Source: a virus
Length of the DNA stretch: 44,061 nucleotides
Reading direction: 5' to 3' (one strand)
Virus record (IMG/VR): IMGVR_UViG_3300020470_000035
Location: 1 to 44,061 of that record
Within the stretch, counting starts at the first letter, position 1. Each line of letters begins with the position of its first letter. Below, in pieces: positions 1 to 44,061 of the stretch. The position numbers were made by a program, and so were the translations under genes. The notes beneath the pieces were generated by a model that was not told the DNA's origin, ran no database searches, and was given only the letters and a program-made list of their open reading frames with translations.

Positions 1-72
1 CCACCAAAAACACAGTATGATTATGATGCTAATAGAGAGATAAGAGTAGGTGCAAGTCTTCCTTGGTCATAG
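1..72 (+). CDS. 3' end of an unidentified phage gene (partial)
   Basis: Frame 1 is open from the first base to a TAG at 70-72 and gives 23 residues ending in ASLPWS. The composition (PPKTQYDYDANREIRVG) suits the C-terminus of a virion protein. In related phages the genes before gp25 are baseplate or hub genes, but the fragment is too short to name. A weak A/T-rich hairpin follows at 122-140. Confidence 0.5.
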   Translation, partial: PPKTQYDYDANREIRVGASLPWS

Positions 73-121
73 AGGGGATTCTATTGCAAAACGTATCGGT
101 TGATACAAAATAACATTAAAA

Positions 122-140
122 AAAGGTTTTAAATACCTTT
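122..140 (+). terminator. weak terminator-like hairpin after the first gene
   Basis: AAAGGT (122-127) pairs with ACCTTT (135-140) across a 7-nt A/T loop, in an A/T-rich context. A second small hairpin, AAGGAT/ATCCTT, lies at 164-178 just after a T run. Either could end transcription of the gene that stops at 72. Stability is modest. Confidence 0.35.
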
Positions 141-147
141 ATAAATA
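140..147 (+). promoter_or_regulatory. T4-type late promoter, TATAAATA
   Basis: An exact match to the T4 late-promoter octamer TATAAATA, which needs no -35 box. It overlaps the hairpin at 122-140. No long reading frame follows closely, so its target is unclear. Confidence 0.45.
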
Positions 148-213
148 TAAAACTGTTTTTTATAAGGATAGTATCCTTGAGTATCTTATAGTATGTTACA
201 AGGTGTGAAATGG

Positions 214-242
214 TTGAATTATTCGTGTTTTTATGGTATAAT
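214..242 (+). promoter_or_regulatory. sigma-70-like promoter
   Basis: TTGAAT (214-219) is followed after exactly 17 nt by a perfect TATAAT (237-242). Transcription would start near 249 and run into the palindrome array at 338-598. This is the host-type early promoter architecture expected in a T4-like cyanophage. Confidence 0.65.
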
Positions 243-380
243 TATAGGGTAAATTACTGATAAAGCGTGAGTGCTTATGCAAGTTTAGCGAGCGTACCAT
301 GAGGATCGAAGTTTGTCAACCCACGGGGCGAAATTTTTCTAGTCTAGATCCACAAAACGACACAAAATCTAGTCGAGATT

Positions 381-388
381 TATAAATA
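381..388 (+). promoter_or_regulatory. TATAAATA late-promoter match
   Basis: A second exact TATAAATA, directly downstream of palindrome unit two. It could add late transcription of the small gene at 511-654, or be a chance match in an A/T-rich stretch. Confidence 0.4.
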
Positions 389-442
389 TTCAACTAGGTC
401 ATTCGTATTATAATCTCGTCGAGAAATGCACGTCATAAGCAC

Positions 443-471
443 TTGCAAATCTCGACGAGATGTGCTATAAT
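443..471 (+). promoter_or_regulatory. sigma-70-like promoter with an operator in its spacer
   Basis: TTGCAA (443-448), a 17-nt spacer, then TATAAT (466-471). The spacer contains the full TCTCGACGAGA palindrome at 450-460, so a bound protein would block RNA polymerase. The start point would lie near 478, about 30 nt before the ATG at 511. Confidence 0.65.
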
Positions 472-510
472 CATTATACAATCAAACACAAATCTCGACG
501 AGAATCCACC

Positions 511-654
511 ATGCAACCAGAACTAGATTATGCACTAGATTCTTATCTCGACGAGACCTCATCGTCATATAGTGACACACTATATGATCTCGACGAGATG
601 TATGCACGTCATGACTCATCATATGAGGCACTTGCATACAGGCATTACGCCTAG
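511..654 (+). CDS. small acidic protein of unknown function
   Basis: This gene encodes 47 residues rich in Asp, Glu, Tyr and Ser, starting MQPELDYALDSYLDE. The frame is open upstream to 460, but a start there would overlap the -10 box of the promoter at 443-471, so the ATG at 511 is preferred. Two palindromes of the upstream array fall inside the gene and encode the repeated YLDE/DLDE peptides, so the coding sequence and the operator array are interwoven. I recognise no domain. It may be a real small early protein or only the downstream edge of the regulatory region. Confidence 0.45.
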   Translation: MQPELDYALDSYLDETSSSYSDTLYDLDEMYARHDSSYEALAYRHYA

Positions 655-1000
655 ATGTGACACTAGATGCATGTGCACACTAGATGCACACACATACACA
701 TATCTCACATTATAGCACATATGTTCGCATATGGGCAAGCAGGCTTGTGCCACCCGATGCATAGGCACAAGGGGCACACAAGAGATTACTCATTCTAGCA
801 CGGGATGAGTTGCGGATCAGTCTTTTGTGTGCCAGTACTGGGGGTGGACACTAGGATCGCTGCAACCTCGAAAAAATGCAGCTGGAATTCCAATTATATA
901 ACTGGCACACAAAATAATATTTCACTCAAATCTAGCGATGGTGTGCCAATAATTAAACTGGCATACAAAACCCCCATTTTCACCGATGGGGGTTTATTAT
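655..1000. other. gene-free repeat-rich stretch
   Basis: I find no convincing gene here. It holds tandem ACTAGATGCA-like words (about 652-688), two CATATG words (about 718-733), a hairpin CTTGTGCC/GGCACAAG (744-751/764-771), the palindrome TGGAATTCCA (about 881-890), a 14-nt inverted repeat (823-836/901-914) and a terminator cassette at its end. It probably acts as a regulatory or recombination spacer between small-gene units. Confidence 0.5.
823..914. repeat. 14-nt perfect inverted repeat
   Basis: TTTTGTGTGCCAGT at 823-836 is the exact reverse complement of ACTGGCACACAAAA at 901-914, with 64 nt between the arms. The right-hand word recurs nearby with small changes, at 957-970 and about 1935-1948, where it leads into terminators. 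It looks like a dispersed intergenic element rather than a simple hairpin. Confidence 0.65.
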
Positions 1001-1002
1001 AT
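942..1002 (+). terminator. double-hairpin intergenic cassette, copy 1
   Basis: TGTGCCA (942-948) can pair with TGGCATA (959-965). A rho-independent terminator follows, with stem CCCCCAT (971-977)/ATGGGGG (986-992) flanked by AAA and TTT. TATTATAT at 995-1002 ends the unit. The same arrangement recurs at 1617-1677 and 1921-1981. Confidence 0.65.
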
Positions 1003-1006
1003 GCTT

Positions 1007-1141
1007 ATGAAACAAATTTCATTATCCGAATCTGAAATCGCAATCCTTTGCGAACTCTTTTCAGAAACTGCTGCCTTGGATATGCCAATATCTGAGGAAC
1101 CCGAATTCGATGCCCTTTGGGAGAAAATCACAAATGATTAA
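1007..1141 (+). CDS. small acidic protein of unknown function
   Basis: This short gene encodes 44 residues from the ATG at 1007, or 46 from an in-frame ATG at 1001 that touches the TATTATAT box. The product begins MKQISLSESEIAIL and is rich in Glu and Asp, with a helical look (LSESEIAILCELFSETAAL). It follows terminator cassette copy 1, and its last codons overlap the start of the next gene by 8 nt (ATGATTAA), which suggests translational coupling. I recognise no family. Small proteins of this size fill the early regions of cyanophages. Confidence 0.55.
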   Translation: MKQISLSESEIAILCELFSETAALDMPISEEPEFDALWEKITND

Positions 1142-1334
1142 TTCCGAAATCCTTGGGCAATCATTCTGGTTAGATTGCTCAAGTAGAAAACTGATGAGTG
1201 CCCCAACCTTTGTAGATGGCACCCCTGATTTTGATAACAAATTATTTGTTGAAGATTGGGAGGGCGATCCGTTAGAGGTTGAGCAGGTAACGGAATTAGT
1301 AAACATTTACTATCGCCTCGTGCATCGCCTCTGA
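1134..1334 (+). CDS. small conserved-looking phage protein, function unknown
   Basis: The gene encodes 66 residues from the ATG at 1134; the frame extends upstream, but this start gives an 8-nt ATGATTAA overlap with the preceding gene, as is also seen at 4564. The middle reads SAPTFVDGTPDFDNKLF, followed by an acidic helix (EDWEGDPLEVEQVTELV). This resembles, from memory only, small cyanophage proteins with a similar PTFPDGTPDW segment. Function is unknown. The stop codon lies in the loop of a GC-rich hairpin at 1322-1341. Confidence 0.6.
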   Translation: MINSEILGQSFWLDCSSRKLMSAPTFVDGTPDFDNKLFVEDWEGDPLEVEQVTELVNIYYRLVHRL

Positions 1335-1395
1335 GCGATGCGGGGCGGCCTGATTTTTTAACCCTGTGCCAATCCACATACTGGCATAGGGTTTT
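1322..1395 (+). terminator. two consecutive terminator hairpins
   Basis: GCATCGC (1322-1328)/GCGATGC (1335-1341) encloses the stop codon of the previous gene, with a T run at 1354-1359. Then AACCCTGTGCCA (1360-1371) pairs with TGGCATAGGGTT (1382-1393) with one G-U pair, followed by T residues. The second stem fuses the TGTGCCA element and the C/G terminator of the neighbouring cassettes into one hairpin. Confidence 0.6.
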
Positions 1396-1447
1396 CCCAT
1401 TCGTGCTGATGATAATTTAATATTAAAGAGTAGTAAAGGAACCAACT

Positions 1448-1627
1448 ATGAGCACCCTACATCACGAATCAATCCTTGAAAATTGTTTTGACGAAGCGTG
1501 GGAGGATTTCAGAGTTAGCAACAAACTCACAATCGATGAGATGCTTGACCTCTGCTCATTCTCCAAAGGCACAGTTGAGAACATAGAGCGAACAGCACAG
1601 AAAATGTTCGATGATATGTGCCAATAA
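1448..1627 (+). CDS. small protein of unknown function
   Basis: The gene encodes 59 residues beginning MSTLHHESILENCFDEAW and ending KMFDDMCQ. AAAGGA at about 1435-1440 is a good ribosome binding site for the ATG at 1448. The product is acidic and predicted helical, with three cysteines. Its last two sense codons (TGC CAA) and stop form part of the TGTGCCA element of cassette copy 2, so the cassette is fused directly to the end of the gene. No known domain is recognised. Confidence 0.6.
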   Translation: MSTLHHESILENCFDEAWEDFRVSNKLTIDEMLDLCSFSKGTVENIERTAQKMFDDMCQ

Positions 1628-1677
1628 TCAAACTGCCACATAAAACCCCTATTCGTGAGAGTAGGGGTTTATTATTA
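1617..1677 (+). terminator. double-hairpin intergenic cassette, copy 2
   Basis: The TGTGCCA word (1617-1623) faces a changed copy of the partner word, ACTGCCACATAAAA, near 1631. The terminator stem AAACCCCTA (1643-1651)/TAGGGGTTT (1662-1670) follows, then TATTATTA (1670-1677). With the downstream leader it aligns almost base for base with copy 3. Confidence 0.65.
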
Positions 1678-1701
1678 ATGAGTAAACAAAAGGGAGCACC
1701 C

Positions 1702-1935
1702 ATGCTTTTTGAAATCATTTCAGACAATGTGGATTTTATGTTCACTGATGTTGAAGAGATTGGGAGCAGCGACATTTCAATTTGCGTTAATCGAATCATA
1801 AAAGAGTACGCCCCTTTTACTGAAGATTACGCAAGCACTCCCACCAGGCAGGTCATCCGCAGGATGGTCAGAAATTGCATCTCAACTTTAAATGATTTGC
1901 ACGAATGCCAAGTTAGGGAGTATGCCACCCTATAA
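1702..1935 (+). CDS. small protein of unknown function
   Basis: This 77-residue product starts MLFEIISDNVDFMFTDVEE. The ATG at 1702 is chosen because AGGGAG (1691-1696) sits five bases upstream, in the same GGAGCACCCATG setting used by the next gene; longer starts would run through the upstream terminator. The protein has an acidic N-terminal half and a more basic C-terminal helix (RQVIRRMVRNCISTLNDLH). I do not recognise the family. It is bracketed by cassette copies 2 and 3. Confidence 0.6.
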   Translation: MLFEIISDNVDFMFTDVEEIGSSDISICVNRIIKEYAPFTEDYASTPTRQVIRRMVRNCISTLNDLHECQVREYATL

Positions 1936-1981
1936 ACTGGCACACTAAACCCCCATTCGTAAGAGTGGGGGTTTATTATAT
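1921..1981 (+). terminator. double-hairpin intergenic cassette, copy 3
   Basis: TGCCA (1923-1927) pairs with TGGCA (1938-1942). The terminator stem AAACCCCCA (1947-1955)/TGGGGGTTT (1966-1974) follows, with TATTATAT at 1974-1981. The first stem overlaps the end of the preceding gene. Confidence 0.65.
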
Positions 1982-2004
1982 AAAAGTAATCAAAAGGAGC
2001 ACCC

Positions 2005-2232
2005 ATGCAACTTCGCCCTATCGCTTCCAACATGACTCAGTTGGATCTTTCAGACGGCACATCAGTTTTGTTCTCTTACCAGACACCTGTCGCTTGCCTA
2101 ACTGATAACGGGTATTACAGAACTTCTAAGAAATGGTCAGTAACCACATCACGTCACATCAACAAGTGGTTAGGGGGTGTGCTTGCAAAAGATCAACCTC
2201 AGTCCTATTTCGATTCCCTGGTAGCAGGTTAA
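2005..2232 (+). CDS. small conserved cyanophage protein (possibly DUF8033 type)
   Basis: The gene encodes 75 residues. AAAAGGAG (1992-1999) gives a strong ribosome binding site five bases before the ATG at 2005. The product reads MQLRPIASNMTQLDLSDG, then TSVLFSYQTPVACL and WSVTTSRHINKWLGG. The FSYxTPVA and TSRHINKWL motifs match, from memory, a small protein widespread in T4-like cyanophages that I believe is catalogued as DUF8033. The family has no known function. A strong terminator follows at 2243-2264. Confidence 0.7.
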   Translation: MQLRPIASNMTQLDLSDGTSVLFSYQTPVACLTDNGYYRTSKKWSVTTSRHINKWLGGVLAKDQPQSYFDSLVAG

Positions 2233-2242
2233 GTATTACAAC

Positions 2243-2264
2243 AAAACCCCGAAAGGGGTTTTTT
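2243..2264 (+). terminator. rho-independent terminator
   Basis: AAAACCCC (2243-2250), a GAAA tetraloop, and GGGGTTTT (2255-2262) running into further T residues. It ends the preceding gene. Confidence 0.8.
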
Positions 2265-2298
2265 CTTTGCTATTATTCATTTGTTGAACATTTTAAAC

Positions 2299-2454
2299 AT
2301 GATTTCTGATCCAAGTTTATTAGATCCAAGATCTTTCCAATTCAGCGAAGAGGATGCCATCGCAGCACTCATGGAAGATGCGATTTCAGAGACTCTCTCT
2401 GATGAGCAAAAATTCAGCATTGACTCTTACCTAAACTCTGACATTGATTACTAA
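2299..2454 (+). CDS. small acidic protein of unknown function
   Basis: The gene encodes 51 residues starting MISDPSLLDPRSFQFSEED and ending SDIDY. It is strongly acidic and predicted helical in the middle (AIAALMEDAISETL). It lies between terminators at 2243-2264 and 2635-2657 and is followed after one base by the next gene, so the two form a short operon. No ribosome binding site of normal strength is seen. No family is recognised. Confidence 0.55.
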   Translation: MISDPSLLDPRSFQFSEEDAIAALMEDAISETLSDEQKFSIDSYLNSDIDY

Positions 2455-2455
2455 A

Positions 2456-2605
2456 ATGCCCATGCAACCCCTCACCCCTCAAACTTATGAAATCCTACGT
2501 AAGGATTATGAGAACCAAAGGAAAGGTCTAAGGGACACCGATGCGACAGCGTATTGGTACAACGCTCAACCCGTGAGACGATCATCAGTTTTGAATGATT
2601 TCTAA
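2456..2605 (+). CDS. small basic protein of unknown function
   Basis: The gene encodes 49 residues from the ATG at 2456, with an alternative in-frame ATG at 2462. The sequence contains LTPQTYEILRKDYENQRKGL and ends RRSSVLNDF. It starts one base after the stop of the acidic protein before it, so the two are probably co-translated; their opposite charges would suit a complex, but that is only inference. No known domain. Confidence 0.55.
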   Translation: MPMQPLTPQTYEILRKDYENQRKGLRDTDATAYWYNAQPVRRSSVLNDF

Positions 2606-2634
2606 TTTGTTTCATTCTGTTAAGATTATTTTAC

Positions 2635-2657
2635 AAACCCCTATTAGGGGTTTTTTT
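2635..2657 (+). terminator. rho-independent terminator
   Basis: AAACCCC (2635-2641), TATTA loop, GGGG and seven T residues ending at 2657. TATTATAT follows at 2663-2670, as after the cassettes upstream. Confidence 0.75.
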
Positions 2658-2697
2658 ATTGGTATTATATGGGAGTAAACGCAACAAAAGCGAATTT

Positions 2698-2997
2698 ATG
2701 CCAACTGCAACAACTTCTACTCCAACCGTTAAGGCAACCGCCCCAAAGAAAAGAGTAAGAAAAGCAGCAGCACCGAAGGCAAAGAAATCAGTTGCAAAAA
2801 TCACTAAAGTGAGATCAACTGAAATCAAACGCCCTTCAACCTCACGCCTCATCACATTTGAGCGTTACTCCAAAGATATTCAAACCCGTTGGCAAATCCA
2901 CCAGTTTGAAATTCAGGAGTTAATAAAGGATTTCACTAAAGCATTTAATTTTGTGAAACCTTACCACGCTGAATTAGTTAAGATGATTCAGAAATAA
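2698..2997 (+). CDS. histone-H1-like Lys/Ala/Pro-tailed small protein
   Basis: The gene encodes 99 residues from the ATG at 2698; an upstream TTG in frame lies against the terminator and is unlikely. Residues 1-50 form a low-complexity basic tail with APKKRVRKAAAPKAKK and repeated Lys, Ala, Pro and Thr, like the tails of histone H1 or bacterial Hc1-type proteins. The rest (about 52-99) looks like a compact helical domain (RWQIHQFEIQELIKDFTKAF). A role in binding nucleic acid is likely, but the target is unknown. It converges on the minus-strand gene, with back-to-back terminators between them. Confidence 0.65.
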   Translation: MPTATTSTPTVKATAPKKRVRKAAAPKAKKSVAKITKVRSTEIKRPSTSRLITFERYSKDIQTRWQIHQFEIQELIKDFTKAFNFVKPYHAELVKMIQK

Positions 2998-3000
2998 TTC

Positions 3001-3026
3001 AAGGGGGCAACCGCCCCCTTTTTTTT
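3001..3026 (+). terminator. rho-independent terminator
   Basis: AAGGGGGC (3001-3008), AACC loop, GCCCCCTT (3013-3020) and a T run to 3026, directly after the histone-like gene. Confidence 0.85.
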
Positions 3027-3044
3027 GTCCCTACGGGGGGCATT

Positions 3045-3064
3045 AAAAAACCCCCTTTCGGGGG
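3045..3064 (-). terminator. terminator for the minus-strand gene
   Basis: Read on the minus strand, CCCCC and GGGGG (3060-3064 and 3051-3055) close a four-base loop, followed by a six-T run (complement of 3045-3050). It lies 9 nt beyond the minus-strand stop, so the convergent genes each have their own terminator. Confidence 0.75.
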
Positions 3065-3072
3065 TGGGTGGT

Positions 3073-3264
3073 TTAGATTACCATATCTTCAACCGCCTGG
3101 AGAATGTCACCGTAGTCAAGATGAATTTCTCCCCACGGATCACGAACACATGCATAACCAAACTCATTCGCCAGATCAAGGCATAATTCGGTTGCTTTCC
3201 ACTCGTCGGTTAGAGTGGTATTTTCTTCGGGTGCGTAGGGGCACTCAACTGTGTAATTAATCAT
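3073..3264 (-). CDS. small acidic protein on the minus strand, function unknown
   Basis: This is the only convincing minus-strand gene in the window. It encodes 63 residues starting MINYTVECPYAPEENTTLTD, continuing with a helix (ATELCLDLANEFGYA) and ending DYGDILQAVEDMVI. The pattern (short beta start, helix, then VRDPWGEIHLDYGD) looks like a compact alpha/beta fold, but I cannot name it. A correctly placed minus-strand terminator (3045-3064) supports the gene. On its upstream side the minus strand carries TTGACT (complement of 3294-3299) and an A/T-rich CATAAT just before the ATG, although the spacing is longer than the usual 17 nt. Confidence 0.6.
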   Translation of the reverse strand: MINYTVECPYAPEENTTLTDEWKATELCLDLANEFGYACVRDPWGEIHLDYGDILQAVEDMVI

Positions 3265-3335
3265 ATTATTATGATCTCATGAAACGGGGCATAAGTCAAG
3301 GATTTTGTGCCAGTTCGCAGAGTGTCCACATTTGA

Positions 3336-3365
3336 TTGAAAGTGTGGTGCATGAGGATGTATTAT
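3336..3365 (+). promoter_or_regulatory. sigma-70-like promoter for the ArdA-like gene
   Basis: TTGAAA (3336-3341), an 18-nt spacer and TATTAT (3360-3365). Transcription would start near 3372, giving a leader of about 85 nt. Confidence 0.5.
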
Positions 3366-3371
3366 ATTCAT

Positions 3372-3457
3372 ATAAGCGAATCGGGGAGTTGGGAACGCCC
3401 TTCGGATCGCAACCGAATAAAGAACTAATTCCCCTGCAGTTTTACCCCCTTCACTAA
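3372..3457 (+). promoter_or_regulatory. structured 5' leader of the ArdA-like gene
   Basis: The leader can fold with an outer stem GGGGAGTT (about 3384-3391) against AATTCCCC (about 3428-3435) and an inner hairpin TCGG/CCGA. There is no obvious ribosome binding site before the ATG at 3458, so translation may depend on RNA structure. I considered a glutamine-type riboswitch and could not match its conserved core. Confidence 0.4.
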
Positions 3458-3886
3458 ATGGCAATTACTCTCACTTCAAACTACAAAGAGATCTACGACA
3501 CAATCGTAACTGATCAAATTGACGAATGGGTTGAGGACGGGACTTATGAATTGCGTGATATGCTGGACTATCTTGATACCTACGGGCAGGATAAATTCAG
3601 TTATTTTGAAGAGTACATGACTGAACTTGATGACATATATGCGGATGATGCAAGGGAAGCACTTGACGAATATTTGGACGACGTGGGTGGTCCAGAATGT
3701 GTGCAAGGTGCTGCCGAGGCATATTGTGGTCAGTGGGACGACCCTGCAGACTTCGCAAAAGAAGAAGCAGAGTCATGCTGCTATGATATTCCACACTGGG
3801 TCGACATTGATTGGGAATCTACATGGGAAAATCTCTCATGGGATTATATGATAACAGACTCAGGTCACATCTTCCGAAACATATAA
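3458..3886 (+). CDS. acidic ArdA-like antirestriction protein candidate
   Basis: The 142-residue product has, by hand count, 39 Asp/Glu against 6 Lys/Arg, as expected for a DNA mimic. ArdA proteins mimic B-form DNA and block type I restriction enzymes. The C-terminal half carries the arrangement I associate with ArdA-like proteins: YCGQWDDPADFAKEEAESC, then HWVDIDWESTWENL and a final GHIFRNI. The N-terminal half (residues 1-75) is an acidic helical region (LDDIYADDAREALDEYLDD) less typical of the family. The gene has its own promoter and structured leader and ends in a strong terminator, as for an independently controlled early gene. The antirestriction role is inferred from sequence character. 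Confidence 0.6.
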   Translation: MAITLTSNYKEIYDTIVTDQIDEWVEDGTYELRDMLDYLDTYGQDKFSYFEEYMTELDDIYADDAREALDEYLDDVGGPECVQGAAEAYCGQWDDPADFAKEEAESCCYDIPHWVDIDWESTWENLSWDYMITDSGHIFRNI

Positions 3887-3894
3887 AAATGTTA

Positions 3895-3921
3895 CACGAC
3901 ACCCCTTCGGGGGTGTTCGTG
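3895..3921 (+). terminator. rho-independent terminator
   Basis: A long stem CACGACACCCC/GGGGTGTTCGTG around a TTCG tetraloop (3906-3909), followed by CTTTAT. Confidence 0.75.
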
Positions 3922-3955
3922 CTTTATACTATTCACATACCTAAAGGACTTCGTT

Positions 3956-4192
3956 ATGGCAAAAGCAATTGGTTCGGTTCGTGCCACTGATACGAACATT
4001 AAGGGACATACTCTAAGATCATCATCAGGTAGGGGGTCGACCTTTACACCTGCTGCTGGTTTAGGAAAAGCAATGGTCGAAGACTTAGACAATGTGATCG
4101 CACGGGCAAAAATACAATATGCCAGAGATCGCAGGGCAGCAGCACGGGACAGGGTTGGGGCAGAATACAGTCATTTGGCATGTCGCTTCTGA
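3956..4192 (+). CDS. small basic protein of unknown function
   Basis: The gene encodes 78 residues with TAAAGGA (about 3942-3948) as a good ribosome binding site. It begins MAKAIGSVRATDTNIKG, has a flexible Ser/Gly stretch (RSSSGRGSTFTPAAG), then a basic helix (ARAKIQYARDRRAAARDRV). The charge suggests nucleic-acid or structural binding, but no family is recognised. It stands alone between two terminators. It is the last gene of the GC-richer patch. Confidence 0.6.
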   Translation: MAKAIGSVRATDTNIKGHTLRSSSGRGSTFTPAAGLGKAMVEDLDNVIARAKIQYARDRRAAARDRVGAEYSHLACRF

Positions 4193-4215
4193 TATTCGTT
4201 CGTGTTCAGGCAGTG

Positions 4216-4232
4216 CCCCCCTCCGTGGGGGG
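4216..4232 (+). terminator. GC-rich hairpin terminator
   Basis: CCCCCC (4216-4221) pairs with GGGGGG (4227-4232) across TCCGT, followed by TGCCCGTTT. The T run is short, so termination may be partial. Confidence 0.6.
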
Positions 4233-4347
4233 TGCCCGTTTAAAAACCGCTAACTACCCTAACCTACAAAGTGTTACGAAAGCGAGAACAATATTCCATA
4301 AGAAGTCAAATTTTTTTTCCCTAGTGTAAAAACGCCCACAGGATCAC

Positions 4348-4376
4348 TTGCAAAATATTCTCAATTGATATATAAT
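4348..4376 (+). promoter_or_regulatory. sigma-70-like promoter with start point at the ATG
   Basis: TTGCAA (4348-4353), a 17-nt spacer and a perfect TATAAT (4371-4376). Seven bases downstream is the A of the ATG at 4383, so the mRNA may be leaderless. The -35 word is the same as in the promoter at 443-471. Confidence 0.65.
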
Positions 4377-4382
4377 TCAAAA

Positions 4383-4571
4383 ATGAGAAACATCACGATG
4401 CGAAAAAATTTCCAAGATGAAAGAACTACCTTAGAAGTTGATACAGTATCAGGGGAGTATATAATAAGAATACCAGAATGTATAGTAAATGATCAAGGAT
4501 GGTTTGAAGATACTGTATTAGGATTTAAGGTTGATGGAGATGAAATTATTTTACAAGAAACCAATGACTAA
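4383..4571 (+). CDS. AbrB/SpoVT-fold-like small protein
   Basis: The gene encodes 62 residues from the ATG at 4383, with an alternative ATG at 4398. The core (GEYIIRIPECIVNDQGWFED, then TVLGFKVDGDEIILQE) follows the swapped-hairpin AbrB/MazE pattern: a beta strand ending IP, a short helix, W-x-x-x-T-x-L, and a terminal beta hairpin. Such proteins bind DNA as dimers and act as transition-state regulators or antitoxins. It opens a three-gene operon with an 8-nt overlap (ATGACTAA) to the next gene, so it might regulate its own operon. The assignment rests on pattern only. Confidence 0.55.
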   Translation: MRNITMRKNFQDERTTLEVDTVSGEYIIRIPECIVNDQGWFEDTVLGFKVDGDEIILQETND

Positions 4572-4731
4572 AACTTATCACATATACTTAAATGAGAGAT
4601 GCCTGTTTAAGAATTTGGATCAACAGGAGTTTAATGTTATATGGGGAAGGTTATATCATTCGTATTGGGATGGTTTAGAGTATAGTGAAGTAGATATAGA
4701 TGAAAAAGAATTAGCAGATGCCTCTTATTAA
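4564..4731 (+). CDS. small protein, distant paralogue of the product of 6066-6230
   Basis: The gene encodes 55 residues from the ATG at 4564, which overlaps the previous stop. The pattern TYHIYLNERCLFKNLDQQEF and later EVDIDEKEL parallels the 54-residue protein at 6066-6230 (YSIFEGDKLLFEDLTQDEYF). Both have a short beta hairpin, then L-T/D-Q-x-E-F/Y and an acidic helix. Related small proteins are common in T4-like cyanophages, with no assigned function. It ends directly against the ATG of the oxygenase gene (4732), so the three genes are probably translationally coupled. Confidence 0.6.
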   Translation: MTKTYHIYLNERCLFKNLDQQEFNVIWGRLYHSYWDGLEYSEVDIDEKELADASY

Positions 4732-5280
4732 ATGAAACACGCAAAGATTATGGATAACGCCCTTGACAGGGGTTATTTTGAATACTTAAATAAAAAGATT
4801 TTACATAATAGTCCTAATTTTCACTGGTTATTCAATGAGAAAGTAGCAACACATGAGGATGATCCTAATGATGAACAGTTTTATTTTGTAAGTAGTTTCT
4901 ATAATAACAATAATATAGAGAGTCCTTTTTATTATGAATTAAAACCCCTCTTTGAATTCTTAGATGTAAAAGCAATAATAAGAGCAAGAGCAATAATGTA
5001 TTGTAATCAGGGTAAACAAATTATACACGGTAGTCATATTGATTTCTGTTATGATCATAAAGCTGCTTTGTTGTATATGAATACCTGTAATGGTTTTACA
5101 TTAATGTGTGATGATGATTGGGATAGAGATAAGGGTGATATTAGGGGAAGATATGAACAAGGTAATAAGATAATGAGTGTAGAAAATCGTATAGCAATAC
5201 ACAATGGTGCTACTCCACATTGTAGTAGTACTTGTACTGATGACCGTAAAAGAATAGTACTAGCAATTAATTATTTTTAA
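4732..5280 (+). CDS. 2-oxoglutarate/Fe(II)-dependent oxygenase
   Basis: The 182-residue product looks like the prolyl-4-hydroxylase / 2OG-Fe(II) superfamily common in cyanophages. The predicted iron ligands are H102 and D104 (GSHIDF) and H163 (TPHCSS), with R174 (DDRKRIVLAINYF) placed to bind 2-oxoglutarate. Length and motif spacing suit the short single-domain members. The enzyme would hydroxylate a protein or small-molecule substrate in the infected cell; the substrate cannot be read from sequence. It starts with no gap after the preceding gene and has no separate ribosome binding site. The coding sequence is very AT-rich compared with the genes before 4200. Confidence 0.8.
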   Translation: MKHAKIMDNALDRGYFEYLNKKILHNSPNFHWLFNEKVATHEDDPNDEQFYFVSSFYNNNNIESPFYYELKPLFEFLDVKAIIRARAIMYCNQGKQIIHGSHIDFCYDHKAALLYMNTCNGFTLMCDDDWDRDKGDIRGRYEQGNKIMSVENRIAIHNGATPHCSSTCTDDRKRIVLAINYF

Positions 5281-5281
5281 G

Positions 5282-5310
5282 TTGACTTTTCCTATATAAT
5301 CGCATATAAT
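5282..5310 (+). promoter_or_regulatory. strong sigma-70-like promoter
   Basis: TTGACT (5282-5287), a 17-nt spacer and TATAAT (5305-5310), the best match to the bacterial consensus in the window. A second TATAAT lies at 5295-5300. The start point near 5317 precedes the glycosyltransferase ATG (5333) by about 16 nt. Confidence 0.75.
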
Positions 5311-5332
5311 AACCTTGTAATTACATAACGTT

Positions 5333-6088
5333 ATGGGAAAAGGATTTACAGTTAAAGCGAAATCTCCCGTTGTCAAAAAAGAACCTGAATGGGATTTTGA
5401 TAAAGCAAAGGAGATGATAAAAGGTAAAACAGTAGTATTTTGTTTGCCTGGTAGAGGAGTCTCTTATGCTTTTTTGAAGAGTTTTGTTCAGCTATGCTTC
5501 GATCTGGTACAAAGTGGAGCAAGTATCCAAATCTCTCAGGATTACTCATCAATGGTCAACTTTGCACGTTGTAAGTGTTTAGGTGCTAATGTTCTCAGAG
5601 GTCCTGATCAGAAACCTTGGGATGGACAGTTAAAGTATGATTATCAGTTATGGATCGATAGCGATATTGTATTCAACACTGAGAAATTCTGGCAAATCGT
5701 TCTTATGGATAAGGATATTGCTGCTGGTTGGTACTGCACAGAGGATGGTAAGACTACATCAGTTGCTCATTGGATGGAAGAAGATGATTTCCGTTCTAAT
5801 GGTGGTGTTATGAACCACGAAACCCTCGAAAGCATCTCGAAAAGAAAGAAACCATTTACCGTAGATTATACTGGATTTGGATGGACATTAATTAAGCATG
5901 GTGTATTTGAGCACGATGAAATGAAGTATCCTTGGTTTGCACCTAAGATGCAGGTATTTGAATCTGGTGAAGTACAGGATATGTGTGGTGAGGACGTTTC
6001 GTTCTGCCTAGATGCAAAAGATGCAGGTTTTGAAATCTGGTGCGATCCTAGAGTACGTGTTGGTCATGAAAAACAAAGAGTTATATAG
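5333..6088 (+). CDS. GT-A type glycosyltransferase
   Basis: The 251-residue product has a GT-A fold pattern. After a basic N-terminal extension comes a beta strand (TVVFCLPGRGVSYAF, about 33-47), then the metal-binding D-x-D in WIDSDIVF (DSD at 109-111). A C-terminal GEDVSFCLDAKDAGFEIW segment (219-236) and the final VGHEK match the acceptor-side E-D...H motif of the fold. It would transfer a sugar from a nucleotide donor to an unknown acceptor, perhaps virion protein, host surface or DNA. Genes of this kind are often found just before gp25 in cyanophages. It has its own strong promoter. Confidence 0.7.
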   Translation: MGKGFTVKAKSPVVKKEPEWDFDKAKEMIKGKTVVFCLPGRGVSYAFLKSFVQLCFDLVQSGASIQISQDYSSMVNFARCKCLGANVLRGPDQKPWDGQLKYDYQLWIDSDIVFNTEKFWQIVLMDKDIAAGWYCTEDGKTTSVAHWMEEDDFRSNGGVMNHETLESISKRKKPFTVDYTGFGWTLIKHGVFEHDEMKYPWFAPKMQVFESGEVQDMCGEDVSFCLDAKDAGFEIWCDPRVRVGHEKQRVI

Positions 6089-6230
6089 TATCTTTGAGGG
6101 TGATAAACTTCTTTTTGAAGATCTCACCCAAGATGAGTACTTTGATGCGATGGAAGACCTCGCTCAAGAATTCTATAAAACTGGTGTTTACAATCCAAAC
6201 AATCTAAGAACTGAAATTAAGCAAATTTAA
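6066..6230 (+). CDS. small acidic cyanophage protein, function unknown
   Basis: The gene encodes 54 residues from the ATG at 6066, which overlaps the last 23 nt of the glycosyltransferase gene. The sequence reads LYSIFEGDKLLFEDLTQDEY, then an acidic helix (FDAMEDLAQEFYKTG) and a PNNLRTEIK tail. I recall very similar small proteins in many T4-like cyanophages. It is a relative of the product of 4564-4731. Function is unknown; the overlap suggests coupled translation with the glycosyltransferase. Confidence 0.65.
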   Translation: MKNKELYSIFEGDKLLFEDLTQDEYFDAMEDLAQEFYKTGVYNPNNLRTEIKQI

Positions 6231-6232
6231 TT

Positions 6233-6379
6233 ATGGCAAAGTTTAAACAAAGTCTAACTGGGTCTACATTTGTAGAAGCAACCCCGAAAAAAACTCGTCA
6301 AGGAAGAGGAAAACACTCGAAATATGCCGCTTCGTCTCGAAATAAAGCACCTAAACGGTATAGAGGGCAAGGAAAATAA
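6233..6379 (+). CDS. conserved very basic 48-residue protein
   Basis: This short gene, two bases after the previous stop, encodes 48 residues with many Lys and Arg: MAKFKQSLTGSTFVEA, then PKKTRQGRGKHSKYAASSR and KRYRGQGK at the C-terminus. The KKTRQGRGKHSKY and RYRGQGK segments are, from memory, strikingly conserved in T4-like cyanophages. The protein probably binds nucleic acid or is a minor virion component, but no function is established. A strong terminator follows at once, separating it from the late gp25 unit. Confidence 0.7.
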   Translation: MAKFKQSLTGSTFVEATPKKTRQGRGKHSKYAASSRNKAPKRYRGQGK

Positions 6380-6382
6380 CCA

Positions 6383-6419
6383 AAAAGGACTCGAATTACA
6401 TCAATTCGGGTCTTTTTTT
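6383..6419 (+). terminator. rho-independent terminator
   Basis: A long stem AAGGACTCGAATT/AATTCGGGTCTTT with a five-base loop and a seven-T run to 6419. It separates the upstream unit from the late baseplate operon. Confidence 0.8.
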
Positions 6420-6437
6420 GTAATTGTATAAAAGTAC

Positions 6438-6445
6438 TATAAATA
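6438..6445 (+). promoter_or_regulatory. T4-type late promoter before gp25
   Basis: An exact TATAAATA, preceded by C, 33 nt before the gp25 ATG and directly after a terminator. This is the textbook position for a gp55/gp33/sliding-clamp-dependent late promoter driving baseplate genes. Confidence 0.85.
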
Positions 6446-6478
6446 AATCCAGTAATAATACTAAATAATACCTTTTAG

Positions 6479-6880
6479 ATGGCAATCAAGCGTACATCAC
6501 AGGCATTTAAGGATATAAGTTTCTCGTTTACTCCTCATCCAGTAACAAAAGATCTTCCTATCCTAAAGAATGAACGTGCTATTGTACGATCAGTAAGAAA
6601 TTTAGTTGAAACCATCCCAACCGAAAGATTTTTTAATTCTGATCTTGGGACAGATATTAGAGGCAGTTTATTTGAGAACTTTTATCCTGGAATGATGAGA
6701 GTTATTGAGGATCAAATTAGAGAAACTGTTTATCAATATGAACCAAGAGTTGATAATTTAAATGTAGAATTGAACAATTATCAAGATGCTAATGGATATG
6801 ATGTTACCATATTCTTTGATATTGTTGGTACATCTATACCAACACAGTCATTTAACTTCCTTTTAGAACCAACCAGATAA
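6479..6880 (+). CDS. gp25: baseplate wedge subunit gp25
   Basis: The 133-residue product matches T4 gp25 (132 residues), a lysozyme-fold baseplate wedge protein that joins the wedge core bundle and helps start sheath polymerisation. The family's EPR motif is present at 88-90 (YQYEPRVDNL), preceded by the conserved helix with F-x-P-x-x-M-R (67-74). The N-terminus (FKDISFSFTPHPVTKDL) is also typical. It is the first gene after the late promoter at 6438-6445 and lies four bases before gp6. Confidence 0.92.
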   Translation: MAIKRTSQAFKDISFSFTPHPVTKDLPILKNERAIVRSVRNLVETIPTERFFNSDLGTDIRGSLFENFYPGMMRVIEDQIRETVYQYEPRVDNLNVELNNYQDANGYDVTIFFDIVGTSIPTQSFNFLLEPTR

Positions 6881-6884
6881 TAAT

Positions 6885-8822
6885 ATGCCTTTTACACAGT
6901 TTACAAGTTTAGATTTTGATGAAATTAAAGCCCAAATAAGGGATTATCTTCGTGCAAACAGCAATTTTACTGATTTTGACTTTGAAGGTTCTAATTTCTC
7001 AATTTTAATCGATACTTTAGCGTATAATACCTATATTAATGCCTTTAATGCTAACCTAGTTGCAAATGAATCCTTCTTAGATTCAGCAACTATAAGAGAA
7101 AATGTAGTTTCATTAGCAAGAAATATTGGTTATGTACCCCGTTCAAAATCTGCTGCAAAGGCATCAATCTATTTTAGTGCAGAAACTACCTCAACTAACC
7201 CTTTATTATACTTAAAACCTGGTTTAGTGTGTGTTGGGCAAGCAGATGGTACTACATATAGATTTTCAACCACTGAAGAGAACTATGCATCAATAAAAGG
7301 TGGTGTTGCTGAGTTTGGAACAGCAGAAAATCCAGTTACAGTCTACCAAGGAACGTTTTTACAGTCTATTTTTGTATCAAATAATAGTAGTGATCAACGT
7401 TTTATCTTAGATAATCCTAATATTGATACCTCTACCATCACTGTACATGTATCTAATGCTAGTGGTGTGCTTGGAAATCAGTATACTATGATTGATAATA
7501 TACTAAAAATTGATAAAAAGTCTAAAGTTTTCTTTGTACAGGAGATTCAAGATGAAAAATATGAAATATTGTTTGGTGATGGATATTTTGGTAAAAAATT
7601 AGAGAATAATGACATTATTACAGTAAGATATATTGTTACAGATGGTGAAAATGGCAATGGTGCAGCTAAATTTAGTTTCCAAGGTGTTTTTACTGATAAA
7701 CCCACTACAGATGTTAATGCATCTACTATCATACCTAGTGCTGGAATTACCGTAAACACCGTTCAGAACGCTATAAACGGTGCTGGAGCAGAGAGTTTAA
7801 ACTCTATTAAGTATTTTGCACCTAGATTGTATTCTTCGCAACACAGAGCAGTTACAGGCAATGATTATGAAGCAATAATACAGTCAATTTATCCTAAAAC
7901 TGAGACTGTTTCTGTTGTTGGTGGGGAAGAATTAGATCCTCCACAATTTGGTAAGGTACAAATCAGTATAAAACCAAAAAATGGCACATATGTATCGGAT
8001 TTTGATAAACAACAAATAAAAAATAAGTTAAAAAGTTATGCAATTGCTGGAATTAACTCTGAAATTGTAGATTTAAAGCTATTGTATGTTGAAATTGATT
8101 CAACAATCTATTATGACACCTCTAAAATTACAAATGCCAATAAATTAAAATCAGAGGTATCAGGTTCTCTCACAACTTACTCAAAAAGTGTAGATATTAA
8201 TAAATTTGGTGGAAGATTTAAATATAGTAAGATATTACAGTTAATTGATAGGGTTGATAATGCAATTACCTCTAATATTACTACAGTTAAAATTAGAAGA
8301 GACTTAAAAGTACTAAAAAATCAATTTGCACAGTATGAATTGTGTTTTGGAAACAAATTTCATATAAATCCAGAGGGATTTAACATAAAAAGTACTGGAT
8401 TTAGTGTAAATGGTACATCTGACACTGTTTATTTGACTGATGTCCCAAATAAAGATGCTAATGGTAAGTTAGATGGTAGTGGAATGGGTATATTAAGTGC
8501 AATTACCCGAAATCAGAAGGATGAATTAAGAGTGGTTGTTAAATCTGTAGGGACAGTTAACTATACTAAGGGCGAAATAATACTCAATACCATAAACATT
8601 ACATCAACTTCTGCTGCAAATGATTTAATAGAGATACAAGCATTTCCTGATTCTAACGATGTAGTTGGATTGAAGGATTTATACCTACATTTTGATGTTT
8701 CAAATAGTAAGATAAATATGGTTAAAGATGTAATTGCTTCTGGTGAAGATGTTTCGGGCGTTGTATTTACAAGAGACTATTACACATCAAGTTACTCTAA
8801 TGGAGATCTAGAGAGAAAATAA
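6885..8822 (+). CDS. gp6: baseplate wedge subunit gp6
   Basis: The 645-residue product is close to T4 gp6 (660 residues). Gp6 dimers form the inner ring that holds the six baseplate wedges together. The N-terminus (FTSLDFDEIKAQIRDYL) and the following DFDFEGSNFSILIDTLAYN are characteristic. A Baseplate_J-like core follows at about 300-370 (APRLYSSQHRAVTGNDYEA, then EELDPPQFGKVQISIKP). It lies between gp25 and the giant gp7-type gene in T4 order. Its stop is immediately followed by the next ATG (8823). Confidence 0.92.
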   Translation: MPFTQFTSLDFDEIKAQIRDYLRANSNFTDFDFEGSNFSILIDTLAYNTYINAFNANLVANESFLDSATIRENVVSLARNIGYVPRSKSAAKASIYFSAETTSTNPLLYLKPGLVCVGQADGTTYRFSTTEENYASIKGGVAEFGTAENPVTVYQGTFLQSIFVSNNSSDQRFILDNPNIDTSTITVHVSNASGVLGNQYTMIDNILKIDKKSKVFFVQEIQDEKYEILFGDGYFGKKLENNDIITVRYIVTDGENGNGAAKFSFQGVFTDKPTTDVNASTIIPSAGITVNTVQNAINGAGAESLNSIKYFAPRLYSSQHRAVTGNDYEAIIQSIYPKTETVSVVGGEELDPPQFGKVQISIKPKNGTYVSDFDKQQIKNKLKSYAIAGINSEIVDLKLLYVEIDSTIYYDTSKITNANKLKSEVSGSLTTYSKSVDINKFGGRFKYSKILQLIDRVDNAITSNITTVKIRRDLKVLKNQFAQYELCFGNKFHINPEGFNIKSTGFSVNGTSDTVYLTDVPNKDANGKLDGSGMGILSAITRNQKDELRVVVKSVGTVNYTKGEIILNTINITSTSAANDLIEIQAFPDSNDVVGLKDLYLHFDVSNSKINMVKDVIASGEDVSGVVFTRDYYTSSYSNGDLERK

Positions 8823-11800
8823 ATGAGCATAGGCATTGATAAGAGAATACAAGTTAATAAAGTAATTGAAAGTCAATTACCTGAATTTTTAAGGTCTGAT
8901 TTTCCACTTGCTACTGAATTTTTTAAACAATATTATCTCTCACAAGAATTTCAAGGTGGTGTAACCGATTTAATTGATAATTTTGATCAATATTTAAAGG
9001 TTGATAACTTAGTTCCTGAAGTTGTTTATGGAACTACTACTTTGGTTGATCCAGTTTCTACTTCAGATACGACAATTGTAGTTAAATCAACTAAAGGATT
9101 TCCCGATCAATACGGTCTTTTAAAGATTGATGGTGAAATTATTACTTATACTTCTAAAACTGACACTACTTTTATTGGTTGTATTCGTGGATTTAGTGGT
9201 ATAAGTGGTTATAATGTAGGAATAGCAACACATTTAGATTCAGTTAATAGAGAAAATTTAACTTTTGAAGATACAGAGGCAGAATCTCATCTTACAAGTG
9301 CAACTGTTATTAATTTAAGTGTATTATTCATACAAGAATTTTATAAAAAATTAAAGAAAACTTTTTTACCTGGTTTAGAAAATAACGATTTTGCTAAAGA
9401 TATTGATGTTGGTAATTTTATTAAGAATGCAAGGTCATTTTATCAATCAAAAGGTATTGAAGAATCTATTAAAATCTTATTAAAAGTTTTATATGGTGAA
9501 GATTCTATAGTATTAGATTTAGAAGAACGCTTAATTAAACCATCAAGTGCAGAATTTATAAGAAGAGAAGTTATTATTGCTGATAAAATCAGTGGTGATC
9601 CGCAAAAATTAGTAGGTCAAACTGTATATAAATCAACAGATTTACGAACTAATGCTTCCGTATCTGAAGTTGAGATATTAACTAGATCTGGTGTTGGTAC
9701 AGATGCTCCAAAAGTATACTATAAACTCTCATTATTCGTTGGGTATAACGATAGAGATTTAATTGAGGGTACATTTACCATTCCAGGTAAAACAAAGGTG
9801 TTAGAGAAGGTTTCAGTAGGGTCTTCTATCGTTTCTGTAGACTCTACCATTGGATTTCCTCAGAGTGGATATGTTTTATGTGGCATTAATTCAATATCAT
9901 ATACTTCAAAATCAGTCAATCAATTTTTTGGATGTACTAATATAGTTGAGCCTATTGGAATTCGTTCAGATGTTAGAGCAGATGAGGTTATATTTGGATA
10001 TGAAGATGGGGATTTAGATAATAAAGTAGAATTAAGAATTACTGGAGTTTTATCAGAATTTAAAGTAGTTTCTGATATTTCACTTGTAACTGAAGGTGAA
10101 CGAATATATGTTAAAAATGTTGGCGAATCTGTACAAAATCCTTCAAATAACCAATCATATAAAGAAATATTTGCAAATTCATGGATTTATAATACCAGTT
10201 CTAGATATCAAATAGATCAAATTAGTGGTTCTACCATTATGGTATCTACCGATATTGATAAATCTAGCTTAAAAGTTGGTGATATAATTGAAATATTATT
10301 ACGAAATTCAGAAACTGTTGTATCACCATTTGCCGAAGTTATTAATATTGACTTAACAAAGAATGAAATAATAGTTAATGGAATATCTGGATTTACTCCT
10401 GTTGTTGGATATTATTATGACTTAAGAAGAAAATTAAAGAAATCTTCTAGTAATGGTATAGAAATTTTAGAAGGTAATGATAATATCCTAGCAGATGTTT
10501 TAAATGTTTATGTTGATGATGAAAAAGATGCATTTGTTGCTTCTAATTCACTTCCAAGTTATACATTAAAATCAGATCTTAAAACAACTTTAGTTACTAT
10601 ATCAACAACATCTAATCAACTTGAAGGTTATAATAATATGACCGATGATTATGATGTAATTATTGCAGAAGGTGGACAAGAAATTGAATTAATAACTGGA
10701 GATTCTATAATCTATACTTCAGAAAATCCATTAACAAATTTAACTTCTGGTGATTTGTATTATGTTGAAGTTGTAGCTATAAATCCTGGTAAAATTAGGT
10801 TATATAGTTCAAGAGGTTTAATTGGAAATACTACAAATTGCGTTAGATTTAATGCAAAGGGTGATGCAATAACATCTTCTCATACATTTACTAAGTCATC
10901 AGAATATAATAAGAAATTAAGTTCAAATAAAATATTAAGAAAATTCCCATTATCACAAAATTTATTTGTTTCTGGTAAGAATGAAACGCCAGTTAATACT
11001 ATTGGTATGTTAATTGATGGTGTTGAGATAAGAACACCTATATCTGAAGATTATATTTACTATGGTCCCATAGAATCTGTAGATGTATATAATAGTGGAG
11101 ATGGTTATGATGTTATAAATCCACCAAAAATATTGGTTGATGATAGTCTTGGTGGAGGAACAAATGCATTATTGGAACCAGTTATTGTTGGATCTGTTAA
11201 AGAAATATTTGTTGATCCGCATGATTTTGATATTGATGATGTTAAAACTATTACATTAACTGGGGGTAACGGGTCAGGTTGTATATTAGAACCAGTTATT
11301 GGGCAGAGATATAGAGAGTTAGAATTTGATAGTAGAGATATTTTCTTCTCTGGTGGATTGTCTATTGATGATGAAACAATTACATTTAAGACAGAACATT
11401 ATTTAAATGATGGTGAAGTTGTTTATTATAATAATAATGGAAATCCAAATATTGGTATTGGTGGGTATAAGGATGTCTCAAATATTGCTACTGGAAGATT
11501 AGCAACAGGTACTCCATATAATATTAGAGTAGTTAATTCAAAAACTATTCAGATATACAATTCTTATGAGGATGCAAGAAGTGGTATTAATACTATTGGT
11601 ATCTCAACTGCTACTAATGCTGCTGGTATTCATAAGTTCAGAACTGTATCTAAGAAAACATTACAGTCAGTTAAAATATTAAATCCTGGTTCTGGTTATA
11701 CTCATAGAAAATTACATATTAAACCATCTGATGTTTCTATAAGTTATTCTAAGATAACTTTTAAAGGACATGGATTTGCAGATGGTGATTTGATTGAATA

Positions 11801-14800
11801 TAGTAATACTGGTAGCGGTAATCCAAACCCAAATTCAATTGGTGGATTAGATGGTAAAGACTATTACATATTAAAAATTGATAACGATTCTTTCAGATTA
11901 GCAGATTCTAAAGTTAATTATGATAGAGGTGATTATGTTAAATTAACTTCTCAAGGAACAGGATTACAGACATTTAAATATCCAGATATTAAAGTAAATG
12001 CAGAAGTTTCTTTTGCTTCAACAGTTACAGGATCGTTTAATTTCACTCCTGTTGTTACTGGTAAGATAGTTGATGCTTATCTTTATGAAAGTGGAACTAA
12101 GTATGGATCTAAGATATTAAATTTACAAAAAAATCCTAAAGTAACTATTAAAAACGGAAAAGATGCTGTAGTAAAGGGATCTATAGTTAATGGTAGAATT
12201 GTTGATGTGCAGGTTTTAAATAAGGGAAGTGAATATTATTCTCTTCCAGAAATAACTGTACAAGCAACTGGAATAACCACTACTAATGTAATTGGAAATG
12301 GTGCTATTCTTAAACCAGTTGTTAGTGATGGTAAGTTAATTAAAGTAGATGTAATTAATACTGGTATAGGATATACTGATTCTAAAACAGCATTTTCTGT
12401 TAAATCTAGAGGATCAAATGCATTATTTGAACCAAGAGTTAGAAAATTAACGATTGATAATAATAAGAGACAAGGTACATATAACTTATCTTCAGATGAT
12501 GGTGAGAATTTACATCTTAGTATTCATGGTTATTCTTCAGATATTGCAAATTCATTTTCGGATAATGGAGGAAAACATTCTCCTATTATTGGATGGGCTT
12601 ATGATGGAAATCCAATTTATGGTCCATATGGATATAGTGAAGTAGATCAGTTAGGACCTTCTGTTGGTATTGTAACCTCTGGATATACTTTAGATGCTTC
12701 TAAAGTGATAGATCGTCCATCTACAACAGAATTTGAAGAAGGTTATTTTATTGAAGATTGGCAATATACAGGATCTACTACTCTTGATGAACATAATGGT
12801 AGATTTTGTAAAACTAATGAATTTCCTAACGGTGTTTACGCATATTTTGCAAGTGTGCAGCAAAGTACACAAACTAATACATTAGAACCAAGATTCCCAT
12901 ATTTTGTTGGTAAAACTTATAGATCTCCTTTCATATCATCTAATACAACATTAACACAAGAATTTAATTTTAATAATTCTAATTTAGCAAGAAATACCTT
13001 CCCATATAAAGTTGGTAATGCTCTAGCTGATAATGATTTTATTGTAGAATCAAATGAATATTTGAGACAACTTACTACTGTTGAATCTGTAACTACAGGT
13101 GAAATTGATAAATTAGAAGTTTTAGATGGAGGAACTGGATATAGAGTTGGTGATTATACAGATTTTGATGATATTGGGACTAATGGTACTGGTCTTCGAG
13201 GACAAGTTAAGTCTTTAGTTGGACTTGGAGTTTCAGAAATTACAACTGAATTAGATAGATACGAAAATGCAGTATTTACTTGGAAGAATGCTAATGAAGT
13301 TGTAGCAAAATATGAACCATTTATAGAATTAAAAGATCAAAATACTGTTTCTATTTCTGGTTTAAGTAGTTCAATAATTCATCTTACAGATTCATTCTCT
13401 GTTGGTGTTAAGACTGATACTATTGGATTAGCAAAATCTATGACTGCAAATGCAGTTGTTACTGGTAGAGTTGATGATATCTATGTTAATGTAATTCCAA
13501 ATACAGTTTCAATTGGATCAACTATAAAAATTAATGATGATGAATTAGTCAGAGTTTTAAACATTTTTGATGTAGGATCTATATTAAGAGTAAAACGCTA
13601 TGGTGTAGGTGCTGCTCATACTTATGGATCTAAACTTGATGTATTAAATCAAGAAATTACTATACCAGTTAGAACTGAGAAGTTCGATTCTACAGTTAAT
13701 AATTTAGTATATTTCAATGCGAAACAAGCAGTTGGACTTGGTACAACTGCAGGTGGTGGAGTTGCAACATTAGCAAGAAATGGTGAAACATTATTAGAAG
13801 TAGCAGTTCCTACAAGATCAATATACCTTCCTAATCACCCATTTACAACAGGTCAAGAATTAACATTAAGAAAGAGAGGAACTGCTACTTCTTTAATTGT
13901 TGGTGATCAAAGTGTACCACTTAATCTTTTTAATATTCCTAATGTAACTACAGATACTTCAACTGTTTATGCTATAAACAAAGGTCAAAATTATGTTGGA
14001 TTAGTAACTCAAAGAACATCAATAGGTAGTACAAGTGAAGGATTATTCTTCCACGGTAATGGATCTGATGATTATGAATATTCATTAGAATCTAATTACA
14101 ATCAGGTTATTGGGGATATTGATCAAATAACTTCAACAGTAGTTACAAATATAGCAATAGCAAATACTATAACTCATGGATTACGTAACAATGATGTAGT
14201 TAATTTGGAGGTTATACCAAATACTATTGTAGGAATAGGTAGTACTTCTCCATTAAGTCTTTCATTTAATGCGGAACACCAAAAGTTATTAGTTAATAAA
14301 GTTGGATTTAATTCTACTGGTATTAATACTACAACTTCTTCTATTACAATAAATGATCATGGATATAAAACTGGAGATAAGGTTTTATATGAAAGTAATG
14401 ATCCTGCTGAAGGTTTAGATAATCCTTGTTATTATATCTATGAGTTAAGTTCAAACGAATTTAGTTTGGGTGAAACTTTAAAAGATGTACAAGTCCAACC
14501 ACCATTATTAGTTGGTATTACTTCAACAGGTGGTCAAAATCATAGTTTTGGATTAGTTAATCCCCAAATTAAAGTTGTTAAGAATTCTAAGCTATCATTT
14601 AATGTTTCTGATAGCTCTTTATTGGATTATAATCTTAAATTCTTCTATGATAAAGAATTTAATAATGATTTTATTAGTGCTCAAGATACAAGCGTATTTA
14701 ATATATCAGGATTTGGTACATCTGGAATAGGTACTCAATCAACAGTAACTTTATCATTCTCAGAAACAACTCCATCTCAGTTGTATTATGCTATAGAGAA

Positions 14801-17800
14801 GGGTGGATATATTAGTACTGCAGATCCATTGGTTCCAAATTATTCAGAAATTAAATTTGTTGATAGTAAATATAGTGGAAATTATAGTATTTTTGGAATA
14901 ACATCAGATACTTTTAAAGTTTCTCCAAGATCAATTCCAGAACTTTTATCATATAAAGAAGATCAGTGTGAAAAACTTGAATATTCTACCGAATCTAGGC
15001 GTATTACTGGATCAATTAAAGATGTAAAAGTAATTTCTAAAGGATTAAATTATAAGAGTATTCCTAAATTTAAATCTGTAGTTAGTGCACAGGGTAAAAA
15101 TGCGAATATCGTAGCACTTTCTACATCAATTGGTAGAATTAATGATGTAAGAATAGTTGATATTGGATATGAATACCCATCAGATAAAACTTTAAGTCCA
15201 GAAGCATTTGTTTCTCCAGTTATTAGAATTGATAATGTAGATACTATTACTGGTATTAATGTTATTGATGGTGGAAAACAGTATTTGTCTGCTCCTGATG
15301 TTATTGTTTATGATCCAATTGATGATAAGGTTGTTGATGAAACTTCTTTAACTGCAACTACACCATATCAATCAATTTCTGATATTAATATAATTGCACC
15401 AATTCAAGGATTAAATTCTGTAAATCATAGGATTCTTACTGTAAACAATTCAAATGGTATAGGAATTAATTCTATGACTGGCGGTGGATCAGGAATAGTT
15501 ACTTGTGTTTTAGAAACTCCTATTAATGGATTTGTAGATCCTCCATTTGCTGTTGGTGATGAAATATTTGTAGAAGGTGTTGAATTATTTGGTGAGGCAG
15601 GAATAGGAACACAAGGTAATACTAATTCTTCTGGTATTGCTACAGGTGGCGATGGATATAATTCCTCAAATCATCAATATAGATTCTTTAAAGTTGATGA
15701 TTATATAAATTCAAATCCTGCAGTTATTAAGTATAGTTTAGTAGGATTAACAACAAATCCAGGTATTGCTAAAACATTCCAATCAGGATATGCAAATGTC
15801 ATAAACAGGAAAAATTATCCAACTTTTGAAGTTATTCAAGAACGTGGTTCATTCAAACTTAATGAAGTACTTCATATTGAACAAAATGGAAAATTTATTG
15901 AAAAGGATCTAAGAATAGTAGAATCTAGAGAAGATTTTATTAAAGTTGATGGTGTATATCAACTTAGTATTGGTGATAGAATAAAAGGAACTAATAGTAA
16001 TGTTAGAGCAACAGTAACTGGTATTGTTGGAAATAGAGCAAAATTTAAGGTAGATTATTCAAGTCGTCAGGAATATGGATGGATTAATAATACTGGAAAG
16101 TTAAATGAAGATTTCCAAGTTATTCCAAATAATGATTATTATCAAAACCTTTCATATTCTATTAAGAGTAATGTTACATGGGATAATATAGTAAATCCTG
16201 TTAATAGATTAGTTCATCCAGCAGGTCTTAAGAATTTTGCTGATGTTGGTATAACATCTTCTATTAATGTTGGTATTGGAACTACTGTTCAAGCAACACC
16301 AGTTATTGTTGTTGATCTTTTAGGTGATAAGAGAGTTGATACTATTAATAATTTTGATTTTGGAAGGGATTATGATGCTAGACCAGAAGTAAACCCAACA
16401 AAATCAAAATTTGCTACTTTTGAAAATACAAAATTAACAGATTATACACTATGCAAATCAAATAGAGTTTTACTACATGATGATATAAGTAGTAAATTCT
16501 CCAGTAAAGGTTTCCAAGATGTATTCCAAGAAATAGAAGAAGTTGAAGGTACATTTACAAAGTATCTTGTACAAATAACTGATGCAGATACATTAGATGT
16601 TCAATTCTCTGAAGTAATTGTATTATCTACAACTAATGATGCTATTTTAGTTCAAAAAACATCAGATTATACTAAACATAAATTAGGTGATTTTGAAGCA
16701 ACTGCTGATCTTTTTGGAAGAAAGGCATTAAATTTCTTACCAGTTGAGAAATATGATAGAGATCATGATATTAAAATTCTTAAAACAGAATTTATTACAA
16801 ATACAATTAAAACTGAAACAACATCAATCGGTCAAATTGATATAACTGGAGCAAATGTTGCAGTTGCAATTGCTAGTACAGATACAAATAATAATGTTAT
16901 TGGATTTAACACAACAACTATTGCACAATTCTCTGATACAGATTTCAATGGTTTCTTTGCTGATGTTCTTGTCCAAGATGATATTACAAAAGAAATTAAT
17001 TATGGTGAAATTATAGTAGATTTTGATGGAACAAATATCTATTATGCAGAAAGTTATGTTGATACATTAAATAAAACTTATAGTGCATCTAGGGTTGGTA
17101 TATTAACTGCAAGGTATGATTCTGGAACAATCTACTTTGAATGTGAAAACCAAACTAAGAGGGTAATTAATGTAAGTGCAAATATTGTTGGATTGGGTGC
17201 TACTGAATCTGTTGGAGTTGGAACATATAGATTTGCCGTTCCTGGTCAACCTATTGGTGCTGAGAGAAGTGCTAGATTAGAATCAACATATGATAGTGGA
17301 ACTTCAACACCAATATTAGTTACTAGGATTGATAATACAATTGATAGTTCAGTTAAATCTCTTGTAAGAGTTTCCAGTGGTTCTGAATCTGCAGTGCACC
17401 AAATTGTTGCTCTTCAGGATGATGGTGATGTAACTGTTATTCAATATCCATTTACTGGATCTTCTAATGTTGGACTTGGTACTTTCGGATCTGTTACAAC
17501 AGGAAATATTATTGATGTTAATTTCTATCCAGATTCATCACAAACAAATCTTATTGAACTTCAAGCATATAATGAAGTCTTTAATACTATAAACGATTTT
17601 GCTAATACTCCAGATCCTTTAGTGATAGGACCAACAGAAAAACGTGTTCTTCTTTCTGCATATGATGGTGTAAATGGTTCGAGAGCAAATAAAGTTAATT
17701 TTGAATTAAAGCATGAAGATACTCCAATCTATAGTAAGATATTTAATCCTGCTAATACCGAACAATTAGATAAAGTAACTGGTGAGTTTACTATACCAAA

Positions 17801-20800
17801 TCATTTCTTTAATGATAATGAAGAATTAGTATATACACCTGGATCAACATTTGTTGGTGTTGGATCTACTGCAGTTTCTATAGGATCTACTACAAACTAT
17901 GCAGGTATTGTTACTGATATAATGCCATCTAAGGTATATGTTAAAGTTTTCAACGAAAATAAGTTTAATCTTTATAGTAGAAAAGAATATATTTCATCTG
18001 GTATTGCAATAACATTTACTGGAGTTGGTGAAGGTAATGCCCATAAACTTGATATGACCAAGAAACTGTCTAAAACAGTTATTGGTTTGGATGGAATTGT
18101 ACAGCAACCGATTACATTTACTTCAATTGAGCATACTCTTGATGGTGCTATTGGTGCTGGAACATCACAATTTGTTCTTAGTGGAATTAGTTCTGTTCAA
18201 CCAAGAGATGTTCTAAAAATTGATAATGAATATATGAAGGTTGAGCAGGTAGGATTCTCTAGTCTTCCTGAAGGAACTATAAACGATTCTACTGATGTTT
18301 CCCTCGGTATTTGTACTCTACCAGTTGTTAGAGTTAATAGAGGATCTTTGGGTATAGCAGCAACTTCTCACGCTGACACAACCGCTACTAGGGTTCATAG
18401 AGGATCATTTAATATTGTTGATAGTACTGTATGGTTCTTAGATCCACCTAAAGGTAATACTAGAGAAAGAAGAAATGATACTAATCTACCATATGTTAAA
18501 GCTGAATTCTGTGGTAGAACTTTCTTAAGAAGTAATTATGATACCAATATGGTATTCGATGATATTTCTGATGTGTTTACAGGAATAGGTAAAACTTACA
18601 CAATGACTGTAGGTGGTGCTAATACAGAAACTGGTGTTGCTATTGGAAATGGTATTTTATTCATTAATGGTGTATTCCAAACTCCTCTTACTTTGAATAA
18701 TGCTGGTAATAATTACGAATTTGATACTGATTCAGTAGCAGGTATTTCTAGTGTAGTATTCACTGGAATTACATCTGAAAATGGCACCCCAATGCAATCA
18801 GAGTATGATATTAATCAGAATCAACTACCAAGAGGTGGACTGATTGTTTCTATGGGATCAACTCCTGGTACTGGATATGCTCCTTTAGTTGGTGCTAAAG
18901 TTAAACCAGAACAAAAAGATAATAGTAATTTATTTGCTGCATCTTCTATTACTAAAGTTGTTGGAATTGGAACTTCTTCTAAGTATAAACTTGGCATAGA
19001 AACTGCTGCTTATGATAATACCACTGGAATAATTACAGTTACAACTAATACTGTTAATGGATATGCTTTAGGTTATCCAAATACAGTTAAGTTAAAGAAT
19101 TTAGAATTTACATGTCCAACTAAGGATGTTGGTACTCCTGTTACAGGTGGAACTGTATATGACCCATCTACTGGCGAATTAACTTTACAAGTTAATAATC
19201 ATGGTTTAAGTAATGGAGATGCTATTAAACTTAAGAAAGAATCTTTAATCTTTACTTGTAATGCTGGTGCAGGTGCTCATACTTATGCTGGAGGAACAGC
19301 AATTAATGCAGTTACTATTGCATCTACTCAAAAAAATGTAACTAATGCATCATATAATCCATCAACTGGAGATTTGACCTTAACAATCGGAACCCATACA
19401 TTTACAACTAGTGATACTTGTACAATTGCTACAGAAGCAATTAAGTTTACTTGTACTTTAGATAATAATACTGCAATAAAATCATATCCTAGAACTACTG
19501 ATCCTGCTTATAATACTGCATTAGCAATCACTGCTGTAGGTGGTACAACGGTTACAGTTAATGTTGGTGCTGTAACAGCAGCAAGTCAGAATAAGGCGTA
19601 TCCTAGAACCACTGACCCTGCTTATGACAAGTATATGTACATAAACACGGTAACTCCAAACACATTTAAAGTTAATGCTTTATTTGGAACAACACCAACT
19701 AATACAGATGCACATACATTTGTTTCTGCAACTACAAACGCTGTTCAGACTCTTAACTATGTTGGAGTTACAACTTCAATATTCGCAGATCATGAAAGAG
19801 CATTACCAATAGTTGGTATTATATCTGATAGAACATTTGAGGTTCAGGTAGGATTAACATCAATACCACACTTCTATAAAACTGGTGGTGATGTATATGA
19901 ATTCTATAATGATTTAACTCCTGGTTCTGGATATAGAGAGCCTGTTGCAATTGGTGTTACTGATATTGAATATGTTCATACTTTTGTTTCTTCTGATGCT
20001 AATTCAATTAACGCTACTAATCCTAATGGTACTCATACACCATCAACAGTAGATTATATTTCTTCTACTGGTGAATTGATATTAACTGTTGGAAATAATC
20101 ATGGATTGCTGCCAGCATCGGAGACTGATATTAACAGTGCTGCATATAATCCAACAACTGGTGTATTAACTATTACTTCTGGAGTATTGTCTAATGGTCA
20201 TGGATTCTCTAATGGGGATCTTATTAAGTTTAAGGATTATGCAATAACATTTACTTGTGCTATGGATGGTGGAGCATCAAACCATTCATATCCAAGACCT
20301 TCTGATCCTGCAAGTGGAAAGTGGTTAGCAATATCAAACGTAACTCAATTTACATTTGATGTAAATGTAGGAACATCACCTGGTGTTTCTTATACCCCAT
20401 CATATGCTAAGTATGATCCAGTAACAGGATTGATGGAAATCACTATTGGATCTCATACTTTAAGACCTGGAACTAATATTAAATTAGCTCAGGAATCTAT
20501 TAAGTTTACTTGTGATGTTGATGATAACCAATCAGCAAAGGGATATCCAAGAGCAACAGATCCTTTTTATGATAAACCAATTAAAATTGAAACTGTAACG
20601 GATACAACAATAACAATCCAAGTTCTTTCTACTATACCATCAACAAATACAACTAAACATACTTTCCATTCTGCTACTGCAGGTGCAGTAACAACTGGTG
20701 GAAATTATACCCATTCATATAGTTCTTCTTTATCAGGTTCATTATTGAGAGCAACAACTACAATTCAACTTAATACCGAATCTCTTAAATTTACATGTTC

Positions 20801-23800
20801 CAGAGATAATCATGATAGCATTCATTCATATCCTCGTACAACTGATCCTGCTGGTGGTGTATCATTAGGAATAGATGGTACAACAAATAATACTATTACA
20901 GTTAATGTTGGTACTGGAGGTGGAGGTGGAACTGGTGCAGTAATTAGTGCTAAAGTTGCTTCCAATACTCATAAATTTGTAAGTGCAGTAGCAGGTGCAG
21001 CACAAACTGGAGGAAATTATATCCATACATTTGCTCCTGGTACTGAAAATAATAATTGCATTTCTATTGATTCTTGGTCTGGTACTAAGTTAACTCCAAC
21101 TGGAGCAACTTATAATGCTCTTACTGGTAATCTAGTATTAACTGTTGGTGCAGGTCATGGAATATTTGAAGGTAGTAATACAGTTGGAATTGCTACAAAT
21201 TCATTAACATTTACTTGTGATAGAGATAATCACGCAACTGAGCACACATATCCAAGATATACTGATCCTATTCATAACGATGCAAATGTAGCAGTTGCTG
21301 CAACAACTGATACCACATTTACTATTAATGTTGGAAAATCACCCATCACAACCCGTAATATCACTAATGCTGAATATGATCCAGCAACAGGTGAATTTAT
21401 TGTAACAAGTGCTGGACATGGATTTGTAGGTTGTACAACAATTACTCCAACAAATGCATCTTATGTTAAGAATACTGGTAATCTAACACTTACAAAGAAT
21501 TCTCATGGGTTTGCCGTTGGTGATAAGATATTAATTGAAGATAATAGTTTAGTATTTACTTGTGATAAGGATAATAATCAAACAGAGCATTCTTATCCAA
21601 GACCATCTGATTATGCAAGTGGAAGATGGGTTTCAATTTATAGCACTACTGTAAATACCTTTAAAGTTAATGTAAATCCAAATCCATCTAAAGATCAATT
21701 TACACACTCATTTGTTCGTGCTGTAAATGGAGGAATCTATAAGTCAAATCAAACTGTTGGATTTGCTACTAATTCGATAGTAATGACATGTGAGCATGAT
21801 TTACATCAAACATTGCATAGTTATCCACGTACAACTGATCCTGCTCATAGCATAGAATTACCAGTTGGTAAAGTAACTGTAGATACCTTTAGAGTCTTAG
21901 TAGGAAAATCACCTGCAGGTACTGGTGGTGCATTAGACTTTACTATTAATGATTATGGTGCAAGATATGTTAATCCAGAAATTTCAACACCAGAACCAAT
22001 TTATGAAAATATGCCTATTGTTGGTATTTCTAGGTTAGGTGTAGGAAAAACAGAAGATACTGGAAGTAATTTACTTTTAAATCTTAGAGTAGGTGCAGCA
22101 AGAACTTCTGTTGGTGTTGCAAGAAGTATGTTTGAAATATCTGATTTTACAGTTGCTAGATCTGGACATTCATTTGCAATTGGTGATAAGTTCAAACCAA
22201 TGGGACTAGTAACAGATAAGAGATTGAGAAAACCATTACAGGAATTTGAACTTGAAGTTGTTACTACATTTAATGATTATTTCTCTTCTTGGCAATTCGG
22301 TGAGTTAGATTTTATTGATAGCGTTTCTTCATTACAAACTGGATATAGAAAGAGATTCCCATTATTCCGTAATGGTCAATTATTAAGTTTTGAAGTTGAT
22401 GAGAATTCATTATTAGGTGAAGAGATAGATCTAAATGCAGTTTTATTAATATTCGTTAATGGAGTTATGCAAACCCCTAACATTGCATATCAGTTTGAGG
22501 GTGGTACAACATTTACATTCACAGAAGCACCATCAATAGATGATAAAGTTGATATTTTCTTCTATAAAGGACAAGATGGTGTTGATGTTCAAATAGTTAA
22601 TGTAAATGAAACCATTAAGATTGGTGATGATATTCGTATTCATAAGAATCCTGCATTTACAGAAACTATTGATCAGGAAAGTGATAGAATTATTAAAGAT
22701 ATTCTTGGATCTGATCTTGTTGAAACAACAATGTATAGGGGTAAAGGTATTAATGAAAATACACCTAAACCAGTTGATTGGACTAAACAAAAAGAAGATA
22801 AGATTATTAAAGGTGAATTGATATCTAAAGCAAGAGAAGTTATTGAACCACAAATATATCCAACATCAAAAGTTATTGGTGATGTAACCACTGATTCTGG
22901 TACTGGTGTTACTGGTGGAATATTTGTTGATGATGCAGAATCGTTCTTCTATGAAGATAATGTCAACCCTGCCTTGGATATTGATGATAGGTATAATGTT
23001 AATATTACTGCTGTTGATGCCTTATTAATGGAATCAGAAAGTGGTGAGCAAGCAGAAATAACTGCAAATGTTACTTCTGGTGGTTATATTGGATCATTAA
23101 CCATTGTTAATGGTGGTAGTGGTTATGTTGGATCTTCGGTTAATATATTAATTGCTGCTCCAATTGGGGTTGGTATTGGAACAACAGTTAGAAATGAATA
23201 TGCACAAGTTGGAGTTTCTACATTCGCAGAAGCAACTGGTACAATTACTAATGGTTCTATTACTTCTACTACAATAACAAATATAGGTTTAGGATATTCA
23301 CAAGCAAATCCACCAAGAGTTATTGTAGAAAAACCTCAGTACAAAACTGAAAAAATGACTTCCTTTGATAATGTTGAAGGATATACTGGAATTATAACTG
23401 GAATTACTGCAGTAGAAGGTTCTGGTGGAACAGGAACTAAAGCACTTAAGTTCTTCTTTACATCATTTAAATCTAATGCAAATAAATTACAAGTTGGATA
23501 TCCAATTTTAATTAAAGATACTTCAATAGATTTGGGATCTGGAGTTACTTCAGTTGATGGTCACGATAATAGTATAGTTGCAATTGGATCAACTTTCTTG
23601 GATAATATCTATAAAGTACATTCAATGTCTCAACTTAGTGATTTTAGAGCAGAAATTACTTGTGATATTTTAAGTACGACTAATACTACTGGTGTTACCT
23701 CAACAGGTTATTATGATGCTACCAATATTGGTTTGACTAAATCTCTAGGTAAGATAAGTTGGGGTAGAATATATAATGGTGAAAGATCAACTTCTCCAAT

Positions 23801-23939
23801 TTCTATTGGGGTTACTGGTTTAACAGTTGATGCAGGATTATCAACTTTCCCAACAATTCAAAGAAAGTATTATAGTGGTTTGAACGCTGAGTTTGGACTA
23901 AGAAATACTGGTGCTATTAGAATAGTTACAGGACTATAA
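8823..23939 (+). CDS. gp7: giant gp7-type baseplate wedge / virion protein
   Basis: A single uninterrupted frame encodes 5038 residues; T4 gp7 has 1032. The N-terminal about 250 residues (SQLPEFLRSDFPLATEFFKQ) are typical of the cyanophage protein in the gp7 slot. The rest is beta-rich: G-x-G-Y repeats from about 750 onward, a YHYH domain at about 1250-1345 (GWAYDGNPIYGPYGY, then EHNGRFC), VNGV-x-QTP domains near 3280 and 4544, and an eight-copy FTC...YPR-x-TDPA array at about 3550-4335. It should form wedge and peripheral baseplate structure, and the repeats probably project outward. Gene 7 identity rests on position and N-terminus; the extra domains may carry adhesion or enzyme functions. 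No frameshift is seen. Confidence 0.82.
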   Translation: MSIGIDKRIQVNKVIESQLPEFLRSDFPLATEFFKQYYLSQEFQGGVTDLIDNFDQYLKVDNLVPEVVYGTTTLVDPVSTSDTTIVVKSTKGFPDQYGLLKIDGEIITYTSKTDTTFIGCIRGFSGISGYNVGIATHLDSVNRENLTFEDTEAESHLTSATVINLSVLFIQEFYKKLKKTFLPGLENNDFAKDIDVGNFIKNARSFYQSKGIEESIKILLKVLYGEDSIVLDLEERLIKPSSAEFIRREVIIADKISGDPQKLVGQTVYKSTDLRTNASVSEVEILTRSGVGTDAPKVYYKLSLFVGYNDRDLIEGTFTIPGKTKVLEKVSVGSSIVSVDSTIGFPQSGYVLCGINSISYTSKSVNQFFGCTNIVEPIGIRSDVRADEVIFGYEDGDLDNKVELRITGVLSEFKVVSDISLVTEGERIYVKNVGESVQNPSNNQSYKEIFANSWIYNTSSRYQIDQISGSTIMVSTDIDKSSLKVGDIIEILLRNSETVVSPFAEVINIDLTKNEIIVNGISGFTPVVGYYYDLRRKLKKSSSNGIEILEGNDNILADVLNVYVDDEKDAFVASNSLPSYTLKSDLKTTLVTISTTSNQLEGYNNMTDDYDVIIAEGGQEIELITGDSIIYTSENPLTNLTSGDLYYVEVVAINPGKIRLYSSRGLIGNTTNCVRFNAKGDAITSSHTFTKSSEYNKKLSSNKILRKFPLSQNLFVSGKNETPVNTIGMLIDGVEIRTPISEDYIYYGPIESVDVYNSGDGYDVINPPKILVDDSLGGGTNALLEPVIVGSVKEIFVDPHDFDIDDVKTITLTGGNGSGCILEPVIGQRYRELEFDSRDIFFSGGLSIDDETITFKTEHYLNDGEVVYYNNNGNPNIGIGGYKDVSNIATGRLATGTPYNIRVVNSKTIQIYNSYEDARSGINTIGISTATNAAGIHKFRTVSKKTLQSVKILNPGSGYTHRKLHIKPSDVSISYSKITFKGHGFADGDLIEYSNTGSGNPNPNSIGGLDGKDYYILKIDNDSFRLADSKVNYDRGDYVKLTSQGTGLQTFKYPDIKVNAEVSFASTVTGSFNFTPVVTGKIVDAYLYESGTKYGSKILNLQKNPKVTIKNGKDAVVKGSIVNGRIVDVQVLNKGSEYYSLPEITVQATGITTTNVIGNGAILKPVVSDGKLIKVDVINTGIGYTDSKTAFSVKSRGSNALFEPRVRKLTIDNNKRQGTYNLSSDDGENLHLSIHGYSSDIANSFSDNGGKHSPIIGWAYDGNPIYGPYGYSEVDQLGPSVGIVTSGYTLDASKVIDRPSTTEFEEGYFIEDWQYTGSTTLDEHNGRFCKTNEFPNGVYAYFASVQQSTQTNTLEPRFPYFVGKTYRSPFISSNTTLTQEFNFNNSNLARNTFPYKVGNALADNDFIVESNEYLRQLTTVESVTTGEIDKLEVLDGGTGYRVGDYTDFDDIGTNGTGLRGQVKSLVGLGVSEITTELDRYENAVFTWKNANEVVAKYEPFIELKDQNTVSISGLSSSIIHLTDSFSVGVKTDTIGLAKSMTANAVVTGRVDDIYVNVIPNTVSIGSTIKINDDELVRVLNIFDVGSILRVKRYGVGAAHTYGSKLDVLNQEITIPVRTEKFDSTVNNLVYFNAKQAVGLGTTAGGGVATLARNGETLLEVAVPTRSIYLPNHPFTTGQELTLRKRGTATSLIVGDQSVPLNLFNIPNVTTDTSTVYAINKGQNYVGLVTQRTSIGSTSEGLFFHGNGSDDYEYSLESNYNQVIGDIDQITSTVVTNIAIANTITHGLRNNDVVNLEVIPNTIVGIGSTSPLSLSFNAEHQKLLVNKVGFNSTGINTTTSSITINDHGYKTGDKVLYESNDPAEGLDNPCYYIYELSSNEFSLGETLKDVQVQPPLLVGITSTGGQNHSFGLVNPQIKVVKNSKLSFNVSDSSLLDYNLKFFYDKEFNNDFISAQDTSVFNISGFGTSGIGTQSTVTLSFSETTPSQLYYAIEKGGYISTADPLVPNYSEIKFVDSKYSGNYSIFGITSDTFKVSPRSIPELLSYKEDQCEKLEYSTESRRITGSIKDVKVISKGLNYKSIPKFKSVVSAQGKNANIVALSTSIGRINDVRIVDIGYEYPSDKTLSPEAFVSPVIRIDNVDTITGINVIDGGKQYLSAPDVIVYDPIDDKVVDETSLTATTPYQSISDINIIAPIQGLNSVNHRILTVNNSNGIGINSMTGGGSGIVTCVLETPINGFVDPPFAVGDEIFVEGVELFGEAGIGTQGNTNSSGIATGGDGYNSSNHQYRFFKVDDYINSNPAVIKYSLVGLTTNPGIAKTFQSGYANVINRKNYPTFEVIQERGSFKLNEVLHIEQNGKFIEKDLRIVESREDFIKVDGVYQLSIGDRIKGTNSNVRATVTGIVGNRAKFKVDYSSRQEYGWINNTGKLNEDFQVIPNNDYYQNLSYSIKSNVTWDNIVNPVNRLVHPAGLKNFADVGITSSINVGIGTTVQATPVIVVDLLGDKRVDTINNFDFGRDYDARPEVNPTKSKFATFENTKLTDYTLCKSNRVLLHDDISSKFSSKGFQDVFQEIEEVEGTFTKYLVQITDADTLDVQFSEVIVLSTTNDAILVQKTSDYTKHKLGDFEATADLFGRKALNFLPVEKYDRDHDIKILKTEFITNTIKTETTSIGQIDITGANVAVAIASTDTNNNVIGFNTTTIAQFSDTDFNGFFADVLVQDDITKEINYGEIIVDFDGTNIYYAESYVDTLNKTYSASRVGILTARYDSGTIYFECENQTKRVINVSANIVGLGATESVGVGTYRFAVPGQPIGAERSARLESTYDSGTSTPILVTRIDNTIDSSVKSLVRVSSGSESAVHQIVALQDDGDVTVIQYPFTGSSNVGLGTFGSVTTGNIIDVNFYPDSSQTNLIELQAYNEVFNTINDFANTPDPLVIGPTEKRVLLSAYDGVNGSRANKVNFELKHEDTPIYSKIFNPANTEQLDKVTGEFTIPNHFFNDNEELVYTPGSTFVGVGSTAVSIGSTTNYAGIVTDIMPSKVYVKVFNENKFNLYSRKEYISSGIAITFTGVGEGNAHKLDMTKKLSKTVIGLDGIVQQPITFTSIEHTLDGAIGAGTSQFVLSGISSVQPRDVLKIDNEYMKVEQVGFSSLPEGTINDSTDVSLGICTLPVVRVNRGSLGIAATSHADTTATRVHRGSFNIVDSTVWFLDPPKGNTRERRNDTNLPYVKAEFCGRTFLRSNYDTNMVFDDISDVFTGIGKTYTMTVGGANTETGVAIGNGILFINGVFQTPLTLNNAGNNYEFDTDSVAGISSVVFTGITSENGTPMQSEYDINQNQLPRGGLIVSMGSTPGTGYAPLVGAKVKPEQKDNSNLFAASSITKVVGIGTSSKYKLGIETAAYDNTTGIITVTTNTVNGYALGYPNTVKLKNLEFTCPTKDVGTPVTGGTVYDPSTGELTLQVNNHGLSNGDAIKLKKESLIFTCNAGAGAHTYAGGTAINAVTIASTQKNVTNASYNPSTGDLTLTIGTHTFTTSDTCTIATEAIKFTCTLDNNTAIKSYPRTTDPAYNTALAITAVGGTTVTVNVGAVTAASQNKAYPRTTDPAYDKYMYINTVTPNTFKVNALFGTTPTNTDAHTFVSATTNAVQTLNYVGVTTSIFADHERALPIVGIISDRTFEVQVGLTSIPHFYKTGGDVYEFYNDLTPGSGYREPVAIGVTDIEYVHTFVSSDANSINATNPNGTHTPSTVDYISSTGELILTVGNNHGLLPASETDINSAAYNPTTGVLTITSGVLSNGHGFSNGDLIKFKDYAITFTCAMDGGASNHSYPRPSDPASGKWLAISNVTQFTFDVNVGTSPGVSYTPSYAKYDPVTGLMEITIGSHTLRPGTNIKLAQESIKFTCDVDDNQSAKGYPRATDPFYDKPIKIETVTDTTITIQVLSTIPSTNTTKHTFHSATAGAVTTGGNYTHSYSSSLSGSLLRATTTIQLNTESLKFTCSRDNHDSIHSYPRTTDPAGGVSLGIDGTTNNTITVNVGTGGGGGTGAVISAKVASNTHKFVSAVAGAAQTGGNYIHTFAPGTENNNCISIDSWSGTKLTPTGATYNALTGNLVLTVGAGHGIFEGSNTVGIATNSLTFTCDRDNHATEHTYPRYTDPIHNDANVAVAATTDTTFTINVGKSPITTRNITNAEYDPATGEFIVTSAGHGFVGCTTITPTNASYVKNTGNLTLTKNSHGFAVGDKILIEDNSLVFTCDKDNNQTEHSYPRPSDYASGRWVSIYSTTVNTFKVNVNPNPSKDQFTHSFVRAVNGGIYKSNQTVGFATNSIVMTCEHDLHQTLHSYPRTTDPAHSIELPVGKVTVDTFRVLVGKSPAGTGGALDFTINDYGARYVNPEISTPEPIYENMPIVGISRLGVGKTEDTGSNLLLNLRVGAARTSVGVARSMFEISDFTVARSGHSFAIGDKFKPMGLVTDKRLRKPLQEFELEVVTTFNDYFSSWQFGELDFIDSVSSLQTGYRKRFPLFRNGQLLSFEVDENSLLGEEIDLNAVLLIFVNGVMQTPNIAYQFEGGTTFTFTEAPSIDDKVDIFFYKGQDGVDVQIVNVNETIKIGDDIRIHKNPAFTETIDQESDRIIKDILGSDLVETTMYRGKGINENTPKPVDWTKQKEDKIIKGELISKAREVIEPQIYPTSKVIGDVTTDSGTGVTGGIFVDDAESFFYEDNVNPALDIDDRYNVNITAVDALLMESESGEQAEITANVTSGGYIGSLTIVNGGSGYVGSSVNILIAAPIGVGIGTTVRNEYAQVGVSTFAEATGTITNGSITSTTITNIGLGYSQANPPRVIVEKPQYKTEKMTSFDNVEGYTGIITGITAVEGSGGTGTKALKFFFTSFKSNANKLQVGYPILIKDTSIDLGSGVTSVDGHDNSIVAIGSTFLDNIYKVHSMSQLSDFRAEITCDILSTTNTTGVTSTGYYDATNIGLTKSLGKISWGRIYNGERSTSPISIGVTGLTVDAGLSTFPTIQRKYYSGLNAEFGLRNTGAIRIVTGL
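12570..12860 (+). other. YHYH-type domain inside gp7
   Basis: Residues about 1250-1345 contain GWAYDGNPIYGPYGY, a variable segment, then LDEHNGRFC and PNGVYAYF, which follow the YHYH domain pattern. YHYH domains occur in secreted bacterial and phage tail proteins and have no settled function. Here the final motif reads YAYF rather than YHYF, so a conserved His is replaced by Ala. Confidence 0.65.
19440..21870 (+). repeat. eight-copy FTC...YPR-x-TDPA protein repeat array in gp7
   Basis: YPR motifs are encoded near 19484, 19599, 20288, 20544, 20828, 21248, 21593 and 21821. Most units run: YDP-x-TG strand, GHGF or similar, FTC-x-x-D, a few residues, H-x-YPR-x-TDPA, then V-T-x-x-TF-x-VNVG and a HTFVSA strand. 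Each full unit has one Cys in FTC. Degenerate units lie at about 19080-19300. Spacing is irregular (about 115-690 nt), so units were lost or interrupted. Similar repeats are known from cyanophage structural proteins. Confidence 0.75.
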
Positions 23940-23948
23940 AATTATGTC

Positions 23949-23956
23949 TATAAATA
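23949..23956 (+). promoter_or_regulatory. T4-type late promoter before gp8
   Basis: An exact TATAAATA, 26 nt before the gp8 ATG in the short gap after gp7. It would restart late transcription after the 15-kb gp7 gene. Confidence 0.8.
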
Positions 23957-23981
23957 AAGAAAAAAAGTTTAATTTATAATC

Positions 23982-25577
23982 ATGCCAGCAATTGTTACTG
24001 ATCAGTTTAGAATTCTGAACGCAAATAATTTTGTAGAATCAGTAGAGTCTGATAAAAATTCATATTATGTTTTTATTGGATTACCAAATCCAACAGGAAC
24101 TCCTTCACCAAGTGTTCAAGTTGGTTATGGAAGGTCTGAAGGTTGGAATACAACAGGCAATACACCTAAACCTATAGATAGTTTCTCAGATATCGCTCAT
24201 ACTGGCGATACTATGATGTATGGTAAGAGAATTGCATCTGCCAATATAAGAAGAATTATTAGAAGGATAGATTGGACTGCTGGTAATAGATATGAAATGT
24301 ATCGGGATGATTATTCAACGAAATCTGGTAAACAAAGTCCAATTAATGATTCTAGTAGATTATATGGTGCAAATTATTATGTAATGAACTCAGAATTCAA
24401 AGTATATCTTTGTATTTCAAATGGTTCAACGGGTTCTAATCCAAAAGGTAATATTTCTCAAGATGAACCAACATTTACAGATTTAGAACCATCAAGAGCT
24501 GGTAATAGTGGCGATGGTTATGTTTGGAAGTATTTGTATACTGTTTCACCTGCAGATATTCTGAAATTTGATTCAACAGAATATATTACTGTTCCTAATA
24601 ATTGGTCAGAAAGTACAGATGCTCAAATTAAAGCTATAAGAGAAAATGGTGATTCTACTATAAACAATAACCAAATTAAGCATGTATATATTGAAAGTGG
24701 TGGTGGTAAGTATGCAGAAGGATTAGGGCAAGAGGTTGATATATTAGGTGATGGTACTGGAGGAAAAGCTAGAGTTGATGTTGTAAATAAAGTTGTTACT
24801 AATGTTACTGTTAGTTCTGGTGGAAAAGGATATAGTTATGGATTAGTTGATTTGGGTGCATTACAAGATTCTGCACATCCTTCAAATCAAAGAGCAAACC
24901 TTATTCCTATTATTCCACCATCTTTAGGTCATGGTTATGATCTTTATAAGGAATTGGGAACTGATAGAGTTTTGATTTATGCTAGATTTGATGACTCTAC
25001 AAAAGATTTTCCTTCTGATACAAAATTTGCACAAGTTGGAATAGTTAAAAATCCAACTCAAGTTGGAACATCCATTACATATACTGACCCAACTTTTTCA
25101 TCTTTAAATGCATTTATTTTCGATACTGTTTCTGGAGATAAACCAATAGTTGGTGAGAGAATAACTCAAGTATTATCATCAGGTAGAATCGCTCAAGGTT
25201 ATGTTGCATCTTATGATGAAGATACAAAGGTTATGAAATATTTTAGAGATCGTTCTTTAAATTATTCTACTAATAATGATCATACTGATTATACTGGTAT
25301 TTCAACTGCTGGTGCAATTTATTCCTTTGAAGCATCATCAAATGCAATAAAAGGTGATAGTTCTAACTTCTCTGCAAGTATTAATACTGCTTTTAGTGGA
25401 ATAACAACTAATCCAACAGGAACTAAGTTAATTGACTTAGGAACTACCTTCTCAAATGGGTTATCAAATAATGAGATAAATAAAGGATCGGGGGAAATAA
25501 TCTATCTAGATAATAGACCTTTGATTGCTCGAAATGAGCGACAAAAAGAAGACGTTAAAATCATCCTGGAATTCTAA
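23982..25577 (+). CDS. gp8: baseplate wedge subunit gp8
   Basis: The 531-residue product matches the cyanophage gp8 type; T4 gp8 has 334 residues. In T4, gp8 dimers join gp7 and gp10 in the wedge. The N-terminus (AIVTDQFRILNANNFVES) and the DGYVWKYLYTVSPADILKF segment near 180 are typical. The extra length includes G-x-G-Y-type beta repeats (VYIESGGGKYAEG near 240; VSSGGKGYSYG near 280), the same kind found in gp7 and gp14. It lies directly downstream of a late promoter and 6 nt before the DUF4815 gene. Confidence 0.88.
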   Translation: MPAIVTDQFRILNANNFVESVESDKNSYYVFIGLPNPTGTPSPSVQVGYGRSEGWNTTGNTPKPIDSFSDIAHTGDTMMYGKRIASANIRRIIRRIDWTAGNRYEMYRDDYSTKSGKQSPINDSSRLYGANYYVMNSEFKVYLCISNGSTGSNPKGNISQDEPTFTDLEPSRAGNSGDGYVWKYLYTVSPADILKFDSTEYITVPNNWSESTDAQIKAIRENGDSTINNNQIKHVYIESGGGKYAEGLGQEVDILGDGTGGKARVDVVNKVVTNVTVSSGGKGYSYGLVDLGALQDSAHPSNQRANLIPIIPPSLGHGYDLYKELGTDRVLIYARFDDSTKDFPSDTKFAQVGIVKNPTQVGTSITYTDPTFSSLNAFIFDTVSGDKPIVGERITQVLSSGRIAQGYVASYDEDTKVMKYFRDRSLNYSTNNDHTDYTGISTAGAIYSFEASSNAIKGDSSNFSASINTAFSGITTNPTGTKLIDLGTTFSNGLSNNEINKGSGEIIYLDNRPLIARNERQKEDVKIILEF

Positions 25578-25583
25578 AGAAAA

Positions 25584-28500
25584 ATGCCACAGAAGACCAA
25601 TTTAAATATAAGCCCTTATTACGATGATTTTGATAAGGCAGATAATTTTTATAAAGTATTATTTAAACCTGGACACCCAGTTCAAGCTAGAGAACTAACT
25701 GGTCTTCAGTCAATATTACAAAATCAAATAGAATCGTTTGGAAGTCATATTTTTAAAGAAGGATCTATGGTTATTCCTGGTGGAATAACTTATGATAGTA
25801 CTTATTTTGCAGTAAAGGTAAATCCAGATCATTTAGGAATTGATGTTACAGTATATCTTGATGCTTTAATTAATAATAATAACGGAAAAGGAACTAGAAT
25901 TAAAGGACAAAATTCACAAATAGTAGGATCTATTAAGAATTATATTTTACCACCAAATGAAGGTGTTGATGATATTACAATTTTTGTTAAATATTTGGAA
26001 TCTGGAAGTGATTCGGAAAGTTCTCATTTTCCAAATGAAGAGGTTTTAGTACTTGAAGAAAATATTACTTATGGTAATACTGCATTAAATTCTGGAGAAA
26101 CTATTCTAACAGTAATGTCGGAAGATGCTACTTCTATTGGATCGGCATTTGGTGTTGATACTGGAGTTTATTTTATAAGAGGTACTTTTGTAGATGTTGA
26201 AAAGTCTTCTATAGTTTTAGAACCTTATTCAAATAAACCATCATATAGGGTAGGATTTGAAATATCGGAAACTGTAATTAATGCAAATGATGATCCTAGT
26301 TTAAATGACAACGCTAAAGGATTTACAAATTATGCAGCACCAGGTGCAGATAGATTTAAAATATCCGTTAAATTAGCGAAAAAATCACTTTTAGACTATG
26401 AAGATACTAACTTCGTAGAATTAATGCGAGTTAAGAATGGTGAAATTAAAAAATTACAAGCAGAATCTGTATATTCTCATATAGAAAAATGGATTGCTGG
26501 TAGAACATTTGATGAGTCTGGAAACTATGCAATACAACCATTTAGAGTTAATGTTCAAAATTCTTTAAATGATGAGATTAGTTCCAATGGTTTATTTGTT
26601 GAAGGGCAAAAAACTGATGATGGTGCTGATCCATCTGACGATTTAATGTGTGTTAAATTATCATCAGGAAGAGCATATGTTAGAGGATGGGATGTTGATG
26701 TTTATAATAAAGTAATAGACATAGAAAAACCAAGAGATACTAAAACTATTAAGTCTGCATCTGTTCCTTTTAGAATGGGCAGCTTATTGAAGGTTAATAA
26801 TGCTGAAGGTACTCCTTGGATTAATGTTGGGGGATCTACTGCCAATACTATTGGTCTTTATAATCGTAGAAAAGGAACTGGTAATGTTGATCCATCAACT
26901 GCAGGTCCAACTGGTAGTTCAGCTCTGAAGATTGGTGAAGCTCGTGTTTACTCTTTTAGTGTAACTGATGCATCATATAGTGGGGATTCTACAGAATGGG
27001 ATCTTCATTTATACGATGTTCAAACATATACATTATTACAAGTTTCTAATCCTGGAACAATTGCAACTACAATTCCACTTTCTAGTCGTGTTAGAGGACT
27101 TAATAGTGGTGCAATAGGATATGTTGCAAATCATACAGGAAATCCTAATGAAATTAATATATCACAAACAACTGGGACTTTTATTCAAGGTGAAAGTTTA
27201 ATTGTTAATGAACAAACAACTGAATCAAATTTTTCTATAGTGAAAGTTTTGAAATATACTGTTGATGATATTAAATCAGTTTATCAAGATTCAAATACAT
27301 TAAATTCCTCTTTGGTAAGTAAATTTAGTGCTGATTCAGTTTTATATGATAGAATATTACCTAATTTTTCTGCTTTTGATACTTTAACAGTTACTGGTGC
27401 TTCCAATGGAAATAGTGCATCTGCAACTTCACCTAATAGAAGGTTTATCGGAAAAGTAGGTATTAAAACTGATTCTATAGTTGGATATGGAACAGATGTT
27501 GGAGATAAAACTTATAATAGAATTGTTTCTATATCTTCAGATGGTGAAACCTTATCATTAGCACCTATTGAAACTATATCTGGTGTTAATAATGGTAGAA
27601 TATGTGCAGGTGTCACTACATCTAATATATTCAGGATTAAATCTCCTAAAATTATTAATTACAATAATTCTGGATTATATACTAGACTTCCAAAGAGAAA
27701 TGTTTCTGCTGTTGATCTTTCAAATTCAAATATTACTATCACTCGTCAAGTAACTGGAAAGACACCATCTAATAATACATTATCATTTAGTACTTCTGAA
27801 GCACTTGATGTTTCTTCTGGAATTACTAGTGCTTTCTTTGAACCATTTGATTCTGAAAAGTATTCAATTCATTATAATAATGGGACTACTGAAACTTTAA
27901 CATCAGATCAAGTATCAATAACAAACAATGGTAATGATATTCAGTTTAGTGGTTTATCAGCAAACCTTGCTTGTACTGTAAACGTAACTTTAAAGAAAGT
28001 AGGTTTAATAAGTAGATCCAAAGATTATTCTAGAAGTGTTCAATTTGAAGTAACAAAAACTGTAGGTGTGTCTACCAACAGTGGTATGACTAATAGTAAG
28101 TATTATGGTTTGAGAGTTGAAGATCAAGAAATATCTTTAAATGTTCCTGATGTTGTAAAAATTCATGCAATATATGAATCTAAAGATACTAACAAACCAA
28201 TTTTAGATAAACTAACATTTGTTTCTGGTCTTGCATTAGATACTAATACTATTATTGGTGAAAAAATAATTGGTAAAGATAGTAGAGCAATAGGTCAAAT
28301 TGTTAATAGACCATCTGCATCAGAGATTGAATTTGTATATTTAAATGATAACGTTTTCACTAAAGGAGAAACTGTTAACTTTAAAGAATCTAATATTGAA
28401 ACAAATTTACAAGGAATAACAAATGGTAATTATGTTGATAGAACAACTAATTACAAGTTAGATAAAGGACATAGAAAACAGTATGCAGATTATTCTAGGA

Positions 28501-31500
28501 TAGTTAGAAAGAAAACTTCTGGAATACCATCAAATAGATTATTAATTATTTTTGATAAGTATCAAACTCAAGATGTTGCTAGTGGTGATTTATTTACTGC
28601 AAATTCCTATACTAAAGATAGATATACTCATGATGTTCCTTCTATATCATCTGATAGAGGAACTGATATACTTGATTTTAGACCAAGAGTTGATACATTT
28701 GATCCTTCTGTAAATAAATCACCATTTGATTTTGCTGCTAGATCTTTTGAATCAACAACTAAGTATGTTGTTGCACCAAATGAAAGTTCTATTCTTGGAT
28801 ATACTTATTATCTACCAAGAATTGATAAGTTAGTTATTAATAAATTTGAAGAAGTAAAACTAATTAAAGGTGTTTCAGCAGATAATCCTGCACCACCTAC
28901 AGAAATTGGAGCTTCTATGGAAGTTGCTCAAATAACATTACCACCATATTTGTATGATCCTATAACTGGACCAAAAATAAAGTTATATGATAATAGAAGA
29001 TTTACCATGAGAGATATTGGTAAACTTGAGCAAAGGATTAGCAATCTTGAAGTAATGACTTCACTTACTGCTTTAGAATCAGATACTAAGTCACTACAAG
29101 TTCTTGATGCTGATGGATTAAATCGATTTAAGAGTGGATTTGTAGTAAATGATTTTAAAGATAGAGAATTTATAGACTATAGAAATGGGTCGGTATGTGA
29201 TGTTGACGTTGTTAATAAAGAATTAATTAGTGCAGTTGATTTTTGGTCATTAAAAGCAGATTTAGCGTTTGATCCTTCAATTGATGAAAATACAGCAGAT
29301 AGAAGTGCAAATCTTAAATTACTTGATGATAATTGCCAAAAAACTGGTGATTTGATTACTTTGAAATATAGTGAAGTTGCTAGTGAACTTAAAAACCTTC
29401 AAGCAACTCAAGTTGAAAATATTAACCCATTTAATGTTATTGTTTTTGCTGGTAGTGTTCAATTAGATCCACCATCAGATAATTGGGTTAGAACAATCTA
29501 TATTGATGATCATAGAACAGAATCTACTGGTAATACTTGGGCAGAACATCAAAATCTTGTTAGTGATGTTACTACAATTGATACTGATGTAGATGTAACT
29601 GTTGTTGAAGTTGAGCCAGATGGAAGTAGACAATGGATAGGAAATCATCGTGATTTTACAACCACTACAACTACTACCACAACAAATACAAAAGAAGTTA
29701 GTTTTTCAAATACTTTAGAGGGTAATAATAATGAATTTGATTATGTTGAGAGTGTTAAGGTTAGTGGAACTGCAGATCCATTTATGCGTTCTAGAAACGT
29801 TGCATTTAATGCAAATGGATTAAAACCATTAACAAAACATTATAGTTATTTGGATAGTGGAATACCTGATATCTTCCCTAAACTTACTGAAATTAATATG
29901 GTTTCTGGTACATTTTCATTATATGAAACTGCTACCGTTATTATGAATGGAAGGGAAATTGCTAAGGTAAGAGTACTAGCACCAAATCACAAGTATGGTG
30001 ATGGAAGTGTAATTGCAGTTCCTATGGGAAGTGTAGTTTCTACTGTAGGAACTCCTTCTCCTTCAAATTCAAGTGTTGGGGGTTTATTAATTGGAGATCC
30101 AATTATTGAAGACAATGCTATTGGATTACCTGCACCAGAATATGTACCAGCACAAAATGTTGAAGAATTTACAGTAGATCCTTTTGATAGAACTAGACCT
30201 GCTCCATCAAGCACATATTCATCAACTTCAAAAATATTTAATATTGATGTTACTGCATTAGCTAATGATGAAAGATTCTATGGATACATTAGACAAGGTG
30301 CAACTATTGTTGGGGAATCTAGTGGTGCAACTGCAACTGTAACAAATGCAAATATCTATTCAGATAATTGGGGTGATATTTTAGGTACTTTCTTCTTTAG
30401 AGAAGCAAATCAATCACCACAACCTTCAGTTCTATTCAGAACAGGAACAAAGACATTTAAGGTAACTGCAGCACCTGTAGGTACAGTTACATTACCTGGA
30501 AGCACTGCATTAGCAAGTGATGCTACTGGTACTTATCATGCTACTGGAACAATTATAACTCAAGATACTAAAACTGTTGGTGTAAGAAATCCACCCAAAC
30601 CACCTCAAAAACCAAATGAGATAACAGTTCAAATTGATGTAGATGTAGATTCTGATACTGTAAGAGTAGAAGCACCATACCGAGATCCTTTGGCACAGTC
30701 CTTTAGGGTTGATGAAACTGGTATGTTCCTAACATCTGTTGATGTTTATTTTGCAAGTAAAGATCCAAATGCTAAAGTATTTGTTGAGATTAGAGATGTT
30801 GAATTGGGAACCCCAACTAATTTCCTAGTTCAAGGTTATGCACAGGTTGCATTAAATCCAAATGATATTCAGGTTTCTAATGATGCATCTATAGCAACTA
30901 ATATTAGATTCCCATCACCAGTTTATTTGGAAGGAGGTAAGGAATATGCTCTTGTATTCTTATCACCATCTTCTGATTTGTATGAGATGTGGGTTTCTAC
31001 AATGGGTCAAAAGACTGTTAGAACACAGAATCTACCTGATGTTGAGAGTGTTGTACATACTAAACAGTATATTGGTGGTAGTTTGTTTAAATCCCAAAAC
31101 GGAACTATTTGGACACCAAGTCAATATCAAGATTTAACATTCCAACTCTATAAAGCAGAATTTGTTAGTAGCGGTACAGCAACATTCTACAACAGTCCAA
31201 TTGAAGCAGGTAATGAGAATACTCAAACATTAGTAGATAATCCAATTAGAACTTTACCTAGAAAATTAAAAGTTAAAGTTAGTGGACTACTTGCATCTGA
31301 ATCTCCTGTTGGTAGAAAGATTAGTAGTGGTGCTACTGGTGATTTAGAAGATGGAAGTATTACTGGTATAGTAGAAAGAATTGCTGCTCCAATTAACACT
31401 TCCACACAACCCGAATTAATTTCTTCTGGTTCTGGATATAATTTCACAAACCAATCATCGGATACAGATCCAATTGCTAATACGATACCTCTTAAATCAT

Positions 31501-33182
31501 TAACGAGTGATGGTTCTGGTTCAACTGCATCTATTACTATTGATGGTACTACTGGAGCAGTTAAACTTATTGAAAACGTAACTGCTGGTAGTAGGTATAG
31601 TGTAGGTGATGTTGTTACTATCGATAATAGTAGTGCTTTAGTTACAAGAGGTGCTGGTGCTAAATTTGCAATTAAAGAAATTAATTCAACATTAGATACA
31701 ATATACTTAACTGATGTTCAAGGTGAGAAATTTATATCTAATGAAGCCCTTATCCATTATGGTTCAAATAATGATACTAGAACGGATACAACAGGTCCAG
31801 CAACTGTAGATGGTGATTCTGAAGTTCTTAGTGATTTAAATTCTGGTAATGTTATAGAGGTTATACAATATAACCACGCTCATCATGGTGCAAATAACGT
31901 TGTTAGGTTAAAGGGAATAGAACCAGATAGTGTAGCAACACAAACAACTGGCGTATTGGATATTGATGGTACACTTGTATCAGTTGCAAATACTGCCCCA
32001 TTTACCAATTTTGCTGGTATTACAACTAATTTCGGTGAAGCTTTAATAGGTAATGAAATTGTTTCTTATGTTGTTGGTGTAGGACAACTCACTATTGATG
32101 GTAGAGGATTACAAAATAGTCCATCATCTAGTCATAGTGAAGGAACATCTATTCAACCATATCAAATAAATGGATTCCCATTAGTTGGTATTAATAGTAC
32201 AATAAATGTTCCATCAAATGCAACTCTTAGAGATGCAGGAAATATTGATAATTATTATCTAGAAATTGATCGAGGAACTGGTCCTAGAGGAACAAATGTT
32301 GCTAATAATAAAACTTTATTATGTTTTACTACTGAAAAAGCAGTAGGTGGTAAGAGCGTTGGAATTTCTCAAAATCATCAGTTTAGTACATTATCTCCAC
32401 AGATAAATGCTATTACACCTGGTAAAGGAACTAGAATTGATACTTCAGTTAGAACTGTAAGTGGAACTAGTGCTGGTGGAAATGAAGTATCCTTTATTGA
32501 TCAAGGATTTGAACCAACTATATTAAATGAGACTACATTCTTCCCAACACCAAGATTGGTGGCATCTAAAACTAATGAAGCATTAAGGTTATCAACATTA
32601 CCTAGAAATAAATCATTAGCATTAAAAATTGATATGACATCAGAAGATAAGAATTTATCTCCAGTAATAGATTCAAAATATGCATCCTTTGTTCTAGGTA
32701 GAAATAAAATTAACAATCCAATATCTGATTATGCTACAGATACAAAGACTAGATCATTAGATGAAGATCCTCATGGTTCATTATTTGTATCTAAGAGAGT
32801 TAATTTGAAACAACCAGCTTCTTCCTTAAAAGTTTTTGTTGCTGCTAATGCTCGACCAGAAGCAGACTTTAGAGTTTTCTATAGGTTATTTACTGCTGAT
32901 TCTAGTGAAGTTACTCAAACATATCGACCATTCCCTGGATATAAAAATCTAATTGATACTGATGGTGATGGGTTTGGTGATGAAATTATAAATGTTGGAT
33001 TGAACGATGGTAGAGCAGATGCTTTAGTTAAATCAAATGGAGTAAATGAATTCTCAGAATATCAGTTCACCGTAAATGATTTGGAACAGTTTGATGGATT
33101 TGTAATTAAAATAGTGATGACATCTACAAACGAATGTATTCCAGTTAGATTAAAAGACTTCAGAGCAATTGCATTAGCGTAA
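25584..33182 (+). CDS. giant DUF4815-type baseplate/tail protein
   Basis: The 2532-residue product has the N-terminal DUF4815 signature (NISPYYDDFDKADNFYKVLF, then PGHPVQARELTGLQSILQNQ). A helical segment at about 1140-1180 (RRFTMRDIGKLEQRISNLEV) precedes a central structural region. Nine consecutive Thr occur at 1359-1367. A beta domain starts near 1690 (DPLAQSFRVDETGMFLTSVD), and a conserved C-terminal domain ends RLKDFRAIALA. Proteins of this type take the place of gp9/gp10 in T4-like cyanophages and probably anchor peripheral fibres. Most relatives I know are clearly shorter. It overlaps the next gene by one base (TAATG). Confidence 0.78.
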   Translation: MPQKTNLNISPYYDDFDKADNFYKVLFKPGHPVQARELTGLQSILQNQIESFGSHIFKEGSMVIPGGITYDSTYFAVKVNPDHLGIDVTVYLDALINNNNGKGTRIKGQNSQIVGSIKNYILPPNEGVDDITIFVKYLESGSDSESSHFPNEEVLVLEENITYGNTALNSGETILTVMSEDATSIGSAFGVDTGVYFIRGTFVDVEKSSIVLEPYSNKPSYRVGFEISETVINANDDPSLNDNAKGFTNYAAPGADRFKISVKLAKKSLLDYEDTNFVELMRVKNGEIKKLQAESVYSHIEKWIAGRTFDESGNYAIQPFRVNVQNSLNDEISSNGLFVEGQKTDDGADPSDDLMCVKLSSGRAYVRGWDVDVYNKVIDIEKPRDTKTIKSASVPFRMGSLLKVNNAEGTPWINVGGSTANTIGLYNRRKGTGNVDPSTAGPTGSSALKIGEARVYSFSVTDASYSGDSTEWDLHLYDVQTYTLLQVSNPGTIATTIPLSSRVRGLNSGAIGYVANHTGNPNEINISQTTGTFIQGESLIVNEQTTESNFSIVKVLKYTVDDIKSVYQDSNTLNSSLVSKFSADSVLYDRILPNFSAFDTLTVTGASNGNSASATSPNRRFIGKVGIKTDSIVGYGTDVGDKTYNRIVSISSDGETLSLAPIETISGVNNGRICAGVTTSNIFRIKSPKIINYNNSGLYTRLPKRNVSAVDLSNSNITITRQVTGKTPSNNTLSFSTSEALDVSSGITSAFFEPFDSEKYSIHYNNGTTETLTSDQVSITNNGNDIQFSGLSANLACTVNVTLKKVGLISRSKDYSRSVQFEVTKTVGVSTNSGMTNSKYYGLRVEDQEISLNVPDVVKIHAIYESKDTNKPILDKLTFVSGLALDTNTIIGEKIIGKDSRAIGQIVNRPSASEIEFVYLNDNVFTKGETVNFKESNIETNLQGITNGNYVDRTTNYKLDKGHRKQYADYSRIVRKKTSGIPSNRLLIIFDKYQTQDVASGDLFTANSYTKDRYTHDVPSISSDRGTDILDFRPRVDTFDPSVNKSPFDFAARSFESTTKYVVAPNESSILGYTYYLPRIDKLVINKFEEVKLIKGVSADNPAPPTEIGASMEVAQITLPPYLYDPITGPKIKLYDNRRFTMRDIGKLEQRISNLEVMTSLTALESDTKSLQVLDADGLNRFKSGFVVNDFKDREFIDYRNGSVCDVDVVNKELISAVDFWSLKADLAFDPSIDENTADRSANLKLLDDNCQKTGDLITLKYSEVASELKNLQATQVENINPFNVIVFAGSVQLDPPSDNWVRTIYIDDHRTESTGNTWAEHQNLVSDVTTIDTDVDVTVVEVEPDGSRQWIGNHRDFTTTTTTTTTNTKEVSFSNTLEGNNNEFDYVESVKVSGTADPFMRSRNVAFNANGLKPLTKHYSYLDSGIPDIFPKLTEINMVSGTFSLYETATVIMNGREIAKVRVLAPNHKYGDGSVIAVPMGSVVSTVGTPSPSNSSVGGLLIGDPIIEDNAIGLPAPEYVPAQNVEEFTVDPFDRTRPAPSSTYSSTSKIFNIDVTALANDERFYGYIRQGATIVGESSGATATVTNANIYSDNWGDILGTFFFREANQSPQPSVLFRTGTKTFKVTAAPVGTVTLPGSTALASDATGTYHATGTIITQDTKTVGVRNPPKPPQKPNEITVQIDVDVDSDTVRVEAPYRDPLAQSFRVDETGMFLTSVDVYFASKDPNAKVFVEIRDVELGTPTNFLVQGYAQVALNPNDIQVSNDASIATNIRFPSPVYLEGGKEYALVFLSPSSDLYEMWVSTMGQKTVRTQNLPDVESVVHTKQYIGGSLFKSQNGTIWTPSQYQDLTFQLYKAEFVSSGTATFYNSPIEAGNENTQTLVDNPIRTLPRKLKVKVSGLLASESPVGRKISSGATGDLEDGSITGIVERIAAPINTSTQPELISSGSGYNFTNQSSDTDPIANTIPLKSLTSDGSGSTASITIDGTTGAVKLIENVTAGSRYSVGDVVTIDNSSALVTRGAGAKFAIKEINSTLDTIYLTDVQGEKFISNEALIHYGSNNDTRTDTTGPATVDGDSEVLSDLNSGNVIEVIQYNHAHHGANNVVRLKGIEPDSVATQTTGVLDIDGTLVSVANTAPFTNFAGITTNFGEALIGNEIVSYVVGVGQLTIDGRGLQNSPSSSHSEGTSIQPYQINGFPLVGINSTINVPSNATLRDAGNIDNYYLEIDRGTGPRGTNVANNKTLLCFTTEKAVGGKSVGISQNHQFSTLSPQINAITPGKGTRIDTSVRTVSGTSAGGNEVSFIDQGFEPTILNETTFFPTPRLVASKTNEALRLSTLPRNKSLALKIDMTSEDKNLSPVIDSKYASFVLGRNKINNPISDYATDTKTRSLDEDPHGSLFVSKRVNLKQPASSLKVFVAANARPEADFRVFYRLFTADSSEVTQTYRPFPGYKNLIDTDGDGFGDEIINVGLNDGRADALVKSNGVNEFSEYQFTVNDLEQFDGFVIKIVMTSTNECIPVRLKDFRAIALA

Positions 33183-33691
33183 TGAGAACTTTTCAACAAT
33201 TTCTACAACTATGTGAAGGTGGTTTAGCAAGACAATTAAGTAATGCTAAAACTAAAGATACTGGTCACATCTCTGCAGATCGTGGATCTGATGAAGGTGA
33301 GAATCGTAAGAAGAGAAAAGGTCTTGAAAAGGATCTAAAGAAAAAGGGTATTGGTTACAAGAAAACAACTGGTAGGTATAAGTATGATGATGGATCTGAT
33401 GGTAAAGAAGTTTCATACTCTACTACTAAACCAGAAGGTATGTCAAAACGTAAGTTTGGCAAAACTATGAGAAAACTTGGTCGCAAACACGATCAGGAAT
33501 CTGTTATTACTAAGAAACCAGGTAAAAAAGCAACTCTGCATTATACTGATAAGAGTGGTAAGAAATCTGAAGGATTGGGAAAAGAGAAAGCTGGTAAGCA
33601 TCCAGATGGTTATGGAGAAACTGGTGAAAAACGCCAGAGAGGTGATAAGTTAAAGGATAAAAAGAAAGATCGGAGTATGCATTACGCATGA
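33182..33691 (+). CDS. basic protein with a capsid-targeting-like N-terminus
   Basis: The 169-residue product begins MRTFQQFLQLCEGG, close in form to the capsid-targeting sequence of T4 internal proteins (MKTYQEFIAEA). The LCE-G step fits the (L/I)-x-E cleavage rule of the prohead protease gp21. The remainder is extremely rich in Lys, Arg, Gly and Asp (NRKKRKGLEKDLKKKG), as expected for a packaged DNA-binding protein. It shares the start motif with the next gene, overlaps it by ATGA, and overlaps the DUF4815 gene upstream by one base. Function is inferred; a baseplate-associated role is possible from position. Confidence 0.6.
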   Translation: MRTFQQFLQLCEGGLARQLSNAKTKDTGHISADRGSDEGENRKKRKGLEKDLKKKGIGYKKTTGRYKYDDGSDGKEVSYSTTKPEGMSKRKFGKTMRKLGRKHDQESVITKKPGKKATLHYTDKSGKKSEGLGKEKAGKHPDGYGETGEKRQRGDKLKDKKKDRSMHYA

Positions 33692-33966
33692 AGACATTTA
33701 AACAATTTTTAGAAGATTACTCTGTTGGTGGTGGTTTAACACCTAAACAGATGTTAGGTCCTGGTACTCAGTGGTTTAGAACTCCTGCTGAAAAAATGAA
33801 AGAAAATCAAAGATTTATAAGAGTTGCTCCAGGATTTATACCAAATTGGTTACAAGCAAAAAGATCTAAAGAAGATAAGATTAATTCCCTATATAAGGAT
33901 ATTAATAATCCTAAAAAACCATCTGAAAAGGATTTAATTAACGGTTTACCTATTAAAAAAGCATGA
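33688..33966 (+). CDS. small protein with MKTFKQFL start, function unknown
   Basis: The gene encodes 92 residues beginning MKTFKQFLEDYSVGG, the second capsid-targeting-like start in tandem. Here no L-x-E follows within the first 12 residues, so cleavage is less clear than in its neighbour. The rest contains GPGTQWFRTPAEKM and a basic C-terminal half (LQAKRSKEDKINSLYKDI). It overlaps the genes on both sides by four bases (ATGA), showing tight coupling within the late operon. No known domain is recognised. Confidence 0.6.
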   Translation: MKTFKQFLEDYSVGGGLTPKQMLGPGTQWFRTPAEKMKENQRFIRVAPGFIPNWLQAKRSKEDKINSLYKDINNPKKPSEKDLINGLPIKKA

Positions 33967-34166
33967 TACCAGTTGAAGGACATAAAAACCTGTTTCGTGA
34001 TCCAGAAACAGGTGCGATTTTAAATTATGATACCAATTCATATTCTCAACATATTTCTAAAAGAAATAAAAAACTTGATGAGAAAGCAGAACTAGATGAG
34101 ATGAAAAAAGATATTGATGAAATTAAATCTTTACTTAAAGAGTTAGCAAATCGTAAACATAAATAA
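33963..34166 (+). CDS. small coiled-coil phage protein, function unknown
   Basis: The gene encodes 67 residues: MIPVEGHKNLFRDPETGAIL, then a 35-residue charged helix (ELDEMKKDIDEIKSLLKEL) with a heptad pattern. Small proteins with this start (IPVxGxxNLxRDxxTGAI) are widely conserved in T4-like cyanophages as I recall, but have no assigned role. It starts by ATGA overlap with the preceding gene. Confidence 0.65.
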   Translation: MIPVEGHKNLFRDPETGAILNYDTNSYSQHISKRNKKLDEKAELDEMKKDIDEIKSLLKELANRKHK

Positions 34167-34194
34167 TAGATAGATTCTTGAATTGCTTACATAA

Positions 34195-34422
34195 ATGGCA
34201 GATATTAAGGTCAGAGTAGGGCAAAAAAATGCCGTCAAGGTAATATCATCTCTTGCTGGAGCCCAAGGACTGTCCTTAGCTGAACTCAGCGATGTAAATG
34301 CTGCGAACCTACTGAATGGAATGGTGTTGGTATATAACGGAGCAACTCAAAAATGGGATGCCACACTATCGTTAACACCTGGAACGGACTCGAATTTAGA
34401 CATCAACGGGGGAAATTTTTAA
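34195..34422 (+). CDS. small fibre-associated virion protein
   Basis: The gene encodes 75 residues. The central segment (LAELSDVNAANLLNGMVLVY, then NGATQKWDA) is the 'LSDV...NGxVLVYN...W' motif often repeated in phage tail-fibre shafts and here present once. The product is probably a minor virion or fibre-attachment protein. It is directly followed by the fibre-type gene at 34423 without a gap. Confidence 0.6.
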   Translation: MADIKVRVGQKNAVKVISSLAGAQGLSLAELSDVNAANLLNGMVLVYNGATQKWDATLSLTPGTDSNLDINGGNF

Positions 34423-36006
34423 ATGGCTAGCATTATCAGGATCAAAAGATCCTCTGGTACTAATAAACCTGCAAGCCTAAATTGGGGTGAAATGGGTTAT
34501 GTAACTGGTATTGGCAGTTACGGTGGAGCAAATCAATACAAAGATAGGATATTTATTGGTGATGATGGAAGTAATGTTTTCTCAGTAGGTGGACATTATT
34601 ATACCTCCATGATGGATCACCAACCAGGTGCTGTTAATGGTGTTACTAATACAAGAAATAGTGATGGTGGTATAGTTGCTGTTCTTGATGATAATAGAAA
34701 AGTTGATCAATGGAATGTAGATAATCTTAGAATGGATGGTAATACATTATCATCTACAAATACTGATGGAGATGTTATATTTGCTACTGATGGAACTGGT
34801 GAATTTGCTGTTACTGATGACACAGCATTCTCATTTGGTTCTGATAAAGACGTTAAATTTGAATATGATGAAGATGGTAATGATGAGTTAGTTGTATCCA
34901 GTCCTACTGGTAAGCAAGTTAAGTTTACTACTCCATTAAATGTAGATACTTCATCATATCTTGGTAAAGTTAAGATAGAAGATAATATAATTTCTACTGT
35001 AAGTGGTGCTGGTGATAAATTGTTTATTGATCCATTCCCCGATGGATTAAGTAATGAAGGTGATGTTATCATCAAAGGTAACTTACAAATTGATGGTACA
35101 ACAACTTCAGTTAATTCAACTGCTGTAACAGTTAATGATCCAATATTTGTTATCGGTGATGTTACTAGTTCTAGAGTAGTTACTGCTCCAGTTACAACTG
35201 GTGTTAGTACAATTACAATTGATTCTGTTGTTGGAATCAATACTGGTGATATTGTAAGTGGAAATACTTCACTTCCAAATAGTGGATTAACAACAGTTAC
35301 TGAAGTTAATACTACAAATAAAGTTATTACCATTCAGGGAACAACTTCTGCTGGTATCACAACAACTACAGAACTAACAATTACTCATGCTTACGATACT
35401 AATACTGATCGTGGTATAGCATTTAAGTATAATACTGGTATTGGAACTGCAAATAATAAAACTGGTTATTTTGGTTATGTAGATGCTGATTCAAATACAG
35501 GAAGTAATGCTCCTGCAAGATCTTGGACTTATGTACCAGATGCAAGTACAACAAGTAATACTGTATCAGGAACAAGAGGTTTCTTAGATATTAAAGGTAT
35601 CTATTACCAAACTGCTGATTATAATGCTAATGGTGCAGTTTACTTTGATGAGAATGGTTTACAGACCTCAACTAATAATCCAGCTGCTCCTATACTAACA
35701 TCTAAGCAGATCTTAACTGCTGTCACTAAGAATACTCTTGCATTACCAAGTAATGTAACTCTTTCTATTGGTGATGTTGTTAGACAAGATACTAGCGGTG
35801 CTTATGGTGTTGTTGAGAGTGCAGTATCTAACTCAAATTCAATTGATGTAGTTGGTGTTGAAGGAACATTTACTAATACTTACAATATTAGAAGAGAAGG
35901 ACAAAATGGTTCGGTTGAAAACCTATCAGTAATTCCATCATCAGTTTCTGTGATATATACTAATAAGCCTCACTGGTCTTCAACACTTGATGGGGGTACT
36001 TTCTAA
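34423..36006 (+). CDS. tail-fibre-type structural protein
   Basis: The 527-residue product starts IIRIKRSSGTNKPASLNWGE, resembling the short N-terminal attachment segment seen in many phage fibres (Mtd-N-like). The middle has GDVIIKGNLQIDGTTTSVNS, a hallmark of cyanophage fibre proteins, in a Thr/Asn/Gly/Asp-rich beta background. The C-terminal part (about 330-527) ends HWSSTLDGGTF, a form close to the DINGGNF end of the protein before it. It probably forms a fibre or collar appendage. A receptor-binding tip is not evident. Confidence 0.7.
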   Translation: MASIIRIKRSSGTNKPASLNWGEMGYVTGIGSYGGANQYKDRIFIGDDGSNVFSVGGHYYTSMMDHQPGAVNGVTNTRNSDGGIVAVLDDNRKVDQWNVDNLRMDGNTLSSTNTDGDVIFATDGTGEFAVTDDTAFSFGSDKDVKFEYDEDGNDELVVSSPTGKQVKFTTPLNVDTSSYLGKVKIEDNIISTVSGAGDKLFIDPFPDGLSNEGDVIIKGNLQIDGTTTSVNSTAVTVNDPIFVIGDVTSSRVVTAPVTTGVSTITIDSVVGINTGDIVSGNTSLPNSGLTTVTEVNTTNKVITIQGTTSAGITTTTELTITHAYDTNTDRGIAFKYNTGIGTANNKTGYFGYVDADSNTGSNAPARSWTYVPDASTTSNTVSGTRGFLDIKGIYYQTADYNANGAVYFDENGLQTSTNNPAAPILTSKQILTAVTKNTLALPSNVTLSIGDVVRQDTSGAYGVVESAVSNSNSIDVVGVEGTFTNTYNIRREGQNGSVENLSVIPSSVSVIYTNKPHWSSTLDGGTF

Positions 36007-36018
36007 CTTTAAAATATC

Positions 36019-36243
36019 ATGCAACAACAAAATAATAATGGTGACGTTGATGTTAATGTTCTTGTGAGTTTATATAATGGTAAATTGGCACAATCATTAA
36101 ATCAAAATGTACTTTTAGAAGCAAAGTTACAAACTTTAAAAAATGATTTTGAAGAAGAAACAAAACTCCTTCAACAGGAAATTGTTACTTTACAAGAAGA
36201 AAATCAGAAACTGAAACTTAAAGATGGCAAAACCAGCAAGTAG
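36019..36243 (+). CDS. small coiled-coil protein before gp13
   Basis: The gene encodes 74 residues: an Asn/Gln/Asp-rich start (MQQQNNNGDVDVNVLVSLYN), then a continuous coiled coil from about 26 to the end (LLEAKLQTLKNDFEEETKLL). It overlaps the gp13 start by 20 nt. Similar small coiled-coil proteins sit before gp13 in related phages as I recall. The role is unknown; it may assist neck assembly. Confidence 0.6.
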   Translation: MQQQNNNGDVDVNVLVSLYNGKLAQSLNQNVLLEAKLQTLKNDFEEETKLLQQEIVTLQEENQKLKLKDGKTSK

Positions 36244-37072
36244 AACACAATTAGTCGATTACTGTTTACGGAAGCTGGGTGCTCCTGTACTGGAAATTAA
36301 TATTGATGATGATCAGATAGATGATTTAGTAGATGATGCTATTCAACTATTCAATGAACGTCATTTTGATGGTGTTGAGAGAATGTACCTTAAGTACAAA
36401 CTTACTCAAGAAGATATTGATAGAGGAACTGGAAAAGATACTGATGGAGTTGGTATTGTAACTACAACCGCAACTGCAACCGCAGTTCCTGGTATTGGTA
36501 CAACAATAACAAATAATTGGTATGAGACTTCTAATTTTTTACAAGTTCCAGATTCTGTAGTTGGTGTAGAAAAAATATTTAAATTTGATACCAGTTCAAT
36601 ATCTGGTGGAATGTTTAGTATAAAGTATCAGTTGTTTTTAAATGATCTTTATTACTTTAATTCTGTAGAATTACTTCAGTATGCGATGGTTAAATCATAT
36701 CTTGAAGATATAGACCATTTACTTACTACTGATAAACAAATAAGATTTAATAAGAGACAAGATAGATTATATTTGGATATTGATTGGGGTGCGGAATCTG
36801 TTGGTAATTGGTTAATTCTTGATTGTTACAGGGCATTAGATCCAACATCATTTACTCAAGTTTATAATGATCCTTTTCTTAAAATGTATCTCACTTCTCT
36901 CATAAAGAGACAATGGGGACAGAATTTAATCAAATTCCGTGGAGTTAAGTTACCAGGTGGTATAGAACTTAATGGTAGAGAAATCTACGACGATGCTGAA
37001 AAGGAGATAGAAGCTCTTAGACAAAGAATGTCTTCAGAATACGAATTACCACCGTATGATTTTATTGGGTGA
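36224..37072 (+). CDS. gp13: neck protein gp13 (head completion)
   Basis: The 282-residue product matches T4 gp13 (309 residues), which with gp14 seals the filled head and provides the platform for tail attachment. The N-terminus (LVDYCLRKLGAPVLEINIDD, then DQIDDLVDDAIQLFNERHFD) and the C-terminal LTSLIKRQWGQNLIKFRGVK followed by LPGG are characteristic. A short Thr/Gly-rich insertion (about 80-105) is an added surface loop. It precedes gp14 by 6 nt. Confidence 0.92.
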   Translation: MAKPASRTQLVDYCLRKLGAPVLEINIDDDQIDDLVDDAIQLFNERHFDGVERMYLKYKLTQEDIDRGTGKDTDGVGIVTTTATATAVPGIGTTITNNWYETSNFLQVPDSVVGVEKIFKFDTSSISGGMFSIKYQLFLNDLYYFNSVELLQYAMVKSYLEDIDHLLTTDKQIRFNKRQDRLYLDIDWGAESVGNWLILDCYRALDPTSFTQVYNDPFLKMYLTSLIKRQWGQNLIKFRGVKLPGGIELNGREIYDDAEKEIEALRQRMSSEYELPPYDFIG

Positions 37073-37078
37073 TAAGAT

Positions 37079-38488
37079 ATGGCACTCAATCCGTTTTTTC
37101 TACAAGGAACATCTTCAGAGCAAAGATTAGCTCAAGATTTAATAAATGAACATTTAAAAATCTATGGTGTTGAAGTAACATATATTCCAAGAAAATATGT
37201 AAATAAAAAATCAATTATTGAAGAAGTTCAATCTTCTAAATTTGATGATAATTTTGCTATAGAAGCATATGTTAATAATTATGATGGATATGGTGGTGCA
37301 GGTGATGTTTTAACAAAATTTGGAATGAGTCTTAAGGATGAGGTAATTCTTACGATATCTAAAGAAAGATTTGAAGATTTTATTTCACCATTTCTTGCAG
37401 CTGCTGATGATGGAACAGATACTAGTGAAATAATATTATCTACAAGACCAAGAGAGGGTGATTTAGTTTATTTTCCATTAGGGCAAAGATTATTTGAGGT
37501 TAAGTTTGTAGAACATGAAAATCCTTTTTATCAATTAGGTAAAAATTATGTTTATGAACTTAAATGTGAACTATTTGAATATGAGGATGAGGTTATTGAT
37601 ACTTCTATAGATGCAATCGATAAACAAGTTCAGGATGAAGGATATATTAGTACACTTAGATTAGTTGGTCTTGGTAGAACTGCTACAGCAACAGCAGCAT
37701 TAGGTCAAGGATATGTTAGAGAGATATTCTTAAATAATGATGGATCTGGATATACTTCTACTCCTATAATTACATTTGAAAATTCTCCAGCAGATAATCC
37801 AGCAAGAGCAGTTGGAGTATTAACAACTAGAGCAAATGTTACTTCTATTGAGAAGATAATAATGACTAGTGCAGGTGCTGGTTATAATACGCCACCAAAA
37901 ATTACTATTTCTGGAGGTGGTGGAACAGGTGCTGCTGCTACTTGCTCAATTGAAACTGTATATAATGGTGTTATTCGATTTAACGTTATTGATGGTGGTG
38001 TTGGATATGGAACAGAACCAACAGTAACAGTTGGTCAACCAGGTGCAGGAACTACAGCAGTTGGAATTGCATCTGTAGGATATGCTGGTGTTGATCAGGT
38101 TGTTAAGAGCATATATGTAAGTGATCCAGGTCGTGGATATGCTTCAGCACCAACAGTAACTATTTCAGATCCTCCATCTATGGCAGGTATTGGAACATTC
38201 CAGTTTAATGAAGTTATTGAAGGATCTAGATCATTTGCACAAGCAAGAGTTAAATCTTGGGATCAGGATACTAATATATTATTAATTAGTAATGTTGGAA
38301 TTGGATCAACTGTAGCAGGATTCTTTGTTGGTGAAAACATTGTTGGAAAAACTTCTGGTGCTTCATATGCACTTGCTTCACATAATTATGAAGATGCTAA
38401 TGATAAATATAATGATGCTAGTGCGTTTGAATTAAATGCGGACGATATACTAGATTTCTCTGAATCAAATCCCTTTGGTACTTACTGA
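37079..38488 (+). CDS. gp14: neck protein gp14 with inserted beta-repeat domain
   Basis: The 469-residue product is much longer than T4 gp14 (256). Residues 1-190 (NPFFLQGTSSEQRLAQDLIN, then EVTYIPRKYVNKKSIIEEV) and the C-terminal end (ELNADDILDFSESNPFGTY) are gp14. Between them, about 200-400, lies an insertion with four G-x-G-Y units (DGSGYTSTP, AGAGYNTPP, GGVGYGTEP, PGRGYASAP), the same kind as in gp7 and gp8. The repeats probably project from the neck as a collar or whisker-like decoration. The stop overlaps the gp15 start by one base (TGATG). Confidence 0.9.
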   Translation: MALNPFFLQGTSSEQRLAQDLINEHLKIYGVEVTYIPRKYVNKKSIIEEVQSSKFDDNFAIEAYVNNYDGYGGAGDVLTKFGMSLKDEVILTISKERFEDFISPFLAAADDGTDTSEIILSTRPREGDLVYFPLGQRLFEVKFVEHENPFYQLGKNYVYELKCELFEYEDEVIDTSIDAIDKQVQDEGYISTLRLVGLGRTATATAALGQGYVREIFLNNDGSGYTSTPIITFENSPADNPARAVGVLTTRANVTSIEKIIMTSAGAGYNTPPKITISGGGGTGAAATCSIETVYNGVIRFNVIDGGVGYGTEPTVTVGQPGAGTTAVGIASVGYAGVDQVVKSIYVSDPGRGYASAPTVTISDPPSMAGIGTFQFNEVIEGSRSFAQARVKSWDQDTNILLISNVGIGSTVAGFFVGENIVGKTSGASYALASHNYEDANDKYNDASAFELNADDILDFSESNPFGTY

Positions 38489-39330
38489 TGTTAGGAACGT
38501 ATTTTTATCACGAAATAATAAGAAAAACCGTTATTGCTTTCGGAACCCTTTTTAATGATGTTCATATTCGTCATCAGGATGCAACGGGTAAAGATATTGG
38601 TGAAATGAAAGTTCCTATTTCATATGGACCAAAACAAAAGTTTTTAGCAAGAATACAACAGCAACCAGAACTTAATAAAGCAATTGCAATGACATTACCT
38701 AGAATGTCATTTGAAATGAATAATATTCAATATGATCCAACTAGAAAATCTGGTATTTCTCAAACTTTTAAAGCAGTTGATGATAAGAAGCTTAAAAAAG
38801 TTTTTATGCCTGTTCCTTATAATTTGGGATTTGAATTAAATATTCTTACTAAATTACAGGATGACTCTTTACAAATAGTCGAACAAATTTTACCATTTTT
38901 TCAACCAGGTTTTAATTTAACTATTGACTTGGTTAAACAAATAGGTGAAAGAAGAGATGTTCCAATGGTTCTTGATAGCATTAATTTTACTGATGATTAT
39001 GAAGGTAATTTTGAAACAAGAAGAGCATTAATTTATACATTAAATTTTACTGCTAAAACTTATATGTTTGGTCCTATTGCTGATAGCACTGATGGACTTA
39101 TCCGCAAGGTTCAATTGGATTACTATTCAGATACAAATACAAGAACAGCAAAACGTGTTCAAAGATATACTGTTGCTGCAGCACCTAAGAAAGATTACAA
39201 TGAAGATACTGTAATTGATCAATATGATGCACCATTTATAGAACCAGGTGATGATTTTGGATTTACCGAAAACAGCACTTTCTTTGGCGATGCTAAAGAT
39301 TACAGTCCAACTAGACAGGAAGACATTTAA
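38488..39330 (+). CDS. gp15: tail completion / sheath terminator gp15
   Basis: The 280-residue product matches T4 gp15 (272 residues), which caps the tail tube and sheath as a hexamer and joins tail to neck. Typical segments are the N-terminus (TYFYHEIIRKTVIAFGTLFN), VPISYGPKQKFLARIQQQ, and FMPVPYNLGFELNILTK. The C-terminal 45 residues are acidic and variable (DDFGFTENSTFFGDAKD). It overlaps gp14 by one base and leads into gp16 after two bases. Confidence 0.93.
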   Translation: MLGTYFYHEIIRKTVIAFGTLFNDVHIRHQDATGKDIGEMKVPISYGPKQKFLARIQQQPELNKAIAMTLPRMSFEMNNIQYDPTRKSGISQTFKAVDDKKLKKVFMPVPYNLGFELNILTKLQDDSLQIVEQILPFFQPGFNLTIDLVKQIGERRDVPMVLDSINFTDDYEGNFETRRALIYTLNFTAKTYMFGPIADSTDGLIRKVQLDYYSDTNTRTAKRVQRYTVAAAPKKDYNEDTVIDQYDAPFIEPGDDFGFTENSTFFGDAKDYSPTRQEDI

Positions 39331-39332
39331 TC

Positions 39333-39764
39333 ATGAAAAATAATTATGACGATTTGAATGATACTTTTAACACTGAAATAGAAGTTCAGCAAGTAAACGA
39401 TACTAGTAGTATCAAAAAACATGAAAAAGAAGTAGTTAATGATGCTGAAAAGGATTATAAGTATGCAAGAGCACAGTTATATTCATTAATAGAAAAGGGT
39501 CAGGAAACTTTAAATGGAGTTATGGAACTTGCTGGTGAAAGTGCAAGTCCAAGAGCATATGAAGTTGCTGGACAAGTATTAAAATCAACTGCTGATATTA
39601 CTGATAAGTTGGCAGATCTTCAAAAGAAGATGAAAGATTTGGATGAAGATAAACCAAATACACCGAATACCGTTACAAATAATGCTGTATTTGTTGGCAG
39701 TACAACTGAATTACAAAAGATGCTGAAGCAAGGTATTCTAAATAATAATAACTCAGAAGACTAA
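39333..39764 (+). CDS. gp16: terminase small subunit gp16
   Basis: The 143-residue product is a little shorter than T4 gp16 (164 residues). Gp16 oligomers recognise DNA and stimulate the gp17 packaging motor. The central coiled-coil pair (DAEKDYKYARAQLYSLIEKG, then YEVAGQVLKSTADITDKLAD) is the core of the family. A Pro/Asn/Thr linker precedes the C-terminal VFVGSTTELQKMLK peptide, typical of T4-like small terminases. Unlike in T4, gp17 does not follow directly; three further genes intervene. Confidence 0.9.
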   Translation: MKNNYDDLNDTFNTEIEVQQVNDTSSIKKHEKEVVNDAEKDYKYARAQLYSLIEKGQETLNGVMELAGESASPRAYEVAGQVLKSTADITDKLADLQKKMKDLDEDKPNTPNTVTNNAVFVGSTTELQKMLKQGILNNNNSED

Positions 39765-39776
39765 CATTAGCTGAAA

Positions 39777-41792
39777 ATGAAAAATATCACAGCAAAACAG
39801 CAACCTCTGTCTAATTGGAGAGATGAGATAGAAGTTAGTGAAGCAAAGGTTGATGATGTAAAGTATGGTAAGGGTAAAGGTTGGAATCAACCTGATAAAA
39901 AACGTGTTGATATATATCATTCACGTCATTCTTATTTGAAAGGTAATCCACCTAATGTAAGGTCAGATAGAAATGAGCGTCATAGTGCTGTAGATGTTGT
40001 TTTTCATGGACATGATAAAGTTGAACGTGATAGAAAGAAGAAGCATTTTAAAAGTCGTGGTGTAAAAACAACAAATACACCAGAATCGGATAAGAAGAAG
40101 AAAAATAAAAAAAATCTAGGGGAATCTTCAAATATTCCTATGTATGATGAAAAGGGTAAACAGATAGATCCTAATTCTAATGAATGGTATAAGTTTCCTG
40201 TTTATGATAAAGATGGTAAATTAATTAAAGAGCCAAAAAAGGTTCCTCCAACACCAGCAGCTAAAACTGTTAATGCAGAGGAGTTTATACCTCTTAATGT
40301 ATATGCTACTGCTGTTAATTATTTCTATGAGCAAGGAATTAATGAAGATGGTTTAGATCTTATTATTGAAGAAATAGGTGTAGAAACTTTTACTGATTTT
40401 ATTTTAGATCTTCCAGAACAATTAAATGAAGAAAGATCTGCAAAGAAAGCACCTAAAAGGGATTATGAGAAAGTAAAAGCATCTGTATATAAGAAGGATG
40501 CTGCTCGTAAAGAAAAGGGTACTGGTGAGTATTCTAAAACTAAAGCTGCTAAAGATAAGTATGGTGATGAAGAAGCACCAGAAGGTGCACCTGAGAAAAA
40601 AGTTGTAACTAAGAAAAAAGTTAAAAAGAGTGTAGAAAAAGCGAAGACCAAACAATCATCTGAACCACCATCTAAAAAAGGTTTAGGTGATAGGATAAAG
40701 AGTGCTTATAAAGAAGGTGTAAAACGTCACCGTAAAGCAACTCAAGGTGCTAGAGTATTTGGTAAAGGATTTGCATCTGGTGCTAAGAAAGCAGTTAAGT
40801 TTGCTAAAGATGTTCATAAGGTTGTTAGTGAAGAAGAAGAGTTTGCTGAAGGTGCTTTAGCAGATCGTTTAAAAAAGAATATTAAAAGTAAAAAAAAAGA
40901 GTGGGATAAAAAAGGTAATAAAGCTAGGGATGATGCATATGATGCATTAGAAAGAGCTAAAGAAGCTCAAGAAGTGGATGAAGAAATTCAAGGTGGTGTA
41001 AGTGTAGAAACTTATACTAAAGATACTAAATTTATGGAAATTGAAACACTTGATGTAATTACAGCAGAACCACTTAGATCTGATTGGAGAAGTGATTTAA
41101 AAGAAGTTGCTATTGATAAAAGAATAACAACAACTAAAGGTGAATTTGGTAAACCTGGTTTTCAAATGGATGTTAGAAAAATGTCCGATAAGGAAATAAA
41201 TGATAAATTACCAACCATAGGTGGTGTTAAATTACAAATGGATCAAGATGGAAATCTTCCAAACTTAGGTCAATTTGTAAAAGATACAGCAATAACTCAA
41301 GCAAATAAGTTTGCAGATTCTGGAATAATTGATAATAATAAGGCAGCAGGAGCTGTAATGGGTTTAAAAGCTGGAATGGATAAACCAATGACTGGTGATG
41401 AGTTCAAACAATTAGCAAAAGATGGTACAAAGGATCTTGCCTTTAATATAAACAAAGAAATACCTGGTACAACAGCAAATCGTCTTCAAGGAATTGCTGA
41501 TAATATTAATAAATCTACTTCTAACCTAAAAGGAAAACTTAATACAAGTAGTGGTGCAATAACCAACTCTTATTCTTGGAGGGATGAATTGTATCTTGGT
41601 GAAAGATTAGGAGGTAAAGGATACTCTAGGAAGGCTGCTGCAAGTTCTGTATATCCTGGTAAGAAAGGCACTGGTGATTGGGAAAACTCTGATCGGGGTT
41701 CTGGTAACAGGGCAAGGAGAAGAGCAGGTGAAGAAGTAGAGAAAAAATCTCCTACTTATCTTGCTCATGTGAAAAATAAGGATAAAAAATAA
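39777..41792 (+). CDS. basic multi-motif protein between the terminase genes
   Basis: The 671-residue product is very rich in Lys and Glu. Three short motifs of the form W-R-x-(D/E)-(L/I) occur near residues 14 (NWRDEIEVSE), 437 (DWRSDLKEVA) and 602 (SWRDELYLGE), each starting a charged segment. Residues about 175-225 form a small helical domain (YATAVNYFYEQGINEDGLDL). A Lys-rich disordered stretch spans about 225-400. Several (L/I)-x-E sites (LGESS, LNEER, LGERL) could be cut by the prohead protease. It may be an internal head or portal-associated protein; no function is established. It overlaps the next gene by one base. Confidence 0.55.
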   Translation: MKNITAKQQPLSNWRDEIEVSEAKVDDVKYGKGKGWNQPDKKRVDIYHSRHSYLKGNPPNVRSDRNERHSAVDVVFHGHDKVERDRKKKHFKSRGVKTTNTPESDKKKKNKKNLGESSNIPMYDEKGKQIDPNSNEWYKFPVYDKDGKLIKEPKKVPPTPAAKTVNAEEFIPLNVYATAVNYFYEQGINEDGLDLIIEEIGVETFTDFILDLPEQLNEERSAKKAPKRDYEKVKASVYKKDAARKEKGTGEYSKTKAAKDKYGDEEAPEGAPEKKVVTKKKVKKSVEKAKTKQSSEPPSKKGLGDRIKSAYKEGVKRHRKATQGARVFGKGFASGAKKAVKFAKDVHKVVSEEEEFAEGALADRLKKNIKSKKKEWDKKGNKARDDAYDALERAKEAQEVDEEIQGGVSVETYTKDTKFMEIETLDVITAEPLRSDWRSDLKEVAIDKRITTTKGEFGKPGFQMDVRKMSDKEINDKLPTIGGVKLQMDQDGNLPNLGQFVKDTAITQANKFADSGIIDNNKAAGAVMGLKAGMDKPMTGDEFKQLAKDGTKDLAFNINKEIPGTTANRLQGIADNINKSTSNLKGKLNTSSGAITNSYSWRDELYLGERLGGKGYSRKAAASSVYPGKKGTGDWENSDRGSGNRARRRAGEEVEKKSPTYLAHVKNKDKK

Positions 41793-43126
41793 TGAAAATA
41801 TTATCTGCTGAAACAAATCTAGGATCTTTAACTACTGTCAGCACTGCTTCTGTTGTACGACTTTTTAATAGCGGTACTGATAATATACTTGTAACTAGAA
41901 AAGATTATGCTGGTACAGTTGTAGGATCTTTTATGGTTCCTGCAGGTCAGGTAGTATATTGTGAAAAATATTATACAGATCTTTTAGAAGGTGGTGCTGA
42001 TGTTAAGGCAACGAAAGTTGCTTATTCTTCTATGATGAGTTTTGTTAGTTCTGGTTCTTCTGGTCCATCATATACTTATTCAGTATCTGCTAGTTCTGTA
42101 GATGAAGGTGGTAATTGGACAACTACAGTTACAACTACTAATGTAGATGATAATACTACTCTTTATTGGGAATTATCTGGAACTGGTATAACATCTGCTG
42201 ATTTTTCATCTGGAGCATTAACAGGATCAGGAACGATATCAAATAATACTTTTAATTTTTCTCATACGGTTGCTAATGATACTTTAACTGAAGGTACAGA
42301 AACTGTCACTATTAAATTATATACAGATTCTGGAAGAAATACACAAGTTGGTAATACTGTAACTGTTACTCTTAATGATACTTCTACAACACCTCCTTCT
42401 GGACAAATTTATTGGGAAGATGCAGGTACTTATACTTGGACTCCTCCAGTTGGAGTAACTGAGATTTCTATCGTTTGTGTTGGTGCTGGTGGAGGAACAA
42501 GAAATCCACCTGCTGGAGGTGCTGGAGGTGCTGATTTACGCTGGAGAAATGGCATTTCAGTATCTTACGGAACAAATTATGTGGTTACTGTTGGACTACC
42601 AGGAGGAGAAGCTGGTTGGACTAGTGGAGATGGAGGAGCTGGTGGAAGCAGTATGTTTGGTACAACTGGATTACCAAATGCATATCTTGTAGCATCAGGT
42701 GGTTACGGTTATAAAACTAGTGGATATGATGCTCGTCCTGATGATAGTCATGGTATAGGTGGAGCTATTGGTGGTGGTAATGGTGGTAATGGTGGTGGTA
42801 CTAATGGTTGGCGTGGTGGCGGTGGTGCTGGTGGATATTCTGGAAATGGTGGTAGTGGATTTACTGGATCATGGACTATTGGTTCAGGTGGTGGTGGAGC
42901 TGGTGGATCTGGTTCAAACGGTGGTGGTGGTGTAGGAATATTCGGTGAAGGTGATAGTGGAACTGAAAATGGAGAAGGTGGATCTGGTGGAGGAAATTCT
43001 ATTGGAAACAGAGGTGGAAAATATGGTGGTGGTGCTTCTGAAGGAAGAGATGGTGGTAAAGGTGCTGTAAGAATTATATGGGGTTCAAATAGATCATTCC
43101 CTTCCACAAACACGGGCAATGTGTAA
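41792..43126 (+). CDS. Gly-rich adhesin-like fibre protein
   Basis: The 444-residue product has three parts. Residues 1-85 (VVRLFNSGTDNILVTRKDYA, then GTVVGSFMVPAGQVVYCEK) match the stand-alone protein at 43159-43428. About 93-200 is Calx-beta-like (SASSVDEGGNWTTTV, then EGTETVTIKLYTDSGRNTQV). From about 205 a GTYTWTPPVGVTEISIVCVG start leads into a Gly-rich domain with many GGGG runs, of the Gly_rich_2 or gp38-adhesin type. Such domains bind receptors at the tips of phage fibres. It is probably a host-recognition protein, placed unusually between gp16 and gp17. Confidence 0.72.
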   Translation: MKILSAETNLGSLTTVSTASVVRLFNSGTDNILVTRKDYAGTVVGSFMVPAGQVVYCEKYYTDLLEGGADVKATKVAYSSMMSFVSSGSSGPSYTYSVSASSVDEGGNWTTTVTTTNVDDNTTLYWELSGTGITSADFSSGALTGSGTISNNTFNFSHTVANDTLTEGTETVTIKLYTDSGRNTQVGNTVTVTLNDTSTTPPSGQIYWEDAGTYTWTPPVGVTEISIVCVGAGGGTRNPPAGGAGGADLRWRNGISVSYGTNYVVTVGLPGGEAGWTSGDGGAGGSSMFGTTGLPNAYLVASGGYGYKTSGYDARPDDSHGIGGAIGGGNGGNGGGTNGWRGGGGAGGYSGNGGSGFTGSWTIGSGGGGAGGSGSNGGGGVGIFGEGDSGTENGEGGSGGGNSIGNRGGKYGGGASEGRDGGKGAVRIIWGSNRSFPSTNTGNV

Positions 43127-43158
43127 TCCTAAATAACTTTATAGTGTAAGTAAGAGTA

Positions 43159-43428
43159 ATGTCAAGAACTTTGATTAAAGGTGCTGAAGCAGCATCTCCG
43201 ACATCAACAGGAGCAGCAAGTACATTTGGTAATGCTACTGTTGTGCGTTTAGTTAATACTGACACAAGTGCTCATCTAGTAACACTTGTAGAAGAAGCAA
43301 GCGGAACGGTTGTTGGTTCGTTTACAATGCCAGCAGGTTCGGTTGAGTTTTTAGAGAAAGTAAGCACATACGCAATATTTGCTGCTAATGCTGGAGTAAA
43401 AGGAGCAGCAGCAGGATTTACTGATTAG
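43159..43428 (+). CDS. stand-alone paralogue of the adhesin N-terminal domain
   Basis: The 89-residue product (TVVRLVNTDTSAHLVTLVEE, then GTVVGSFTMPAGSVEFLEK) aligns with residues 1-85 of the adhesin-like protein before it (VVRLxN...GTVVGSFxxPAGxVxxxEK). It is probably a small beta-sandwich that assembles with the virion, perhaps at the same site that the adhesin uses for attachment. It is separated by 32 nt from the adhesin gene and by 16 nt from gp17. The N-terminal 25 residues are Ala/Ser/Thr-rich. Confidence 0.65.
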   Translation: MSRTLIKGAEAASPTSTGAASTFGNATVVRLVNTDTSAHLVTLVEEASGTVVGSFTMPAGSVEFLEKVSTYAIFAANAGVKGAAAGFTD

Positions 43429-43444
43429 TAAGTAATCTATTATT

Positions 43445-44061
43445 ATGAGTCAGCACGAAATATACTTAGGTAATCCCAACCTAAAGAAGGCGAATACGCC
43501 TATAGAATTTAGTGAGGAAAATATTGTTGAATTCCTCAAATGTAAAGACGATCCAATATATTTTACTAGAAATTATATAAAAATTGTTTCTCTTGATGAG
43601 GGATTAGTACCTTTTAATATGTACGACTTCCAAGAGAAGTTAATTGATAGATTTCATAAGAATAGATTTAATATCTGTAAGATGCCTCGGCAAACAGGTA
43701 AATCTACTACTTGTATATCTTATCTTTTACACTATGCAGTTTTTAACGATAATGTCAACATTGCTGTTCTGGCAAACAAAGCATCCACGGCTAGAGATCT
43801 ACTTGGCAGATTACAACTTGCATATGAAAATTTACCTAGATGGATGCAACAAGGTATAATATCTTGGAATAAAGGATCACTTGAATTAGAAAATGGATCA
43901 AAAATTTCTGCTAACTCTACGTCTTCATCTGCTGTCCGAGGCGGTTCCTATAATGTCATCTTTCTTGACGAGTTCGCTTTCATCCCGAATCACATTGCTG
44001 ACGACTTCTTTGCCTCTGTTTATCCTACTATTACGTCTGGACAAAGTACTAAAGTAATTAT
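43445..44061 (+). CDS. gp17: terminase large subunit gp17 (5' part)
   Basis: The gene runs off the window; 205 residues are visible of about 550-610 expected. It is the ATPase half of the DNA-packaging motor. The Walker A motif is RQTGKST (82-88, K86), and the Walker B motif with the catalytic Glu is VIFLDEF (171-177, D175, E176), followed by the family's AFIPNHIADDF. The segment YDFQEKLIDRFHKNRFNICK before Walker A matches the T4 large-terminase adenine-binding region. The nuclease domain lies beyond the window. Confidence 0.95.
   Translation, partial: MSQHEIYLGNPNLKKANTPIEFSEENIVEFLKCKDDPIYFTRNYIKIVSLDEGLVPFNMYDFQEKLIDRFHKNRFNICKMPRQTGKSTTCISYLLHYAVFNDNVNIAVLANKASTARDLLGRLQLAYENLPRWMQQGIISWNKGSLELENGSKISANSTSSSAVRGGSYNVIFLDEFAFIPNHIADDFFASVYPTITSGQSTKVI

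Follow-up and report, generated by a model that had tools for sequence, protein, structure and literature searches.

The strong early promoter P_ant of the Salmonella phage P22 carries a symmetric operator between its -35 and -10 elements, which is bound by Arc and Mnt, small dimers that cooperate. In the middle promoters of T4, a MotA box, set at a constant distance from the -10 box, replaces the -35 element and activates transcription. Mycobacteriophage stoperators are many copies of one repressor site per genome, asymmetric and distributed genome-wide (PMC9283540, PMC6550527), and the LexA (SOS) box of cyanobacteria has the consensus AGTACWNWTGTACT (PMC3091678). Cyanomyoviruses are reviewed as having no alt, modA, modB, motA or asi, and a putative middle promoter motif was found in P-SSM4 and Syn9 and not in P-SSM2 (PMC2984593). 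The ladder of sites on an apparent early promoter described here provides a concrete and cheaply testable handle on how cyanomyoviruses exit from the early phase.

The architecture of this locus, putative operators over a phage promoter, is a variation on a known kind. It resembles P_ant in having a symmetric putative operator between the -35 and -10 elements of a strong early phage promoter and, in the model given below, in being bound by cooperating dimers. However, P22 is a temperate phage with one or few sites and a known ribbon-helix-helix repressor, whereas here a ladder of about 5-9 sites extends over about 250 bp in lytic T4-like phages, and a search of 11 records with the Pfam model RHH_1, by which divergent members could be missed, gave no match at E 0.5. 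Like the MotA box, the site in the promoter is specific to phages and keeps a constant distance from the -10 box; unlike MotA-type promoters, the array promoter keeps its -35 element, a -35-like hexamer preceding the spacer site, and cyanomyoviruses have no motA (PMC2984593). Stoperators are likewise many copies of one site in a phage genome, but they are asymmetric and scattered, while the array sites are symmetric and concentrated in one to few arrays. LexA boxes are also palindromic repressor sites in promoters, yet their sequence is unrelated and they do not occur in arrays. Full-text searches, which mostly do not cover subscription papers, returned no description of the site or the array; a match to the 11-mer in a DLP6 paper was a terminator listing and was rejected.

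The seven-site array and its promoter

The DNA analysed (the window, 44,061 bases) is an IMG/VR virus record of a P-SSM2-like T4-like cyanophage, with about 81% identity to Prochlorococcus phage P-SSM2 over 71% of its first 25 kb. A search for TCTMGWCKAGA found seven sites between positions 338 and 598, against a chance expectation of 0.04 exact matches in 44,061 bases, and none of 100 shuffles of the window reached seven. Outside this interval no further site was found in the window on either strand, even with one mismatch allowed. The sites start 30, 46, 36, 43, 53 and 42 bases apart, and the search reproduced the palindromes and spacings given in the initial annotation. The array is located in a small-gene region upstream of the baseplate wedge genes, within a mostly non-coding, AT-rich stretch of about 600 bp in an otherwise dense genome. 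The putative operators and the elements around them are as follows.

338-348, no strand: operator site 1, TCTAGTCTAGA, at -128 from the -10 box
368-378, no strand: operator site 2, TCTAGTCGAGA, at -98 from the -10 box
409-414, plus strand: second TATAAT, its last T common with site 3; weak or secondary promoter at best
414-424, no strand: operator site 3, TCTCGTCGAGA, at -52; positional ortholog in P-SSM2, P-SSM5, AG-345-F15 and AG-345-L05
443-448, plus strand: -35 hexamer TTGCAA (TTGACA in P-SSM2 and AG-345-F15)
450-460, no strand: operator site 4, TCTCGACGAGA, at -16, inside the 17-bp spacer between -35 and -10
466-471, plus strand: -10 hexamer TATAAT, with TGC just upstream as an extended -10
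493-503, no strand: operator site 5, TCTCGACGAGA, at +27, between the inferred transcription start and the ATG
511-654, plus strand: gene A, an acidic 47-aa Y/D/LDE peptide ending in ALAYRHYA; family conserved in array-bearing phages, with PSSM2_098 at the same place in P-SSM2
546-556, no strand: operator site 6, TCTCGACGAGA, at +80, encoding LDE in gene A
588-598, no strand: operator site 7, TCTCGACGAGA, at +122, encoding LDE in gene A

The TTGCAA/TATAAT promoter at 443-471, with the site at 450-460 filling its 17-nt spacer, was recovered as first annotated, and the two sites that had been placed inside the open reading frame at 511-654, coding for YLDE and DLDE, are indeed in frame at 546 and 588. 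The TATAAT at 409-414, reported earlier as abutting a site, is present and in fact overlaps that site by one T, but no -35-like hexamer lies 17 bp upstream of it. A TATAAT directly before a site is frequent across arrays; since the AT-rich flanks of the site could explain this frequency, we set it aside as evidence.

Two further blocks of the window are conserved. At 115-163, AAAAAAAGGTTTTAAATACCTTTATAAATATA is conserved in all aligned relatives and contains the late-promoter-like TATAAATA. At 279-319, just upstream of the array, a second block, TTTAGCGAGCGTACCATGAGGA...TTTGTCAA, is recognisable even in array-free phages.

Site symmetry, placement and distribution among phages

Across the family the site has the consensus (A)(A)TCTCGWCGAGA(T)(T), the flanks extending its symmetry to AATCTCGWCGAGATT, and A and T are about equally frequent at its centre. 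The equal use of A and T together with the symmetric flanks indicates a two-fold symmetric DNA site without orientation. Given this symmetry and the many copies upstream of transcription, the array is best described as a DNA operator ladder, not as RNA elements or tandem repeats. Spacings between sites across the family peak at 22-24, 31-33 and 39-43 bp, and non-coding site pairs gave a phasing score R of 0.41, compared with 0.21 for the 99% level of the null; non-coding pairs are helically phased, as would be expected of an array of repressor operators. The initial annotation had taken the irregular spacing as an argument against strict helical phasing. That irregularity is true of the window alone and not of the family, whose spacing is phased and stereotyped.

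The position of the sites relative to the promoter is conserved as well. In 58 of 68 gene A promoters a site starts 17 or 18 bp before the -10 box and follows immediately on TTGACA, TTGCAA or TTGCAT; in the window it starts 16 bp before. When 91 non-redundant gene A promoters (<85% mutual identity) were compared, 80% had a site at -18 to -16, inside the -35/-10 spacer, and further peaks appeared near -116, -82, -50, +24, +89 and +115, while a control motif had no match in the same set. A collection-wide count gave 114 stretches with a site followed by 6-7 nt and TATAAT, and only 17 when the gap was lengthened by 5 nt. New loci from this spacing scan also carry the other sites of the ladder; about a dozen and a half of these loci are single-site matches that are unrelated and have no gene A. 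The array is tied to the promoter, its spacer operator being conserved over about 90 promoters, and a symmetric site lies at a fixed position over core promoter elements, as in repressor-operator systems.

Orthologous arrays were found in P-SSM2, P-SSM5, S-SKS1, S-SRM01 and S-T4. The array lies at a homologous place in P-SSM2, P-SSM5 and two marine single-cell virus records, among which several sites align column by column while the spacers diverge. The initial annotation had asked whether the 11-mer is equally frequent elsewhere in the genome; it is not, and sites are confined to arrays in the window, in P-SSM2 (252 kb, every exact site within one array) and in other whole genomes. S-SRM01 has three arrays. 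The single array of S-T4 appears in two copies in its record (MH412654.1), at 2.5-2.8 kb and at 174.1-174.4 kb, each with gene B (described below), which may reflect terminal duplication in the assembly. S-SKS1 carries two full sites amid many CGAGAT half-sites, which replace most full palindromes over the same promoter and gene A (L009 5321-5712; 11 in 350 bp). A three-site array pattern matched at least 119 stretches of IMG/VR, compared with 1 for the reversed motif, and arrays are common in marine and freshwater phages. Among 84,980 bacterial and archaeal species genomes the same pattern had five matches, none of them in a cyanobacterial genome: four come from unrelated bacteria and are in-register tandem repeats, and the fifth is a short, mis-binned phage-like contig whose array is of the smaller type seen in the phages. 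No alternative palindrome arrays were found in phages without this array. RNA family models had no match at gathering score in six relatives, and only sub-threshold matches in the window.

Gene A overlaps the array, and its family consists of short acidic peptides. The sites within it stand in one frame and encode LDE, and 83 of 112 LDE tripeptides of the family are written CTCGACGAG. In most relatives gene A is followed by gene B (PHROG_12516), which tblastn did not find in P-SSM2 or in the window and for which an AlphaFold model was uninformative; in phages that have no gene A, it is gene B that the array precedes. Other small genes of the neighbourhood, one of them ArdA-like, are flanked by smaller arrays with 3-6 sites. 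The window itself encodes an acidic ArdA-like protein at 3458-3886, likely an antirestriction DNA mimic, to judge from similar relatives that match Pfam ArdA weakly; in other phages those relatives adjoin smaller operator arrays. At 32 loci (e.g. IMG/VR contigs L117 and L517) a gene for a GIY-YIG endonuclease, probably homing, lies within a few hundred bases of an array.

A proposed repressor switch and the competing explanations

The initial annotation suggested an undescribed control switch and a dimeric factor that binds cooperatively, and this is still the best reading. In our judgement a dimeric, most likely phage-encoded factor probably occupies the ladder in a cooperative manner and silences a strong early promoter of host type (sigma-70) in T4-like cyanophages. 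The promoter elements are near consensus, so that an activator would not be needed, and sites in the spacer and on both flanks of the start are as expected of repression. In the model that we infer, which comprises binding, cooperativity, repression, timing and the phage source of the factor, the naked promoter at 443-471 would fire at once after DNA entry through unmodified host RNA polymerase, leading to expression of gene A and, in most relatives, gene B. The dimeric factor would then accumulate, block RNA polymerase directly from the spacer site, and spread cooperatively to the flanking sites of the phased ladder, locking the promoter off. The smaller arrays would place neighbouring small genes of the region under the same factor. 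Several observations count against such a promoter switch: the searches described below gave no fitting repressor; some arrays, for instance the third of S-SRM01, lie at gene ends without a clear promoter; and in the array-free relatives Bellamy and S-SM2 gene B lies behind a similar, operator-less promoter.

More broadly, and more tentatively, a large group of lytic T4-like cyanophages could well have a dedicated repressor-operator switch, consisting of a phased ladder of about 5-9 operators over an early promoter and satellite arrays, with a DNA-binding protein of an unrecognised class as its reader. If this is true, early genes would be turned off without MotA, AsiA or modification of RNA polymerase. 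For cyanobacteria, the array promoter would in addition offer a compact, strong and repressible promoter of natural origin, and array DNA could serve as bait for fishing out the regulator.

The reader of the array could instead be a host DNA-binding protein, whether a repressor, an activator or a nucleoid protein sensed by the phage, or one titrated by the array as a decoy. Searches for a phage-encoded binder gave none, and array-bearing phages infect both Prochlorococcus and Synechococcus, which makes a conserved host factor conceivable. Nevertheless we consider this unlikely, given that the five cellular matches to the three-site pattern include no cyanobacterial array and that phages with and without arrays share the host WH7803. 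The LexA-like host site or decoy suggested at first is not supported either: identity with the LexA/SOS box was rejected because its consensus differs from that of the site (PMC3091678), and the three-site scan of cellular genomes showed no real arrays.

An iteron-like replication origin, or another nucleoprotein assembly site, whose internal promoter primes replication as in T4 origins and for which repression is secondary, appears somewhat less likely still. It would fit the AT-rich, mostly non-coding stretch of about 600 bp in a dense genome, the occurrence of several arrays within about 10 kb in one genome, and the detrended cumulative GC-skew maximum of P-SSM2 (AY939844.2, about 65.7-66.3 kb), which lies about 250 bp from the array. 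However, in S-T4 the skew extremes are about 3 kb from the array, and in S-SRM01 and S-SKS1 they do not coincide with it either; control of transcription accounts for the constant position of a site between -35 and -10, and an origin does not. The fixed frame in which some sites encode LDE in gene A raises the further idea that the sites are constrained by protein repeats or RNA structure and are not operators. This is very improbable: only two of the seven window sites are in gene A, many sites precede the transcribed region, A and T are used equally at the centre, LDE is mostly encoded by the palindrome itself, and phages without gene A keep the array.

The search for a phage-encoded binding protein

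Searches with the Pfam models RHH_1, which could miss divergent members, and HTH_3 gave no consistent candidate repressor common to array-bearing phages, and a contrast of gene content between array-bearing and array-free genomes yielded no clean basic DNA-binding protein. Gene B was rejected as the binder on account of its absence from P-SSM2 and the window (tblastn) and its presence in array-free phages, as were the genes adjoining the smaller arrays, which also have homologs in array-free phages. The gene-content contrast did bring out one protein.

4398-4571, plus strand: possible but weakly supported trans factor, a MazE/SpoVT/AbrB-fold protein (PHROG_661)

In this specific form of the repressor explanation, the binder would be a protein of the phage itself with a MazE/AbrB fold, whose gene lies a few kb downstream of the array. 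The array-bearing genomes that were examined have it, in a syntenic position immediately upstream of gp25. By predicted fold it resembles MazE, AbrB and SpoVT (Foldseek probability up to 1.0, best Z 6.5), and Pfam MazE_antitoxin matches 35 of 63 members (best E 6e-6); the swapped-hairpin fold is assigned from weak E-values, consistent top matches and a monomer model only. Among contigs anchored on gp25, 20 had array and protein, 9 the protein only, 6 neither and none the array only, the protein-only count being inflated by incomplete contigs and by L267, which has a degenerate array with gene A. Against a role in binding, the family is strongly acidic (mean of 13.3 D/E versus 3.7 K/R) and offers no basic DNA-contact surface, and sequence inspection showed no conservation of the basic residues with which MazE contacts DNA. 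Sf-CH8 and ACG-2014f contradict the prediction: both encode the protein but have not a single site, so that its presence correlates only partly with the array. We regard it as an improbable binder. PHROG_661 is syntenic upstream of gp25 in many cyanophages, and its S-SRM01 member is annotated as a DNA-binding domain-containing protein.
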